NCBI GenBank assembly: GCA_035063765.1
Contig: JAPSFT010000006.1
Span: forward strand, 62,001-126,000
Source of the DNA: Deltaproteobacteria bacterium
GTDB lineage: Bacteria; Myxococcota_A; UBA9160; PR03
Direction of reading: 5' to 3'
DNA: 64,000 bases
Numbering within the stretch: position 1 is the first letter of the stretch; every line of letters starts with the position of its first letter. Both the position numbers and the translations under genes were made by a program. The notes beneath the pieces are model-generated. The model was given only the letters and a program-made list of their open reading frames with translations. It searched no databases and was not told where the DNA came from. Positions 1-64,000 of this stretch are shown piece after piece.

Positions 1-537
1 TACGGCATCACCCCCGGCCAGGCGGTGGCCGTGGACGAGCGCGTCCCCTTCCCCGCCGACCTGCCCGCCGAGGAGCGCGCCGGCGTCGAGGAGGCGCTCG
101 GCTTCATGGAGCTGAGGCCCGGCGAGCCGATCGCGGGCGTCAAGATCGACGTCGCCTTCATCGGCTCGTGCACGAACGGCCGGATCTCCGACCTGCGCGA
201 GGCCGCCCGCGTGGCGCAGCTCGGGCGCGTGGCGCCCGGCGTGCGCACCTTCGTGGTGCCCGGCTCGCAGGAGGTGCAGCGCCAGGCCGAGGCCGAGGGC
301 CTGCCCGAGATCTTCCGCGCCGCCGGCTTCGACTGGCGCGAGCCCGGCTGCTCGATGTGCCTCGCCATGAACCCCGACAAGCTGCGCGGCCGCGAGCTCT
401 GCGCCTCGACCAGCAACCGCAACTTCAAGGGCCGCCAGGGCTCGCCGACCGGCCGTACGCTCCTGATGTCGCCGGCGATGGTGGCGGCGGCCGCGATCCG
501 GGGCCACGTCGTCGACGTCCGCGAGGTGCTGGGATGA
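1..537 (+). CDS. leuC: 3-isopropylmalate dehydratase large subunit, C-terminal part
   Basis: This is the 3' end of the aconitase-family subunit that, with LeuD, converts 2-isopropylmalate to 3-isopropylmalate in leucine synthesis. The frame is open from base 1, so the gene starts outside the window. The remaining part shows the family signatures around the [4Fe-4S] cluster: [13 protein letters not shown] near residue 55 and [11 protein letters not shown] near residue 116 of the visible part, which supply cluster cysteines. It also shows the [12 protein letters not shown] segment typical of LeuC. The stop overlaps the leuD start (ATGA), so the two subunits are translationally coupled. Assignment is secure; only the N-terminal half is missing. 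Confidence 0.95.
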
Positions 538-1139
538 GTTCGGACGCCCGGGTCGTTCGCGTCGAGGGCCGCGGCTGCGTGCTGCGCGGCGACGACATCG
601 ACACCGACCGGATCATCCCGGCGCGCTTCCTGCGCTGCGTCACCTTCGACGAGGTCGGCGCGCACGCCTTCGAGGACGACCGCCTCCAGGCCAAGGGCAA
701 CCACCCGCTCGACGACCCGCGCTTCGCGGGCGCCCGCCTCCTGCTCGTCGGACGCAACTTCGGCTGCGGCTCCTCGCGCGAGCACGCGCCGCAGGCGCTC
801 TGGCGTTTCGGCTTCCAGGCCTTCGTCGGCGAGTCGTTCGCCGAGATCTTCTTCGGCAACTGCGTGGCGCTCGGGCTGCCGTGCGTGACCCTGCCGCGCG
901 CCGAGCTCACGAGGCTGATGGAGTCGGTGGAGCTCGACCCGCGCCAGGAACTGGTCCTCGACCTCGCCAAGGGCACGCTCGCCTCGAAGCTCGGCGCACA
1001 GGCCGTCGCGATGCCCGACGGCGCGCGCCGCCAGCTCGTGGAGGGCGCCTGGGACGCTACCGCCGTGCTGCTGGCCGCGGGCGACGCGATCGAGGCGACC
1101 GCGGCGCGGCTGCCCTACGTCGGGGGCTACACCGCGTAG
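534..1139 (+). CDS. leuD: 3-isopropylmalate dehydratase small subunit
   Basis: LeuD forms the swivelling small subunit of isopropylmalate isomerase (leucine pathway, cytoplasm). The protein is 201 residues, the usual length. [15 protein letters not shown] near residue 19 and [15 protein letters not shown] near residue 75 are the diagnostic substrate-loop motifs. The ATG at 534 overlaps the leuC TGA and fixes the start. The last 13 bases overlap the convergent HepT-like gene, so the leucine operon ends here in this window; leuB is not visible downstream. Confidence 0.95.
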
Positions 1140-1423
1140 CGACGCGCCATCCCTCTCCGCGCCGCCTCGAGCACCTGGTGCCTGCCGAGCAGCCGCAACG
1201 CCTCGGCGTTGCTCGCCGGCGGCCCCCAGCCCTCGGACGCGCACAGGTGCTGCGCCACGTTCAGGCAGCCCTCGATCGCGGTGACGAAGCGGTACTTCAA
1301 CGCCGCGAGCCGGTCGGCGTCGGCGCTGAGCGCGGCGCGGTCCTCGCTCGCACGCCCGCGCAGCCACCCGAGATCTTCGCTCACCCGCTGGAGGAGCCGC
1401 CGGACGCGCCGCTCATCGACCAC
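1127..1423 (-). CDS. HepT-like HEPN toxin remnant, C-terminally truncated
   Basis: The 98-residue product matches the first three quarters of HepT (DUF86) RNase toxins, including the LKYRFVTAIEGCLNVAQHL helix. HepT proteins are about 130-140 residues and end with the catalytic RX4-6HXY motif. Here the frame stops just before that position, inside the tail of convergent leuD, so the active site is absent. The gene is coupled to mntA: its GTG start at 1423 lies 11 bp inside the mntA end. This is probably an inactive toxin remnant whose antitoxin was kept. A frameshift was looked for and no motif was seen in the other frames. Identification of the family is by pattern only. Confidence 0.6.
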   Translation of the reverse strand: MVDERRVRRLLQRVSEDLGWLRGRASEDRAALSADADRLAALKYRFVTAIEGCLNVAQHLCASEGWGPPASNAEALRLLGRHQVLEAARRGMARRYAV

Positions 1424-1787
1424 CCGCGCGCTCCTCGAAGAAGATCCGGTCGAGCGCGCGCTGGCGGTCCTCCTCGTCGAGGTAGACGAGCCGGGTCTGC
1501 GCCTGCCAGGCCACCCGGGCCGGCGGGTCGTCGTCGAAGAGCAGCTCGCCGTGAAGCGCGACGCGGCCGGCCAGCTCGAGCGGCGCTCCGTTCAGGACCA
1601 GCAGGTCCACGCCGTCGGGCAGGCTCAGGTCCCAAGGCGCCGGGGCGGCGCCGGGCCACCAAGCGGCCACGTCGAGGTCGGAGTCCGGGCGCGCCGTCCC
1701 CGTCGCGCGCGAGCCGTGCACGAAGGCGAAGCGAGCACCCGCTCTACGCAGCCCGGTGACGATGGCGTCGCGCGAGGGACCGCTCAC
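1413..1787 (-). CDS. mntA: MntA-type nucleotidyltransferase antitoxin
   Basis: A 124-residue minimal nucleotidyltransferase. The HGSRATG motif at residues 24-30 and PDSDLDVAAW at about 34-43 give the GSx10DxD active-site pattern. In the MntA/HepT system this enzyme transfers AMP groups to the HepT toxin and silences it. The GTG start at 1787 is chosen because a TAAGCT hexamer lies 8 bp upstream, a spacing seen at many starts in this window; an in-frame start further upstream would fall inside the neighbouring crotonase gene. It overlaps the hepT-like gene downstream. The catalytic residues look intact although the partner toxin is truncated. Confidence 0.7.
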   Translation of the reverse strand: MSGPSRDAIVTGLRRAGARFAFVHGSRATGTARPDSDLDVAAWWPGAAPAPWDLSLPDGVDLLVLNGAPLELAGRVALHGELLFDDDPPARVAWQAQTRLVYLDEEDRQRALDRIFFEERAGGR

Positions 1788-1795
1788 GGGGGCCG

Positions 1796-1801
1796 AGCTT
1801 A
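1796..1801 (-). promoter_or_regulatory. -10-like hexamer TAAGCT before mntA
   Basis: TAAGCT on the minus strand, 8 bp upstream of the GTG start of mntA, overlaps the stop region of the upstream crotonase. It supports initiation at 1787 on a leaderless or very short transcript. No -35 element is obvious. Confidence 0.4.
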
Positions 1802-2587
1802 GCGGCCCCGGAACTTCGCGTCGCGCTTCTCGAGGAAGGCGTCCATCCCCTCGGCGTGGTCCTCGCTCGCGAAGACGAGGCCGAAGGCCTGCTGCTCGAG
1901 GGCGTGGGCGACCCGCAGGTCGGCGTCCTGCGCCTCCTGCAGGACGCGCTTGGCGAGCGCGACCGCGACGGGGCCCTTCGCCGCGATCCGCTCGCCGGCC
2001 GCGACGGCGGCCGCGACGAGTGCGTCCGGCTCGAAGACGCGGTTCGCGAGGCCGATGCGCAGCGCGGTGTCGGCGTCGATCGGCTCGCCGCCGAGGACCA
2101 GCTCCTTCGTCCACGCGGGCCCCACGCGGCGCACGAGCCGGCTCGTGCCGCCGAAGCCGGGCAGGAGACCCAGGTTCACCTCGGGCTGCCCGAAGCGCGC
2201 CTTCGCGGAGGCGTAGATCCAGTCGCAGGCGAGCGCCAGCTCGCAGCCGCCGCCGAGCGCGAAGCCGTTCACGGCGGCGAGGGTGGGCACCGGGAGCGCT
2301 TCGAGCGACGCGAAGGTCTCGTGCCCGAGCCGGCTGAAGGCCTCCGCCTCGACCGGCCCGAGCCGCCGCATCCCGGCGATGTCGGCGCCGGCCGCGAAGG
2401 CACGACCCGCCCCGGTCACGACCACCGCGCGCACGCTGCCGTCGGCCGCGAGCTCCGCGACGCGCGCGCGCAGCCGCTCGAGCGTGGCGCGGTCGAGGGC
2501 GTTCAGCGCCGCGGGCCGGTCGAGGGTCAGGAGCGCGACCGCCCCACCCGCCCCCCGGCGCTCCGATCGTACGAGCTCGTCCGCCAT
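1799..2587 (-). CDS. enoyl-CoA hydratase/isomerase (crotonase) family
   Basis: A 262-residue crotonase-fold enzyme, probably hydrating trans-2-enoyl-CoA in fatty-acid or short-chain acyl-CoA breakdown. The oxyanion-hole segments AAGADIAGM (about 65-73) and FALGGGCELALACDW (about 109-123) are present. The catalytic-glutamate region FGQPEVNLGLLPGFGGT (132-148) matches E. coli/human enoyl-CoA hydratases. ATG at 2587. It stands on the opposite strand to the following DUF1499 gene and just upstream of mntA. The exact chain-length specificity cannot be told. Confidence 0.88.
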   Translation of the reverse strand: MADELVRSERRGAGGAVALLTLDRPAALNALDRATLERLRARVAELAADGSVRAVVVTGAGRAFAAGADIAGMRRLGPVEAEAFSRLGHETFASLEALPVPTLAAVNGFALGGGCELALACDWIYASAKARFGQPEVNLGLLPGFGGTSRLVRRVGPAWTKELVLGGEPIDADTALRIGLANRVFEPDALVAAAVAAGERIAAKGPVAVALAKRVLQEAQDADLRVAHALEQQAFGLVFASEDHAEGMDAFLEKRDAKFRGR

Positions 2588-2719
2588 CGGTGTCGCCCTC
2601 CCTTCCGGACCGTGGAAACGCCGCAGGGTAACAGCCCGCGAAGCCCTCCGATCGGAGCGGGCGCGAGGCCCCGCGACGCCGTGGTATCGTGCGCGGGCGC
2701 CGGCCACGGAGGAGCCCGC

Positions 2720-3448
2720 GTGCCCGACGATCGACGCCCCTCGGCCCTTGCCGTCCTCGCCGCCGGAGCGGCCGACGCCGGCGTCACGCTGGCGGTCGCG
2801 GGCCCGCTCCTCGCGCACCTCGCCCTCGTGCGGCCCCTCACCGGCTTCGCGACCTTCGCGCTCGGAGCGCTCCTCGCGCTCGCCGGCCTCGTGCTCGGCG
2901 GCTTCGGGCTGCGCGCGACGCGCGGCGGCCGGCCCGGCCGGCGGCTCGCCTGGTTCGCGGTTGCGGCCGGGGCCGCCGTGCTCGCGGCGCTCCTCGCCGG
3001 CGCGCTCCCGGGGCGCGGCGCGCCGCGCATCAACGACGTCACGACGAGCCCCGACGATCCCCCCACCTTCGAGGCCGCGGCCGGCGAGGCGGCGAACCGC
3101 GGGCGGGACATGGCCTATCCCGCCGAGTTCGCCGCGATCCAGCGCGCGGCCTACCCGGACCTGGCCCCGATCCGGCTCGGGCTCGCGCCGGCCGAGGCCT
3201 TCGCGCGCGCCCAGGAGACCGCCCGCGCGCTCGGCTGGGAGGTGACGCTCGTCGATCCTGCTCGCGGCATCCTCGAGGCGCGAGCGGTGTCGCGCCTGTT
3301 CCGCTTCGTCGACGACGTCGCGGTCCGGGTGCGTCCCGCCGACGGCGGCAGCGTGGTGGACCTGCGCTCGAAGTCGCGCGACGGCCAGGGCGACCTCGGT
3401 GCCAACGCCGCGCGGATCCGCGCCTTCGCCGCCGCGCTGAAGGGCTAG
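2720..3448 (+). CDS. DUF1499-family membrane protein
   Basis: A 242-residue protein with three predicted hydrophobic helices in the first 95 residues (about 8-33, 38-62, 70-92). A soluble C-terminal DUF1499 domain follows, containing the family blocks INDVTTSPDDPP, SRLFRFVDDVAVRVRP and LRSKSRDGQGDLGANAAR. The GTG start at 2720 follows a clear GGAGGAG ribosome site. The biochemical role of DUF1499 is not known. Its last codons overlap the convergent acyl-CoA synthetase stop by 4 bp. Confidence 0.8.
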   Translation: MPDDRRPSALAVLAAGAADAGVTLAVAGPLLAHLALVRPLTGFATFALGALLALAGLVLGGFGLRATRGGRPGRRLAWFAVAAGAAVLAALLAGALPGRGAPRINDVTTSPDDPPTFEAAAGEAANRGRDMAYPAEFAAIQRAAYPDLAPIRLGLAPAEAFARAQETARALGWEVTLVDPARGILEARAVSRLFRFVDDVAVRVRPADGGSVVDLRSKSRDGQGDLGANAARIRAFAAALKG

Positions 3449-5085
3449 GCGCGGGCAGCCCGCTCCCCGAGCTCCTCCAGCGCGCGCTGCTTCGCCCACC
3501 GGTAGTCGGCCTTCCCGCTCGGCGCACGCACCATCTCGTCGACGAACACGAAGGCCTTCGGGAGCTTGTAGTGCGCGACGTGCTCCGCGGCGGCGGCGCG
3601 CAGCGCCGTCTCGTCGGCCGCGTGGCCCGGGCGCAGCTTCACGAGCGCCGTTACCTGCTGCCCCCAGCGCTCGCTCGGCGTACCGACGACCACGCAGTCG
3701 TAGACGCCGGGGTGGTGCTTGAGGGCGTGCTCCACCTCCTCGGCGAAGATCTTCTCGCCGCCCGAGTTGATGCACACCGAGTCGCGGCCGAGCAGCTTGA
3801 GGACGCCGTCGGGCCCGACCTGCGCGCGGTCGCCGGGCACGGCGTAGCGCCGGCCGCCCACCACCGGGAAGGTCGTCGCGGTCTTCCCGGCGTCCTTCAG
3901 GTAGCCGAGCGGGATGTGGCCCTCGCGGGCGAGCCAGCCGATCTCGTCCGAGCCCTGCTCGACGAGCCCCGAGAGGTCGTCCTTCAGGACCACGTTGCCG
4001 GAGGAGAGCGCGAAGTCGCCGGTGGAGGCCTTCTTGCCGCCCTCGGAGAACTGGGCAGCCTGCGCGCCACTCTCCGAGGAGCCGAGCGCGTCGAGGATCC
4101 GGAGGCTCGGGAGGCGCGCCAGGAACTCGTCCTTCAGCGCGGCGGTCAGGATCGCGCCGCCGGAGGTGAGCAACGCGAACGAGGAGAGGTCGTAGGTCTT
4201 GCGCCCGAGCTGGTCGACCAGGGGCCGGCCGAAGGCGTCGCCCACGATCGTGAGCAGGTTCACCTTCTCGCGCTCGATGGTCGCCCAGATGTCGTCGGGG
4301 TCGAGGCTGCGCGGCTTCGACTGCACCACCACCGTGCCGCCCGCCGCGAAGATGTTGAAGGCCACCCAGTGCGCGGCGCCGTGCATGAAGGGCGGCGCCG
4401 GCAGCGAGCGCACGCTGCCGGCCTGCGCGCGCGCCACCGCCTCCTCGAGCGTGGCGGGCGGGAAGGGCCCGCCCATCGCGGCGCGGAAGATGTCCTCCTG
4501 GCGCCAGAGCACGCCCTTCGGCATCCCGGTCGTGCCGCCGGTGTAGAGGATGTAGAGGTCGTCGGGCGAGAGGCCCTGGGGCGGCTCGGGCTTCGCGGCG
4601 GCGAGCGCGGTCTCGTAGTCGAGCGCGCCGGGCAGCAGCGCCTCCCCGGATTCGTCGCCCACCTGCAGCCAGAGCTTCACCTTCGGCAGCCGCTCGCGCA
4701 GGCGCGCGAGGGTCGGGGCGAAGCTCGCGTGGTAGAGCACCGCGCGCGCGTCGGCGTTGTCGAAGAGGTAGAGCAGCTCCTCGTCGACGTAGCGGTAGTT
4801 CACGTTGAAGGGCGCGCAGCGCGCCTTGTAGGCGCCGAGCATCCCCTCCAGGTACTCGTTGCCGTTGAAGAGGTAGAGCGCCACGTGGTCCTGGCCGCTC
4901 TCGTGGTTCGGGAGGGAGGCGCGCTCCGCGTGGCAGCCGAGCCCGTGCGCGCGCAGCACCGCGGCGAGGCGCCGCGTGCGGTCGGTGACGTCGGCGTAGG
5001 AGAGGCGGCGGTCGCGGAACAGGATGCACTCGCGATCGGGCACGGCCGCGGCGATGGCTTCGTGGAGGGCGGCGAGGTTCAGCAT
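3445..5085 (-). CDS. AMP-forming acyl-CoA synthetase (FadD-like)
   Basis: A 546-residue member of the adenylate-forming superfamily that activates a carboxylic acid to its CoA thioester via acyl-AMP. The P-loop motif YILYTGGTTGMPKGVLW (about 181-197) and the C-terminal LLGRDSVCINSGGEKIF hinge segment are clear. The late lysine region is PSGKADYRWAK. Overall layout resembles the FadD3/FadD13-type ligases of steroid- or fatty-acid-degrading bacteria, but the substrate is not identifiable. ATG at 5085 preceded by GGAGA. The much longer open frame upstream of this ATG is a high-GC artefact. Confidence 0.88.
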   Translation of the reverse strand: MLNLAALHEAIAAAVPDRECILFRDRRLSYADVTDRTRRLAAVLRAHGLGCHAERASLPNHESGQDHVALYLFNGNEYLEGMLGAYKARCAPFNVNYRYVDEELLYLFDNADARAVLYHASFAPTLARLRERLPKVKLWLQVGDESGEALLPGALDYETALAAAKPEPPQGLSPDDLYILYTGGTTGMPKGVLWRQEDIFRAAMGGPFPPATLEEAVARAQAGSVRSLPAPPFMHGAAHWVAFNIFAAGGTVVVQSKPRSLDPDDIWATIEREKVNLLTIVGDAFGRPLVDQLGRKTYDLSSFALLTSGGAILTAALKDEFLARLPSLRILDALGSSESGAQAAQFSEGGKKASTGDFALSSGNVVLKDDLSGLVEQGSDEIGWLAREGHIPLGYLKDAGKTATTFPVVGGRRYAVPGDRAQVGPDGVLKLLGRDSVCINSGGEKIFAEEVEHALKHHPGVYDCVVVGTPSERWGQQVTALVKLRPGHAADETALRAAAAEHVAHYKLPKAFVFVDEMVRAPSGKADYRWAKQRALEELGERAARA

Positions 5086-5123
5086 GCGGTCTCCGGGGCT
5101 CGGGAAGGCGGCCGGGCAGACTA

Positions 5124-5879
5124 CTACGGACGGCGCCAGCGGGCGAGGTGGCGCAGCGCCGCGAGGGCCTCCGCCGTCGCGGCGACGCGATCGCCGCCGC
5201 CTGCGGCCGGCCAGCCGCCGTCGCCCTCCTGCGCGGCGAGCAGGGCCGGCGCGATCTCGCCCGGCGCGAGGCGCGCGCCGGGAAGGGTCGGCGCGTCGGC
5301 GAGCAGGAGCACGCGGGCCGCTTGCGCGGCGCCGAGCCGGCCGCTGCGGAAGCCGCGCTCCCACTCGCGCCCGCACCATTGGAGGGCCGCGTCGGCGATC
5401 TCCGGGTTCGCGTTCGCGAGCCAGCCGGCGTAGGCCGCGAGGCGCCCGAAGTCGCCGTCCTTCACCCGCTCGGGGGCCCAGCGCGCCGAGAGCCAGGCGC
5501 CCGCGCGGCGCAGCGGCGCCGGCCGCGCGAAGGCGCTGCGGGCCAGCAGCCCGGCCGCGATGCCGGTCGTGACGAGCGCCGCCTGCTCGCCCGCGCCCCC
5601 GGCGGCGAAGGCGCCGTCGCTGCGCTGCGCGGCCTCGATGGCGCGCACCGCCGGGTCCGCCGCCGACCGGTCGAGGGCACCCGCCTCGGCGAGGAGCGCG
5701 AGGGCGCGCAGGGCGGCGGCGGGCGTGTCCGCGGCGGGCAGGACCGCAAGGAGCGCCTCGGGCGGCGCCTCGCCGAGGAGCTGCGCGAGGCGCGCCCGCT
5801 CGAGCGGATCGCCCTCGCGCGCCGCCGCCGCGAAGGCGCGGGCCCGCTCGAAGGCCGCCTCGAGACCGCCTGCCGTCAC
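5124..5879 (-). CDS. hypothetical protein with prenyltransferase/squalene-cyclase-like toroid repeats
   Basis: A 251-residue alanine-rich, helical protein. Two segments, AAQRSDGAFAAGG (about 86-98) and LAAQEGDGGWPAAGG (about 213-227), resemble the QxxDGGW-type repeats of alpha/alpha-toroid proteins such as squalene-hopene cyclase and protein prenyltransferases. No catalytic DXDD motif is seen and the length is half that of a cyclase, so it is probably not a cyclase. No signal peptide. It lies between the acyl-CoA synthetase and the cupin gene on the same strand. Confidence 0.55.
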   Translation of the reverse strand: MTAGGLEAAFERARAFAAAAREGDPLERARLAQLLGEAPPEALLAVLPAADTPAAALRALALLAEAGALDRSAADPAVRAIEAAQRSDGAFAAGGAGEQAALVTTGIAAGLLARSAFARPAPLRRAGAWLSARWAPERVKDGDFGRLAAYAGWLANANPEIADAALQWCGREWERGFRSGRLGAAQAARVLLLADAPTLPGARLAPGEIAPALLAAQEGDGGWPAAGGGDRVAATAEALAALRHLARWRRP

Positions 5880-5894
5880 CTCCCGCCGCTTCGC

Positions 5895-6266
5895 TCAGTG
5901 TCCCGCCGGCTCGTCGGCCTTGGTCCGGTGGCGCGTTCCGTCCGGGTGCTCCGGCGGGCTGTAGAGCGTGTAGAGCCGCAGCGGCTGGTCCGGCGACGTG
6001 TTGACGACGTTGTGCTCGACGCCTGCCGGGATCACCACGGCGACGCCGTCGGCGAGGCGGTGCTCCTCTCCGTTCAGCACGACCTGGCCGGTCCCGGCCT
6101 CGACCCGGATGAACTGATCGTGCTCCTCGTGGACCTCGAGGCCGATCTCGTCTCCCGGCTGGAGCGTCATCAGGACGAGCTGCGTATGGCGTCCCGTGAA
6201 GAGCACGCGGCGATAGTCCTGGTTCGCGAGCGTGTCGCGCTCGATGTTCGTCACGTATCCGACCAC
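5895..6266 (-). CDS. small cupin-domain protein
   Basis: A 123-residue single-domain cupin. The metal-site motifs are visible as HEEHDQFIRVEAGTG (about 46-60, G(X)5HXH(X)3-4E type) and VVIPAGVEHNVVN (77-89). Related small cupins are often annotated as mannose-6-phosphate isomerase-like or regulatory binding proteins; no reaction can be assigned. The GTG start at 6266 is preceded by a strong GGAGGAGG ribosome site, so the longer upstream frame is rejected. Divergent from the glucan phosphorylase gene. Confidence 0.8.
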   Translation of the reverse strand: MVGYVTNIERDTLANQDYRRVLFTGRHTQLVLMTLQPGDEIGLEVHEEHDQFIRVEAGTGQVVLNGEEHRLADGVAVVIPAGVEHNVVNTSPDQPLRLYTLYSPPEHPDGTRHRTKADEPAGH

Positions 6267-6363
6267 GGCCCACCTCCTCCGGCGCTGGATCCTCGCCGGC
6301 ACCGCGGCGGCGAGGGCAGCGCGAGGTGTAGCCCACGGGCGCCGCGCGGCTAGCCTCGGCGCG

Positions 6364-8895
6364 ATGGACAACGGGAAGGGCGGCGCGATGGGCACCGCGA
6401 CGGACGGCGCAACGGAAGACGGGGTGGAGGCGCTGGCCGGGCTCGCGCTCGACCTGCGCTGGTCCTGGGAGCACAGCGGCGACGAGCTCTGGGCCGCGAT
6501 CGACCCGGGGCTCTGGGCGGCGACGCACAACCCGCTGGTGGTCCTGCAGACGGCCTCCCAGGCGCGGCTGCACGCGCTCCTGGCGCAGCCCTCCTTCCAG
6601 GCGCGCGTCGCGCGCCTGCGCGACCAGCAGCGCGCCTACTTCGATGCGCAGGGCTGGTTCCCGAGCCGGCACGCCGGCGCGCCCCTCCAGCGTGTCGCGT
6701 ACTTCTGCATGGAGTTCGCGCTGAGCGAAGCCCTGCCCGTCTACTCGGGCGGCCTCGGCAACGTCGCCGGCGACCAGCTCAAGGCCGCGAGCGACCTCGC
6801 AGTCCCCGTGGTCGGCGTCGGCCTCCTGTACCAGCGGGGCTACTTCCGCCAGATCGTCTCCGCGGACGGGGACCAGGAGGAGCTCTACCCGTTCAACGAC
6901 CCGGGCCAGCTCCCGATCACGCCGGTGCGCGACGAGACCGGCGAGTGGCTGCGCCTGCCCATCGAGCTCCCCGGCTTCCAGCTCCGGCTCCGGGCCTGGC
7001 AGGTCCGAGTCGGGCGCCGGCGGCTCTACCTCCTCGACAGCAACGACCCGGCGAACCCGCCGGCCTACCGCGGCATCACGAGCGAGCTCTACGGTGGCGG
7101 GGTCGAGCAGCGGCTCCGGCAGGAGCTGCTGCTCGGGATCGGCGGCTGGCGCCTGCTGCGCGCGCTGGGCCTCGAGCCCGAGGTCTGTCACCTGAACGAA
7201 GGGCACGCCGCCTTCGCCGTGCTCGAGCGCGCCCGGGCCTTCATGGAGGACAGCGGGCAGCCCTTCGACGTCGCGCTCGCGGTCACGCGCGCCGGCAACC
7301 TCTTCACCACGCACACGCCGGTCGCCGCGGGCTTCGACCGCTTCGAGCCGGACCTGATCGACCGGGCCCTGCGGCGTTACGCCGAGGAGGAGCTCGGGAT
7401 TCCGCTTCGGGAGCTGCTCGCGCTCGGCCGGCGCGATCCCGGCGACGCCCACGAGCCCTTCAACATGGCCTACCTCGCGATCCGCGGGAGCGCGGCGGTG
7501 AACGGCGTGAGCCGCCTGCACGGCGCCGTGAGCCGGCGGCTGTTCCAGGACCTGTTCCCGCGCTGGCCGGAGGCCGAGGTGCCGGTCGGGCACGTGACCA
7601 ACGGCGTGCACACGCCGACCTGGGATTCCCCCGAGGCCGACGCGCTCTGGACCACGGCCTGCGGCGCCGAGCGCTGGCGCGGCACGATGGAAGGCGTGGC
7701 GCGCGACATCCGCTCTGCACCGGACGACGAGCTGTGGGCGATGCGTCGCCAGTCGCGTGCGGACCTGGTCGCCTTCGCACGCGAGCGCGCCGGGTACGAG
7801 CTGGCCGCGAGGGGGGCACCCGCGGCGGAGCAGGATCTGGCGCGGCGCTGCCTCGATCCCGACACGCTCACGCTCGCCTTCGCGCGCCGCTTCGCCACCT
7901 ACAAGCGCCCGACCCTGCTGCTCCACGATCCGGAGCGGCTGCTGCGGATCCTGACCGACCGCGACCGGCCGGTGCAGCTCGTCCTCGCCGGCAAGGCCCA
8001 CCCCGCGGACGAGCCTGGCCAGGCGATGATCCGCCGCTGGTTCGGGTTCCTCCGGCGCCCGGAGGTCCAGGGACGCGCGGTCTTCCTGCCGGACTACGAC
8101 CTGCTCCTGGCCGAGCATCTCGTGCAGGGCGCCGACCTCTGGATCAACACGCCCCGCCGCCCCTGGGAGGCCAGCGGCACGAGCGGCATGAAGGTGCTGG
8201 TGAACGGCGGCCTCAATCTCTCGGAGCTCGACGGCTGGTGGGCGGAGGCGTACGCGCCCGAGGTCGGCTGGGCGCTCGGCGACGGGCGCGAGCACGGCGA
8301 CGACCCCGCGTGGGACGCCGCGGAGGCGCAGGCGCTCTACGCGCTGCTCGAAGGCGAGGTCGTGCCGGCCTTCTACGACCGCGACGAGCGCGGGATCCCG
8401 CAGCGCTGGGTGGCCCGGATGCGGGAGAGCATGGCCCGGCTCACGCCGCGCTTCTCGGCCAATCGCGTCGTCCGCGAGTACACCGAGCAGCACTACCTGC
8501 CCGCGGCCGAGGGCTACCGGGCGCGGGCGGCGGACAAGGGCGCGGCCGGGGCCGGCCTGCGCGCCTGGCAGCGGCGGCTCGCCGAGCACTGGCGGGACGT
8601 GCGCTTCGGGGCGCTGCGCGTCGAGACCCGGGACGGCCGCCATCACTTCGCGATCCCGCTCGAGCTCGGCGGGCTCGATCCCGAGGCCGTGCGCGTCGAG
8701 CTCTACGCCGATCCGTCCGGCGGCGAGCCTGCCCTTGCGCCGATGGCGCGCGAACGGCGCCCGGACGGCAGCTACGAATACCGGGGACGGGTGCCGGCCC
8801 TGCGTCCGGCCGGCGACTACACCCCGCGCCTCGTGCCCCACCACCCGCTCGCCCGCGTCCCGCTCGAGGCGCCCTGGATCCTGTGGCAACGCTGA
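6364..8895 (+). CDS. glgP: alpha-glucan phosphorylase (GT35, DUF3417 type)
   Basis: An 843-residue phosphorylase releasing glucose-1-phosphate from alpha-1,4-glucans. The N-terminal DUF3417 region (ALDLRWSWEHSGDELW, about 23-38) marks the short bacterial/archaeal branch. CMEFALSEALPVYSGGLG (about 116-133) and the PLP-lysine segment EASGTSGMKVLVNGG (about 602-616) are conserved. The ATG at 6364 is 7 bp after a TAGCCT hexamer, which suggests a leaderless transcript. No other glycogen gene is adjacent. Confidence 0.9.
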   Translation: MDNGKGGAMGTATDGATEDGVEALAGLALDLRWSWEHSGDELWAAIDPGLWAATHNPLVVLQTASQARLHALLAQPSFQARVARLRDQQRAYFDAQGWFPSRHAGAPLQRVAYFCMEFALSEALPVYSGGLGNVAGDQLKAASDLAVPVVGVGLLYQRGYFRQIVSADGDQEELYPFNDPGQLPITPVRDETGEWLRLPIELPGFQLRLRAWQVRVGRRRLYLLDSNDPANPPAYRGITSELYGGGVEQRLRQELLLGIGGWRLLRALGLEPEVCHLNEGHAAFAVLERARAFMEDSGQPFDVALAVTRAGNLFTTHTPVAAGFDRFEPDLIDRALRRYAEEELGIPLRELLALGRRDPGDAHEPFNMAYLAIRGSAAVNGVSRLHGAVSRRLFQDLFPRWPEAEVPVGHVTNGVHTPTWDSPEADALWTTACGAERWRGTMEGVARDIRSAPDDELWAMRRQSRADLVAFARERAGYELAARGAPAAEQDLARRCLDPDTLTLAFARRFATYKRPTLLLHDPERLLRILTDRDRPVQLVLAGKAHPADEPGQAMIRRWFGFLRRPEVQGRAVFLPDYDLLLAEHLVQGADLWINTPRRPWEASGTSGMKVLVNGGLNLSELDGWWAEAYAPEVGWALGDGREHGDDPAWDAAEAQALYALLEGEVVPAFYDRDERGIPQRWVARMRESMARLTPRFSANRVVREYTEQHYLPAAEGYRARAADKGAAGAGLRAWQRRLAEHWRDVRFGALRVETRDGRHHFAIPLELGGLDPEAVRVELYADPSGGEPALAPMARERRPDGSYEYRGRVPALRPAGDYTPRLVPHHPLARVPLEAPWILWQR

Positions 8896-8935
8896 GCCGG
8901 CGCGGGACGCGCCCGTCCCCGCGCTGGCGAGCCGC

Positions 8936-10105
8936 TCAGCCCCGCAGCAGGAGCCCCGTCAGATAGCGGCCTTCGGGATGGTCGAGGGCCACCGGGTGGT
9001 CGCTCGGCGCGCCGAGCTCGGCCTGCACCGCGAGCGGGCGGCCGGCGTCGAGCGAGGCGCCGAAGGCGATCTTGCGGAAGAGCTCCGGCCCGACGTGATG
9101 CGAGCACGAGAACGCGAGGAGCAGCGCGCCCGGCGCCGCCAGCCGCAGCGCGCCGAGCAGCGCGTCCTTGTAGGCGCGCGCCGCGCGCTCGACGTCGCCC
9201 GCGCGGCGCGCGAGGGGCGGCGGGTCCACGACCACGAGGTCGTAGCGCTCGCCGTCGCGGCGCAGGAAGCGGAAGGCGTCGTCGCGCTCGAGGCGGCACG
9301 GCAGCGCGGGTGACCACGGCGCGAGGTTGCGGGCGGCCAGCGCGAGCGCGTCCGCCGAGCTGTCGACGACCGTGAGCGAGGCCGCGCCGCCGCGAGCAGC
9401 GGCCACCGCGAAGCCACCCGTGTAGGCGAAGAGGTCGAGGGCGCGGCGGCCGCGCGCGAGGCGCTCGACGAGGTCGCGCGCATCGCGCTGGTCGAGGTAG
9501 AAGCCGGTCTTCTGCCCGCCGGCCGCGTCGACGAGGTAGCCCCGCCCGCGCTCGGTGATCGCGACCGGCGCCGCCGGCGGCGCGCCCCAGAGCGGCCCCT
9601 GGTGCGCGGCCATCCCCTCGCGCCGGGCGGCAGCCGCGTCGGGCCGCTCGAAGCCGGCCGCCGCGCCGGTCGCCGCGCGCAGCGCCTCCGCCACCAGCGC
9701 CCGGCGCGCCTCCATGCCCGCGGTCGCGAGCCGCGCCACGACGAGGTCGCCGTAGCGGTCCGCGACGAGGCCGGGCAGCCCGTCGCCCTCGGCGTTCACG
9801 AGACGGACCGCGTCGGTGCCGGCGAGCAGCGGATCCGCGCCACGCCGCGCGACGGCCTCCGCGATCCGCGCCGCGACGAGCTCGTCGCCCGCGGCGTCCT
9901 TGGCGAACGCGAGCAGCCGCACCCGGATCTGCGAGTGGGGCGACCAGTGGCCGTGGCCGAGCGCCTCGCCCTCGGCGGAGACGACGCGGACCCACGCGCC
10001 CGGCTCGGCCGCTCCCTCGAGCCGCGCCACCGCGCCCGACAGCACCCAGGGGTGGCGCCGGCGCACCGAGCGATCGCGGCCGGGGAGGAGGACGACGTCG
10101 GCCAT
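8936..10105 (-). CDS. class I SAM-dependent rRNA methyltransferase (RlmI-like)
   Basis: A 389-residue protein with an N-terminal PUA-like domain (RRRHPWVLSGAVARL, about 14-28) and a C-terminal Rossmann methyltransferase domain. SAM motif I is DLFAYTGGFAVAAARGG (about 226-242) and the catalytic-type motif is VVVDPPPLAR (about 289-298). This is the architecture of RlmI, which methylates C1962 of 23S rRNA; specificity is inferred from family only. ATG at 10105. The neighbouring small membrane protein upstream may be co-transcribed. Confidence 0.85.
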   Translation of the reverse strand: MADVVLLPGRDRSVRRRHPWVLSGAVARLEGAAEPGAWVRVVSAEGEALGHGHWSPHSQIRVRLLAFAKDAAGDELVAARIAEAVARRGADPLLAGTDAVRLVNAEGDGLPGLVADRYGDLVVARLATAGMEARRALVAEALRAATGAAAGFERPDAAAARREGMAAHQGPLWGAPPAAPVAITERGRGYLVDAAGGQKTGFYLDQRDARDLVERLARGRRALDLFAYTGGFAVAAARGGAASLTVVDSSADALALAARNLAPWSPALPCRLERDDAFRFLRRDGERYDLVVVDPPPLARRAGDVERAARAYKDALLGALRLAAPGALLLAFSCSHHVGPELFRKIAFGASLDAGRPLAVQAELGAPSDHPVALDHPEGRYLTGLLLRG

Positions 10106-10163
10106 GCCGGACGATCGGGGATCGGGCCCGGGGCGTCCACTCCGGGGCGCGCCGGGAGGCCGT

Positions 10164-10421
10164 CTAGCGCAGCGGCAGCGGCGGCACCGCGCCGGCGGCC
10201 ATCGCCAGGCCGTAGAGCACGGCCGCGACGCCCATCGCGACGTAGAGCGCAAGGAAGAAGTGGAAGGCAGCGGGCTGCTCGTCGCGGCGCGGCCGGTAGG
10301 CCGAGAGCCCGCGCGATCCCGCCGGCAGCTCGCCCCTGCGCCAGCCCTGGCGCGCCACGGCGAGCGCGCCCAGGCCGACGCCGATCAGGAACGAGGCTCC
10401 GAGCCACGCGGGCATCGTCAT
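10164..10421 (-). CDS. small two-helix membrane protein
   Basis: An 85-residue unknown with hydrophobic helices at about 5-23 and 53-76, separated by a charged loop (AYRPRRDEQPAAFHF). No homology is recognised. ATG at 10421. It sits 58 bp upstream of the RlmI-like gene on the same strand, so co-transcription is plausible. Confidence 0.5.
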   Translation of the reverse strand: MTMPAWLGASFLIGVGLGALAVARQGWRRGELPAGSRGLSAYRPRRDEQPAAFHFFLALYVAMGVAAVLYGLAMAAGAVPPLPLR

Positions 10422-10543
10422 GTCCGGTCCCTTCGGCGCGCCGGCCCGGCGGCCTGAGCCACGACTCTGGGAAGCCGGGGTCCCTCGGCGCGGCGCGGGA
10501 CCAGCCGGAATGGCAGCATCCGAAGCCAGGAGGAGGGATCGAC

Positions 10544-11143
10544 ATGGCGAACACGACCGGCATCCTGCTCTTCCCCGACGTCGAGGAGCTCGACTTCGCG
10601 GGCCCCTGGGAGGTGCTCGCCGCCGCCGCGAGCTTCGGGCCCGGGCTGGGCGACCGCGTCGTCACGATCGCCGAGCGAGCGGAGCCCGTGCGCGCCGCCA
10701 AGGGCCTGCGCGTGCTGCCCGATCACCGCTTCGCCGACGCGCCTCCCCTCGACATCGTGCTCGTGCCCGGCGGCCAGGGCACCCGGCGCGAGGTCGCGAA
10801 CCCGGCGCTGATCGATTGGCTGCGCAAGGCCGCGGAGCCCTGCGCCTGGGTCACGAGCGTGTGTACGGGAGCCCTGCTCCTGCACGAGGCCGGCCTCGCG
10901 CGCGGCAAGCGCGTCACCACGCACTGGGCCTTCGTGCCGGCGCTGCGCGAGCGCGGCGAGATCGAGGTGCTCGAGCAGGTGCGCTACGTGCGCGACGGCC
11001 GCCTCGTCACGGCGGCCGGCGTGTCGGCGGGCATCGACATGGCGCTCTGGCTGGTGGGGCAGCTCCACGGCCCGGCCCACGCGCGCGCCGTGCAGCGCTT
11101 CATCCAGTACGACCCGGCGCCGCCCTACACCGCCGAGACCTGA
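10544..11143 (+). CDS. DJ-1/PfpI family protein (isonitrile-hydratase-like)
   Basis: A 199-residue class I glutamine-amidotransferase-like domain. The nucleophile elbow VTSVCTGALLLHEAGL (about 104-119) carries the conserved cysteine, followed by TTHWAFVPAL, as in the InhA/isonitrile hydratase and ThiJ-type subgroup. An early acidic residue is in FPDVEELDFAGPWEV. No AraC DNA-binding domain is attached. AGGAGGG ribosome site 8 bp before the ATG at 10544. Function within the family is undetermined. Confidence 0.85.
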   Translation: MANTTGILLFPDVEELDFAGPWEVLAAAASFGPGLGDRVVTIAERAEPVRAAKGLRVLPDHRFADAPPLDIVLVPGGQGTRREVANPALIDWLRKAAEPCAWVTSVCTGALLLHEAGLARGKRVTTHWAFVPALRERGEIEVLEQVRYVRDGRLVTAAGVSAGIDMALWLVGQLHGPAHARAVQRFIQYDPAPPYTAET

Positions 11144-11243
11144 GGTGGCGGAGGCCGAGCCGCCGGGGGCTGCGCGACCGGCTCGCGACCGCCCGAGCGC
11201 AGGGCGCCGGACCCGACGGGCCCGGCTGGCGCGTCGAGCCGGG

Positions 11244-12683
11244 TCACGCGCCGCCGGGTCCTGCACCGCCGGCCACGGGGGCCGGATGGCGGGCGGCGAC
11301 CGTCACGAGCGGTGCCGGCCCGGGTGCCAGCGCCGCCTCGATCTGCTCGAGCGTGAGCCCCTTCGTCTCGGGCGCCCACTTGAGCACGATCAGCGCACCG
11401 AGGATCGGCCCGAAGGCCACCACCGTCACCGACCACGAGATCCCGAGCGCCGTGATGAAGGTGCCGACCAGCAGCGGCACGACCACCTCGGTGACCCGTC
11501 CGAACAGGTTCGTGGTCCAGCCGTAGCCGGTGGCGCGGATCTCGGTCGGGAAGAGCTCCGAGGCGTAGACGTGGGTGGCGGTGATCGCGGCCAGGAAGCA
11601 GAAGACCGTGAAGATGTGCCAGACGTACTGGCCGAAGATCGTCGTGGTCTGGAACAGGAAGGTGATCCCGATGGCGCCGAGGACGTAGAAGGCGGCGCAG
11701 GTCCCCTTGCGGCCGATCCGGTCGATCAGGACACCGCCGGCCACGTGCCCGAGCACGCCGACCGCGTAGCCCCAGAACACGATGTCGCCCGCGCGCGCCG
11801 GGCTCATCCCGAGCTGCTCGCGCGCGTAGATCATCCAGAACGCGACGGCCGGTGCGACCACCAGGTGCACGCAGTTCCAGAGCAGCGCGACGATCAGGGT
11901 CCGGCGCCGGTAGCGGGGCTGCCACGGGATGCGCGCGTGGGCAAGGTGCTGGCGCCACGAGATCGCCGGCGCCGCGGCGCGCACCTGCTCGAAGCGGCGC
12001 GTCTCGCGCATCCCGAGGCGCAGCGCGAAGACGACGGCGAGCGGCAGCACGCCGAGTGCGTAGAGGACGCGCCAGGAGGCGCCGTCGGCGGGCCGCCCGG
12101 CGAGCCCTTGCAGCCACGCGACGACGCCGACTCCGCTGTCGTGCAGCAGGTTGCCGGCGGCGCCGTCCTCGAGCAGCACGAAGGGCTGCACCTTCGCCAT
12201 CACCACGACGCCGAGCGTCGCGAAGCTCGTGAGCACCGCGATCGCGCGCCCGCGCCAGCGCGTCGGGAACTCCTCGCCCACCATGATGATCGCGAGCGCG
12301 TACTCGGCGGTGAGGAAGAGCCGGGCGAGGAACTGGCAGAGCGCGAACTCCACCTTGTCGTCGGCGAGCGCGGTCATGCCGGTGGCCAGCGTGAAGCCGA
12401 CCACCGTGAGCATCATCATCGTACGGCGGCCGAAGCGGTCGGCCTGGAGCAGGAAGAAGAACGACGCGATCATGCCGAGCCGGCACAGCCCGTAGATCGT
12501 GCTCCACTCGCCGAGCGAGATGCCGAGGGTCTTGCGCACGTCGGGTGCCGCGAAGGTCATCATGGCGGCGTCGAAGCCGTCGAAGAGCGTCGCGGTGGAG
12601 AGCAGGACGAAGAGGAAGGCGTGGTAGCGGCCGGGGCGCTCGTCCTCGGGCGGCGCACGGACGGGACTCGGGGGCGCGGCCAT
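11244..12683 (-). CDS. MFS transporter (sugar/aromatic-acid porter type)
   Basis: A 479-residue major facilitator with about 12 hydrophobic helices. Typical motifs are FDGFDAAMMTFAAPD in helix 1, LLQADRFGRRTMMML in loop 2-3, and the paired DRIGRKGTC in loop 8-9. These fit the metabolite:H+ symporter group (benzoate/4-hydroxybenzoate or sugar type); substrate unknown. Start: a GTG at 12692 lies inside a TAGAGT -10-like hexamer, whereas the ATG at 12683 sits 7 bp after it, so the ATG is preferred. No regulator is adjacent. Confidence 0.85.
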   Translation of the reverse strand: MAAPPSPVRAPPEDERPGRYHAFLFVLLSTATLFDGFDAAMMTFAAPDVRKTLGISLGEWSTIYGLCRLGMIASFFFLLQADRFGRRTMMMLTVVGFTLATGMTALADDKVEFALCQFLARLFLTAEYALAIIMVGEEFPTRWRGRAIAVLTSFATLGVVVMAKVQPFVLLEDGAAGNLLHDSGVGVVAWLQGLAGRPADGASWRVLYALGVLPLAVVFALRLGMRETRRFEQVRAAAPAISWRQHLAHARIPWQPRYRRRTLIVALLWNCVHLVVAPAVAFWMIYAREQLGMSPARAGDIVFWGYAVGVLGHVAGGVLIDRIGRKGTCAAFYVLGAIGITFLFQTTTIFGQYVWHIFTVFCFLAAITATHVYASELFPTEIRATGYGWTTNLFGRVTEVVVPLLVGTFITALGISWSVTVVAFGPILGALIVLKWAPETKGLTLEQIEAALAPGPAPLVTVAARHPAPVAGGAGPGGA

Positions 12684-12690
12684 CGGCGCC

Positions 12691-12696
12691 ACTCTA
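12691..12696 (-). promoter_or_regulatory. -10-like hexamer TAGAGT deciding the MFS gene start
   Basis: TAGAGT on the minus strand, followed by 7 bp and then ATG at 12683. It overlaps the alternative GTG at 12692 and argues against that start. Confidence 0.45.
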
Positions 12697-12701
12697 CCAC
12701 C

Positions 12702-13169
12702 TCAGGGAGGGGGATCGTCGAGCGCGAAGCGGACCGGCACCTCGATGCGCCCGTAGACCCAGGGCAGCGGGCCCGCGCGCCCGACGGTGCGGAGCGCCGC
12801 GCGGTCGAGGACGTCGTGGCCCGAGGAGCGGGCGAGCTCGACCGCGTGGGCCACCCCGGCGCGGTCGACCTCGAAGCGCAGCCAGGCGGTGCCCTCGAGC
12901 TCGAGGCGGCGGGCGATGGGGGGATACTCGAGGACGGCGGCCAGGCGGCGGCGGATCTCCTCGAGCCGCTCCTCGACGCTCGGGCCCGCGGGCTGCGCGT
13001 CCTGGAAGCGCGGGCCGCCTGGGGTTGCGTCCTGGAAGCGCGGGACGCCCGGCTGCGCGCCGCCGGCGCGCAGATCCGCGCCGTCGCGCGCCCCCGCCGG
13101 CGCGGGCGCCACGACCGACAGGGCGGCGAGCGCCAGGGGCGCGAGCGCCCGCGCGCGACGCCGCGGCAC
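12702..13169 (-). CDS. TonB-like energy-transducer C-terminal domain protein
   Basis: A 155-residue protein with an N-terminal hydrophobic segment after an RRR stretch (signal peptide or anchor), then a near-duplicated PRFQDATPGG/PRFQDAQPAG linker. A TonB C-terminal domain follows: EYPPIARRLELEGTAWLRFEVDRAG... then SSGHDVLDRAALRTV. TonB transmits proton-motive force to outer-membrane receptors, but no ExbBD or receptor gene is nearby and the linker is short, so the role is uncertain. GTG start at 13169 lies 2 bp after the stop of the pheC-aroQ fusion, implying translational coupling. Confidence 0.7.
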   Translation of the reverse strand: MPRRRARALAPLALAALSVVAPAPAGARDGADLRAGGAQPGVPRFQDATPGGPRFQDAQPAGPSVEERLEEIRRRLAAVLEYPPIARRLELEGTAWLRFEVDRAGVAHAVELARSSGHDVLDRAALRTVGRAGPLPWVYGRIEVPVRFALDDPPP

Positions 13170-13171
13170 GG

Positions 13172-14374
13172 CTAGCCGCCTCCGGCGGGCCGCAGCCCGA
13201 GCAGCGCCTCGCGCAGGCGCGCGCAGCCCGCGGCGTCGAGCTGCGCGCGCAGGGACGTCCAGTCCGCGGCGTCGAGCGCCGCCGCGTCGAGCGGGACGAG
13301 CCGCGCCGCGGCCCCGACGATGCGCGCGCCGAGCCGCTCGAGCTCGGGGCGGATCTGGGTCGCGAGGTCGAGCGCCGGCCCCTCCGGCGCGTGCGCCGGC
13401 CGGCCCGCCTGGATCGCCTTCGCGACCTCGATCTGGAGCGCGAACAGGCGCCCCGCCGTCCCGGGGTCGAGCCCGGCCGCGGCGGCGGCCGCGCGCGCCG
13501 CGTCGAGCACGACCCGCTCGCGCGCCGGGTCGCGGATCGGGAGCCCCCGCGCTTGCTTCCAGGCCGCCACCGCCGGCATGTACGCGAGCCGGCGGGCGAG
13601 GAGGTCGAGCAGGTGGTCGAGCTCGCTGCGCGGCGCCGGGCCGCCCAGCCAGCGCGCCCGCAGCGCGCGCAGCTCCTCCTCGTGTGCGCCGAGCCAGGCA
13701 TCGAGGCGCGGGCCCAGCTCGGCAGCGCGCGCCGGCGCCACCCAGAGCACCTTGCGGTCGGCGGGCGGCTCGCAGCGCAGCGGCGCCGCGGGCGGGAGCC
13801 CGAGCCAGGCGCGCTCGAAGGAGTCGGTGACGACGGCGTCGGCGCGCCCCTCGGCGAGCGCCGCGCCGAGCGCGCGGTTGTCGTCGAGCGCGTGGATCAC
13901 GGCGTCCGGGAAGCGGCGGCGCGCGAAGCGCTCGAGCACGCCGCCGCGGTTCACGGCGACACGGCGAGGTGTGAGGTCGCCGGCCACGCAGGGCCCCCCG
14001 GCCGCGACCGCGCGCGTCATCCAGCCCACCACCGCGCGCCAGGGCCGCCAGGTGACGCCGCTCATCGCGACGTCCATCTCGCCGGCGGCCAGGCGCGTCT
14101 CGAGCTCCGGCCAGCGGAAGCGCACCCACTCGACCGCGAGCCCCTGATCGGCCGCGAGGCGCTCGGCGAGCTCGACGTCGAAGCCTGCGAGCGGCGCCCC
14201 GCTGGAGCCGCCGCCGGCCGGCCACGAGAACGGCGGGTAGTCCCCACTGGTCCCGATCCGCAGGGTCGCGCGCGGGGGCTCGGACGGCGGCGCGGGAGGC
14301 GCCGGCGCCTCGCCTGCGCACGCGAGCACGCCGAGCGCGGCGAGCAGGAGCCGGAGCGATCGCCCGCGCGCCAG
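13172..14374 (-). CDS. periplasmic cyclohexadienyl dehydratase-chorismate mutase fusion (PheC-AroQ)
   Basis: The N-terminal part is a solute-binding-protein fold matching PheC, which converts prephenate to phenylpyruvate or arogenate to phenylalanine: RIGTSGDYPPFSW, GEMDVAMSGVTW, VNRGGVLERFARR and ADAVVTDSFE. The last roughly 150 residues match secreted AroQ-gamma chorismate mutase: RRLAYMPAVAAWKQARGLPI, DPARERVVLDAA, LFALQIEVAKAIQ. Together they could turn chorismate into phenylpyruvate outside the cytoplasm. The obvious start, GTG at 14329, would cut the leader in half. Extending to a CTG at 14374 (GAGGG about 7 bp upstream) gives a full lipoprotein signal with lipobox VLAC; no ATG or GTG gives this. 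Start is inferred; domain assignment is strong. Confidence 0.75.
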   Translation of the reverse strand: MARGRSLRLLLAALGVLACAGEAPAPPAPPSEPPRATLRIGTSGDYPPFSWPAGGGSSGAPLAGFDVELAERLAADQGLAVEWVRFRWPELETRLAAGEMDVAMSGVTWRPWRAVVGWMTRAVAAGGPCVAGDLTPRRVAVNRGGVLERFARRRFPDAVIHALDDNRALGAALAEGRADAVVTDSFERAWLGLPPAAPLRCEPPADRKVLWVAPARAAELGPRLDAWLGAHEEELRALRARWLGGPAPRSELDHLLDLLARRLAYMPAVAAWKQARGLPIRDPARERVVLDAARAAAAAAGLDPGTAGRLFALQIEVAKAIQAGRPAHAPEGPALDLATQIRPELERLGARIVGAAARLVPLDAAALDAADWTSLRAQLDAAGCARLREALLGLRPAGGG

Positions 14375-14396
14375 GGGACGGCCCTCGCGGCTGGCA

Positions 14397-16481
14397 TCAA
14401 CGCCGTGTGAGGGCGACGCTTCCGTACTGGTCCCACTCGGGGGCGATCACGAGGCCGCTGCGGGTGCGCTCGACGCGCCAGGCGCCCTTGCGCAGCTCGA
14501 GGCGGCCGTTGCGGTAGACGCCCTCCTGGGCGCGCCCGCCGCCGACCAGGCGGACGCCCCCGTCGCGCCGCACCTGGAGGACGACCTCGACGCGCTCACG
14601 CTCGTCCCAGCCCGTGAACTCCCCGACGAGCCAGTCGGGCGCGACGGGCGTCACGTCCGGCCCTGCCTCCCCGTAGCGATGCGGGCGGCGCTGGTAGCCG
14701 TCGGCGTAGCCCGCGCGGAAGCCCGGCTCGCCGCCGCGGTCGTACTCGCCGGTCCAGCGCTCGTAGTCCGGCGTGCGGCCCTGCTCGCGGTCGCCCCAGC
14801 CGCGCGAGTAGCCGTCGTCGTAGGCGTGGTCGATCGCGCTGCGGGGCGCGGGCGCTTCGTAGCCTTCGTGATCCTCGTAGTGGGCCGGCGGACGAACGCG
14901 CTTCGGCGGAGCGCCAGGGGGTGCGGAGCCCGGGCCGTCGAGCGCGCACCCCGAAGCGCCGAACGCGAGACCGATCGCTGCCGCACCGATCCTCCGTCGC
15001 CGCCGCCGCGCTGCCGCGACGCCGAGCACCGCGCACGCGCTGAGTCCGCCCGCCAGCGCGCCCGCCTCGGGCACGGGGCGGATCTCGACCACGTGCTGGG
15101 CGCTCTCCGGGTCCGCCACGTAGGAGAGCAGCTCGCGCGTGGGGTCCCAGCTCTGCGACCAGCTCCCGCCGGGATCGCTCGTCACGAGCTCGAATCCCTC
15201 CGGGTAGTGACGCCCGGCCGGGACGTAGATCTCGGTCGCGCCCGTGACGCCCGGCTTCTCGTCGAACTCGACCCGCAGCACGCGCGTCGCGGGGTCGAAG
15301 TCCACGAAGCGCGGCGTGCCCGCGACGCGCTGGGGATAGGCGCGCGTGAGCACGTCGGCGGTCTCCGTCTCGTTGCGCTCGCCGTCGATCGGGCCCCAGC
15401 CCCCGAGCGAGTAGTCCCAGAACGCCCAGCCGCTGGCGGTGTGGTCGGCCATGCGCGCCACCGCCTCGAGGTACCCGCGCCAGTTCACGACGCCGCGGCC
15501 CGTGCCCCACTCGCCGATCAGGAGCGGCGCCACCTGGGCGTCGATCTCGGTCTTCCGGTTCGCCGCCCAGTCCTCGAGGCTGGTGTCGGTCTCCGGGTCC
15601 CAGACGCCGGTGACGTCGGGGCCGATCGCGTAGTAGTGCGGGAAGTAGGCCAGGCGGGGCTCCCCCGCGCGCACGTCGTCCAGCACGCCGAGGTAGGAGG
15701 GCTGACCCGCGTTGACGCCGACCGAGCGGGGCTCGTAGAAGATCCAGCCGTCGCTGTCCACCGTCCGGATCGCGGCGATGCAGCGCTCGAGGAACTCCTG
15801 GTAGGCGCCGCCCTCCCACCCCGCGATGTCGCCGAAGAAGGCGCTGCCCGGCCACGGCTCGTTCATCAGGTCGTAGCCGAGCACGTTCGGGGTGTCGCGG
15901 AAGCGGGCGGCCACGTGCGCCCAGGCCGCGGCGTAGCGGTCCTGGAGATCCGGGTGCCCGGCGTGGTCCCAGAAGTTGTCGAAGGCTCGCAGGATCGCCG
16001 GCTGCAGGTAGTCCAGGAACCACGAGGGCTGGGGCTCGAAGGGCAGGCCGTCGGTCAGGAACGCCCAGGGCGGCGCTCCGTTGTGGCCGATGTAGCGGCC
16101 GTCGCGGTCGATCTTCCCGTACACGTCCTGGTGCATGTCGAGGACGACGTAGATCCCGGCGTCCGCGAACCACTGCATGCGCTCGGCGACCCAGCCGAGG
16201 TAGACGTCGTCGTAGACGCCTTCCACCGGCTCGATCGCATCCCACTGGAGGAGGAAGCGGACGAAGTTGAAGCCGAAGTCGTCGGCGAGCCGCTGGACGT
16301 CGGCCTGCTCGACGAAGGGGAGCCGCAGCGGGTCGTCCTTGGTCGAGTTCGAGACGTTGATGCCGTGCAGGATCAGCGCGCGGCCCTGCTCGTCGGTGAG
16401 GAACCGGGGGTTCTCGGCGACCGGGTGCATGCCGGTCGCGGCGAGCAGCAGGGCGGCCAGGAACAGCAGTCGGGGGCGCAT
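14397..16481 (-). CDS. GH5 endoglycoceramidase-like enzyme fused in frame to a lipoprotein
   Basis: A 694-residue frame. Residues 1-497 are a secreted GH5 hydrolase with signal peptide, GRALILHGINVSNSTKDDP, acid/base glutamate in YDLMNEPWPG and nucleophile in LLIGEWGTGR. The layout is like endoglycosylceramidases. This part ends in a PEP-CTERM-like tail (VPEAGALAGG, hydrophobic stretch, six arginines), where the paralog downstream stops. Here the frame continues into 197 residues that look like a lipoprotein: hydrophobic stretch, lipobox ASGC, then Tyr/Gly-rich YDDGYSRGWGD-type repeats. The fourth arginine codon is CGA, one transition from TGA. The lipoprotein might instead start at a GTG at 15029. 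GGAGGA precedes the ATG at 16481. Confidence 0.8.
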   Translation of the reverse strand: MRPRLLFLAALLLAATGMHPVAENPRFLTDEQGRALILHGINVSNSTKDDPLRLPFVEQADVQRLADDFGFNFVRFLLQWDAIEPVEGVYDDVYLGWVAERMQWFADAGIYVVLDMHQDVYGKIDRDGRYIGHNGAPPWAFLTDGLPFEPQPSWFLDYLQPAILRAFDNFWDHAGHPDLQDRYAAAWAHVAARFRDTPNVLGYDLMNEPWPGSAFFGDIAGWEGGAYQEFLERCIAAIRTVDSDGWIFYEPRSVGVNAGQPSYLGVLDDVRAGEPRLAYFPHYYAIGPDVTGVWDPETDTSLEDWAANRKTEIDAQVAPLLIGEWGTGRGVVNWRGYLEAVARMADHTASGWAFWDYSLGGWGPIDGERNETETADVLTRAYPQRVAGTPRFVDFDPATRVLRVEFDEKPGVTGATEIYVPAGRHYPEGFELVTSDPGGSWSQSWDPTRELLSYVADPESAQHVVEIRPVPEAGALAGGLSACAVLGVAAARRRRRRIGAAAIGLAFGASGCALDGPGSAPPGAPPKRVRPPAHYEDHEGYEAPAPRSAIDHAYDDGYSRGWGDREQGRTPDYERWTGEYDRGGEPGFRAGYADGYQRRPHRYGEAGPDVTPVAPDWLVGEFTGWDERERVEVVLQVRRDGGVRLVGGGRAQEGVYRNGRLELRKGAWRVERTRSGLVIAPEWDQYGSVALTRR

Positions 16482-16522
16482 CTCGTCCTCCGGCAGGGGG
16501 GCCCTCGCGGGAACGACAGACC

Positions 16523-18019
16523 CTACCCGGAGACGCCGCGGCGTCGAGCGGCGGCGAGCGCCGCGAGCGCCGCGAGCCCACTCGCCAGCGCACCCGCCTC
16601 GGGCGCCGGGTGGATCTCGACGACGTGCTGCGCGCTCCCCGGGTCCGCCAGGTAGGAGAGCACCTCGCGCGCGGCGTCCCAGCTCTGCGACCAGGTTCCG
16701 TCGGGATCGCTCGTCACGAGCTCGAAGCCCTCCGGGTAGTGGCGTTCGGCCGGGACGTAGATCTCGGTCGCGCCCGTGACGCCCGCCTTCTCGTCGAACT
16801 CGACGCGCAGGACGCGCGTCGCGGGGTCGAAGTCCACGAAGCGCGGGGTGCCCGCGACGCGCTGGGGATAGGCGCGCGTGAGCACGTCGGCGGTCTCGTT
16901 CTCGCTGCGGTCGCCGTCGATCGGGCCCCAGCCCCCGAGCCCGTACTCCCAGTAGGCCCAGCCGCTGGTCGCGTGGTCGGCCATGCGCGCGGCGTCCTCG
17001 AGGTAGCGGCGCCAGTTCTCGACGTGGCGGCCCGTGCCCCACTCCCCGATCAGGAGCGGCGCCACCTGGGCGTCGATCTCGATCTTCCGGCTCGCGGTCC
17101 AGCGCTCGATGCTGGTGTCGGTCTCCGGGTCGTACACGCCTGCGACGTCGGGGCCGAGGGCGTAGTAGTGCGGGAAGTAGGCGAGACGGGGGTCGCCCGG
17201 GCGCGGGTCGTCGAGCACGCCGATCCAGGAGCGCTGCCCGTCGTTCGGGCCGGCCGCGCGCGGCTCGAAGAAGATCCAGCCGTCGGCGTCCTCGACGCGG
17301 ATCGCCGCGATGCAGCGCTCGAGGAACTCCTGGTAGGGGCCGGCGTCCCAGGCCGCGAGGTCTCCGTACACGGCGGTGCCGGCCCAGGGCTCGTTCATCA
17401 GGTCGTAGCCGAGCACGTTCGGGGTGTCGCGGAAGCGGGCGGCCACGTGCGCCCAGGCCGCCGCGTAGCGGTCCTGCAGGTTCGGATGCCCGGCGTGGTC
17501 CCAGAAGTGGTCGAAGGCCCGCATCACGGCCTCGTCGAGGTAGTCGCCGAACCAGAACGAAGGGTTGTGCTCGAAGGGGAGTCCGTCGCTCAGGAACGCC
17601 CAGGGCGGCGCGCCGTTGTAGCCGATCGGACCGCGACCCAGGTTGTCCGTCTTGCCATACACGTCCTGGTGCATGTCGAGGACGACGTAGATCCCGGCGT
17701 CCGCGAACCATTGCATGCGCTCGGCGACCCAGTCGAGGTAGACGTCGTCGTAGGCGCCCTCCACCGGCTCGAGCGCATCCCACTGGAGCAGGAAGCGCGC
17801 GAAGTTGAAGCCGAAGTCGTCGGCGAGCCGCTGGACGTCCGCCTGCTCCACCCACGGCATGCGCAGCGGGTCGTCCTTCGTCGAGCTCGAGACGTTGATG
17901 CCGTGCAGGATCAGCGCGCGGCCCTGCTCGTCGGTGAGGAATTGGGGGTTCTCGGCGACCGGGTGCATGCCGGTCGCGGCGGGCAGCAGGCAGGCGAGGA
18001 GCAGGAGCCGGGGTCGCAT
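16523..18019 (-). CDS. GH5 endoglycoceramidase-like glycoside hydrolase with PEP-CTERM-like tail
   Basis: A 498-residue secreted hydrolase, closely related along its whole length to the adjacent gene (tandem duplicates that have diverged, so not an assembly artefact). Signal peptide at 1-17; VAENPQFLTDEQGRALILHG; catalytic acid/base in YDLMNEPWAG; nucleophile in LLIGEWGTGR. The C-terminus APEAGALASGL, a hydrophobic helix, and ARRRGVSG resembles PEP-CTERM/exosortase sorting signals, with PEA in place of PEP. Family members cleave glycans from glycosphingolipids or related lipids; the real substrate is unknown. GGAGGG ribosome site before ATG 18019. Confidence 0.85.
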   Translation of the reverse strand: MRPRLLLLACLLPAATGMHPVAENPQFLTDEQGRALILHGINVSSSTKDDPLRMPWVEQADVQRLADDFGFNFARFLLQWDALEPVEGAYDDVYLDWVAERMQWFADAGIYVVLDMHQDVYGKTDNLGRGPIGYNGAPPWAFLSDGLPFEHNPSFWFGDYLDEAVMRAFDHFWDHAGHPNLQDRYAAAWAHVAARFRDTPNVLGYDLMNEPWAGTAVYGDLAAWDAGPYQEFLERCIAAIRVEDADGWIFFEPRAAGPNDGQRSWIGVLDDPRPGDPRLAYFPHYYALGPDVAGVYDPETDTSIERWTASRKIEIDAQVAPLLIGEWGTGRHVENWRRYLEDAARMADHATSGWAYWEYGLGGWGPIDGDRSENETADVLTRAYPQRVAGTPRFVDFDPATRVLRVEFDEKAGVTGATEIYVPAERHYPEGFELVTSDPDGTWSQSWDAAREVLSYLADPGSAQHVVEIHPAPEAGALASGLAALAALAAARRRGVSG

Positions 18020-18107
18020 CGAACCCTCCGCGGGTCTCGGGGAACGAGCAGGCTAGGGACGGCGTGAAACCGTGTCGAGGTGGGACGCCCGGCCCCGGCG
18101 CTCCTGC

Positions 18108-18113
18108 TAGGCT
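18108..18113 (+). promoter_or_regulatory. -10-like hexamer TAGGCT before the ABC1 kinase gene
   Basis: TAGGCT followed by 8 bp and a GTG at 18122. It favours this start over a GTG at 18080, which lies upstream of the hexamer. Confidence 0.4.
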
Positions 18114-18121
18114 GGCCAGCC

Positions 18122-19447
18122 GTGTCCGCTCCCGAGGCCCCGTCCAGGCTCCGCCACGCGCTGCGCGTCGTCGTCCGGATCGCGCAGCTCGTCGCCGGCA
18201 GCACCGTCGCCCTCGCGGTGTTCGCCCGCGAGGCCTGGCGCTGCCGCCACGAGGGCCGCGACGGCTGGCTGCGCGCCTTCGCCCGCGCGCACGTGGTGCT
18301 CTGCGAGCGGCTCGGCGCCACCTTCATCAAGGTGGGTCAGATCGCGTCGACGCGCGGTGACCTCCTGCCGCCGCCGGTCGTCGAGGAGCTGGCGCGCCTG
18401 CGCGACCAGGTGCCGCCCTTCCCCTTCGTGCAGGTGCGCGAGACGGTCGAGCGCAGCCTCGGCCGCCCGCTCGACGAGGTCTTCGCGCGCTTCGAGCCGG
18501 CGCCGGTGGCTGCTGCCTCGGTGGCGCAGGTGCACGAGGCGGTGTTGCGGGAGGGCGGCGCGCGCGTCGCGGTGAAGGTGCGCCGCCCCGACATCCTCGA
18601 GAAGGTGCGTCTCGACCGCGCGATCCTGCTGGTCGCCGCACGCTTCGGGGAGCGCGTCGCGCCCTCGCTGCGGCTGGTCTCGCTGGCCGGGGCGGTCGAG
18701 GCCTTCTGCGACGCCGTCGAGCACCAGCTCCACCTCACGAACGAGGCCGCCCACAACCGCCGTTTCCAGGCCAACTTCGCCGACGACCCCGAGATCCACT
18801 TCCCCGACCTCCACCCCGACGCCTGCTCCGACGAGGTGCTCACGATGGAGTTCGTCGAGGGGCTGCGCGAGGAGGAGCTCGAGGCGCACGGGGCGGATCT
18901 GCACCGGATCGTGCAGAACGGCATGCGCTGCGTGAGCCGGATGATCTTCCTGCACGGCTTCGTGCACGCCGACCTCCATCCCGGGAACCTGCGCTTCGAC
19001 CCGGGCGGCCGGATCACGCTCTTCGACCTGGGGCTCGTGGGTGAGGTCGGGGACCGCGAGCGCCTCACCAACGCGCGCCTGCTGTTCGCCTTCGCGACCG
19101 GCGACGGGGCCACCGTCGCGCGGCTCTTCTACGACAACGCCGAGCACAAGGCGACGCCCGACTACGGCGCCTACGAGCGCGAGATGCGCGAGTACGTCGA
19201 GCGCATGCGCAAGCGCGGCCTCGGCAACGTCGAGCTGGCGCTCGAGATCGGCCGCATGCTCGACATCCTGCGCCGCTACCGCATCCAGGCCAGCAGCCAC
19301 ATGACGATGGTGAACCTGGCCCTCGCCACCGCCGAGGGCCTCGGCAAGCGGCTGGCCCCCGAGCTGGCGCTGGCGGACGAGGCGCTGCCGTACCTGGCGG
19401 AGGCGCTCGGGGTGCCGGCGCCCGCTCGGGCGCAGCACGCGGGGTAG
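18122..19447 (+). CDS. ABC1/UbiB-family atypical kinase
   Basis: A 441-residue UbiB/ADCK-type protein. The KxGQ signature is seen in GATFIKVGQIASTRGDLLP, the alanine-rich loop in PVAAASVAQVHEA, the ATP lysine in RVAVKVRRPDI, and the catalytic segment in GFVHADLHPGNLRFD followed by FDLGLVGE. Members support ubiquinone or other isoprenoid-lipid metabolism through an ATPase-like activity. No ubiquinone gene is adjacent. Start chosen at GTG 18122 from the upstream TAGGCT; a GTG at 18080 would add 14 residues. Confidence 0.88.
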   Translation: MSAPEAPSRLRHALRVVVRIAQLVAGSTVALAVFAREAWRCRHEGRDGWLRAFARAHVVLCERLGATFIKVGQIASTRGDLLPPPVVEELARLRDQVPPFPFVQVRETVERSLGRPLDEVFARFEPAPVAAASVAQVHEAVLREGGARVAVKVRRPDILEKVRLDRAILLVAARFGERVAPSLRLVSLAGAVEAFCDAVEHQLHLTNEAAHNRRFQANFADDPEIHFPDLHPDACSDEVLTMEFVEGLREEELEAHGADLHRIVQNGMRCVSRMIFLHGFVHADLHPGNLRFDPGGRITLFDLGLVGEVGDRERLTNARLLFAFATGDGATVARLFYDNAEHKATPDYGAYEREMREYVERMRKRGLGNVELALEIGRMLDILRRYRIQASSHMTMVNLALATAEGLGKRLAPELALADEALPYLAEALGVPAPARAQHAG

Positions 19448-19504
19448 GTGCCCGGCAGGCGCCGGTCCCCGCGAATCCCCGCCTCCGGCGGCTACTCTCG
19501 GCAG

Positions 19505-21604
19505 ATGAACCGGCTCGCCGACGAGACATCGGCCTATCTCCGCCAGCACATGCACAACCCCGTCGACTGGTTCGCGTGGGGGGAACCGGCGCGTTCGGCC
19601 GCGGCGGCGCGCGACGTCCCGATGCTGGTGTCGATCGGCTACAGCGCCTGCCACTGGTGCCACGTGATGGAGCGCGAGTCGTTCGAGGACCCGGCGACGG
19701 CCGAGGTGATGAACCGCCTCTTCGTGAACGTGAAGGTGGACCGCGAGGAGCGGCCCGACGTCGACCGCATCTACATGGACTTCCTGGTCCGCACCGCCGG
19801 GCACGGCGGCTGGCCGCTGACCGCCTTCTGCACGCCGGAGGGACGGCCCTTCTACGCGGGTACGTACTTTCCGCCCGAGCGGCGCCACGGGCTCCCGGCG
19901 TTTCGCGAGCTGCTCCAGGCGATCGCCGAGGCCTGGCGCGCGCGAAGGGACGAGATCGAGCGCAGCGCCGCGGAGGCGGTGGCGGGGCTGGCGCGGCGGC
20001 CTTCGGGGGTCGCGAGCGAGCCGCCCGGGGTCGCGAGCCTGCGCCAGGCCGCGACGCGCCTCCTGGCCGGCGCCGACACCGACCACGGTGGCTTCGGCGG
20101 CGCGCCGAAGTTCCCGACCCCGACCTCGCACGAGGCCCTGCTCGCCGCCGCCGACGTGCTGCCCGCCGAGGCGGCGCGCGCCGCGCTCGGCCACGTCGTC
20201 GCGAGCTGCCGCGAGATGGCGCGACGCGGCCTCTTCGACCACGTGGGCGGCGGCTTCCACCGCTACTGCGTCGACGCCAACTGGACCGTCCCGCACTTCG
20301 AGAAGATGCTCTACGACCAGGGCCAGCTCCTGCGGGTCTACGCCGAAGCGTGGCGGCGCTCGGGCGGTGCCGACGACGATCTCGCCTGGCCGATCCGCGA
20401 GACGGTCGCCTGGCTGCGCCGCGAGATGGCGGCGCCCGACGGCGGCTGGTTCGCCTCGCAGGATGCCGACAGCGAGGGCGAGGAGGGCCGCTACTACGTC
20501 TGGACGCCCGCGCAGCTCGCGGACGCGCTCGGCACCGAGCGCGCGGCCACCTTCGCCGCGGCCTACGGGGTCACGGAGGCGGGCAACTTCGAGCACGGCA
20601 CGAGCCAGCTCGTCGACGTGGCGCGCGCGCCGCGCGCACGCTTCGCGGCCGAGCGCGAGGCCTTGAGGGTGGCGCGTGCGAAACGCGTGCCTCCCGGCAC
20701 GGACCGCAAGCGGGTCGCGTCGTGGAACGCCTGGCTGATCTCGGGCCTGGTGCGGGCCGGGAGCCTGCTCGGCGAGCGCGCCGAGCCCGGGGGCCGAGCC
20801 GGGTCCCCGGACGGCGCCCGGCCTTCGGACGCGGGCCTGCTCGCCGACGCCGCCGCGGGCGCCGCCTTCGTGCTCGCGAAGATGCGCGACGAGCGCGGGC
20901 GGCTGCTCCACGTCTACGACGAGGGCCGCGCGCGCGTGCTGGGCTTCCTCGAGGACGTGGCGGGGATGCTCGAGGCGACGCTCGACCTCTACCGCGCCAC
21001 CGGCGAGCCGCCCTGGCTCGCCCATGCGCTCGCGCTCGCCGAGGACCTCGTCGCCCGCTTCTGGGACGCCGGCGAGGCGGAGCTCTTCCTGGCGCCGGCC
21101 GACGGCGAGCGCCTCGTGCACCGCCCGCGTGCGGAGCCCGACGGTGCCACGCCGCACGCGGCCGGCACGGCGGCGCTCGGCCTCCTGCGCGCGGCCGCGC
21201 TCGCCGGCCGCCGCGACTGGGAGCAGGTGGTGGAGCGCGTCCTGCGCGCGCACGCCTTCCCGATCGAGCGCGCCCCCGAGGCCTACCCGACCCTCGCCCG
21301 CGCGGCGGCGCTCGCCGAGCGCGGCGTCTCGGTGGCCGTCGTCGTCGGCGGCGACGGCGGCGCGTGCCGCGCGCTGGCCGAGCGCGCGCGCCGCGTGCTC
21401 GCGCCGGAGGACGCGGTGGTGTCGGTGGCGCCCGGGGCGCCGCCGCCCGCGGGCCTCGACCCGGGCTGGCTCGCCGGGCGCACGCCGCAGGGCGGCGCCA
21501 CCGCCTGGGTGTGCCGAGGCACGAGCTGCTCGCTACCCATCACCGATCCCGAAGCGCTCACCCCGCTCCCGTCCCCGTCCCAGCCGGAGGCCCCTGCCCG
21601 ATGA
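19505..21604 (+). CDS. YyaL/SSP411-family thioredoxin-domain protein (DUF255)
   Basis: A 699-residue protein with an N-terminal thioredoxin-like domain ([20 protein letters not shown], about 42-61, containing a CxxC). A long alpha/alpha-barrel region similar to N-acylglucosamine epimerase and cellobiose epimerase folds follows ([46 protein letters not shown]). The role of this widespread family is not established. ATG at 19505 follows TACTCT by 6 bp. The stop overlaps the next gene (ATGA), so it is translationally coupled to the deoxyhypusine-synthase-like gene. Confidence 0.9.
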
Positions 21605-22707
21605 CGGATCCGAAGCACCCGCCGCAGCACCCGCCGCACCCCAGCGCCGGCGCCGGCTCGCACGGCAAGCTGCGTGCGCTGCACGGCGGCCACGACGACG
21701 GCCTCGAGCCGCTGCGCGCGCTCGACCTCGGCGCCGCCGGCTCGGTCGACGCACTGGTGCGCGGCATGGCCGCGACCGCCTTCGGCGGCCGCCGGCTCGG
21801 GGAGGCCGCTGACGTGCTCGAGGCGATGGTGCGCGACCCCGCCTGCTTTCGCGTGCTCACGCTCTCGGGCGCCATGACGATCGCCAAGCAGGGCCTCGTG
21901 ATCTGCGAGATGATCGACCGCGGCTGGGTGCAGGCGGTGATCGCGACCGGGGCGCTCGTGACCCACGGCTTCGTCGAGGGCGCGGGCATGCTGCACTTCA
22001 AGCATCGCGCCTCGATGGACGACGAGGAGCTCTTCGCCAAGGGCTACAACCGCGTCTACGACACGCTCGAGCTCGAGCAGAACCTCGACGACGCCGAGAA
22101 GATCGTGAACGCCGTGCTCGAGGGGCTGCCCGAGGGCGTCACCCTGTCGAGTCATCTCGTCACGGCGGCCCTGGGGCGCTACCTCGGCGCACACAGCGAG
22201 GGGCGCGCCGTCCTGAAGAGCGCGGTCGCGCACGACGTGCCGGTCTTCATCCCGGCCTTCACGGACTCCGAGCTCGGCCTCGACGTCGCGGTCTACAACC
22301 GGCGCCGTGAGCTGCAGGGCCGCCCGCGCCGCCCCTTCGACCCGTTCCTCGACCTCGAGGCCTACACGGATCGGGTCCGGCGGGCGGAGCGCATCGGCAT
22401 CTTCACGATCGGCGGCGGCGTGCCGCGCAACTGGGCCCAGCAGGTCGGGCCCTATCTCGAGATCTCCGAGAAGCGGCTCGGCCTCGAGGAGCCCGTGCGC
22501 CGCTTCCAGTACGGCGTGCGGATCTGCCCGGAGCCGGCGCACTGGGGAGGGCTCTCGGGCTGCACCTACTCGGAGGGCGTCTCCTGGGGCAAGTTCGTGC
22601 CCGAGAACGAGGGCGGGCGCTTCGCCGAGGTGCTCGCCGACGCCACCATCGCCTGGCCGCTCGTGGTGCGGGCGGTGATGGAGCGCATCGACCGCGAGCG
22701 CGCGTAG
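21601..22707 (+). CDS. deoxyhypusine synthase-like protein
   Basis: A 368-residue DHS-family enzyme. The NAD-site blocks [13 protein letters not shown] and [11 protein letters not shown] and the active-site lysine region [12 protein letters not shown] are present; the lysine forms the spermidine-derived imine in true DHS. Bacteria lack eIF5A, and bacterial homologues generally make homospermidine or related polyamines, or have unknown roles. The N-terminus is a short Pro/His-rich extension ([11 protein letters not shown]). Coupled to the YyaL-type gene by an ATGA overlap. Confidence 0.85.
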
Positions 22708-22775
22708 CCGGGCGCCGCCCGCGAGCGCGCGCGGGCGCGCGTCGCCCGGGGCGGGCGCCGCGGGGCGGGCGCGCG

Positions 22776-23357
22776 TCAGGCGTCGTCGTCGTCGCCGAGC
22801 GGAAAGGGGCCGGCGTAGCCGCGCGTGCTGCGCTGGAGCAGGTAGCCCCCGCAGTTGCCGGCGATCGCCGGGGTGCCGCTCGCCGCACCGGCGGCCCAGC
22901 CCTGGAGCGCGGCCATGACGCCGCCGTGGCTCACGACCAACACCTCGACACCGAGATGGCGCTCCGCGATCGCGTCGAGGGCCGGTCCCACGCGCGTGAA
23001 CACCTCCTCGAGCGTCTCGCCGCCCGGGGGGCGGAAGCGCCAGCGGTCGGTCTGGCGCTCGCCGCGCAGCGAGGCGTAGGGCTGGCCACGCAACGAGCCG
23101 AAGTCCTGCTCGCGCAGCTCCTCGACCGCGATCGGTTCGAGCCCGAGCACGCCCCCGATCAGGCGCGCCGTCTCGAGCGCGCGCACGAACGGGCTCGCAT
23201 AGAGCGCCACCGGGTCGAAGCGCGCCTGGATGCGCCGCGCCCGCGCGAGCGCCTCCTCGCGCCCGCGGCGCGACAGCGGCTCGTGCGGCCCGCGCGTGAA
23301 GCGCCCCTCCGCGTTCGCCACGCTCTCCCCATGCCGGATCAGGATCAGCCGCGCCAT
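22776..23357 (-). CDS. histidine phosphatase (phosphoglycerate-mutase-like)
   Basis: A 193-residue branch-1 histidine phosphatase. LILIRHGESVANAEGRF carries the phospho-accepting histidine, YASPFVRALETARLI the RxxET site, and VSHGGVMAAL the second histidine. The C-terminus is acidic (DDDDA). Substrate cannot be assigned; the length fits CobC/GpmB-like phosphatases. ATG 23357 lies 6 bp after a TAAGCT hexamer. Confidence 0.88.
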   Translation of the reverse strand: MARLILIRHGESVANAEGRFTRGPHEPLSRRGREEALARARRIQARFDPVALYASPFVRALETARLIGGVLGLEPIAVEELREQDFGSLRGQPYASLRGERQTDRWRFRPPGGETLEEVFTRVGPALDAIAERHLGVEVLVVSHGGVMAALQGWAAGAASGTPAIAGNCGGYLLQRSTRGYAGPFPLGDDDDA

Positions 23358-23370
23358 CGCCCCAGCTTAG

Positions 23371-23422
23371 CGGGGACACAGTTCGGCCGGGACTGTCCCC
23401 TCTTACTCTCCCCTCTTACTCC
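23371..23422. repeat. imperfect palindrome and short direct repeat between phosphatase and kinase
   Basis: GGGGACACAGT and ACTGTCCCC form an imperfect inverted repeat across 23372-23400. A twice-repeated CCCTCTTACTC follows at 23398-23420. The outer GGGGACA/TGTCCCC arms match the ends of the 30-bp inverted repeat near 48.2 kb, so both may belong to one small dispersed element or serve as terminators. Confidence 0.4.
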
Positions 23423-25086
23423 GCGCGGGGGAGCCAGAGGGTGAACTCGGCGCCGCCGGAGGGGCGGTTGGCGGCTTCGAGGCGGCCGTCGTTGCGGCGC
23501 GCGAGGTCGTAGCTGAGCGAGAGCCCGAGGCCGGTGCCGACGCCGGGGGGCTTGGTCGTGAAGAAGGGATCGAAGACACGCGGCAGCACGTCGGCCGCGA
23601 GGCCGCAGCCGCGGTCGCGGACGTGCAGCGCCACGCCCTGCTCCGCCGCTTCCACCTCGACCTCGACGTCGGGCACGCCCGCGCTCGCCTGCACTGCATT
23701 CACGAGCAGGTTGAGCGCGATCTGCACCAGCTCGCCCTCGACCGCACGCACCGGCGGCACCCGCACGAGCCGGCAACGGATCGAATCCTCGGGCAGCCCG
23801 ACCCCCGCCATCGCCGCGGCCGCCTCCGCCACCTGCGCCAGGTCCACGAGCGCGGGGCGCGACTCGCTCTCCGGCTCGCTGCGTGCGAAGCTGCGCAGCC
23901 GCGCCACGAGCTGCACGATCCGGTCGACCCCCTCCTGCGTATCGGTCAGGAGCTCCGCGCCCTCCGCCGCCAGCACCCGCACCTCGGGCGGCAGGCCGCC
24001 ACCGAAGCCGGGGGCCGCCAGCTCGGCGGTCATCTTCTCGAGCTGCGCGAGGTTGGCCCGGATGAAGGCGAGCGGGTTGTTCACCTCGTGGGCGATCCCC
24101 GCGGTGAGGAAGCCCAGCGCCTCGAGCCGCGCCGCCAGGGCGAGCCGCCGTTCGGCGTTCTGTGCGTCGGTGCGATCGGCGAGGAACGCTGCGCTGCCGA
24201 CCACCGCAACCGCGCTGCGCAGCGGGAAGCGCCGCACCTCGATCACCGCGTCGGCGCGGGCGCACACGCTCTCGATCAGCTCGTCGATGCCGAGCCCGCG
24301 CAGCTCGCTCGTGCCGGTGAGCCGGCGCGCGGCCCAGTTGGCATCGACGACGCGACCCTCGAGGTCGGCGACCACGATCCCGACCTCGACCTGCTCGAGC
24401 AGCTCGCTGCGCGCGAGCGGCAGGTAGAGCAGGAGCCCCGAGTCGACCACCGCGATCCGGATCATCAACGCGCCGAAGCCGAGCAAGATCGGCGTCGGGT
24501 CGGCAATCGGGATTCCCCAGGCGTTGGCGGCCAGGTACACCGCGTTCCCGACCAGCGGCGTCAGGGTCCCAGCGGTGAGCACCGCCAGGCGCGCGGGCTC
24601 GGCCCGCCGCAGCCGCACCGCGGCGCGTGCGAAGTAGACCCAGCCCGTCACGATCAGCAGCCAGGCGTAGCCCGCCATCGCCCAGAACAGCGGGCCCCGG
24701 CGCGGCGGCGAGTAGGCGGGATCGATGAACAGGCCGCCCGAGTCCCAGAACAGGCAGGAGTAGAAGAAGGCGAGCGGCACGGCCGCCGCAGTGAGCACCC
24801 ATGACGCATGGCGCCACCAGCGCGGCCGCCCCGCCTGCGCCGCAACCGCCAGCCAGGCCAGCGGCAGCAGGCAGATCCCGAGATACTGGACCTGGAACGC
24901 AAGCTGCCGCTCCGCCGCCGTGCCCACCCGCGCGAACAGCAGCTCGCCCGTCGCGAACAGCCCACAGGCCACCGCCAGCACCACGACCCAGAGCGCGCGC
25001 CGCCGCGAGCCGGTCGCCGTCAGCAGGTCGAGCGCCAGCCAGCCGCAGATGGCAACGGTCGCGACGAGGCCGAGGTCGTAGAGCAT
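23416..25086 (-). CDS. membrane histidine kinase (7TM-type sensor, PAS, HisKA, HATPase)
   Basis: A 556-residue sensor kinase. The first roughly 220 residues contain about seven hydrophobic helices of the 7TM histidine-kinase N-terminal type. A PAS-like domain follows (EVGIVVADLEGRVVDANWAA), then the H-box TAGIAHEVNNPLAFIRANL (phospho-accepting His) and the N, G1 and G2 boxes (NLLVNAVQAS, VRDRGCGLAADV, GVGTGLGLSLS). No response regulator is adjacent, so it is an orphan kinase here. ATG at 25086. Confidence 0.9.
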   Translation of the reverse strand: MLYDLGLVATVAICGWLALDLLTATGSRRRALWVVVLAVACGLFATGELLFARVGTAAERQLAFQVQYLGICLLPLAWLAVAAQAGRPRWWRHASWVLTAAAVPLAFFYSCLFWDSGGLFIDPAYSPPRRGPLFWAMAGYAWLLIVTGWVYFARAAVRLRRAEPARLAVLTAGTLTPLVGNAVYLAANAWGIPIADPTPILLGFGALMIRIAVVDSGLLLYLPLARSELLEQVEVGIVVADLEGRVVDANWAARRLTGTSELRGLGIDELIESVCARADAVIEVRRFPLRSAVAVVGSAAFLADRTDAQNAERRLALAARLEALGFLTAGIAHEVNNPLAFIRANLAQLEKMTAELAAPGFGGGLPPEVRVLAAEGAELLTDTQEGVDRIVQLVARLRSFARSEPESESRPALVDLAQVAEAAAAMAGVGLPEDSIRCRLVRVPPVRAVEGELVQIALNLLVNAVQASAGVPDVEVEVEAAEQGVALHVRDRGCGLAADVLPRVFDPFFTTKPPGVGTGLGLSLSYDLARRNDGRLEAANRPSGGAEFTLWLPRAE

Positions 25087-25156
25087 CCCGTCGCTGCATC
25101 GGCCATGCCGATCCCCCTGTTGAGCGGCGCGGACCCCGGCGCCCCGGATCCGGCGC

Positions 25157-25162
25157 TAGAGT
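25157..25162 (+). promoter_or_regulatory. -10-like hexamer TAGAGT before the alcohol dehydrogenase
   Basis: TAGAGT, 7 bp upstream of the GTG start at 25170; supports that start and a leaderless transcript. Confidence 0.4.
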
Positions 25163-25169
25163 CCGCCGC

Positions 25170-26213
25170 GTGCCCGCCCCCCAGATGCGCGCCGCGGCGG
25201 TGCGCGGTCGCGGCCAGATCGAGGTCGCCCTGCGCCCCCTCCCCGAGCCCGGTCCCGGCGAGGTGCGCGTTCGCGTCGAGGCCTGCGGCATCTGCGGCAG
25301 CGACCTGCACCTCTACGAGCAGGGCTTCTTCCCGCCCGGCGCCACCCCCGGGCACGAGCCGGCCGGCCGGATCGACGCGATCGGCCCCGGTGCGGCGAGC
25401 CCCGCCCTCGGCACCCGCGTCGCGATCGAGCCGATCCGGGGCTGCGGCACCTGCGCCCCGTGCCGCTCGGGCCGCTACTCGATCTGCCGCGACGCCAAGC
25501 TTGCAGGCGTACACGTGCCCGGCGGCCTCGCCGAGGCGATCGTCGTCCCCGCCGCCAACGTCTACCCCGTGCCCGACGATCTCGACCCGCGCGTCGCGGC
25601 CCTGGTCGAGCCGATGGCGGTGGTGGTGCACGCCCTGCACCGGATCGCCTTCCAGCCGGGCCAGCGCGTGCTCGTGCTCGGCGCCGGCTCGGTCGGCCTG
25701 CTCGCCGCCGCCGCCGCGCGCCGGCTCGGCGCGCGCGAGGTCTGGGTGAGCGCGCGCCACCCGCACCAGGCCGCGCTCGCCCGCGCCGTCGGCGCCACGC
25801 GCGTGCTCGACGAGAAGGAGGCGAGCCCGGAGGCGCTCGACGCGCTCGGCCGCAGGACCCCGATCGACGCCGTCCTCGAGACCGTGGGCGGGCGGGCCGA
25901 CACGCTGCGCACCGCGGCGGCCGCGGCACGTCCGGGCGGCGCCGTCGCGGTGGTGGGCGTCTTCTGGGGATCGCTCGCGCTCGACCCGATGCCGCTCCTG
26001 CTGAAGGAGCTGACGCTCGCCTGGTCGTACTGCTACGGCGAGGATCCCGCCCACGGCGCGGACTTCGCCGAAGCGGTCGGCATCGTCGCCGCCGCGCGCG
26101 AGGCGCTGGCACCGCTCGTCACCCACAGCGTCCCGCTCGCCGACGTCGAGCGCGGCTTCGCCCTCGCGGCCGACCGCCGGGCGGGCACCCTCAAGGTCAG
26201 CGTGATCCCGTAG
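25170..26213 (+). CDS. zinc-binding alcohol dehydrogenase (MDR family)
   Basis: A 347-residue medium-chain dehydrogenase oxidising an alcohol or polyol with NAD(P). The catalytic zinc site is CGICGSDLHLYE and GHEPAGRIDAIG. Structural zinc cysteines are in GCGTCAPCRSGRYSICRD, and the nucleotide fold is VLVLGAGSVGLLAA. GTG start at 25170 from the adjacent hexamer. The acyl-CoA dehydrogenase gene begins 17 bp after its stop, so the two probably form an operon. Sorbitol/threonine-dehydrogenase-like in layout; substrate unknown. Confidence 0.87.
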   Translation: MPAPQMRAAAVRGRGQIEVALRPLPEPGPGEVRVRVEACGICGSDLHLYEQGFFPPGATPGHEPAGRIDAIGPGAASPALGTRVAIEPIRGCGTCAPCRSGRYSICRDAKLAGVHVPGGLAEAIVVPAANVYPVPDDLDPRVAALVEPMAVVVHALHRIAFQPGQRVLVLGAGSVGLLAAAAARRLGAREVWVSARHPHQAALARAVGATRVLDEKEASPEALDALGRRTPIDAVLETVGGRADTLRTAAAAARPGGAVAVVGVFWGSLALDPMPLLLKELTLAWSYCYGEDPAHGADFAEAVGIVAAAREALAPLVTHSVPLADVERGFALAADRRAGTLKVSVIP

Positions 26214-26230
26214 CCCCACAAGGAGCAGCA

Positions 26231-27427
26231 ATGGACTTCGAGCCCTCCGACAAGTGCAAGGCGATCCTCCGCGAAGTCGAGCGCTTCATGGACGAGAACG
26301 TCTACCCGAACGAGCGCGTCTACCAGGAGCAGGTCGAGGCCGGCGGCGACCCGCACGCCGAGCCGCCGGTGATGCTGGAGATCCGCGCCAAGGCCAAGGG
26401 CCTCGGCCTGTGGAACCTGTTCCTGCCCGACGCCGAGTACGGCGCCGGCCTCACGAACCTCGACTACGCGCCGCTCTGCGAGGTGATGGGCCGGAGCCCC
26501 CTCGGCGCGCGCGCCTTCAACTGCCAGGCGCCCGACACCGGCAACGCCGAGATCCTCGCCGAGTTCGGTACGCCCGAGCAGAAGCGGCAGTGGCTCGAGC
26601 CGCTGCTCGACGGCACGATCCGCTCCTGCTTCTCGATGACCGAGCCCGAGACCTCGGGCGCCGACCCGACCGGCCTCCAGACCCGCGTACGCCGCGACGG
26701 CGACCAGTACGTGATCGACGGCCACAAGTGGTTCACCTCGGGCGCGATCGGGGCGCGCTTCGCGATCGTGATGGCGGTCAACGACCCGCAGGCGCCGATG
26801 CACGAGCGCGCCACCATGGTGATCGTCCCCACCGACGCGCCCGGCTTCCGGATCGCGCGCGCCGTCTCGGTCATGGGCCACGCCGGCGGCGGCGGCCACT
26901 GCGAGATCTACTACGACGACTGTCGCGTCCCGGTGGCGAACCGCCTCGGCCCCGAAGGCGGCGGCTTCGTCATCGCCCAGGCCCGGCTCGGCCCCGGCCG
27001 CATCCACCACTGCATGCGCGCCATCGGCATGGCCGAGCGCGCCTTCGAGATCATGTGCCGCCACGCCAACACGCGCCGCGCCTTCGGCACGACGCTCGGC
27101 GAGAAGCAGTTCGTCCAGGAGTGGATCGCCACCTCGCGGATGGAGATCGACCAGGCCCGCCTCCTCACCCTGTACGCCGCCTGGAAGATGGACACCTACG
27201 GCAAGAAGGTGGCCCGCCAGGAGATCTCCATGATCAAGGTGGTCGCCCCCAACATGCTCATGAACGTCCTCGACCGCGCCATCCAGTGCCTCGGCTCCCT
27301 CGGCGTCTCCGACGACACCCCGATCGCCGCCCTGTGGCGCCACGGCCGCACCCTGCGGCTGGCCGACGGGCCGGACGAGGTGCACAAGATGGTGATCGCG
27401 CGGAGGGAGCTGCATCGGTTTGCTTGA
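26231..27427 (+). CDS. acyl-CoA dehydrogenase
   Basis: A 398-residue FAD enzyme introducing a 2,3 double bond into an acyl-CoA. Flavin-contact motifs CFSMTEPETSGADPT and GHKWFTSGAIGARFA and the late QCLGSLGVSDDTP segment identify the family. It resembles the ACAD10/11 C-terminal branch rather than short-chain enzymes. AAGGAG ribosome site; ATG 26231. It is the last chromosomal gene before the CRISPR locus. Confidence 0.9.
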   Translation: MDFEPSDKCKAILREVERFMDENVYPNERVYQEQVEAGGDPHAEPPVMLEIRAKAKGLGLWNLFLPDAEYGAGLTNLDYAPLCEVMGRSPLGARAFNCQAPDTGNAEILAEFGTPEQKRQWLEPLLDGTIRSCFSMTEPETSGADPTGLQTRVRRDGDQYVIDGHKWFTSGAIGARFAIVMAVNDPQAPMHERATMVIVPTDAPGFRIARAVSVMGHAGGGGHCEIYYDDCRVPVANRLGPEGGGFVIAQARLGPGRIHHCMRAIGMAERAFEIMCRHANTRRAFGTTLGEKQFVQEWIATSRMEIDQARLLTLYAAWKMDTYGKKVARQEISMIKVVAPNMLMNVLDRAIQCLGSLGVSDDTPIAALWRHGRTLRLADGPDEVHKMVIARRELHRFA

Positions 27428-27732
27428 GCAGAATGGCCTAGCAGGAAGTCCATTCGGGCTATGTGACCCCATCTGACACAGGCTTGTTTGACGCTGTTTT
27501 CATTCGACCACTGCATGTAGGGGGTGCAGAGGATGGCGGCGGCAGGAGTCAGAGGGCATGGGTTTGGACCCCGTGCCTCACTCGCACCGGCTGCCACTCG
27601 GCTGGGTTGGAACCAGCCATGAAAGGCACCCCCGCGGCTCCATTGAAGCTTGGTCGTGTCCGTAGCAGTTGCTGGCGCTTTTCCATCTTCCCGCGGAGCG
27701 AAACGACCCTCATCTGTACGGAGGCGAAAGGC
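27428..27732. other. 305-bp intergenic region upstream of the CRISPR-Cas operon
   Basis: No convincing gene. Visible elements: a TTGACG hexamer at 27488-27493 (possible -35, no clear -10), a hairpin at 27555-27577 with GGCATGG/CCGTGCC arms, a second hairpin at 27600-27618 (GGCTGG/CCAGCC), and the repeat-like sequences at 27632-27649 and 27687-27696. GGAGG lies just upstream of the csb1 ATG. Sequence is visibly less GC-rich than the flanking acyl-CoA dehydrogenase gene. Confidence 0.6.
27614..27722 (+). repeat. solitary degenerate CRISPR repeat pair (possible mini-CRISPR / regulatory crRNA gene)
   Basis: Bases 27632-27649 read CCGCGGCTCCATTGAAGC, identical to the last 18 nt of the 36-nt repeat of the array 11 kb away, in the same orientation. 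After a 37-nt interval (array spacers are 34-38 nt), 27687-27696 reads CTTCCCGCGG, matching 8 of the first 10 repeat bases. So the crRNA 5' handle and the start of a following repeat are kept while the other halves are degenerate. This is the layout reported for Cas-regulating CreR/CreA-type RNAs. It ends about 10 bp before csb1. It could instead be a decayed array fragment. Confidence 0.6.
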
Positions 27733-28950
27733 ATGTCACTCACGATCGATCGACTTCGGGATCTCATTCGAAACGACGCGGCCCTCCGGCGGGCGCGCCG
27801 CCTTCAGCCCACAGAGGGGCCCGGAGCGAAGCTCTTCCCCCCCACTTACCCTGGGACACGCCCCGGCGATCCTCCCCGCCACATCTTCGAACACCGGCGG
27901 ATCGGCGGCGGCGACGTGCTCTGCGTTCTGATCGACAGCGTCCAGAGCCAGGCGAATCGGCTCGAAGAGGCGCTCCGCGACGCACGCGAGAACTGCGTCG
28001 CCTTTCCCGCGATCAGCGTCGACTTCTCGGATACTGCAGTCGGTGACATCGGTCGGATCACGACGCTCGATGCTCCGCATCGTGTGTTCGACGCGATCAT
28101 CCGTGATTCCGAGCTCGACGGCGTGCGTTTCCGCGACACCGAGGCGGGCAAGCGGATCCTCGCGAGCAAGGCAGCGCACGCGCGCGCTGTCTACGAGCTC
28201 TCGCCGACGGCGCTCGTGTTCGGCGCGTGGAACAGCACGGGCGAAGGCGGTGGCCTCGGCGCCAAGTTCCCGCGTGCCGTCGTCTCGGAGATCGTGGGAA
28301 TCGGTGTGGCGCAGGAGCCCGGCGCGAGTTCCGAGGGGTCGCGGCCCTCCGGTCGCCGACCGGGAAGCCGCATCGACCCGCTCGGGATCCGCTCGGGCGT
28401 GCGCGTCTACAAGCTCGAGGGCGGCGATTGGAGCCTCGAGAAGCCCAAGAAGGGCGGAAAGGAGGTGAAGCCCTCGGAAGTCAACCACTCGAACATCGCG
28501 CCGACCATCCAGGAACTCGGCGTGAGCGTCGACCATGTCCTGCACACCTTCGTGATCTCGGCCGCAGCACTGCGTCGGCTTCGGTTCGCCAACGGCAGCA
28601 CGGAGGCCGACGAGGTGGCGCGCACGGCGCTGGCGGCGCTCGCTCTAGTCGCGGTCACGGCGCAGGACCGCGCCGGCTACTTCTTGCGCTCGCGATGCGA
28701 TCTCGTCCCCGAGCCTGATTCGCCGGCGGGGTTCGAGATCGTGAGGACTGATGGCCGGACGGAAAGCGTCGAGGCCGACCTCGAATCCGCCGCCAGGCTC
28801 CTGCAACAGGCGGTGAACGCCGCGAAGGATGCTGGCATCCTGTGGAACGCAGAAGATCTCATGCTGAAACCCCAAGCGAAGCTGGTCGGGCTCGTCAAGC
28901 AGAGCCGGGAGCTTGCCCTCGTGGGCGCCGAGGAGCAGCAGGAGGACTGA
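27733..28950 (+). CDS. csb1: type I-G Cas7 (Csb1/GSU0053 family)
   Basis: A 405-residue Cas7-type backbone protein that would coat the crRNA spacer in the type I-G (I-U) Cascade complex. Family features: a RAMP-like core with VLCVLIDSVQSQANRLEEAL (the SxxSQxNR-type motif of GSU0053 proteins), FGAWNSTGEGGGLGAKFPRA, and SNIAPTIQELGVSVDHV. ATG 27733 is preceded by GGAGG. First gene of the effector operon; csb2 starts 1 bp after its stop. Confidence 0.88.
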   Translation: MSLTIDRLRDLIRNDAALRRARRLQPTEGPGAKLFPPTYPGTRPGDPPRHIFEHRRIGGGDVLCVLIDSVQSQANRLEEALRDARENCVAFPAISVDFSDTAVGDIGRITTLDAPHRVFDAIIRDSELDGVRFRDTEAGKRILASKAAHARAVYELSPTALVFGAWNSTGEGGGLGAKFPRAVVSEIVGIGVAQEPGASSEGSRPSGRRPGSRIDPLGIRSGVRVYKLEGGDWSLEKPKKGGKEVKPSEVNHSNIAPTIQELGVSVDHVLHTFVISAAALRRLRFANGSTEADEVARTALAALALVAVTAQDRAGYFLRSRCDLVPEPDSPAGFEIVRTDGRTESVEADLESAARLLQQAVNAAKDAGILWNAEDLMLKPQAKLVGLVKQSRELALVGAEEQQED

Positions 28951-28951
28951 G

Positions 28952-30391
28952 ATGCTCACCCTCGAGATCGAGCTTTTGACGAGCGTCTACCGAGCGGTCC
29001 TGCCGGACGGGTCGGCGCCCGAGTGGCCACCGCACCCGGACCGCGTCTTCTCGGCCCTCGTCCAGGCATGGGGAGATGGCGGAGAGCGAGAGGATGAGCG
29101 CCAGGCCCTGGAATGGCTCGAGTCCCTCGAGGAGCCGCCGCTGATCGAGGCGAGCGGGGAATGGTTCCAGCGCGATTCCGCCTCCGTTTTCGTCCCTCCC
29201 AACGATGCTCGCAACGGCGAGTTGGCGCTCCTTCCGGATAGACGCCCCCGCCAGTCCCGCTCGTTCGCGGCCTGCGTGCCTGCGGATCCCGTCGTCCGCA
29301 TACGGTGGCGCGGTGCGCCGCCAAGCTCGCATGAATCGGCTCTGCACCGCCTCGCACATCGGGTCGCGAGCCTCGGTCATTCTTCGTCGCTCGTCCGGTT
29401 GTCGATCGCCGGAGAGGCTCCTTTGGCGCCCGAGCGGACTTGGAGACCGAGCGAAGGAGGTGCCCACTCACTGCGATCTCTCTACCGCGGACGACTCGCA
29501 GATCTTATTGCCCGGTACAACACCGGACGCCGTCCGATGACCCGGAGCACGATCCGCTATGCCGCACCAGAGGAGGAAGCCGACCACGCCACGCCCTCCA
29601 GCGTCTTCGGTGGATCGCGCGACTGGTTCGTCTTCGAAGACGTGGATGGGAACGCGCCCGACGTGCTCGGCTTCGCGCACATCGCGCGACGGCTCCGGCA
29701 CGCACTGATGTCGTTTGCATCCCAGCCGCCTCCGGAGACGCTCTCGGGACATGCTCCTGATGGAAGCGCCAGTCAGCGCCCTCACGCAGCCATCGTCCCG
29801 CTCCTCGACGTGGGTTGGGAGCATTCGCGTGGAGGGCTCCTGGGACTCGCGGTCGTCCTGCCGCGCGAGATACCAGCCGCCGAAAGGGCGGCGATACTAG
29901 ACGCGCTCGCCCGCTTCGCCCGTGTCGACGAAGGACCCACGGCACTCGCCGTGCTGAACTTCGCGCTCTCCCGTTGGCGCCTCCGCCGAGTCGCGCTTCC
30001 GGAGCGCGCATCGCTCGGCCCGGGACGCTGGTGCGGCACGGGATCGACCTGGGCCAGTGCGACGCCCGTCGTGCTCGACCGCTTCGCAGACCATGCCGAC
30101 CCCGCAGAGGAGGCTCGCATCATCGCGGCGAGCTGTAGGAGCATCAGCCTTCCGGAGCCCGTTTCTATCGAGATCCACAAGTACTCGGCGCTTCGCGGCG
30201 CGCCCGAGGCCTATCCTGCTCGCGGCGCCGCCAACCGCCCGACCTGGGTGTTTCCGACGGGCTCCAGGCTCGCCCAAAGGCCTCGTCGCCACGTCTTCCT
30301 GGAGTTCGCCGAGCCGCTCACGGGCCCCGTCATCCTCGGCGCGGGGCGCTATCAAGGCTTCGGGCTCTGTCTTCCGGTCTCCGGACGGTGA
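28952..30391 (+). CDS. csb2: type I-G Cas5-Cas6 fusion (Csb2/GSU0054 family)
   Basis: A 479-residue protein expected to cap the crRNA 5' handle and cut pre-crRNA. The N-terminus LEIELLTSVYRAVLPD followed by PEWPPHPDRVFSALVQAWGD is characteristic. The C-terminus ends in a glycine-rich RAMP loop (GPVILGAGRYQGFGLCLPV). The Cas6 catalytic residue was not identified with confidence. The stop overlaps the cas3 start (GTGA). Confidence 0.86.
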   Translation: MLTLEIELLTSVYRAVLPDGSAPEWPPHPDRVFSALVQAWGDGGEREDERQALEWLESLEEPPLIEASGEWFQRDSASVFVPPNDARNGELALLPDRRPRQSRSFAACVPADPVVRIRWRGAPPSSHESALHRLAHRVASLGHSSSLVRLSIAGEAPLAPERTWRPSEGGAHSLRSLYRGRLADLIARYNTGRRPMTRSTIRYAAPEEEADHATPSSVFGGSRDWFVFEDVDGNAPDVLGFAHIARRLRHALMSFASQPPPETLSGHAPDGSASQRPHAAIVPLLDVGWEHSRGGLLGLAVVLPREIPAAERAAILDALARFARVDEGPTALAVLNFALSRWRLRRVALPERASLGPGRWCGTGSTWASATPVVLDRFADHADPAEEARIIAASCRSISLPEPVSIEIHKYSALRGAPEAYPARGAANRPTWVFPTGSRLAQRPRRHVFLEFAEPLTGPVILGAGRYQGFGLCLPVSGR

Positions 30392-33300
30392 CGCCGATGA
30401 GCATTGAAACGCTTCAGCTTTCCGCGTTCCCGCGGTTCTTCGAAGAGGTCCACCAGGTTCGGCCGTTTCCGTGGCAGCTCCGGCTCGCCGAGCGCGTATT
30501 CCACGACGGCTGGCCTCGTGCGCTGGACGTGCCCACAGGAGCCGGAAAGACATCGGCGATCGACGTCGCTGTCTTCCACCTCGCCTGCCAGATGGACCCT
30601 GCCTCACCGGCGAACCGTCGCGCAGCTTGCCGGATCCTCTTCGTGGTCGATCGCCGGATCGTGGTCGACGACGTCACTCGTCACGCCGAGCAGATCGCCG
30701 CTGCCGTCGAGGAGCGGCGCGGACCTCTCACGCGTCTCGTTGCCGAGCGCCTCCAAGCGCTGGCCGAGTCGGAACGCCGTCCACTCGAGGTCGTTCGCCT
30801 TCGTGGAGGAGCGCCCAAGGAGCCCGACTGGGTCCGCACGCCGACGCAGCCGATCGTGGTCGTCTCGACCGTCGACCAAGTGGGATCCCGTCTCCTCTTC
30901 CGGGGCTATGGCGTGAGCCCGTCGATGCGGCCCGTGCACGCGGGTCTCCTCGGAAGCGACTCCCTGCTCCTCCTGGATGAAGCACATCTCTCCCAGCCCT
31001 TCGTGACGACGGCCCAGGCGATCAGCGATCACCAGCGGGCGTCGGCATCGAACGCTCTCCCGGCTGCACCCCTCCAGGCTGTCACGCTTTCCGCGACTCA
31101 GCTAGAACCGTCGCCTGAGCTTCTGACCGCAGCTGATCGAGAGCACCCGATCCTCGGCCCTCGCCTCTCGGCCACCAAAGTCACCCGCCTCGACCTCCTC
31201 TCCTGCAAGTCCGACTCGTCCGAGCACATCGACGGAATCGTCGAGCGCACCTGCGTACTGGCAGCCGGTGAGGGCACGTACGAGCCACGGGCGATGGCCA
31301 TCATCCTCAATCGGGTGCAGCGCGCTCGCCGTGTCTTCGAGGGCTTGCAGAAGATGATCACCGGGGCGGACATAGTGCTCCTGATCGGCCGCTCCCGGCC
31401 CCTTGCACGCAACCGCGCCCTGGCAGATGTACTCCCGCGCATCAAGGCCAAGCGTGATCGCACTGTCGGCGGTGTTTCCCTGGAGAGGCCGGTGATCGTC
31501 GTTGCCACCCAGTGCGTCGAGGTTGGAGCGGATCTGGATTTCGACGCCCTGGTGACCGAGATCGCGCCGCTCGATTCCCTCCGCCAGCGGTTCGGACGCC
31601 TCGACCGAATGGGAAAATGCTCGGCTGCCGCGCGCACGCTCATCATCGCCGCCGCGGATCAGGTAGGTGCGCGCTCGAAACCGGATCCGGTGTACGGAAC
31701 GGCAATTGCAGCGACATGGAATTGGCTGGTCGACCACGCCTCCAAGAGGAAAGCCGGAAAGACAAAGGTTCTCGAGATCGATTTCGGAGTGGAGGCGTCC
31801 ACCGCCTGGCTGCCTACCGAGCCCGCCACGCTCTCGTCGTTGGTTGCTCCTCGCGCGGATGCGCCCATGATGCACCCCGCCTTCGTCGATGGTTGGTCAC
31901 GAACCTCTCCGTCCCCGACGAACGAGGCGGATGTCGCGCTCTTCCTTCACGGCCCGGAGAGCACGGGAGAGGTGCAGATCATCTGGCGGGACGACCTCGA
32001 GCGTCCCGCGCGGGCGTCCTGGACAGAGAAGGTCGCCGTATGCCCTCCATCGACCTGGGAGGCCGTGCCGGTTCCAGTCTGGGAAGCCCGCCGTTGGCTT
32101 CAAGGCCTCGAGGGCGACCCCCAACTAGACGACCTCGAGGTGTCACCTGCGCCGGAAGTCGAGCGAAGTGGCAGACGCGGCTATCAGGTCTTGCGCTGGA
32201 AGGGGACAGCACAGGAGTCCAAGCTGATCTACGCCACGGACGTGCGGCCGGGAGACGTCCTGGTGGCGCCCGCGGGCGATGGCGGCTGTGACATGTGGGG
32301 GTGGAATCCCGCCTCGCGCGAGGTGGTGGAGGATCTCGGATACGAGGCGAACCGCGAGCACCGTCGCGTCGAAGTGCTGCGCCTCTCCCCGCGACTTCTC
32401 GAGCGCGATGTTCTACGAGACACGCCGGTCGACGAGCAGGCGCAACTGAAGGCGCGCGCCGCCGCTCGCCGACTGAAGGATTGTCTTCCTGGACTCCTCG
32501 ACGCAACAGAGGCCGAGGTGATGGTGCGGCTTCGCGAGCTTCCCGATCTTCCACCGAAGTGGCGTCGCTTACTCGACTCGGACACGGCGCGTCTGCTACG
32601 CGCAGAGGAGACGACCTCGGACGGCAGGGCGCCGTCCCTCGAATCTGGCCTTCCGCTTGCAGTCGTCCTGCGCGTGGAACGACTCATCAACGACGCGACG
32701 ACCGAAGACGACGAGGGCTCGCGCAGGAGCTTCCGAGCGATCCGCTTGAGCGACCACTCGCAGGGGGTATCGAGCCTGGCGCGCTCGTTCGCCGAGAAGT
32801 GCGGCCTCCCCCCTTCGCTGATCGATGATGTGGCGCTGGCAGCCTTCCTACACGATGCGGGGAAGGCTCACCCCGCGTTCAAGATGTGGCTGTACGGAGG
32901 GGACGAGCTGGCCGCCACCGGTCCCGCTCTCGCCAAGAGCGGCCGGCGGTACCTCCCGCAGCGGGCACGCCGGCTCGCAGGGCTGCCGCAGGGCGCCCGT
33001 CACGAAGTGGCGTCTCTCGCCTTCGCAGAGGCGCACCCGAAGCTGCAGGAGTCGAACGATCCGGCACTCGTGCTCTGGCTCGTCGGCACGCATCATGGCT
33101 GGGGACGGCCGTTCTTCCCGGGCGTCGATTGGCCGAATGGAGGCGACGTCTTCTCAGCAGATATCGGCGACGGCGTGGTGAAGGCGACCGCGCGGCCGCT
33201 TTCCGAGCTGACTGCTCGCTGGCTCGCTCTTCGCGACGACGTAGTCCACCGCTATGGACCTTGGGGCCTGGCGCGGCTCGAGGCCATTCTTCGTCTTGCC

Positions 33301-33402
33301 GACCATCGGCGCTCGCAGTTGGAGCAAGAACCCGAAGCAGTGACGGGGAACGGGGGGAGGAGCGTCCAGGGCAAGAAGGACTCCTTGGAGCAAGACTCAT
33401 GA
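30388..33402 (+). CDS. cas3: Cas3 helicase with C-terminal HD nuclease (type I-G)
   Basis: A 1004-residue Cas3 that would unwind and degrade DNA after Cascade binding. Walker A is DVPTGAGKTSAID near residue 47, the DExH box LLLDEAHLSQPF near 194, motif VI LRQRFGRLDRMGK near 396. The HD nuclease motif FLHDAGKAHPAF near 819 lies at the C-terminal side, the order found in I-G (other types have HD first). The GTG at 30388 overlaps the csb2 stop; an ATG at 30397 is an equally possible start. A 60-bp sample (31741-31800) is 53% GC by hand count, far below the flanking chromosome. Confidence 0.92.
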   Translation: MTPMSIETLQLSAFPRFFEEVHQVRPFPWQLRLAERVFHDGWPRALDVPTGAGKTSAIDVAVFHLACQMDPASPANRRAACRILFVVDRRIVVDDVTRHAEQIAAAVEERRGPLTRLVAERLQALAESERRPLEVVRLRGGAPKEPDWVRTPTQPIVVVSTVDQVGSRLLFRGYGVSPSMRPVHAGLLGSDSLLLLDEAHLSQPFVTTAQAISDHQRASASNALPAAPLQAVTLSATQLEPSPELLTAADREHPILGPRLSATKVTRLDLLSCKSDSSEHIDGIVERTCVLAAGEGTYEPRAMAIILNRVQRARRVFEGLQKMITGADIVLLIGRSRPLARNRALADVLPRIKAKRDRTVGGVSLERPVIVVATQCVEVGADLDFDALVTEIAPLDSLRQRFGRLDRMGKCSAAARTLIIAAADQVGARSKPDPVYGTAIAATWNWLVDHASKRKAGKTKVLEIDFGVEASTAWLPTEPATLSSLVAPRADAPMMHPAFVDGWSRTSPSPTNEADVALFLHGPESTGEVQIIWRDDLERPARASWTEKVAVCPPSTWEAVPVPVWEARRWLQGLEGDPQLDDLEVSPAPEVERSGRRGYQVLRWKGTAQESKLIYATDVRPGDVLVAPAGDGGCDMWGWNPASREVVEDLGYEANREHRRVEVLRLSPRLLERDVLRDTPVDEQAQLKARAAARRLKDCLPGLLDATEAEVMVRLRELPDLPPKWRRLLDSDTARLLRAEETTSDGRAPSLESGLPLAVVLRVERLINDATTEDDEGSRRSFRAIRLSDHSQGVSSLARSFAEKCGLPPSLIDDVALAAFLHDAGKAHPAFKMWLYGGDELAATGPALAKSGRRYLPQRARRLAGLPQGARHEVASLAFAEAHPKLQESNDPALVLWLVGTHHGWGRPFFPGVDWPNGGDVFSADIGDGVVKATARPLSELTARWLALRDDVVHRYGPWGLARLEAILRLADHRRSQLEQEPEAVTGNGGRSVQGKKDSLEQDS

Positions 33403-34403
33403 CTTTACCGGCGTCGCCGCTGGGAACCGCTCCCGAAGGATCTGTTCTGCGCATGCCGGGCCTGGAGGTCGACAATCTCCTTGCCCAACTCGCGAGCTGG
33501 GGTCTTCTGAGGGCATTGGATGAAGCTCGACCGGTCTGGTTGCCGCGTCTGTCCTGGGCGGGTCCCCCGTGGTGCGCTCGCCTCCACTTGGCAGATGAAG
33601 CCGACGAGGCCGAGGTCGCCCAGGTGGCGAACGAGGGAGTGCTCTCGATCGCCCGCCGGTTCGACGTCGGCTCGCATCGCAACGTGAGCTTCGACGAGGA
33701 CGCCTATCTCGAGCATCTGCAGCACGTTCGAGGTGACGAACAGGGCTCCGGACTCGCTGCCGCACTGACGGCACAGCGACCGCATCGTCGGGATGGCACG
33801 CTCATGCCTTCGCCGTTCGTCCTGATGTTCGGCCAGGGACACCAGCACTTCCTGGAGCGGCTCGTCGACGTTCCGCTCGGAGTGCTTCCGAAGCGCCTTC
33901 AACGGCGGAAGCCGGCTCCGAACCTCAACGATCCGGCCAGGATCGCCGACGCACTCTTCGCCCCCTGGCGCCGCGACGACGAAACCGATGCGTTCCGTTG
34001 GGATCCCAAGGAGGACCAGAGGTACGCGCTTCGCTTCGACGATCCCAGCGAAGCCGGCGCTGCTGCCACCGTCCACGGTGCCAACCGCCTGGCCACCTTG
34101 GCGTTCGCCTCTCTCACGTGCGCGCCCAGGCGCGATGCTCCGGGCGTCGCCGCGGTGCGCCGCGCCCGGGCCACGATCGAGTTCATCTGGCCCATCTGGG
34201 ACGTTCCGCTCGGCTTGGGAGGGATTCTTTCCCTGCTCTCCCATCCAGACGTGATCGCGGGCCGGCTCCAGAACGTCCGCGCGTTCGGCGTGCGAGAGAT
34301 CTACCGAGCCCGACGAATCTCCAACGGCAAGTTCATGAACGTCTCGTGGGCGCAGCCGTTTGCGGGCGATCCCCTCGGAGGGCAGCGACGCTCCTCCCGT
34401 TGA
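33399..34403 (+). CDS. csb3: type I-G Cas8-like subunit (Csb3/GSU0052 family)
   Basis: A 334-residue protein occupying the position of the Cas8 (large-subunit/PAM-reading) gene of I-G loci. N-terminal RMPGLEVDNLLAQLASWGLLRAL and C-terminal FGVREIYRARRISNGKFMNVSWAQPF agree with Csb3-type proteins; it is much shorter than the Csx17 variant. ATG overlaps the cas3 stop (ATGA), confirming one operon csb1-csb2-cas3-csb3. Assignment rests mainly on position, size and weak motif resemblance. Confidence 0.7.
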   Translation: MTLPASPLGTAPEGSVLRMPGLEVDNLLAQLASWGLLRALDEARPVWLPRLSWAGPPWCARLHLADEADEAEVAQVANEGVLSIARRFDVGSHRNVSFDEDAYLEHLQHVRGDEQGSGLAAALTAQRPHRRDGTLMPSPFVLMFGQGHQHFLERLVDVPLGVLPKRLQRRKPAPNLNDPARIADALFAPWRRDDETDAFRWDPKEDQRYALRFDDPSEAGAAATVHGANRLATLAFASLTCAPRRDAPGVAAVRRARATIEFIWPIWDVPLGLGGILSLLSHPDVIAGRLQNVRAFGVREIYRARRISNGKFMNVSWAQPFAGDPLGGQRRSSR

Positions 34404-34423
34404 CTGGGATGGGATGAAAAGGG

Positions 34424-34452
34424 TTGACTTTCGTCTTTTGTTCGCATAGCGT
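34424..34452 (+). promoter_or_regulatory. sigma70-type promoter for the HNH gene
   Basis: TTGACT (34424-34429), 17-bp spacer, TAGCGT (34447-34452). A second GTTGACT lies 24 bp upstream at 34399. The promoter is downstream of the csb3 stop and upstream of the HNH ATG at 34490, so the HNH gene can be transcribed apart from the cas effector operon. An AT-rich patch in otherwise GC-rich DNA supports it. Confidence 0.55.
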
Positions 34453-34489
34453 ACTCCCATCCGCTCGTGGGCTGGAGAGAGTCGCTTCG

Positions 34490-36301
34490 ATGAGCATCGG
34501 GGTCAGCGTCGTTCCTCCCGTCCAATCCAGTGAAGACTCCGAGACCACCCTCGCCCACCTCTCCGCCGCCACCGGCCCCCTCCGCCACGCCCTCGCCGCC
34601 ATCGCCGCGCGCCTGCTCGAGACCCGCGCCTACGAGCCCCTCTGCTACGCCCGGATCGGCGACTACGCGCGTGAGCGCGTCGGTCTCTCCGCACGCCAGC
34701 TCCACGACCTTGCGCACGTGCACCGCACGCTGGCTGCGCTGCCGTCCCTCGAGCGCGCCCTGCTCGGCAACGAGCTGCCCTGGAGCAAGGTCAGGCTCGT
34801 CGCCCGGGTGGCGACGCCGGCCGACGAGAAGGCCTGGATCGCGCGCGCCCGCGTGCTGCCGATCCGCCGGCTCGAGGCCGCGGTGCGGGCGAGCACGCCC
34901 GCCGGGCCGCCGGTCGAGCCCGACGACGGCCTCGCCTGCACGCGGCTCACCGTGCGCTGCACGCTCGCGGTGCGCGAGAAGTGGCGCCTCGCCCACGAGA
35001 TGGCCGAGCGCGTCGCCGGGCAGCGCCTGCGGGCCGACGAGGCGCTCGAGTGGGTCACGGCGGAGGCCTGCTCGAGCGCCGCGATCGATCCGGCGCCGGA
35101 GCCCGACCCGGTGGACTACGAGCGGTGGAGTGCCGGCGCGGCGGACCAGGAAGGCGCACCAGACCCTCTCGACGACGTCGGGGACGCCAGGGCCCTGCCC
35201 GCGCTCGAGCTGCCCGCGATCGCGTCCCTCCGTGACGGGCTCGACGAGGCCGATCCCATCGAGCTCGATAGGCGGCTGCGCCTCGCGGTCCGGCTCGAGC
35301 AGACCCTGGACGCGGCGATCGCGCCGCTGCTGCGCATCGTGACGTCGGCCGAGTACGAGTGGAGCGGCCCCTCCTACCTGACGCTCGCGACCTACGCGAC
35401 CGAGCACCTGGGCATGTCCGCCAGCAAGGCCCGCGCTCTCCTCCGCATCGAGCGCGCGGGTGACGTCTGCCCGGAGCTGCGGGAGGCCTTCCGCACCGGC
35501 CGCCTCTCGTGGGCCAAGGCGCAGTGCCTCCTGTCGCTCCTGCTGCTCGACGTTCCGGGCGAGTGGCGCCCGCGCTGGGTGGCATGGGCCGAGCGCGTCA
35601 CCGTGCGGCGCCTCGAGGCCGACGTCGAGCGCGCACTTCTGCTGCGCGCCGGCACCCACTTCGCCTGGCAGCGCTGCAAGTACCACCCGGAGCAGGCGCA
35701 GGATCCGATCCCGGAGCACGAGCAGCAGATGTGTGCAGAGGAGATCGACACCGAGGCGACCGAGACGCTCCGCTGGCGCGTCGCGCGCGAGGTCGCCGGG
35801 CTGTTCCGGGCCGCACACCAGACCTTTCGCGTGCAGTTGCAGTCCTGCGGCCTGCGCCATCCCTCCGGCGGCCAGGCCTTCGAGGCCATGATCGACCACG
35901 CGATCGTGTCGTGGAGTCGCTTGGATCCCGATGGCCCTCGCCCCGATCCCGTGATCGAGCGCGACGGCTACCGGTGCGCGGTGCCCGGGTGCTCGTCCCG
36001 GCGCAACCTCCACGATCACCACATCGTGTTCCGCTCGGCGGGAGGCTCGAACGCGCCGGACAATCGGATCACGCTCTGCGCGTTCCACCACCACCGATGC
36101 CTCCACGCCGGCCGCCTGCGGGTGCGTGGCCACGCGCCGGACCACCTCGTGTTCGAGCTGGGTGTGCTGGGAGGAGAAGGGCCGCTCGCGCGCTATCGCT
36201 CGGGAGACATCGCGGTCGGTCTGCACCACGCCGACAACCTTTCGCATCGAGCGGGTCGGTTCCTGCCGGCGCTCGCGGCCGCGGTCCCCGCAGCCCCGTA
36301 G
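34490..36301 (+). CDS. DUF222-type HNH endonuclease inside the CRISPR-Cas locus
   Basis: A 603-residue protein with a long helical DUF222/13E12-like region and a C-terminal HNH nuclease. The two helical halves each carry an LxxxxxTRAYEPL/ARSYLTL-like segment (TRAYEPLCYARIGDYARE; YLTLATYATEHLGMS). The HNH runs CAVPGCSSRRNLHDHHIVF then NAPDNRITLCAFHHHRCLHAG, about residues 494-545. Catalytic HH, Asn and His are intact. It separates the effector genes from cas4-cas1 and has its own promoter. A sample (34801-34860) is 82% GC by hand count, unlike cas3, so it was probably acquired separately. This family is often multicopy in actinobacterial and deltaproteobacterial genomes; a CRISPR role is unproven. 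Confidence 0.85.
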   Translation: MSIGVSVVPPVQSSEDSETTLAHLSAATGPLRHALAAIAARLLETRAYEPLCYARIGDYARERVGLSARQLHDLAHVHRTLAALPSLERALLGNELPWSKVRLVARVATPADEKAWIARARVLPIRRLEAAVRASTPAGPPVEPDDGLACTRLTVRCTLAVREKWRLAHEMAERVAGQRLRADEALEWVTAEACSSAAIDPAPEPDPVDYERWSAGAADQEGAPDPLDDVGDARALPALELPAIASLRDGLDEADPIELDRRLRLAVRLEQTLDAAIAPLLRIVTSAEYEWSGPSYLTLATYATEHLGMSASKARALLRIERAGDVCPELREAFRTGRLSWAKAQCLLSLLLLDVPGEWRPRWVAWAERVTVRRLEADVERALLLRAGTHFAWQRCKYHPEQAQDPIPEHEQQMCAEEIDTEATETLRWRVAREVAGLFRAAHQTFRVQLQSCGLRHPSGGQAFEAMIDHAIVSWSRLDPDGPRPDPVIERDGYRCAVPGCSSRRNLHDHHIVFRSAGGSNAPDNRITLCAFHHHRCLHAGRLRVRGHAPDHLVFELGVLGGEGPLARYRSGDIAVGLHHADNLSHRAGRFLPALAAAVPAAP

Positions 36302-36391
36302 CGACCTCCCCGCAGTCGGACGGCTCCATCCATCTGCGCGGATGGCCGAAGAATGGGCATCGGCCACCTCTCCGCCTTGCGGAGGCCCGCG

Positions 36392-38083
<1,692 letters not shown>

Positions 38084-38087
38084 GCGG

Positions 38088-38375
38088 ATGCGCAAGCTCC
38101 TGATCGTCACCTACGACATCTCGAACCCGAAACGGCTTCGCAAGGTGTTCAAGGCCATGAAGGGATTCGGCCAGCATCTCCAGCTCTCGGTCTTCCGCTG
38201 CGACTTGACCGACATGGAGCGTTTCGAGATGATCGGCCTGCTGCAGGGGCTGATCCACCACGACGAGGATCAGATCCTGTTGATCGACCTCGGCGCGAGC
38301 GATGGCCGCACGCATCGCGTCGACTCGATCGGTCGCGTCGTCCCCCGCGAGCGGCGCGAGCCGCGGATCTTCTGA
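38088..38375 (+). CDS. cas2: Cas2
   Basis: A 95-residue Cas2, the dimer that bridges Cas1 during spacer integration. VTYDISNPKRLRKVFKAM carries the conserved Asp after the first beta strand; LSVFRCDLTDMERFEM and DQILLIDLG follow the ferredoxin-fold pattern. It begins 4 bp after cas4-cas1 and directly precedes the leader and array. Confidence 0.93.
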   Translation: MRKLLIVTYDISNPKRLRKVFKAMKGFGQHLQLSVFRCDLTDMERFEMIGLLQGLIHHDEDQILLIDLGASDGRTHRVDSIGRVVPRERREPRIF

Positions 38376-38618
38376 CGCGGAGGAGCCCCCCGAGCCGTGG
38401 AAGCCGTGAGAGACGATTGCGCCGACCCCTCGCGAGGGCTCCGTTTGGCAGCGAGGAACGGCGAGCGCTCGCATGCCAGCCTTGCCAGCATGGACGGCAA
38501 CCTCCAGCGTGAGTTGCGAGTCCAGGGGCAACCGCGCCCCCTGCCTATCCACGCCACGAGGCCAGCACTCGCGAACTGGCGCGATTCCGCCCGCGTTCCG
38601 GTACCTTGCGAGGGCGCG
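38376..38618 (+). promoter_or_regulatory. CRISPR leader region
   Basis: 243 bp without a credible gene between cas2 and the first repeat. Array orientation (3' ATTGAAGC handle) places the transcription start and new-spacer end here. A TACCTT hexamer at 38602-38607 could be a -10 box; no convincing -35 was found. Confidence 0.6.
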
Positions 38619-40820
38619 GTTTCCGCGGCTACCAAGCCGCGGCTCCATTGAAGCCTCGAATCCGAGTACGCACAGGTCTCGAAGTTCGCCGTTTCCGCGG
38701 CTACCAAGCCGCGGCTCCATTGAAGCCCGGCGATCCGCTGCGAGATCAGGAAGAGCACCTTGAGTTTCCGCGGCTACCAAGCCGCGGCTCCATTGAAGCC
38801 TCGACCCACGCCCGGTCGATCCCCTCCATCGACTTCGTTTCCGCGGCTACCAAGCCGCGGCTCCATTGAAGCGGTCCGGCCTTCGCGGCGAAGATTGCGG
38901 CGCGCTCGCTGTTTCCGCGGCTACCAAGCCGCGGCTCCATTGAAGCGCCCACCCCGCAAGCGCACGCACGATCGAGGCCTCGGGTTTCCGCGGCTACCAA
39001 GCCGCGGCTCCATTGAAGCGGCTCCGACGTGTACTCGATCGTCGGCGTGAAAGAGTTTCCGCGGCTACCAAGCCGCGGCTCCATTGAAGCGTGGCCTGTC
39101 CGGTCGCGCTCTCCGACATGCGCTCGGTTTCCGCGGCTACCAAGCCGCGGCTCCATTGAAGCCTCTGGAACGATGGCCCGACGCCGGAGGAGTGCGCGGT
39201 TTCCGCGGCTACCAAGCCGCGGCTCCATTGAAGCACCCCCGGGCGACCTTGATAAGCTGGGCGGCCCCCGGTTTCCGCGGCTACCAAGCCGCGGCTCCAT
39301 TGAAGCCCTGAGCGCTGCGGTGAGCGCGCGCGCACTCTGGCTGTTTCCGCGGCTACCAAGCCGCGGCTCCATTGAAGCGGGCGCCTCCTGGGCGGGGTTG
39401 AGGACAACGCCGAGGTTTCCGCGGCTACCAAGCCGCGGCTCCATTGAAGCTACGCGATCCGCGGCACCTCGGGCCCCGGGAAGGAGTTTCCGCGGCTACC
39501 AAGCCGCGGCTCCATTGAAGCCACTTCGGCGCTGCGCTGATCTGGAAGCCCTGCCGGTTTCCGCGGCTACCAAGCCGCGGCTCCATTGAAGCGTGACGTG
39601 GGGCGCGCTCCCCGAGCCGAGCCTGAAGAGTTTCCGCGGCTACCAAGCCGCGGCTCCATTGAAGCTACCCGATGACCGCGCAGCAGCACACGATCCCGAC
39701 GGCGTTTCCGCGGCTACCAAGCCGCGGCTCCATTGAAGCTCGCCATCGCGCGAGGGTGACCTCCAGCAGATCGCGGTTTCCGCGGCTACCAAGCCGCGGC
39801 TCCATTGAAGCCCGTTGGCGCCCGGTGACACCGGCATCGGACGCACGGTTTCCGCGGCTACCAAGCCGCGGCTCCATTGAAGCGCCCCGACGGCAGTGGG
39901 GGTAAACACGACGAGCGCGGTTTCCGCGGCTACCAAGCCGCGGCTCCATTGAAGCTTCTCGAGCACCCAGCCCTTGAACTCGGCGGCGGCGGTTTCCGCG
40001 GCTACCAAGCCGCGGCTCCATTGAAGCCGGTCTGCGGCGGACTTGCCGAACACATCATCGAGGTTTCCGCGGCTACCAAGCCGCGGCTCCATTGAAGCGC
40101 GATGTGCGCCTCGACGGTGCTCACGACGCGCTCGCAGTTTCCGCGGCTACCAAGCCGCGGCTCCATTGAAGCGAGGGGGATCTCGCTCACCCGGTCGGCA
40201 ATCTTGCGGTTTCCGCGGCTACCAAGCCGCGGCTCCATTGAAGCCGCGTCAAACTGTATCCGATCGCCCCGCCGAGCGCGGTTTCCGCGGCTACCAAGCC
40301 GCGGCTCCATTGAAGCACGTTGAGGACGTTCGACTGATTCACGGTCATCCAGGTTTCCGCGGCTACCAAGCCGCGGCTCCATTGAAGCACCTCGAAGCGC
40401 CCGAACCGCGGCACATAGTCGCCGAGTTTCCGCGGCTACCAAGCCGCGGCTCCATTGAAGCGCGACGATGTCGCGGCGGATCTCGGCCTGCTCGCCCTGT
40501 TTCCGCGGCTACCAAGCCGCGGCTCCATTGAAGCTCGTGGAGCTGGCCGCGCAGCTCGCCGCGCTGATGGGTTTCCGCGGCTACCAAGCCGCGGCTCCAT
40601 TGAAGCGAGGCGCTCTACGAGCGCACCGGGCTCCCGGCGGAGTTTCCGCGGCTACCAAGCCGCGGCTCCATTGAAGCGGAGCCCTGAGCGGCCTCCTCGG
40701 ACCCGTCTCGAGTTTCCGCGGCTACCAAGCCGCGGCTCCATTGAAGCTTCAGCTCCGAGAGCAGCAGGAACGAGACGTGCCCGTGTTTCCGCGGCTACCA
40801 AGCCGCGGCTCCATTGAAGC
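38619..40820 (+). CRISPR. CRISPR array, 31 repeats and 30 spacers, type I-G
   Basis: A 36-bp repeat starting GTTTCCGCGGCTACC and ending GCTCCATTGAAGC recurs 31 times from 38619-38654 to 40785-40820. All copies read as identical, including the last. Spacers are 34-38 bp, mostly 36. Inside the repeat CCGCGGCT and AGCCGCGG form an 8-bp stem with a 4-nt ACCA loop, a Cas6-type hairpin; the ATTGAAGC end matches the usual crRNA 5' handle and fixes transcription on the plus strand away from cas2. Lack of any degenerate terminal repeat suggests an active or recently shortened array. No two spacers look alike. Open frames crossing the array are artefacts. Confidence 0.98.
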
Positions 40821-40928
40821 GGCGTGATGGCCGCGGGGACGCCCTTGCTTCGAATGAAGCCCTTGCCTGCCGCCGCCTCCACTGCTTCGACGCCGCTGGC
40901 GCTCGTCCCCGCGGCCATCACGCCGCTT
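40817..40928. repeat. 25-bp perfect inverted repeat at the leader-distal end of the array
   Basis: Arms 40817-40841 and 40904-40928 are exact reverse complements (AAGCGGCGTGATGG... against ...CCATCACGCCGCTT), separated by 62 bp that hold a small GCTTC/GAAGC stem. The left arm includes the last four bases of the final CRISPR repeat. It could be a terminator for pre-crRNA or the end of an inserted element that truncated the array. The rest of 40929-41030 holds only the upstream region of the next gene. Confidence 0.7.
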
Positions 40929-41030
40929 GGTGGAGGAGCGGATCGGACCGGAACGGAGCGGCCGCTACGCATCGCCCCGCGAGAACAGGGCGCCCCGAGG
41001 TGGTAGAGTCCGGCGAGCCCGGAGCCCCTC

Positions 41031-42049
41031 TTGCAGCTCGATCTCTTCCAGGGTGCGCATCTCCCGCTGGTCCGCGCGCGCGTCGCGCTCGAGGCGGGTG
41101 ACATCCGCGGGGCGTGCGGTGCGCTGTCGGGCGCTTCGGACCGGGAATCGGCGCAGCTCTCTGCACGGCTGGCCCTGCTCGAGCAGCAGCTCCTGGGAAG
41201 GCCGGGCTCTGGCCCGCACCCGAGCCCGGAATCGAACGCGGACTCGAACTCGGGCTCGAACCCGAACTCGCCCTCGGCCGAGGAGGTCCACGCGGCCTTC
41301 GCGGCAGCTTCGGAGAGAGAGCTGACGCCGGCGCCACGACCGGGGCCGATCCCGCCCTCCGAATGGTTCCGCTTCTACGCGGGTCAGGTCGCGGAGGCGC
41401 TCGCGGCGGCGCCCGATCGGCGCTTCCGCGGGTGGTGCGGTCTGGACTGGGAGCTGGCGGCCGGGCGGACGCGCGCCGCGCTCGCGCGGGCGGAGGCGCT
41501 GGGCGACGCCGTGGAGCCCTGGACGCGGCTCGAGGCGGCGCGGGCCGCGCAGGCGGCCGGCGACGACCGGCGGGCCCGGGCCTGGATCCTGGCCGCCTGC
41601 CTGCGCTCGCGAGCGCCCCTCGATCCCCTCCCGCCGGCCCTCGCGGCGAGCGGCTGCCGGGCGCTGGACGCACCGGACGCTGCGCTCCCCCGGCTTCCGG
41701 CCCCGATCGAGGCGCTGTGGGTCGATGCCGAGGATCTCGGGCTTCCGGAGCCCGCGAGCGCCTGGATCCCCGCGCTCGGGGTCCTCGAAGGGGTGTTCCC
41801 GATCGCGGAGCTCTGCGCGCCCGAGGTCGTCACGGCGGCCGCCTTCGATGCCGGCGGCCCGGCCCCGGCTCGAGAGCCCGCCGCCCACGGCTTCCTGCGC
41901 GCGCTGGTCGCGGCCCGGGCCGCGCGCGCGCGCGAGCGGCCCGGCGGTTCGGGCTGCGGCGCGGCCGAGCTCGAGGCGCGGGGGCGCATGCGCCGCGCGG
42001 CGGGGGCTCTGCTCGAGCGCTACCTGGAGCAGCTCGGACTGGGGTTCCC

Positions 42050-42053
<4 letters not shown>
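41031..42053 (+). CDS. hypothetical helical protein with Ser/Asn/Pro-rich insert
   Basis: A 340-residue unknown. The N-terminal segment LDLFQGAHLPLVRARVALEA looks like a helical repeat (TPR-like). Residues about 60-85 are low complexity (PSPESNADSNSGSNPNSP) coded by an imperfect GAACTCG-type DNA repeat. The remainder is alanine-rich helix. TTG start at 41031 after GGAG; a TAGAGT hexamer lies 21 bp upstream. The stop overlaps the ABC ATPase start (GTGA), so it is probably part of the exporter operon. Confidence 0.6.
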
Positions 42054-43000
<947 letters not shown>

Positions 43001-43019
43001 GCCCTCGGGAGCTGCGGAG

Positions 43020-43784
43020 ATGAGCGTCTCACGCTACGCGCTCGCGGTCTGGTGGCGGAACTTCTCGATGTACCGCCGCACCTGGAAGATGAACCTGCTG
43101 CCGAACTTCTTCGAGCCCCTCCTCTACCTGCTCTCGATCGGGATCGGCGTCGGCGCCTACGTGAGCCAGATGGGGGGCGTCTCCTACGTGGAGTTCCTGG
43201 CGCCCGGCCTGGTCGCGGTGGCGGCGATGAACGGCGCGAGCTTCGAGGTCACCTACAACGCCTTCGTGCGCATGAACTTCGAGAAGACCTACGCCGCGAT
43301 GCTGACGACCCCGATCCAGCCCGACGACGTGCTGGCCGGCGAGGTGCTGTGGGCCGTGACGCGCGCCACGATCTACGGCGGCTGCTTCCTGATCGTGCTC
43401 GCGGCGCTCGGCCTGGCGCCGCTGCCAGCGGCGCTCTGGGCGTTGCCGATCCTGCCGCTCACGGGCCTGCTCTTCGCCGCGACCGGGATCGCCTTCTCGC
43501 TGCGCATCCCGACCATCGAGCCGCTCACCTTCTACTTCACGATCTTCCTGACGCCGCTCTTCCTGTTCTCGGACGTCTTCTTCCCGCTCCGCGAGCGGCT
43601 CTCGGGCGGCTGGCTGTGGGTGGCCGAGGCGCTGCCGCTGCTCCACCCGGTGCGCCTTGCGCGGCACGCCTTCCGCGGCGAGTGGTCCCCCGTGCTGCTC
43701 TGGGACCTCGCCTACGTGGTGGCGTTCTCGGCATTGCTGCTCGGGTTGGCCCTGCGCGTGACGCGGCGCCGCCTCGCGGCTTGA
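43020..43784 (+). CDS. ABC-2 type exporter permease (DrrB/NodJ type)
   Basis: A 254-residue integral membrane protein with about six helices. SYVEFLAPGLVAVAAMNGASFE and the C-terminal FLTPLFLFSDVFFPL helix follow the NodJ/DrrB pattern, and NFEKTYAAMLTTPIQPDDVL is a conserved cytoplasmic loop. ATG 43020 follows the ATPase stop by 19 bp with GGGAG nearby. No biosynthetic gene is adjacent to suggest the cargo. Confidence 0.9.
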   Translation: MSVSRYALAVWWRNFSMYRRTWKMNLLPNFFEPLLYLLSIGIGVGAYVSQMGGVSYVEFLAPGLVAVAAMNGASFEVTYNAFVRMNFEKTYAAMLTTPIQPDDVLAGEVLWAVTRATIYGGCFLIVLAALGLAPLPAALWALPILPLTGLLFAATGIAFSLRIPTIEPLTFYFTIFLTPLFLFSDVFFPLRERLSGGWLWVAEALPLLHPVRLARHAFRGEWSPVLLWDLAYVVAFSALLLGLALRVTRRRLAA

Positions 43785-43836
43785 GGACGGCGCTGCCAGC
43801 CGGCCGCCGATCCGACGCACGCTCGACGAGCCCTGC

Positions 43837-44709
43837 TCAGCGCCTGCGGCGGCTGCCGTAGTCCTCGAAGGGGTCGTCGCGCTCGCGCACGGCCTGGCGG
43901 AAGCCCGCCTCCTGGGCGCGCCGCACGAAGTCGAGGCCCTCCTGGGTGTGGCGGGCGACGCCGTCGAAGAGCGTGCCGAGGGTCCGGCTCGCGGCGAAGC
44001 CCATGTTCTCCACGGTCTGGTTGCAGAGGAGCTTCATCATCACGAGCTGGCTCGCCGGGAGCCGCGCCATGCGCTCGGCGAGCGCGGTGGCGTGGGCCTC
44101 GAGCCGCTCGGGTGCGACGGTCTCGAGGATCAGGCCGATCTCGGCGGCCTTGCGCGCGGGGATCTCGTCCCCCGTCAGGAGGTAGCGCTTGGCCTGCTCG
44201 AGGCCCATCCGGTAGACCCACATCGCGGTCGTCGGCGTGCCCCAGACGCGGGCCGGCGGATAGCCGAAGACGGCGTCGTCGGCGGCCACGATCAGGTCGG
44301 CGCACAGCACCAGGTCGGTCCCGCCGCCGATGCACCAGCCCTGGACCGCGGCCAGGACCGGCTTCTTCGCGTACCAGAGCTTCAGGTAGGTGTCGACGAA
44401 GCGGCCCATCATGCGCAGGTCGGCGACCGAGTCCCAGACGCGCCGCCCGGACGCTGCCGCCCGCTCCGCCTGCGTGTAGGTGGTCTGCGAGGCCTCCGCC
44501 GCGGTGGACCAGTCGAGGCCGTAGCCCGCGCAGAAGGCCGGGCCCTCCGCGCGCAGGAGGACGACCCGCACGTCGCGGTCGTCGTCGGCCGCGTCGATCG
44601 CAGCGGCCAGCTCGTCGCGCAGCGCCGGGGTGATCGTGTTGTACTCGGCGGCGCGGCACAGCACGAGGTGGCGGACGCCGTTGCGGGTCTCCGCACGCAG
44701 GGTCGTCAA
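43837..44709 (-). CDS. enoyl-CoA hydratase/isomerase family (operon end)
   Basis: A 290-residue crotonase-fold protein. Oxyanion-hole segments AFCAGYGLDWS and WCIGGGTDLVLCADL; the position of the usual catalytic glutamate reads FGYPPARVWGTPTTA, so the active site differs from true hydratases and another crotonase reaction is likely. TTG start at 44709 overlaps the upstream stop (TTGA). Last gene of a four-gene operon with an acyl-CoA dehydrogenase, an APH-like kinase and a DUF6285-like protein. Confidence 0.82.
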   Translation of the reverse strand: MTTLRAETRNGVRHLVLCRAAEYNTITPALRDELAAAIDAADDDRDVRVVLLRAEGPAFCAGYGLDWSTAAEASQTTYTQAERAAASGRRVWDSVADLRMMGRFVDTYLKLWYAKKPVLAAVQGWCIGGGTDLVLCADLIVAADDAVFGYPPARVWGTPTTAMWVYRMGLEQAKRYLLTGDEIPARKAAEIGLILETVAPERLEAHATALAERMARLPASQLVMMKLLCNQTVENMGFAASRTLGTLFDGVARHTQEGLDFVRRAQEAGFRQAVRERDDPFEDYGSRRRR

Positions 44710-45110
44710 GAGGTCCCCTCCTGGGCCAGCCGCGGCGGCTGCGCCACGTCGAGCTTGTCCGCCACCACGCGCGCCAGGTGCTCGAGCAGCGCCGTGCGCC
44801 ACGGACCGGTGTCAGCCGAGCCGGCGCGGATCCGCCGCACCAGCTCTTCGTTGCGGGCCGCGATCGCCTCGCGCAGCCCGGCGCGGGCGGCGGGCGGCTC
44901 GGCGTCGTCGCCGAGCAGCGCCGCGAGGCCGTCCCACTCGCGCGCCAGGTGGAGGTCCTCGGTCGCGAGCTCGCGGGCGACGATACGCACGACGTTCGCC
45001 GCCACCCGGGCGTGGAAGCGCGCCGGGCCGTCGAGGCCGGGCACCGCCGTCTCCTCGAGGAAGCGCTCGACGGCGGCGAGGAGCTCGCTGGCGCTCGGGC
45101 GGTCGTTCAC
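44706..45110 (-). CDS. DUF6285-like small protein
   Basis: A 134-residue helical protein (ELLAAVERFLEETAVPGLDGPARFHARVAANVVRIVARE). Proteins of this kind regularly sit beside APH-like kinases and ACAD10-type acyl-CoA dehydrogenases; function unknown. GTG start at 45110 overlaps the kinase stop, and its own stop overlaps the crotonase start. Family name is from memory of the pattern. Confidence 0.65.
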   Translation of the reverse strand: MNDRPSASELLAAVERFLEETAVPGLDGPARFHARVAANVVRIVARELATEDLHLAREWDGLAALLGDDAEPPAARAGLREAIAARNEELVRRIRAGSADTGPWRTALLEHLARVVADKLDVAQPPRLAQEGTS

Positions 45111-46168
45111 GCCGCACCTCGCAGGAAGCGCAGCAGCTCGTCCTCGGCCTCGACCGTGCGCCGCCCGAGGGACGCCAGCTCGACCGAGCGCACGCGCCCG
45201 TCCAGGTACACGCGCGACTGCATCACGAAGACCAGCGCGAGCTTGAAGCTGCCGAAGGCCTCCCAGAAGCGCAGCGCCTCGAAGTCGACCCGGGTCCCGC
45301 TCGCGCGCTCGTAGGCCGCCACCACCTGCTCGCGCGTGCCGACGCCGCCGGCCGGCAGCGGCGCGCCGAAGCGCCAGGCGCGCGTGCACAGCCAGCCCAG
45401 GTCCTCGAGCGGGTCGCCCACGTGCACGAGCTCCCAGTCGAGGATCGCGCGCAGGCCGGCTTCGCCGACGACGACGTTGCCGACCCGGTAGTCGCCGTGC
45501 ACGAGCGTCACGCGGGGTGGCGAGCCGGGCGCACCGGCGCTCGGCGGGTCGGGCGCGCGCTCGAGGAGCCAGCGCTCGGCGAGGTCGAGCACCGGGTGCG
45601 GCTCGACCACGAGCTCGCGCAGGCCGAGGGCGACGCGCTCCACCTCGACGCGCGCCGGCGAGCGGCCGGCCGGCGGGCGCGCGAGGCCGGCGAGGTCGGG
45701 CTGCTCGAGGTCGAGCGCGTGGATGCGCGCGAGCTGGGTCCCGAGCTCGCCGGGGAGCGCCTGGCGCGCTGCCGCGTAGCGCTCCTCGCGCAGGAGCCGG
45801 CGCGGCAGCGTCTCGCCCTCGACGCGCTCCATCAGGAAGAAGGGCGAGCCCAGGACGGAGGCGTCGTCGCAGGCCCAGTACACGCGCGGCACCGCGACGC
45901 CGCCGCGGGCCGCGGCGCGCAGCACGCGGAACTCGGTGCCCCGGTCGCCGCCGTCGCCGACGCGGCCGGGCGGGTCCTTGCGCAGGATCAGGGCCAGCGT
46001 CTCGACCCGGCCCGGCGCGCGCTCGATCGCGAGGTCCACCGACCAGATCTCGCGCGAGGCGCCGCCCGCGAGCCGGCGCAGGCCCTCGGCGCGGACGGCG
46101 CTCGCGGGCAGCCGCTCCTCGCCGGCGACGAAGGAGGCGAGGCGCTCGCGCATCTCGTCGGGCGTCAC
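45107..46168 (-). CDS. APH-like phosphotransferase (ACAD10-type kinase domain)
   Basis: A 353-residue protein-kinase-fold phosphotransferase. The Brenner-type catalytic motif LVHGDYRVGNVVV and the metal-binding ILDWELVHVGDPLEDLGWL are clear, and the ATP-site lysine is in LALILRKDPPG. In ACAD10/11 and related systems such kinases phosphorylate 4-hydroxyacyl-CoAs, which the dehydrogenase then processes; the adjacent acyl-CoA dehydrogenase 8 bp upstream fits this idea. GTG start at 46168. Confidence 0.82.
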   Translation of the reverse strand: MTPDEMRERLASFVAGEERLPASAVRAEGLRRLAGGASREIWSVDLAIERAPGRVETLALILRKDPPGRVGDGGDRGTEFRVLRAAARGGVAVPRVYWACDDASVLGSPFFLMERVEGETLPRRLLREERYAAARQALPGELGTQLARIHALDLEQPDLAGLARPPAGRSPARVEVERVALGLRELVVEPHPVLDLAERWLLERAPDPPSAGAPGSPPRVTLVHGDYRVGNVVVGEAGLRAILDWELVHVGDPLEDLGWLCTRAWRFGAPLPAGGVGTREQVVAAYERASGTRVDFEALRFWEAFGSFKLALVFVMQSRVYLDGRVRSVELASLGRRTVEAEDELLRFLRGAA

Positions 46169-46176
46169 GGGCGGCC

Positions 46177-47370
46177 TCAGCGCAGCGCCTGCGGGTTGCG
46201 CGCCAGCTCCCGGGTCATGTTCTTGTGGTGTGCCTCGATCGTCCCGCCGCCGATCTCGATCAGCTTGGCGTCGCGCCACAGGCGCGAGACCACGTACTCG
46301 CCCATGTAGCCGTAGCCGCCGAGCACCTGGATCGCGGAGTCGGCGACGCGCTTGGCCATCTGCGAGGCAAAGAGCTTGGTGGCGTCGGCGTCGAGGCGCT
46401 GGCCCTTGGCCGCCAGGTCCATGCGGCGCGCCACGTCGTAGACGAAGGTGCGGGCGGCGCGCCACTCGGCGTAGCCCTCGGCGAGGTGGCGCTGGATCTG
46501 CCCGAACTCGCGGATCGCCTGGCCGAAGGCCTTGCGCTGGCCCGCGTAGTCGACCATCACGCGCAGGCAGCGCTGGGCGATGCCGAGCGACATCGCCGCC
46601 AGCGCGATCCGCTCGATCTCGAGGTTGCGCATCATGTGGAGCGTGCCCTCGCCCTCGGCGCCCATGCGGTTCGCGACCGGCACCGGCACCTCGTCGAAGA
46701 CCAGCTCGGCGGTGAAGCTGGCCCGCATGCCGAGCTTGTCCTTCCACTTCTGGCCGAGCGAGAAGCCGGGCATGCCCTTCTCGACGAGGAACGAGCTGAT
46801 CTGTCCGGGGGCCGTGGCGGCGTACACGACGAAGCAGTCGCCGAGGGTGTGCTCGTCGATGCCGCCGTTGGTGATGAAGGTCTTGCGGCCCGTCAGGCGG
46901 TAGACGTCGCCCTCGCGGCGCGCGCGGGTGCGCAGCGCCAGCACGTCGGTGCCGACTTCGGGCTCGGTCATGCACAGGCCGCCGATCCACTCGCCGCTGG
47001 CGGCACGCGGAAGGACGTGCTTCTTCTGCAGGTCGTTGCCGTTCACCGAGACGTTCTGGGCGAAGAGGATCGAGTGGGCGAGCACCGCCAGCGCGAAGCC
47101 GGGGTCCGCGGTGGAGAGCGCCTCGCAGACCTGCACCGCGGCGACGGCGTCGAGGCCGGCGCCGCCCTGCTCCTCGGGCAGGGTCACGCCGAGCAGGCCG
47201 AGCGCGCCGGCGCGCCGGAAGAGGGCGTGATGGAACTGCTCGTCGCGGTCGTGCGCAGCGGCCTGCGGCTCGACCTCACGCTCGACGAAGGTACGCAGCG
47301 TGTCGGCGAGCAGGGCGTGCTCGGGTGTCGGGGCGAAGAGATCGGGGGCGAGTCGGTCGGGGGGAGGCAT
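46177..47370 (-). CDS. acyl-CoA dehydrogenase
   Basis: A 397-residue FAD dehydrogenase, first gene of the operon. GLCMTEPEVGTDVLALRT and GRKTFITNGGIDEH are the flavin and substrate segments; IQVLGGYGYMGEYVVSRLWRDAK contains the usual IxxxGGxGY/RDxK end. The catalytic base region is EWRAARTFVYD, without certain assignment. ATG 47370 preceded by GGAG. It resembles isovaleryl/short-branched-chain-type enzymes, while the neighbouring APH-like gene suggests 4-hydroxyacyl-CoA breakdown. Confidence 0.9.
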   Translation of the reverse strand: MPPPDRLAPDLFAPTPEHALLADTLRTFVEREVEPQAAAHDRDEQFHHALFRRAGALGLLGVTLPEEQGGAGLDAVAAVQVCEALSTADPGFALAVLAHSILFAQNVSVNGNDLQKKHVLPRAASGEWIGGLCMTEPEVGTDVLALRTRARREGDVYRLTGRKTFITNGGIDEHTLGDCFVVYAATAPGQISSFLVEKGMPGFSLGQKWKDKLGMRASFTAELVFDEVPVPVANRMGAEGEGTLHMMRNLEIERIALAAMSLGIAQRCLRVMVDYAGQRKAFGQAIREFGQIQRHLAEGYAEWRAARTFVYDVARRMDLAAKGQRLDADATKLFASQMAKRVADSAIQVLGGYGYMGEYVVSRLWRDAKLIEIGGGTIEAHHKNMTRELARNPQALR

Positions 47371-47430
47371 CGGGGTCTCCGGAGGGCGACAACCTACCGG
47401 CTCGCCACGGCGCGCGCCGCCGCGGGCGGG

Positions 47431-47436
47431 TAGCAT
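47431..47436 (+). promoter_or_regulatory. -10-like hexamer TAGCAT before the PAS gene
   Basis: TAGCAT followed by 7 bp and the GTG start at 47444; supports this start. Confidence 0.4.
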
Positions 47437-47443
47437 CGCGGGC

Positions 47444-48172
47444 GTGCAGCGCGACCTCGAGTGGGCGGGGTGGCTGGTGTCGCGGCGCGCGGCGGTGGAC
47501 CGGGCGCTGGCGCTGGGCGCACAGGACCGCGGCGACGAGCCGCCGGCAGCGGGAAGCCCCGAGAGCGAAGCTCTGCGGCGCTTCCGCTCGTGGGCGGCGG
47601 CGTCGCTGCGGCGCGGCGCGAGCGACGCGGAGCCGGCGCTCGACGGCGTGCGCGTGGACCCGGAGCAGGCCCTGCGCGCGGTCGAGGACTGGTGCGACGC
47701 GGCCGTGGAGGTGGCGGGCGCGCACGGGGCGGAGCTGCGCGTGCTGCTCACGCCCCTCACGGCGCGCTTCGCGGCGGCGCTCACCGGAGCGCGGGTCGCG
47801 CGCCAGGCACGGCGCGCCCCGCGGCCGGCGCGGCGCGCGGTGGTGGGCGCCATCGACCGCATCGCCGACGCCTTCCTGGCCGTCGACCTGGCCGACGGCC
47901 TCGTGGTGGACGCCAACCCGGCTGCGGCCGCGCTGCTGCGCACGCCGCGCGAGCAGCTGCTCGGCGCCGCCGCGGAGCGCTTCGTCGCGCCCGACGACCG
48001 GGGCGCCTGGGTCGACGAGCTCGCCGAGCTCGTCGAGAGCGACGAGCCGCGCCGCTTCCGCGCCGTCTGGGTCGACGCCCTCGCCCACCCGATCGCCGTC
48101 GAAGCCCACGCCACCCGCCACCAGCCCACCCGCGACCGCCTCCTCGCTCTCATCCTCGCCCGCGTCCTCTGA
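47444..48172 (+). CDS. PAS-domain protein
   Basis: A 242-residue alanine/arginine-rich protein. The first roughly 140 residues are helical with no family recognised. The last 100 form a PAS domain: AIDRIADAFLAVDLADGLVVDANPAAAALLRTPREQLLG, then a PAC-like strand pair. No kinase, GGDEF or DNA-binding domain is attached, so it may be a partner sensor. Divergent from the acyl-CoA dehydrogenase operon. Confidence 0.7.
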   Translation: MQRDLEWAGWLVSRRAAVDRALALGAQDRGDEPPAAGSPESEALRRFRSWAAASLRRGASDAEPALDGVRVDPEQALRAVEDWCDAAVEVAGAHGAELRVLLTPLTARFAAALTGARVARQARRAPRPARRAVVGAIDRIADAFLAVDLADGLVVDANPAAAALLRTPREQLLGAAAERFVAPDDRGAWVDELAELVESDEPRRFRAVWVDALAHPIAVEAHATRHQPTRDRLLALILARVL

Positions 48173-48174
48173 GC

Positions 48175-48259
48175 GGGGACAGACCCGGCGATCCGGCGAT
48201 TCGCAGGCCGCCCGAGCGAGGGGCGGCTAGCGAATCGCCGGATCGCCGGGTCTGTCCCC
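48175..48259. repeat. perfect 30-bp inverted repeat (terminator or small mobile element)
   Basis: Arms 48175-48204 and 48230-48259 are exact reverse complements, starting GGGGACAGACCCGG and ending CCGGGTCTGTCCCC, with a 25-bp loop. It lies between two convergent genes and begins 2 bp after the PAS stop. The right arm encodes the last residues of the dienelactone hydrolase. It can act as a bidirectional terminator; the shared GGGGACA ends with the palindrome near 23.4 kb suggest a dispersed repeat family. Confidence 0.8.
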
Positions 48260-48973
48260 GAGTCGCCCGAGCCAGGTGGCGAGGCGGGACCAGGCTTCGC
48301 GGGCGATCGCGGGGCGGTAGAGGTCGGGGCGGGTGTCGTTCAGGAAGGCGTGGCCGGCGCCGGCGTAGAGCGAGACGACGTGGTCGGGGCCGGCCTTCGC
48401 GAGCTCGCGCTGGAGGGCGAGCACGTCCTCGACGGGGATGAAGCTGTCGTCGGCGCCGAAGAGCGCGAGCGTCGGGCAGCGCACCTGCGCGGCGGCCTCG
48501 AGCGGCGAGCGCGGCTTGCGGGCGGGGTCGAGCGGAGGCTCGCCGGGCGCCGGCGCGAGGAGCCCGTGCTCGTGCGAGAGCATCCCGTAGCAGGGCACGG
48601 CCGCGGCGAGCCCCGTGCACGCGGCTGCCGCGAGGATCGTGTACTGCCCGCCCATGCAGAAGCCCGTGATCCCGACCTCGCGGCCACGCGCGGCTCCGCC
48701 CGCCAGCGCGTCGATCGCCTCCTGCACCACCGCGAGCAGCTCGGGATCCGGAAGCCCGCGGATCCAGCGCCCCGGGTCGGCGCCCACCTCGCGCGACGGG
48801 AGCTTGCGATAGAGGTCCACCGCCAGCACCGCGAAACCGCCCGCTGCGAGCTTGCGCGCGAGGTGCCGCGTGTGCTCGGCGAGGCCCCAGACGTCGTGGA
48901 TCATCACGACGCCGGGCGCCGGCTCCGGGCCGGGGCAGGCGAGGTAGCCGAGCTCCGTCTCCTCCGTCCGCAC
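48227..48973 (-). CDS. dienelactone hydrolase family protein
   Basis: A 248-residue alpha/beta hydrolase. HDVWGLAEHTRHLARKLA is the early glutamate/aspartate region, ITGFCMGGQYTILAA the nucleophile elbow with cysteine in place of serine (as in dienelactone hydrolase), FGADDSFIPVED carries the acid and GAGHAFLND the histidine. The end, GDRPGDPAIR, is encoded by the inverted repeat, so the natural C-terminus may have been altered. GTG 48973 follows TATGCT by 6 bp. Confidence 0.87.
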   Translation of the reverse strand: MRTEETELGYLACPGPEPAPGVVMIHDVWGLAEHTRHLARKLAAGGFAVLAVDLYRKLPSREVGADPGRWIRGLPDPELLAVVQEAIDALAGGAARGREVGITGFCMGGQYTILAAAACTGLAAAVPCYGMLSHEHGLLAPAPGEPPLDPARKPRSPLEAAAQVRCPTLALFGADDSFIPVEDVLALQRELAKAGPDHVVSLYAGAGHAFLNDTRPDLYRPAIAREAWSRLATWLGRLGDRPGDPAIR

Positions 48974-48979
48974 GGGCCG

Positions 48980-48985
48980 AGCATA
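48980..48985 (-). promoter_or_regulatory. -10-like hexamer TATGCT before the dienelactone hydrolase
   Basis: TATGCT on the minus strand, 6 bp before the GTG at 48973; it decides this start over longer upstream frames that run into the divergent gene. Confidence 0.4.
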
Positions 48986-49011
48986 CCCGCGGCGGCCCCG
49001 CCGCGCGCGCC

Positions 49012-49017
49012 TATACT
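49012..49017 (+). promoter_or_regulatory. -10-like hexamer TATACT before the IMPase-family gene
   Basis: TATACT, 8 bp upstream of the ATG at 49026, one of the closest matches in the window to the consensus TATAAT. No -35 is seen. Confidence 0.45.
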
Positions 49018-49025
49018 GCGCCGCC

Positions 49026-49820
49026 ATGCCGTACCCGCGCGAGCTCCAGGTCGCCCTCGAAGCCGCCCGCGAGGCCGGCGCGATCCTGGAGCACTGGTAC
49101 AACGTCGGCACCGGGCACTGGGAGAAGTCCCACGACAACCCGCTCACGATCGCCGACCTCGAGTCCGACCGCGCGATCGCCGCCCGCCTGCGCGCCGCCT
49201 TCCCCGGTGACGCCCTGCTCTCCGAGGAGACCGTCGACGACCCCGCCCGCCTGCGCCACGAGCGGGTCTGGATCGTGGACCCGATGGACGGCACCAAGGA
49301 GTTCACGAAGAAGATCCCCGAGTTCGGGGTCTCGATCGCGCTGGTCGAGGCGGGTGAGCCGGTCGTCGGCGTGATCCTGAACCCCGCCGCCGGCGTCGCG
49401 GTGTGGGCGAGCCGCGGCGAGGGCTGCTTCCGCGACGGCCGGCCCGTCTCGGTGTCGAAGGTCACGCGCCTCTCCGACGCCGTCGTGATCGCGAGCCGCA
49501 CCGAGATCTCGCGCGACCAGTTCGCCCCCTACGAGGGCTGGTTCCGCGAGCTGCGCCCGGTCGGCTCGATCGCCTGGAAGCTCGCCTGCATCGCCTGCGG
49601 CGACGGCGACCTCAACGTCTCGGTGGCGCCGAAGAACGAGTGGGACGTCTGCGCCGGCGACGTGCTGGTGCGCGAGGCCGGCGGGGTCTATGCCGGCTTC
49701 GACGGCGCCCGGCGCGTCTACAACCAGGCGAAGACCCTGATCGAGACCGGCATGGCGGCCGGCCCGCCGGCGCTGGTCGAGGCCTTCAGCGCGCGCGAGC
49801 GTGCCCGCAGCGGGGGCTGA
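49026..49820 (+). CDS. inositol monophosphatase-family phosphatase (CysQ-like)
   Basis: A 264-residue Li-sensitive, Mg-dependent phosphatase family member. The metal site is LLSEETVDDP and VWIVDPMDGTKEFTKK; the C-terminal motif is EWDVCAGDVLVREAGG. The DPMDGTKEF variant is closer to 3'(2'),5'-bisphosphate nucleotidase (CysQ), which recycles PAP in sulfate assimilation, than to inositol phosphatase (DPLDGT.NF). Stand-alone gene with a leaderless-type promoter. Confidence 0.87.
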   Translation: MPYPRELQVALEAAREAGAILEHWYNVGTGHWEKSHDNPLTIADLESDRAIAARLRAAFPGDALLSEETVDDPARLRHERVWIVDPMDGTKEFTKKIPEFGVSIALVEAGEPVVGVILNPAAGVAVWASRGEGCFRDGRPVSVSKVTRLSDAVVIASRTEISRDQFAPYEGWFRELRPVGSIAWKLACIACGDGDLNVSVAPKNEWDVCAGDVLVREAGGVYAGFDGARRVYNQAKTLIETGMAAGPPALVEAFSARERARSGG

Positions 49821-49835
49821 GCCGGGGCGCCGGCT

Positions 49836-50288
49836 TCACTCCGCCCGGCGCGGCCCGAAGCCGCTCCGGCGCAGCACCGCCTGCCCGCGCGCCGAGAGCA
49901 CGGCATCGACGAACTCCTGCGCCGCCCCTGGCGTGCGCGCCGCCCGCAGCGGCGCGATCCAGTAGTCGACACCGTCCTGGGACGAGAAGCGCTGCGGCGC
50001 GAGCGCGAGCCCCGCGGCGACGAGCGGGGCCAGGGCCTCCGGACCCGCCGCGACGACGACGTCGGCCCGCTCGCCGCGCAGCGCCAGCGCCACGACCGTC
50101 GCCGGGTCCGCGAGGTAGAGCTCCGCGCGCGGCTCGTTGCCACACCAGTCGAAGGCGTCGATCGCGCGCAGGGCGCCCCCGATCGGCGCCGGCGCCAGCA
50201 CCTGGAGCGGCACCCGCGTCTCGCCGGCCCCCGCCGCGAGCGGGAGCAACGCGGCCAGCAAGGCGAGCGCGCGGCGCGCGGGCCGCAC
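49836..50288 (-). CDS. shortened ModA-like periplasmic binding protein
   Basis: A 150-residue secreted protein with signal peptide ALALLAALLPLAAGAGE. VLAPAPIGGALRAIDAF, LRGERADVVVAAGPEAL and AAQEFVDAVLSARGQAVLRRSGFGP match the start, middle and end of ModA-type molybdate-binding proteins. The second lobe (roughly 90-100 residues) is missing, so anion binding in the usual cleft is doubtful. GTG 50288 starts 5 bp after the transhydrogenase stop. No modBC nearby. Confidence 0.55.
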   Translation of the reverse strand: MRPARRALALLAALLPLAAGAGETRVPLQVLAPAPIGGALRAIDAFDWCGNEPRAELYLADPATVVALALRGERADVVVAAGPEALAPLVAAGLALAPQRFSSQDGVDYWIAPLRAARTPGAAQEFVDAVLSARGQAVLRRSGFGPRRAE

Positions 50289-50293
50289 CGCGC

Positions 50294-51427
50294 TCAGCTC
50301 CCGAGCCGCGCCCGCACCGCCTCCGCGACGACCCGCCCCTCGTGGGTGAGCAGCGAGCCGCGCACCACCTCGTCCTCGAGGTCGAGCGTGAGCGCGCCGT
50401 CCTTCACGAGCAGCGCCACCAGGTTCGCGAGGTTGCGCGCGTAGACGCGGCTGGCGTCGACCGCCGCGTCGGAGGGCAGGTTGGTCGGGCCCAGGATCGT
50501 GACGCCGTGGGCGACGACGGTCTCGTCCGCCCGCGTGAGGGCGCAGTTGCCGCCGCCTGCCGCCGCGAGATCGACGATCACGGCGCCCGGCTTCATGCCG
50601 GCCACCACCTCGGCCTCGATCAGCAGCGGCGCGCGCGCGCCGGGCACCTGGGCGGTCGTGATCACCGCGTCGGCCGCGCGCACGCGCTCGGAGAGGAGCG
50701 CGCGCTGCTTGGCCAGGAACTCGTCGCTCTGCGCCTTCGCGTAGCCGCCGGCGCCCTCGGCGCCGCTCGTGTCGAGCGGCAGCGCGAGGAAGCGCGCGCC
50801 CAGGCTCTCGACCTGCTCCTTCACGGCCGGCCGCGTGTCGTAGGCCTCCGTCACCGCGCCGAGCCTGCGGGCGGTGGCGATCGCCTGGAGTCCCGCGACA
50901 CCGGCGCCGATCACGAGCAGTCGCGCCGCGGCGATCGTGCCGGCGGCGGTGGTCATCATGGGCAGCACCTTGCCGAGCGCGAGCGCCGCGAGCAGAACCG
51001 CCCGGTAGCCCGCCAGCGAGGCCTGCGAGGAGAGCGCGTCGATCGCCTGCGCGCGCGTGATGCGCGGCACGAGCTCCATCGCGAAGCTGGTGATGCCGCG
51101 CTCCGCGAGGCGCGCCGCGCGGGCGGGCTCGTCGAGCGGGCGCAGGAACGACACGAGCACGCTCCCGGGGCGCAGGAGCGCGAGCTCGGTGTCGTCGGGC
51201 GGCTGCACCTGCAGCACCAGGTCGGCCGCGCCGAGCAGGGCCGCGCGGTCGGCCACCACGCGCACGCCGGCGCGCTCGTAGGCCTCGTCCGGCGCCCCCG
51301 CACCGAGCCCGGCCCCCGCCTCGACGGCCAGCTCGAGCCCCGCCTTCGCGAGCTGCTTGGCCACTTCGGGCACGATCGCCACCCGGCGTTCGCCGGGCGC
51401 GGTCTCTCGGGGCGCAACGACCTTCAT
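50294..51427 (-). CDS. pntA: NAD(P) transhydrogenase alpha subunit part 1 (PntA/PntAA)
   Basis: A 377-residue protein corresponding to the soluble NAD(H)-binding domain I of proton-translocating transhydrogenase. KVVAPRETAPGERRVAIVPE is the N-terminal signature shared with alanine dehydrogenase. PMMTTAAGTIAAARLLVIGAG and TAQVPGARAPLLI favour PntA over Ald. The membrane parts (PntAB, PntB) are not adjacent, so either they lie elsewhere or this is an orphan. ATG 51427. Confidence 0.83.
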   Translation of the reverse strand: MKVVAPRETAPGERRVAIVPEVAKQLAKAGLELAVEAGAGLGAGAPDEAYERAGVRVVADRAALLGAADLVLQVQPPDDTELALLRPGSVLVSFLRPLDEPARAARLAERGITSFAMELVPRITRAQAIDALSSQASLAGYRAVLLAALALGKVLPMMTTAAGTIAAARLLVIGAGVAGLQAIATARRLGAVTEAYDTRPAVKEQVESLGARFLALPLDTSGAEGAGGYAKAQSDEFLAKQRALLSERVRAADAVITTAQVPGARAPLLIEAEVVAGMKPGAVIVDLAAAGGGNCALTRADETVVAHGVTILGPTNLPSDAAVDASRVYARNLANLVALLVKDGALTLDLEDEVVRGSLLTHEGRVVAEAVRARLGS

Positions 51428-51494
51428 CCATCACTCCGGGGCGGGGGCGCGGCGCAGCATAGACGACCCGCACCGAGGACCGGAACCCCCCTCC

Positions 51495-53249
51495 TCAGGC
51501 GCAGAGCGCGTCGCTGCAGTCCCCGGCGAAGTGCTCCGGGACCTCGAGCTCCCCGCGCGCACCCCGCACCAGGACGGCCTCGGCCCCCTTCGAGCCCTCG
51601 CGGAACACCGTCACGCCCTTGAGGCCGCGCCGCCAGGCCGAGAGGTAGATCGCGCGCACGTCCTCGGGCGTCGCCCGCGCCGGCAGGTTCACCGTCTTCG
51701 AGACCGCGTTGTCGACGTGCTTCTGGAAGGCCTGCTGGACGTCGAGGTGCCGCTCGGGGGCGACGTCGTAGGCGCTCGGGAAGAGGCGCGCGACGGGCTC
51801 GGGGACGCCCGGCAGGTGGCGGGCGGAGCCCTCCGCCCGCACGCGCGCCACGAGCTCCTCGCTCCACGCCCCGGCCCGGCGCAGCGCGGCCTCGAAGCGC
51901 GGGTTCGTCTCCGGCAGCCGCGCGCCGTCGAGCACGTGGCGCACGAAGGCGAGCGCGAAGAAGGGCTCGATGCCGCCCGCGCAGCCGGCCAGGATCGAGA
52001 TCGTCCCGGTCGGCGCGATCGAGGTGACGGTGGCATTGCGCAGGCGCAGGCCGCGCGCGGCCTGGCGCGAGCCCTCCCAGTTCGGGAAGGCGCCGCGCTC
52101 CTCGGCCAGCCGCGCCGAGGCGGTCTCGGCGCGCGCACGGATGCGCGCCATCAGCCGCTCGGCGAGCGCCGTGGCCTCGGGCGCGTCGTAGGGGATGCCG
52201 AGGTCCACGAGCAGGTCCGCGAAGCCCATCACGCCGAGCCCGATCTTGCGGTTGCCGCGCACGATCGCCGTGATCGCCGGGAACGGGTAGCGGCTGGCCT
52301 CGATCACGTCGTCGAGGAAACGCACGCCCAGGTCGACGGCGCGCTCGAGGCACTCCCAGTCGAGGCGGCCGTCGCGCACGAAGGCGTCGAGGCGCAGCGA
52401 GCCCAGGTTGCAGGCCTCGTTCGGGAGCAGCGGCAGCTCGCCGCAGGGATTGGTGGCCTCGAGCGGGCCGAGCTGCGGCGTCGGGTTCGCCCGGTTGACC
52501 GCGTCGATGAAGAGCAGGCCCGGGTCGCCGGTGGCCCAGGCGAAGCGCGCGATCTCGTCGAGCAGCCAGCGCGCGTCGAGGCTGCGCACGGGGCGGCCGT
52601 TGCGCGGGTTCACGAGCGCGAAGTCGCTGCCTGCCTCGACCGCGTGCCAGAACGAATCGGGCGTCGAGAGCGACACGTTGAAGTTGCTGAGCTGGCCACG
52701 CTCCGCCTTGGCGCGGATGAAGTCGACCACGTCGGGGTGGTCGACGCGCAGGACGCCCATGTTCGCGCCGCGCCGCCGCCCGCCCTGCTTGACGACGGCC
52801 GTGGCCGCGTCGAAGACGCCCATGAACGCGACCGGCCCCGAGGCGACGCCCGCGGTGCCCTGCACCACGTCGCCGGCCGGGCGCAGCGAGGAGAACGAGA
52901 AGCCGGTGCCGCCACCGGACTGGTGGATCATCGCCATCTGCTTGAGCGCGTCGAAGACGCTCTCGAGGCGGTCCTCGACGGGCAGGACGAAGCAGGCGGC
53001 GAGCTGCCCGAGCGGGGTGCCGGCGTTCATCAGGGTCGGTGAGTTGGGCAGGAACTCGCCGCGCGTGATCGCCGCGGAGAACTCCTCCTCGCGCCGTGCC
53101 ACGTCGCCGCCCCACTCCTTCTCGACCGACGCCACCGCGCGCGCCACGCGCGTCACGAGCCCTTCCCAGTCCTCGCAGACGCGGCCGTCCTCGCGCCGCG
53201 CGAGGTAGCGCGCTTCGAGCACGCGCCGTGCGTTCGCCGACAGCTCCAT
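51495..53249 (-). CDS. nrdJ: adenosylcobalamin-dependent ribonucleotide reductase (class II)
   Basis: A 584-residue reductase making deoxynucleotides. LAACFVLPVEDRLE carries the first redox cysteine, ATNPCGELPLLPNEACNLGS the NxCxE active site with the thiyl cysteine, GGGTGFSFSSLRPAGD and SIAPTGTISILAGCAGGIEPFF the substrate region. It lacks an N-terminal ATP-cone and is shorter than most NrdJ proteins (about 700-850). The C-terminus ends DCSDALCA rather than the usual zinc-ribbon-like CxxC tail. ATG 53249 lies 7 bp after TAGCTT. No cobalamin gene is nearby. Confidence 0.9.
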   Translation of the reverse strand: MELSANARRVLEARYLARREDGRVCEDWEGLVTRVARAVASVEKEWGGDVARREEEFSAAITRGEFLPNSPTLMNAGTPLGQLAACFVLPVEDRLESVFDALKQMAMIHQSGGGTGFSFSSLRPAGDVVQGTAGVASGPVAFMGVFDAATAVVKQGGRRRGANMGVLRVDHPDVVDFIRAKAERGQLSNFNVSLSTPDSFWHAVEAGSDFALVNPRNGRPVRSLDARWLLDEIARFAWATGDPGLLFIDAVNRANPTPQLGPLEATNPCGELPLLPNEACNLGSLRLDAFVRDGRLDWECLERAVDLGVRFLDDVIEASRYPFPAITAIVRGNRKIGLGVMGFADLLVDLGIPYDAPEATALAERLMARIRARAETASARLAEERGAFPNWEGSRQAARGLRLRNATVTSIAPTGTISILAGCAGGIEPFFALAFVRHVLDGARLPETNPRFEAALRRAGAWSEELVARVRAEGSARHLPGVPEPVARLFPSAYDVAPERHLDVQQAFQKHVDNAVSKTVNLPARATPEDVRAIYLSAWRRGLKGVTVFREGSKGAEAVLVRGARGELEVPEHFAGDCSDALCA

Positions 53250-53345
53250 GCTCCCAAAGCTAGCGGGAAGCCCATGCGCCTCCGAGGCGACGAGGTTGAA
53301 CCCGGGGGGAGCACGGGTAGACTGCTCGCCTCCGGAGGAGCCCCC

Positions 53346-54455
53346 GTGTCCGAGCCCCGCGTGATCCGCAAGCCGATCGGCAACTTCCTCGAGGACTTCG
53401 TGCCGGGGCAGACCTTCCGGCACAAGGGCGGCAAGACCCTGACCGAGGGCCTCTTCAGCACCTTCACCGAGTTCACGATGACCACGAACCCGCTGGCCAA
53501 GAACGCGCGCTATGCGCGGACCTACGGCTTCGAGGGCCTCGTCTGCCCGCCCGGGCTCGTGATGCTGCTGGCCTTCAGCCAGACCGTCGAGGACGTTTCG
53601 GAGAACGCCCGCGCCAACCTCGAGTACATCGACATGCGCTTCGGCGCGCCCGTCTACGTGGGCGACACGATCGAGGTCGAGACCAAGGTGCTCGGCGTCT
53701 CCGCCTCGAAGTCGAACCCGCGGCTCGGGGTCGTGCACGTGCAGTCGGTGGCGCGCAAGAACCTGGGCGCGCGCGACGAGGCCGTCGTGCTGGCCTGGCA
53801 GCGCAAGGTGCAGGTCTGGAAGCGCGACGAGGCGGCCGAGCTGCACACGGGCAGCGCCGAGCCCGACGCGGTGGCGGTCGAGCTGTGGCTGCCGTCCTTC
53901 GACCCGGCGCGCGACTACAAGGCGCTGGCCCATCTCTCCAACGCCGACACCTACTTCGAGGACTTCACGCCCGGCACCCGCATCGAGCACTCGCGCGGCC
54001 GCACCATGACCAGCGAGCACATCCACCTGACGGCGGTGCTCGACAACACCAGCCAGGTGCACTGCAACCAGTTCATGATCGACCTCGACCCGAAGCAGTA
54101 CGTGGGCGGCGAGCTGATCATCTTCGGCGGGATCCCCTTCGTGCTCTGCCTCGGGCTCTCGTGCCCGAACGTCGGCGACAACGCGCTCGGCGACCTCGTC
54201 TACGCGACCGGCCGCCACACCGCGCCGCTCTTCGCGGGCGACACCGTCTTCGCGGCCACCGAGATCCTCGCCAGGCGCGACCACCCGACGCGCGAGGACC
54301 TCGGCATCCTCGAGACGCGGCTCCTCGGCCACAAGTTCGTGCGGAGCAAGGACGGCGAGGAGGAGAGCGCCGAAGCCCCGCCGGGCTGGAAGAAGGTGCA
54401 GATCTTCGAGCTCGAGCGCGCGCTGGTCGTGAAGCGCCGCAGCCACTACGCGTGA
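53346..54455 (+). CDS. MaoC-family double hotdog dehydratase (mesaconyl-CoA hydratase-like)
   Basis: A 369-residue protein made of two MaoC-like hotdog halves. The first has NFLEDFVPGQTFRHKGGKTLTEG, the second YFEDFTPGTRIEHSRGRTM followed by TSEHIHLTAVLDNTSQVHCN. The layout matches mesaconyl-CoA hydratases of the ethylmalonyl-CoA and 3-hydroxypropionate pathways, which make beta-methylmalyl-CoA. A malyl-CoA-lyase-like gene 8 kb downstream could be its partner. GTG start 53346 with GGAGGAG; TAGACT lies 22 bp upstream. Overlaps the GST start. Confidence 0.8.
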   Translation: MSEPRVIRKPIGNFLEDFVPGQTFRHKGGKTLTEGLFSTFTEFTMTTNPLAKNARYARTYGFEGLVCPPGLVMLLAFSQTVEDVSENARANLEYIDMRFGAPVYVGDTIEVETKVLGVSASKSNPRLGVVHVQSVARKNLGARDEAVVLAWQRKVQVWKRDEAAELHTGSAEPDAVAVELWLPSFDPARDYKALAHLSNADTYFEDFTPGTRIEHSRGRTMTSEHIHLTAVLDNTSQVHCNQFMIDLDPKQYVGGELIIFGGIPFVLCLGLSCPNVGDNALGDLVYATGRHTAPLFAGDTVFAATEILARRDHPTREDLGILETRLLGHKFVRSKDGEEESAEAPPGWKKVQIFELERALVVKRRSHYA

Positions 54456-55132
54456 TCGACCTCCACTACTGGCCGACCCCGAACGGCTGGAAGATCTCGA
54501 TCGCCCTCGAGGAGATGGGGCTTCCCTACCGGGTCGTGCCCGTGGACATCGGGCGCGGCGAGCAGTTCCGCCCCGACTTCCTGGCGATCAGCCCGAACGG
54601 CCGCATCCCGGCGATCGTCGACCACGCGCCGCCCGGTGGCGGCGCGCCGCTCCCGGTCTTCGAGTCGGGCGCGATCCTGCTCTACCTCGGCGAGAAGAGC
54701 GGGCGCTTCCTGCCGGCCGACCCGCGCGGGCGCGTCGCGGTGAGCGAGTGGCTGCTCTGGCAGGTGGGCGGCCTCGGCCCGATGCTCGGCCAGCACGGCC
54801 ACTTCCGGCTCTACGCCGCCGACCGGATCCCCTACGCGATCGAGCGCTACCGCCGCGAGGCCGAGCGCCTCTACGGCGTGCTCGACCGGCGGCTCGCCGG
54901 CCACGAGCACGTGGCCGGCGCCTACTCGATCGCCGACATGGCGATCTGGCCCTGGATCGTGACCTGGAAGCAGCAGGGCATCGAGCTCGCACGCTTCCCG
55001 CACGTGCGGCGCTGGTACGACGCCCTGAAGCAACGCCCGGCCCTCCGCCGCGGCTACGACCTCGGCCGCGCCTGGCGCGGGCAAGCGAGCGAAGCGAGCG
55101 CGCAGCGAGCCGAAGGCGAGCGAAGTGCATGA
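54452..55132 (+). CDS. glutathione S-transferase family protein (YfcG-like)
   Basis: A 226-residue GST. The thioredoxin-like half has WPTPNGWKISIALEEMGLPY, ISPNGRIPAIVDH and VFESGAILLYLGEKSGRFLP; the helical half has YSIADMAIWPWIVTW. The PNGWK start resembles the Nu/YfcG-type with disulfide-bond reductase activity. GTG overlaps the MaoC stop. The last 18 residues (ASEASAQRAEGERSA) are encoded by the 52-bp tandem repeat and look like a repeat-driven extension. Confidence 0.88.
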   Translation: MIDLHYWPTPNGWKISIALEEMGLPYRVVPVDIGRGEQFRPDFLAISPNGRIPAIVDHAPPGGGAPLPVFESGAILLYLGEKSGRFLPADPRGRVAVSEWLLWQVGGLGPMLGQHGHFRLYAADRIPYAIERYRREAERLYGVLDRRLAGHEHVAGAYSIADMAIWPWIVTWKQQGIELARFPHVRRWYDALKQRPALRRGYDLGRAWRGQASEASAQRAEGERSA

Positions 55133-55204
55133 GGACGCGAGCGAAGCGAGCGCGCAGCGAGCCGAAGGCGAGCAAATGTCGTAAGGACGCGAGCGAAGCG
55201 AGCT
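55085..55204. repeat. 52-bp tandem repeat, about 2.3 copies
   Basis: Copies start at 55085, 55137 and 55189 (partial), each with GCGAGCGAAGCGAGC followed by a GCGCAGCGAGCCGAAGGCGAGC block. The first copy encodes the GST C-terminus. The third runs to the end of the convergent zinc-ribbon gene. A fragment GCCGAAGGCGAGCAA recurs at 60667-60681 between the ligase subunits, so the unit is dispersed. Confidence 0.8.
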
Positions 55205-55466
55205 ACGCGCCCGTCCTCAGCTCCTTCGGGCGCCGCTTGCGCAGGTAGCGGCGCGGGCGGCTGTAGAGCCGGGGCTCGGGGACCCTGGGCGCCTCGCGGT
55301 CGAGCGGACAGGGCGCGCCGGTGGCGCAGATCGCGTTGCCGTACCAGCGCCCGTCGACCTTCGCGGAGGCGAGCCCGAGTGCGCGCCCGCAGCGCACGCA
55401 CGAGCCGCTCGCCGCGACCATCGCCAGCTCCTCGAACACGGCCGGATCCCCGGGATCCTCGAACAC
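55203..55466 (-). CDS. small zinc-ribbon-like protein
   Basis: An 87-residue unknown. SCVRCGRALG and a later CATGAPC supply four cysteines for a metal knuckle; the C-terminus is strongly basic (RPRRYLRKRRPKELR), suggesting nucleic-acid or ribosome contact. GTG 55466 follows GGGAGGC. Convergent with the GST gene and divergent from the vWA gene. Confidence 0.55.
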   Translation of the reverse strand: MFEDPGDPAVFEELAMVAASGSCVRCGRALGLASAKVDGRWYGNAICATGAPCPLDREAPRVPEPRLYSRPRRYLRKRRPKELRTGA

Positions 55467-55534
55467 GGCGCCTCCCGCTGGTCGGCGCGGACGATGACGG
55501 ACCGGCGGGCGCCTTTCAAGCAACGCGGTGCGGG

Positions 55535-55540
55535 TAGACT
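55535..55540 (+). promoter_or_regulatory. -10-like hexamer TAGACT before the vWA gene
   Basis: TAGACT, 6 bp upstream of the ATG at 55547. Confidence 0.4.
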
Positions 55541-55546
55541 CCGCGC

Positions 55547-56791
55547 ATGGCGAAGCGTTCCCGGTGCCGGCTCGCGCTCCTCTTCCTCCTGCTCCTCGCC
55601 CCGCCCGCCCGCGGCGCCGACGGCTGGCTCGTGATCGAGGCGCCGGGGCCGGGCGCACGCACCTCGCTCCCGCTCGTCGAGGTGCGCGGCCAGGCCGCCC
55701 CGGGCGGGGCCGCCGCCCACGACCTCGTGATCGCCCTCGACGTCTCCGACTCGGTGCTGCTGCCCTCGGGCTGGGACGTGGACGGCGACGGGCCCGGCGA
55801 CCGCTCGGAGCCGTGGTGGGCGGAGGCCTACGGCCGCGATCCGGTGCTCGCCCGGCGCGCCCGCGAGACCGACCTCGACGACAGCGTCCTGATGGCCGAG
55901 ATCACCGCCGCCCGCGCCCTGCTCGACCGCCTCGACCTCACGCGCGATCGCGCCGCGCTGGTCGCGTTCTCCGATGCCGCGAGCGTGCTCGCCCCGCTCG
56001 GCAGCTCGCGCGCGGCGCTCGACGCCGCGCTCGCGGCCCTGCCCCGCGAGCTCACGCGCTGGGGCCGGGGCACCAACTTCGGCGACGCGATCGCCGTCGC
56101 CCAGCAGGCGCTCGGCGACGACCCCGACGCGCTCGCGCGCGGTGAGGACGGCGCCCGGGCGGGGCGGCGGCGCGCGATCCTGTTCCTCTCCGACGGCGAG
56201 CCCACGATGCCGGCCGGCCGCGACATGCCCCGCCAGCACGCGCTCTGGTCGGCGGGCGCCGCGGCCGCCGCCGGCATCCGCATCTACTCCTTCGCGCTCG
56301 GCGACGGATCCGGCGCGGGAGGCCTCCCGGAGGACCAGGCCGGCCTCGACACCTTCGCGGAGCTGGCGGCGCGCACCGGCGGCCGCTTCGAGCGCCTCGC
56401 GCGTGCCGGCGACGCGATCGCCCGCCTGCCCGAGACCGACCTCGTCGGGCTCGCCTCGCTGCACGTCGTGAACGCGACCACGGGCCGTCCGGCCCGCGCC
56501 CTGCGCCGCTTCCCGGACGGCCGCTTCGACGGCTTCGTCGAGCTCGCGCCCGGCCCGAACCGGCTGCAGGTCGAGGCCGAGGCCAGCGACGGCGCCCGCG
56601 CCAGCGCCGAGCGCGACGTGCAGCGCACGGCAGGGCCTGCCGACGCGGCCGCCACCCCCGCGCTCCTCGAGGAGCTGCGCCGCCGCACGCGTGAGGTCGA
56701 GCTGCGCGCCGAGATGGAGCGCACGCGGCGGGTGCGCTCCTCGCGCGAGCTCGAGATCCGGGTCGAGGACCCGCCTCAGGTCTTGCCGTAG
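55547..56791 (+). CDS. secreted von Willebrand factor A-domain protein
   Basis: A 414-residue protein with signal peptide (LALLFLLLLAPPARG), a vWA domain with MIDAS motif VIALDVSDSV near residue 61, TNFGDAIAVA and FLSDGEPTMP, and an acidic DVDGDGPGDRS loop inside the domain that could bind calcium. The C-terminus is helical and charged. Function unknown; such proteins are used in adhesion or envelope assembly. Convergent 16-bp overlap with the next gene. Confidence 0.82.
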   Translation: MAKRSRCRLALLFLLLLAPPARGADGWLVIEAPGPGARTSLPLVEVRGQAAPGGAAAHDLVIALDVSDSVLLPSGWDVDGDGPGDRSEPWWAEAYGRDPVLARRARETDLDDSVLMAEITAARALLDRLDLTRDRAALVAFSDAASVLAPLGSSRAALDAALAALPRELTRWGRGTNFGDAIAVAQQALGDDPDALARGEDGARAGRRRAILFLSDGEPTMPAGRDMPRQHALWSAGAAAAAGIRIYSFALGDGSGAGGLPEDQAGLDTFAELAARTGGRFERLARAGDAIARLPETDLVGLASLHVVNATTGRPARALRRFPDGRFDGFVELAPGPNRLQVEAEASDGARASAERDVQRTAGPADAAATPALLEELRRRTREVELRAEMERTRRVRSSRELEIRVEDPPQVLP

Positions 56792-57240
56792 TAGTACGGC
56801 GTCATCTGGTTGTGGATCGCCCCCGCCTTGACCAGGGCGTCGATCACCGGCGCCTCGATGAGCGCGCGGCGGCCGATCTCCTCGGCCTCGAAGCGCAGCG
56901 AGCTCACGCGCTCGAAGACGGGCCGCGTCCGCTCGGCGTCCTCGCCGGCCTCGAGCATCTCCTCGAGGTGCTGGGCGGTGTTCGCGACCAGGCGCATCGT
57001 CTCGAGCAGCTCGTAGTAGGTCGTGCGCTGGGCGATGTTGTGCGACATCGGGCTCTTGCGCACCGCCTCCCGGGCCTGCTTCACGGCGGCCGTGAGGTCC
57101 TGCGCGAGCTTGGTGACGCGCGCCTGGTCCCAGCGCACCGGCTCGCCGGCCGGCCGTGCCTGCGCATGGGCCGTGCCGGCGCCCAGCGCCAGCACCACGG
57201 CAGCGACGGCGATCCCCCTCCAGAAGTACGGCTGGACCAT
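56776..57240 (-). CDS. hypothetical secreted helical protein
   Basis: A 154-residue protein with signal peptide cleaved near GAGTAHA. The mature part is helical and charged (LAQDLTAAVKQAREAVRKSP, LLETMRLVANTAQHLEEMLEAGE) and ends NQMTPYYYGKT. No family recognised. ATG 57240 preceded by GGGGAGGA. Conserved-looking composition argues for a real gene. Confidence 0.65.
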   Translation of the reverse strand: MVQPYFWRGIAVAAVVLALGAGTAHAQARPAGEPVRWDQARVTKLAQDLTAAVKQAREAVRKSPMSHNIAQRTTYYELLETMRLVANTAQHLEEMLEAGEDAERTRPVFERVSSLRFEAEEIGRRALIEAPVIDALVKAGAIHNQMTPYYYGKT

Positions 57241-57338
57241 GGCTCGAGTCCTCCCCCTGAGAGCCGTCCCGCCGGACGGCGAGCGCGCGCAGCGTATCAC
57301 CGATCGCGATCCCGGAGCGGGAAAAACCGCCGTGCGGC

Positions 57339-58070
57339 TCAGCGGATCGGCACGTCGAAGGCCCGGTCCGGGTAGGGCTCGGGCTGGTAGCTGAAGTGCC
57401 ACCACTCCTGGGCGAGGGGCCGGAAGCCGCGCCGCTGCATGGCGTCACGCAGGCGACGCCGGTTCTCGCGTGCCTCGGCCGGGACGCCCGTCGAGTCGGC
57501 GTGGGAGCGCTCGTCGAAGAAGTCGAAGGGGGTGCCCATGTCGAGCGGGGTCGCCCCACCCCAGGAATCGAGCGCGACGAGCGTCAGATCCACGGTGGCC
57601 CCGCGGCTGTGCGCGGACGTCGCCGCGATGTAGCCCCGGGTCACCAGCTCGCCCTTCGGGACGCGCGGGTAGTAGGCCTCCTTGGTGTGCTCGCCGGGCT
57701 CGGCCGCCCAGCGCACGAAGCGGTCGACGGCGCGCTTCGGGCGGTAGCAGTCGAAGACCTGGAGCCCCATCCCGACCGCGCGCAGGTCGGCCTGCACCGC
57801 CACGAGCGCCCGCGCGGCCGGCTCGACGAGCAGGCAGCGGGGCGCCTCGTAGCCGGGGATCGGTGCGCCCACGAAGTTGTCGGCGCCGGCGTAGCGGATG
57901 TCCTCGAGGATCGTGTCGTCGAGGTCCGCGACCGCGACGAGCGGAGGGCCGGGCGGCGGCTCGGGCTCGCGCGGGCCACCGCCTCCGCAGCCGGGGAGCG
58001 AGCCCAGGGCCCAGAGCGCGAACGCGATCGCGAGCGCCCGACCCGACGCTGCCCCCTTGCGGCGTGTCAC
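57339..58070 (-). CDS. VanX-type D-alanyl-D-alanine dipeptidase lipoprotein
   Basis: A 243-residue zinc peptidase that would cleave D-Ala-D-Ala in the periplasm. Zinc ligands are in SAHSRGATVDLTLV (SxHxxGxAxD motif) and EWWHFSY; the catalytic arginine is in VFDCYRPKRAVDRF. Signal peptide with lipobox SLPGC. The GTG at 58070 is chosen over 58085 because GGGAGG lies 7 bp upstream. No vanHA genes are present, so a role in cell-wall dipeptide recycling is more likely than glycopeptide resistance. Confidence 0.85.
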   Translation of the reverse strand: MTRRKGAASGRALAIAFALWALGSLPGCGGGGPREPEPPPGPPLVAVADLDDTILEDIRYAGADNFVGAPIPGYEAPRCLLVEPAARALVAVQADLRAVGMGLQVFDCYRPKRAVDRFVRWAAEPGEHTKEAYYPRVPKGELVTRGYIAATSAHSRGATVDLTLVALDSWGGATPLDMGTPFDFFDERSHADSTGVPAEARENRRRLRDAMQRRGFRPLAQEWWHFSYQPEPYPDRAFDVPIR

Positions 58071-58148
58071 TGCGAGGCCTCCCACCCGCGCGGCAGTGTC
58101 GGCGAAGTGCGGCCGGCCCGCCAGCCGGCCCGGGCCATCCGCGTCGCC

Positions 58149-59306
58149 CTACACCAGCCGCTTCACCGCCTCCGGCATCTGCGTGGCGACGCGCACGATC
58201 GGGATGCCGGTCTGCACGTTCTGGTGCATCTCGTGGAAGGCGCGCGGCAGGTCCTCGAAGGCGTAGATCTCCTTGTGCACGGTGGGCTTGAAGACGCGGC
58301 CGTAGAGCTCGGTCGCGGCCCAGCAGCCGTCCACGGTCTCGTAGTGGGTGTGGTCGATCGTGACCTGCTTCACGCTCATCAGGGTCGAGTTGTACTCGAC
58401 GACCTGCGAGAGCTGCCAGCCGGCCGAGACGTTGACGCCCTCGCGGGCCGCCACCGCGAGGCCGGCCGCGAAGACGGGGCCGCGCAGCATGTCGGCGACG
58501 ATGTGCATCTGCTCGCCACCGGTGAGCTTCTTGCACGCCTCGGTGAAGGCCCGGACGTCGCCCTTGCCGGCGAAGCGGTGGAACTGCTTCTGGTCGATGC
58601 CGACGATGCCGAGCTTCTGGAGCGCGTCGCGCCGCTCGGGCGTGCCCGAGCAGAAGAAGGCGTTGTGGCCCTCGCTCCGGGCGAGCATCAGGAAGCACTC
58701 GCCGACGCCGCCGCCGAAGGAGAGCACGTTCAGCACGGCCTTCCGCTCGCGCGACACCTTGAGCCGGTAGATCCCGAGCGCGCGCCGCCACATGTGGTAG
58801 GCGGTCGGCGCGCGCAGCGGGAGCGCGGCGATCTCCCACAGGTTCAGCCCGCAGTCGAGCGGCGCCGGCACGAGCTGCCACTCGCCGACCACCGCCTCCT
58901 CGCCGTACCAGCCGATCGACTCGGGCTGGTCGTAGGCCCAGATCCGCAGCGGGTAGCCGTAGACGTCGGGCTCGCCGTTGCAGTGCGTGACGACGATGTC
59001 GCCCGGGGCGAACTTCGTGACGTTCGCGCCGACCGCCACCACCTCGCCCACCGCCGAGTTGCCCGGGTAGATCTTGCCGCCGCGCAGCTCGGTGATGTTC
59101 ACCGTGTCGGCGAGCGCGGCGTGGTTGATGTTGTGCTCGCCCGAGACGGCGAGGATGCGCAGGTGCACGTCGCCGGGCCCCATCGGGCGCAGCGCGGTCT
59201 CTTCGAGCTTCACGACGCGCGCGATGTCGAAGTCCTCGAGCCGGCCGCCGACGCGCTCGCGCTCGGCGGCGATCGAGGGGGCGCTGATCGAGTAGGCACG
59301 CGGCAT
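58149..59306 (-). CDS. zinc-free MDR reductase, crotonyl-CoA-reductase-like layout
   Basis: A 385-residue medium-chain dehydrogenase/reductase. PGNSAVGEVVAVGANVTKFAPGD, the nucleotide-fold region VLSFGGGVGECFLMLAR and a long insert (IWAYDQPESIGWYGEEAVV) are visible, with no zinc-ligand cysteines. The insert and the C-terminal FEDLPRAFHEMHQNVQTG resemble crotonyl-CoA carboxylase/reductase (Ccr), but it is about 45 residues shorter and key Ccr residues were not confirmed. Divergent from the malate-CoA-ligase-like operon, which suggests a link to the same acyl-CoA chemistry. Confidence 0.65.
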   Translation of the reverse strand: MPRAYSISAPSIAAERERVGGRLEDFDIARVVKLEETALRPMGPGDVHLRILAVSGEHNINHAALADTVNITELRGGKIYPGNSAVGEVVAVGANVTKFAPGDIVVTHCNGEPDVYGYPLRIWAYDQPESIGWYGEEAVVGEWQLVPAPLDCGLNLWEIAALPLRAPTAYHMWRRALGIYRLKVSRERKAVLNVLSFGGGVGECFLMLARSEGHNAFFCSGTPERRDALQKLGIVGIDQKQFHRFAGKGDVRAFTEACKKLTGGEQMHIVADMLRGPVFAAGLAVAAREGVNVSAGWQLSQVVEYNSTLMSVKQVTIDHTHYETVDGCWAATELYGRVFKPTVHKEIYAFEDLPRAFHEMHQNVQTGIPIVRVATQMPEAVKRLV

Positions 59307-59434
59307 CGGGGGGCCTCCGGAGGGCGGGAAACGGGAGCGCGCATGCTAGCCGACGGGACCCCCGCGCGCCTTGCTGCGCGTCGGGAAAGCGGATACCGTG
59401 CGCGGCCTTAGATCGCTGGAAGGATCCCCCCTCG

Positions 59435-60637
59435 ATGCGCTTCTACGAGTACGAGTCGAAGGCGCTGTTCCGGCGCCACGGGATGCCGCTCCCGAAGAGC
59501 GGGCTCGCCCGCGAGGCCGCCGACGCGCGCCGGATCGCCTCCGAGATCGGCGGCCCGGTGGTGCTGAAGAGCCAGGTGCTCTCGGGCGGGCGCATGAAGG
59601 CCGGCGCCGTCCGCTTCGCCGAGACGCCCGACCAGGCGGCCGCCCACTACGAGGCGATCGTGCCGATCGTGGTGAACGGCCAGCGCTGCCGCGCCGTGCT
59701 GGTCGAGGAGAAGAAGGGGATCGCGCAGGAGTACTTCGCCGCGATCACCTGGGACGGCCGCCGCAAGTGCCCGGTGCTGGTCTTCAGCGACATGGGCGGG
59801 ATCGACGTCGAGGAGGTGGCCGAGAAGCACCCCGAGCACGTCTCGAAGACGCACTTCTCCTCGCTCTTCCCGATCACGCCGCGCATCGCGAAGGAGGCGA
59901 TCGGCGCCACCGGCGTCACGGGCGACGCGCTCAACCGCCTCACCCCGATCGTCTTCGAGCTGATGCGCGTCTTCCTGGCCTACGACCTCACGCTCGCCGA
60001 GATCAACCCGCTGGCGCGGCTCGAGGACGGGCGCTTCGTCGTCCTCGACGGGCACATCGACATGGAGGCCGAGGCGCGCGGCAAGCACAAGCCGCTCCTC
60101 GCGGAGCTCGCCATCGCGCCCGAGGAGACGCGCCAGGCGCGCGAGGCGACGCCCTTCGAGATCCGCGGCGCCGAGATCAACGCGCAGGACCACCGCGGCG
60201 TGGCCGGCAACGTGGTCGGCTTCGACGGCGACCTCGGGCTCGTGATCGGCGCCGGCGGCGGCTCGCTGACCCTCTTCGACGCGGTCCGCAAGCACGGGGG
60301 CCGCCCGGCCAACTACTGCGAGATCGGCGGCAACCCGTCGGTGAACAAGGCCAAGGAGCTCACCAAGCTGATCCTCTCGAAGCCGGGCGTGCGCAAGATC
60401 GCGGTGATGATGAACGTGGTCTCCAACACCCGCGTGGACATCGTGGCGCGCGGGGTGATCAAGGGCTGCATCGAGGCCGGCAAGAAGCCCTCGGAGGTGA
60501 TCGCGATCTTCCGCATCCCGGGCGCGTGGGAGGGCGAGGGCTTCAAGATCCTGCGGAAGTACGGCGTCGACTACTGCGACCGCTCGGTCTCGATGTACGA
60601 GGCGGCCGGCAAGGCCGTCGCGAAGATGAGGGCGTGA
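59435..60637 (+). CDS. succinyl-CoA synthetase-like beta subunit (probable malate-CoA ligase beta)
   Basis: A 400-residue ATP-grasp subunit of the SucC/MtkA group. MRFYEYESKALFRRHGMPLP is the N-terminal signature, LAEINPLARLEDGRFVVLDG the Mg-ATP site, and YCEIGGNPSVNKAKELTKLI the CoA-ligase end. Position upstream of an alpha subunit and a malyl-CoA-lyase-like gene favours malate thiokinase over TCA-cycle SucC. GGAAGGA before ATG 59435. Specificity is inferred from context only. Confidence 0.78.
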   Translation: MRFYEYESKALFRRHGMPLPKSGLAREAADARRIASEIGGPVVLKSQVLSGGRMKAGAVRFAETPDQAAAHYEAIVPIVVNGQRCRAVLVEEKKGIAQEYFAAITWDGRRKCPVLVFSDMGGIDVEEVAEKHPEHVSKTHFSSLFPITPRIAKEAIGATGVTGDALNRLTPIVFELMRVFLAYDLTLAEINPLARLEDGRFVVLDGHIDMEAEARGKHKPLLAELAIAPEETRQAREATPFEIRGAEINAQDHRGVAGNVVGFDGDLGLVIGAGGGSLTLFDAVRKHGGRPANYCEIGGNPSVNKAKELTKLILSKPGVRKIAVMMNVVSNTRVDIVARGVIKGCIEAGKKPSEVIAIFRIPGAWEGEGFKILRKYGVDYCDRSVSMYEAAGKAVAKMRA

Positions 60638-60720
60638 TGCGCACCTTCCCCGGCCGTACAGAACGCCGAAGGCGAGCAAGGTCCACCGGATCCGCGCTCG
60701 CGAAGACGGGGGCCTGAGCC

Positions 60721-61629
60721 ATGTCGATCCTGGTCGGCAGGGACACGACCTTCCTGGTGCAGGGCATCACCGGCCGCGAGGCGGTGAACCTGACCCGCGA
60801 GTGCCTCGACTACGGCTCCCAGGTGGTCGCCGGCGTCACGCCGGGGCGCGCGGGCCGCGACGTCTACGGCGTGCCGGTCTACGACTCGGTCCGCGACGCG
60901 GTCGCCAAGCACGGGCCGGTGCACGGCTCGGTGATCTCGGTGCCGCCCGGCTTCGTGCGCGACGCCGCCTTCGAGGCGATCGAGAACGGCGTGAAGCTGA
61001 TCGTGATCGTCACCGAGAACATCCCGCGCCAGGAGGTGGCGCAGATGGTGGAGCTGGCCGGCCTGCGCGGCGCGCGCATCATCGGCCCGAACTGCCTGGG
61101 CCTGATCACGCCGGGCGAGTGCAAGATGGGCGGGATCGGAGGCCCGGCCGCGAACACGCGCCAGGCCTACACGCGGGGGCCGATCGGGATCATGTCGCGC
61201 TCGGGCGGCATGACCACCGAGATCGCGAGCACGCTCACCGCCGCCGGGCTCGGCCAGAGCACGGCGGTGTCGATCGGAGGCGACGCGATCATCGGCACCA
61301 CCTACGCCGAGCTGATGCCGCTCTTCGAGGCCGACCCGGAGACGCGCGCGATCGCGATCTACTCGGAGCCGGGCGGCCGCATGGAGGCGGAGCTGGCCGA
61401 GTGGGTCACCGCCAACCGCAGCCGGCTCCCGGTGGTGGCGTTCATGGCGGGCCGCTTCATGGACGAGATGCAGGGCATGCGCTTCGGCCACGCCGGCACC
61501 ATCGTCGAGGGCAAGGAGGACACCACGGCGGCCAAGATCGAGCGCATGGAGAAGGCGGGCATCTCGGTGGCGGAGCGCATCGAGGAGATCCCGAAGCTGC
61601 TCCAGAAGCGCCTCGGGGAGGGCGCCTGA
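60721..61629 (+). CDS. succinyl-CoA synthetase-like alpha subunit (probable malate-CoA ligase alpha)
   Basis: A 302-residue SucD/MtkB-type subunit that binds CoA and carries the phosphohistidine. FLVQGITGREAVNL and YGSQVVAGVTPGRAG form the CoA site, RIIGPNCLGLITPGE and IMSRSGGMTTE follow the family, and MRFGHAGTIVEGKED contains the active histidine. The 83-bp gap to the beta subunit carries a dispersed-repeat fragment. The stop overlaps the ferredoxin start (ATGA... as TGATG), so the genes are coupled. Confidence 0.8.
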   Translation: MSILVGRDTTFLVQGITGREAVNLTRECLDYGSQVVAGVTPGRAGRDVYGVPVYDSVRDAVAKHGPVHGSVISVPPGFVRDAAFEAIENGVKLIVIVTENIPRQEVAQMVELAGLRGARIIGPNCLGLITPGECKMGGIGGPAANTRQAYTRGPIGIMSRSGGMTTEIASTLTAAGLGQSTAVSIGGDAIIGTTYAELMPLFEADPETRAIAIYSEPGGRMEAELAEWVTANRSRLPVVAFMAGRFMDEMQGMRFGHAGTIVEGKEDTTAAKIERMEKAGISVAERIEEIPKLLQKRLGEGA

Positions 61630-61850
61630 TGGCCGGCCTGTTCATCGACGTCCAGGTCGACGCGAGCGTCGCCAAGGACCCTGCCCTCACGAAGAAGCTG
61701 GTCGAGGTGTGCCCGGTCAACATCTTCGCCGCGAACGACGACGGCAGCGTGCGGATCGTCGAGGCGAACCTCGACGAGTGCACGCTCTGCGACCTGTGCG
61801 TGCGCGCCGCCCCCCCCGGAACCGTCCGCATCCTCAAGCTCTACGAGTGA
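61629..61850 (+). CDS. small ferredoxin-like protein
   Basis: A 73-residue protein. [38 protein letters not shown]... gives four cysteines (one CP plus CTLCDLC) in the arrangement of FixX-like single [4Fe-4S] ferredoxins. ATG 61629 shares a base with the alpha-subunit stop, and the lyase gene begins 16 bp downstream with AAGGAGG. Its redox partner is unknown; CoA ligase and lyase reactions need no electrons, so its place in this operon is unusual. Confidence 0.8.
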
Positions 61851-61866
61851 GCCCGAAGGAGGCCCC

Positions 61867-62916
61867 ATGCGCAGCCCCCGCGACTTCCTGAAGCCCCAGG
61901 CCGTCGGCGCCCCGGATCCGGTCACCGAGATCCCGGTCAAGCCGTCGCGCATGATCCACTTCTTCGACCCCTCGAACGAGAAGATGGCGGCGAAGCTGCC
62001 GGAGATCGCGAAGAAGACCGACATCCTGCTCGGCAACCTCGAGGACGCGGTCCCGGCCGATCGCAAGGAGGCCGCGCGCGAGGGGCTCGTGAAGATCGGC
62101 AAGGCCGTCGAGCTCGGCGACACCGCCCTGTGGACGCGTGTCAACTCGCTCGACAGCCCCTGGGTGCTCGACGACCTGCTCCGCCTCGTCCTCGAGATCG
62201 GGGACCGGCTCGAGGTGGTGATGGTCCCGAAGGTCGAAGGGGCCTGGGACATCCACTACGTGGACCGGCTGCTGGCGCAGCTCGAGGCGAAGGCGCGGCT
62301 GCGCCGGCCGCTCCTCGTGCACGCGATCCTCGAGACCGCGCAGGGCGTCGCCAACGTCGAGGAGATCGCGCAGGCCTCCCCGCGCATGCAGGGCATGAGC
62401 TTCGGCCCGGCCGACCTGGCGGCGTCGCGGCGCATGAAGACGACCCGCGTCGGCGGCGGGCACCCCGGCTACCGGGTGGTCTCGGACCCCGACCCGCAGA
62501 ACCCCGAGGCGCCGCGCGCCGCGGCCCAGCAGGACCTCTGGCACTACTCGATCGCGCGCATGGTGGACGCCTGCACCTCGAACGGCCTGCTCCCCTTCTA
62601 CGGCCCCTTCGGCGACATCAGCGACGCGGTCGGCTGCGAGGCGCAGTTCCGCGCCGCCTTCCTGATGGGCTGCGTCGGGGCCTGGTCGCTGCACCCCGCG
62701 CAGATCGAGATCGCCAAGCGGGTGTTCTCGCCGGATCCGGCCGAGGTGGCCTTCGCGCGCCGCGTGCTCGAGGCGATGCCCGACGGCCGCGGCGTCCTCA
62801 TGCTCGACGGCAAGATGCAGGACGACGCCACCTGGAAGCAGTGCAAGGTGATGATGTCGCTCGCCGAGCTGCTCGCGAAGAAGGACCCGGAGCTCGCGAA
62901 GCAGTACGGGTTCTAG
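61867..62916 (+). CDS. malyl-CoA lyase / CitE-like lyase
   Basis: A 349-residue HpcH/HpaI-CitE family aldolase. [22 protein letters not shown] is the substrate/acid segment, [13 protein letters not shown] and [17 protein letters not shown] supply the Mg-binding glutamate, [14 protein letters not shown] and [15 protein letters not shown] follow malyl-CoA lyase. The reaction would split malyl-CoA (or beta-methylmalyl/citramalyl-CoA) into acetyl- or propionyl-CoA and glyoxylate or pyruvate. With the ligase subunits it could turn malate into acetyl-CoA and glyoxylate, the serine-cycle step. Convergent 4-bp overlap with the desaturase. Confidence 0.8.
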
Positions 62917-64000
62917 CGAGCGCCGCCCCGGGTCGCCCGCGCCGCCTGCACGGGCCACACCAGCTGCGCCGCCCAGCCATCCGGTACCGGCTCGCCTCCG
63001 CCGATCCCGTAACGCGCCGGCCAGCGCTGGCCCGGCAGGTACCCGGTGCCGAACAGCCGGTCGAGCCACGCCCAGTGCACGGCGAAGTTGCGGTCGCGCG
63101 CCTCGGGCTCGGCGGCGTGGTGCCAGTGGTGGAAGCGCGGCGACACCAGGACCTGCTCGAGCCAGCCGAAGCGCCAGCCGACGTTGGCGTGGATGACGGT
63201 CGCCTGCACCGCCACCCAGAGCAGATAGGCGGAGAGCGCCGCCGGCGAGAAGCCGAGCAGCAGCAGCGGCGCGAAGACGGCCGCACGGCTGCCGACGACG
63301 TCGACCAGGTGCAGCCGCGAGCCCGCCAGCCAGTCCATCGCCTCGCTCGAGTGGTGGATCGCGTGGAAGCGCCACAGGAACGGGACGGCGTGGAAGGTGC
63401 GGTGCGCCGCGTAGCCGCCGAGGTCCGCCACCACGAGCGCGCCCGCGAGCTGGAGCGGCAAGGGGGCCGCGCCGACCGCCGAGCGCAGCGCGTCGAGCGC
63501 CGGCCAGCGCAGCAGGCCGAAGAGCACGACGGCCGGCGCCATCGTCAGGAAGGTGAGCCCCTGCACGCCGACGTGGCTCACGAAGAAGTGCGCGAGGTCC
63601 GTGCGCCAGCCCGCGCGCAGCACCGGCTGCTCGCGGCGCCGCGCGAAGACGCGCTCGAGCGGGACGAAGACCAGCGCCAGCAGGAACAGGTCGAGCACGA
63701 ACCAGTCGAGCCCGAGGTGGTGGGAGCGCGGCACCGGCTCCGGGACCGCGACGCCGGCGCCCCCGAGCGCGAGCCCGAGCGCGGCGAGCGCGAGGCCGGC
63801 CCCGCCGAGCCGGCGGCCACCCCCCGCGAGCAGGGCGAGCGCACCCAGCGCCAGCGCGGCGGCCAGCCCGCCCGCGATCGCCGCCCGCACCAGCGGCATC
63901 GGGTAGATCGCCCGCAGCTCGGGCGTCGTGAGCAGCGCCGGGAAGCGCAGGCACAGGACGGCCAGCAGGCCGAGCGCGCCGAGGAAGAGCGCCAGCGCCC
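62913..64000 (-). CDS. sterol desaturase/fatty acid hydroxylase family membrane protein, 5' end outside window
   Basis: A di-iron membrane oxygenase family member. The three histidine clusters are visible: [27 protein letters not shown] and [16 protein letters not shown]. The frame stays open with hydrophobic sequence ([15 protein letters not shown]) to base 64000, so the ATG at 63899 is not necessarily the start and the gene probably begins outside. About six helices precede or surround the His motifs. Substrate (sterol, hopanoid or fatty acid) unknown. Confidence 0.88.

Follow-up and report, generated by a model that had tools for sequence, protein, structure and literature searches.

Introduction

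Type I-G is the least studied of the type I CRISPR-Cas systems and, to our knowledge, is missing from the lists of subtypes with CreR. These crRNA-like RNAs that regulate cas genes were reportedly described by Liu et al. in 2023, with I-B, I-E, and V-A as the subtypes tested, and in the same year Shmakov et al. are said to have carried out a wide computational survey that found crRNA-like mini-arrays across CRISPR types, mostly type I; type I-G cases may already be listed there. Autoregulation of cas genes by a natural single-guide RNA of the type II-A Cas9 was, reportedly, described by Workman et al. in 2021, a study cited in PMC10651486.

CreR is known from types I and V-A (PMC12737573). Three rules from described systems were applied here: the CreA seed, consisting of nt 1-5 and 7-11 (PMC8501985), the type I-G PAM, TTN, and the 8-nt crRNA 5' handle left by Csb2 (both PMC9638904). 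The feature under study is a candidate CreR-type mini-CRISPR in the leader of csb1, made up of a half-repeat (psi-R1), a pseudo-spacer and a second half-repeat (psi-R2), in a 64-kb stretch of DNA, all of which was analysed and is called the window.

The type I-G locus

The locus was assigned to type I-G by profile search, and its operon runs csb1, csb2, cas3g, a 'Cas3-extension'/Cas8g-type gene, an HNH protein gene, cas4-1, and cas2. The features are:

27488-27493, plus strand: TTGACG hexamer, read from the letters, a possible -35 box of the csb1 promoter
27632-27649, plus strand: psi-R1, CCGCGGCTCCATTGAAGC, identical at 18/18 positions to the 3' half of the array repeat
27642-27649, plus strand: 8-nt handle within psi-R1, ATTGAAGC
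27650-27686, plus strand: pseudo-spacer of 37 nt, TTGGTCGTGTCCGTAGCAGTTGCTGGCGCTTTTCCAT, with no target found
27687-27696, plus strand: weak psi-R2, CTTCCCGCGG, matching 8/10 of the first ten repeat bases
27733-28950, plus strand: csb1 (cas7g), by profile
28913-30391, plus strand: csb2 (cas5-6g, the crRNA-processing subunit), ORF limits, with the profile match starting at residue 14
30388-33402, plus strand: cas3g, by profile
32886-34403, plus strand: ORF with the Cas8g-type or 'Cas3-extension' large-subunit gene, matched at residues 188-492 approximately
36353-38083, plus strand: cas4-cas1 fusion, by profile
38088-38375, plus strand: cas2, by profile
38619-40819, plus strand: CRISPR array, 31 repeats of 36 nt with spacers of 34-38 nt

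Between the large-subunit gene and cas4-1, at 34424-36301 (plus strand), a protein of 625 aa is encoded that has an HNH motif at its C-terminal end. It matched an IscB-type HNH profile at 6e-9, under the cut-off, has no relative among the I-G loci collected, and looks like a general HNH insertion, not a Cas subunit. The sequence after the last array repeat (40820-40841) is inversely repeated at 40903-40924, GGCGTGATGGCCGCGGGGACG, and is possibly a terminator-like or terminal structure.

The Cas4-1 and Cas2 proteins are about 82% identical to those of a same-genus genome (G061, loci L148-L150), with which the window also has its repeat type in common, whereas csb1 and csb2 share only 33-39% identity with that genome (csb1 about 39%). 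This disparity indicates that the effector and adaptation modules differ in history and were swapped at the locus. The same-genus genome has no counterpart of the window element, and in the same-family genomes in which an orthologous element was sought, the effector module is not orthologous.

Anatomy of the window element

The 36-nt array repeat is GTTTCCGCGGCTACCAAGCCGCGGCTCCATTGAAGC, and its last 18 nt recur exactly, on the same strand, at 27632-27649; the half-repeat of the original prediction, with its handle and orientation, is thereby confirmed. The 4.4-Mb genome has 32 copies of this 18-mer, 31 in the array and one as psi-R1, which is its sole copy outside the array. Chance resemblance is refuted by this for psi-R1, and as an account of the element it is extremely improbable, although psi-R2 by itself could be random: between 0.35% and 0.46% of window positions have an 8/10 match at the psi-R2 spacing (p about 0.004), and psi-R2 is for this reason weaker evidence than psi-R1. 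The second half-repeat that had been proposed is a weak candidate at 27687-27696, with only a 4-bp stem and no repeat-like hairpin, where most relatives have 6-9 bp. The proposed spacer-length stretch between the two was borne out, its 37 nt falling inside the range of the array spacers.

The 5' half of the repeat, with its hairpin, is missing from psi-R1. The predicted RNA fold of the element was not better than that of shuffled sequences, and an Rfam search with it returned nothing over threshold. It lies on the plus strand, 91 nt ahead of csb1, and is flanked by an acyl-CoA dehydrogenase gene and csb1, as judged by an ORF search that is blind to small RNA toxins. Neither extra repeats nor array debris were found around it. 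Two characters of CreR are present in the element, namely an ectopic repeat half with the 8-nt handle beside cas genes, and a pseudo-spacer of spacer length.

Related elements in other type I-G loci

Loci were taken from the same phylum (25 I-G loci) and from GTDB genomes (80 of 434), and 103 were analysed, the window included, after overlapping entries and one locus that lacked upstream DNA had been removed. Upstream of csb1, each locus was scanned for halves of its own repeat or, if it had no array, of an I-G consensus. The ectopic layout of psi-R1, pseudo-spacer, and psi-R2 upstream of csb1 recurs in related I-G loci, many of which have a psi-R1 with the handle, then 36-40 nt, then a psi-R2, often with a 6-9-bp hairpin. 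The elements are found on either strand: a frequent form lies on the minus strand about 350 nt upstream (L064, L073, L079, L080, L088, and L104), and another on the plus strand 108-147 nt upstream (L084, L093, L106, L109, and L039). In position and orientation the window element resembles the putatively active plus-strand members L084, L093, L106, and L109, and a psi-R1 without hairpin is found also in the target-bearing loci L077, L079, L080, L084, and L039. The half-repeat of the active relatives is usually more diverged (12-15 of 16) than the 18/18 of the window. By its anatomy the window element is a member of a type I-G CreR-like family.

No clear equivalent was seen in its nearest effector relatives, L053 and L054. 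A further locus, L055, carries an element on the opposite strand whose match, with TTG, is degraded to 11/15, and whose spacing is 70 as in the family. The comparison across related loci that had been proposed yielded half-repeats with cognate promoter matches in some relatives, but no equivalent in L053, L054, or the same-genus genome.

On the minus strand of L057, about 390-540 nt upstream of csb1, there is a short array with near-complete repeats, whose spacer agrees with the csb1 promoter region in 15 of 15 paired positions next to a TTA PAM; it looks like a form midway between array and CreR element. Two Alicyclobacillus loci, L076 and L091, have related elements whose psi-R2 stems differ yet are paired (CCACAGAG/CTCTGTGG and CCACAGA/TCTGTGG). 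Their seeds also diverge, and the targets diverge with them.

Matches to the locus's own promoter

Selection by half-repeats alone gave 20 elements. With the range extended, 16 of these reached 9/10 or better at a TTN site ahead of the csb1 of the same locus. A joint screen of all loci (handle at least 7/8, seed at least 9/10, TTN) recovered 17 of the 103. Three more, L081 and L084 with a 6/8 handle and L091 in the extended range, bring the set to 20 loci. In all, 20/103 I-G loci have a pseudo-spacer that agrees at 9/10 seed positions or better with a site flanked by TTN at their own cas promoter. Set against the 17 real loci of the joint screen, shuffled handles gave a mean of 0.15 loci and a maximum of 2 (100 handles), seeds shifted by 1-15 nt gave 0-2, and other PAM dinucleotides gave 0-1 each (handle at least 7/8). 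When guides were swapped among loci, 3/552 non-cognate pairs reached 9/10 or better, as against 20/24 cognate pairs, 4 of the 24 having been chosen by the joint screen itself. Several of the targets overlap TTGACA -35 boxes: the protospacers of L073, L079, L080, L088, L093, and L099 contain TTGACA or a close variant of it, and in L076 the target site is surrounded by TTGACC-17-TATAAT.

Across the 20 cognate pairs, agreement was 19-20/20 at nt 1-5, 7, 8, 10, and 11, and 14/20 at nt 9, and it fell near or to chance at nt 6, 12, and 18 (8/20, 5/20, and 5/20). At nt 13-17, positions that lie outside the selection criteria, 12-17 of 20 agreed. The set thus has the rhythm of type I, in which every sixth base is unpaired, and its extension into the unselected nt 13-17 is independent support for a guide that binds DNA in Cascade. 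That the periodic pairing reaches nt 17 suggests how far complementarity may extend while the I-G effector binds its target but does not destroy it.

Of 20 further I-G loci, all taken from a single other class of the phylum, none gave a strict match and one, L162, gave a relaxed match; the family is therefore unevenly spread. The element of L162, which is of the same genus as L037, has a degenerate handle, GTTGCAGC, and a 10/10 seed match with PAM TTC located 260 nt further upstream.

The cognate matches and their controls strongly support CreR-like self-regulation in type I-G as a class, and for the related loci that bear such matches the predicted mechanism, in which an RNA guide leads to occlusion of the cas promoter, has good sequence support. 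About 20 loci now have a predicted guide, PAM, target, and promoter, which makes autorepression of I-G cas genes directly testable. The general idea behind the original prediction, CreR-type self-regulation, was thus upheld for the class by 20 of 103 loci with a match to their own promoter, but not for the window copy, which has no promoter target.

Search for a target of the window guide

The window element lacks two other CreR characters, a match of seed (nt 1-5, 7-11) and PAM to the cas promoter, and a psi-R2 hairpin. Near csb1, the best TTN site for its guide matches 6/10 of the seed, the value of the non-cognate background, and scoring over 15 positions gave a best of 8/15 compared with a shuffled-guide mean of 7.8. 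A scan of the 64-kb window for PAM and seed with up to two mismatches matched nothing except the element itself, and in the whole genome there are zero exact matches to TTN plus the 10-nt seed. No promoter site matching the guide was found in the window or the genome. Nor does any array spacer reach 9/10 against the csb1 promoter. A sigma-70 scan ahead of csb1 passed no promoter.

The site that had been proposed, TGGTCG at 27505-27510 on the minus strand, was rejected as a target: the letters do pair, but the PAM is GCA and not TTN, and a seed of 6/10 is the level of random pairs. An active CreR, whose RNA would guide Cascade to 27505-27510 and repress csb1, agrees with the place, orientation, handle, and spacer length of the element, and with a class mechanism supported in its relatives. 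It is nevertheless highly unlikely for this copy, given the six-base match at non-cognate background, the wrong PAM, and a psi-R2 without hairpin, and the prediction that the pseudo-crRNA of the window represses the csb operon did not hold up.

It is also conceivable, though doubtful, that the guide is live and has a target that was not recognised, in a distant gene (as for CreA), beside a different PAM, or in unassembled DNA. The perfectly preserved handle half-repeat speaks for this, as does the assembly, which is 96% complete and so leaves room for an off-contig target. Against it, the genome scan gave, besides no exact match, only five one-mismatch matches, all within long ORFs and near the number expected by chance, and a search of phage and plasmid sequences for the origin of the pseudo-spacer gave no match spanning 80% of its length and none that was convincing.

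Origin and fate of the window copy

In active members of the family, the element would be transcribed, its RNA cut by Csb2 and loaded into the type I-G Cascade. With a TTN PAM and base pairs at nt 1-5, at nt 7-11, and at some of nt 13-17, Cascade would then occupy the cas promoter and keep it repressed. Such pairing would be too short for destruction of the target, and the result would be a negative feedback that senses free Cascade. The window copy cannot be counted as a working member, because the target and the psi-R2 hairpin, both of them testable functional features, are absent. It is probably an inactive or target-less remnant of a type I-G CreR, or a copy orphaned by a change of promoter or effector module; a perfect handle half-repeat would have outlasted the cognate promoter site and the psi-R2 hairpin. 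Swapping of modules at the locus offers a simple route to such a loss of the cognate promoter.

The same swapping would also suit a plain fragment of the array, a half-repeat with an old spacer that recombined here and was never regulatory, and so would the 18/18 identity without degeneration, the weak psi-R2, and the absent target. Yet its position, strand, and spacing coincide with those of the CreR-like family ahead of the same gene, and no other repeats or array debris lie nearby, which makes this origin rather unlikely.

The relic or orphan reading has its own difficulty, as an old relic would hardly be expected to keep its 18-nt half undegraded. The element could be of recent origin or maintained by selection, which leaves some probability, if a low one, to a live guide with another target. 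That the class uses CreR autorepression (TTN, 5+5+5 pairing) and that the window guide is live, re-aimed away from the csb1 promoter, is a combination that we consider improbable. The window copy illustrates that half-repeats by themselves are no proof of a working regulator.

Comparison with known systems

The single-guide RNA of the type II-A Cas9 resembles the proposed mechanism as a case of RNA-guided cas autorepression, but it is based on Cas9 and tracrRNA and its anatomy is unrelated. The mini-arrays of the Shmakov et al. survey are closer, being standalone repeats with spacers that are, reportedly, partly complementary to cas promoters.

The CreA RNA of CreTA (PMC8501985, PMC9458426) shares two degenerated flanking repeats with the window element, and with the related I-G loci the use of a PAM and a seed at nt 1-5 and 7-11. 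It differs in that CreA represses a toxin RNA, whereas the neighbour here is csb1, and in that of its two repeats psi-R1 is the more diverged, whereas in the window psi-R1 is the intact half.

From the described CreR the present case differs in its subtype, I-G, and in a window copy without target or psi-R2 hairpin. It is like CreR in being a mini-CRISPR beside the cas operon, with 20 related I-G loci in which a short seed and a PAM match the promoter.
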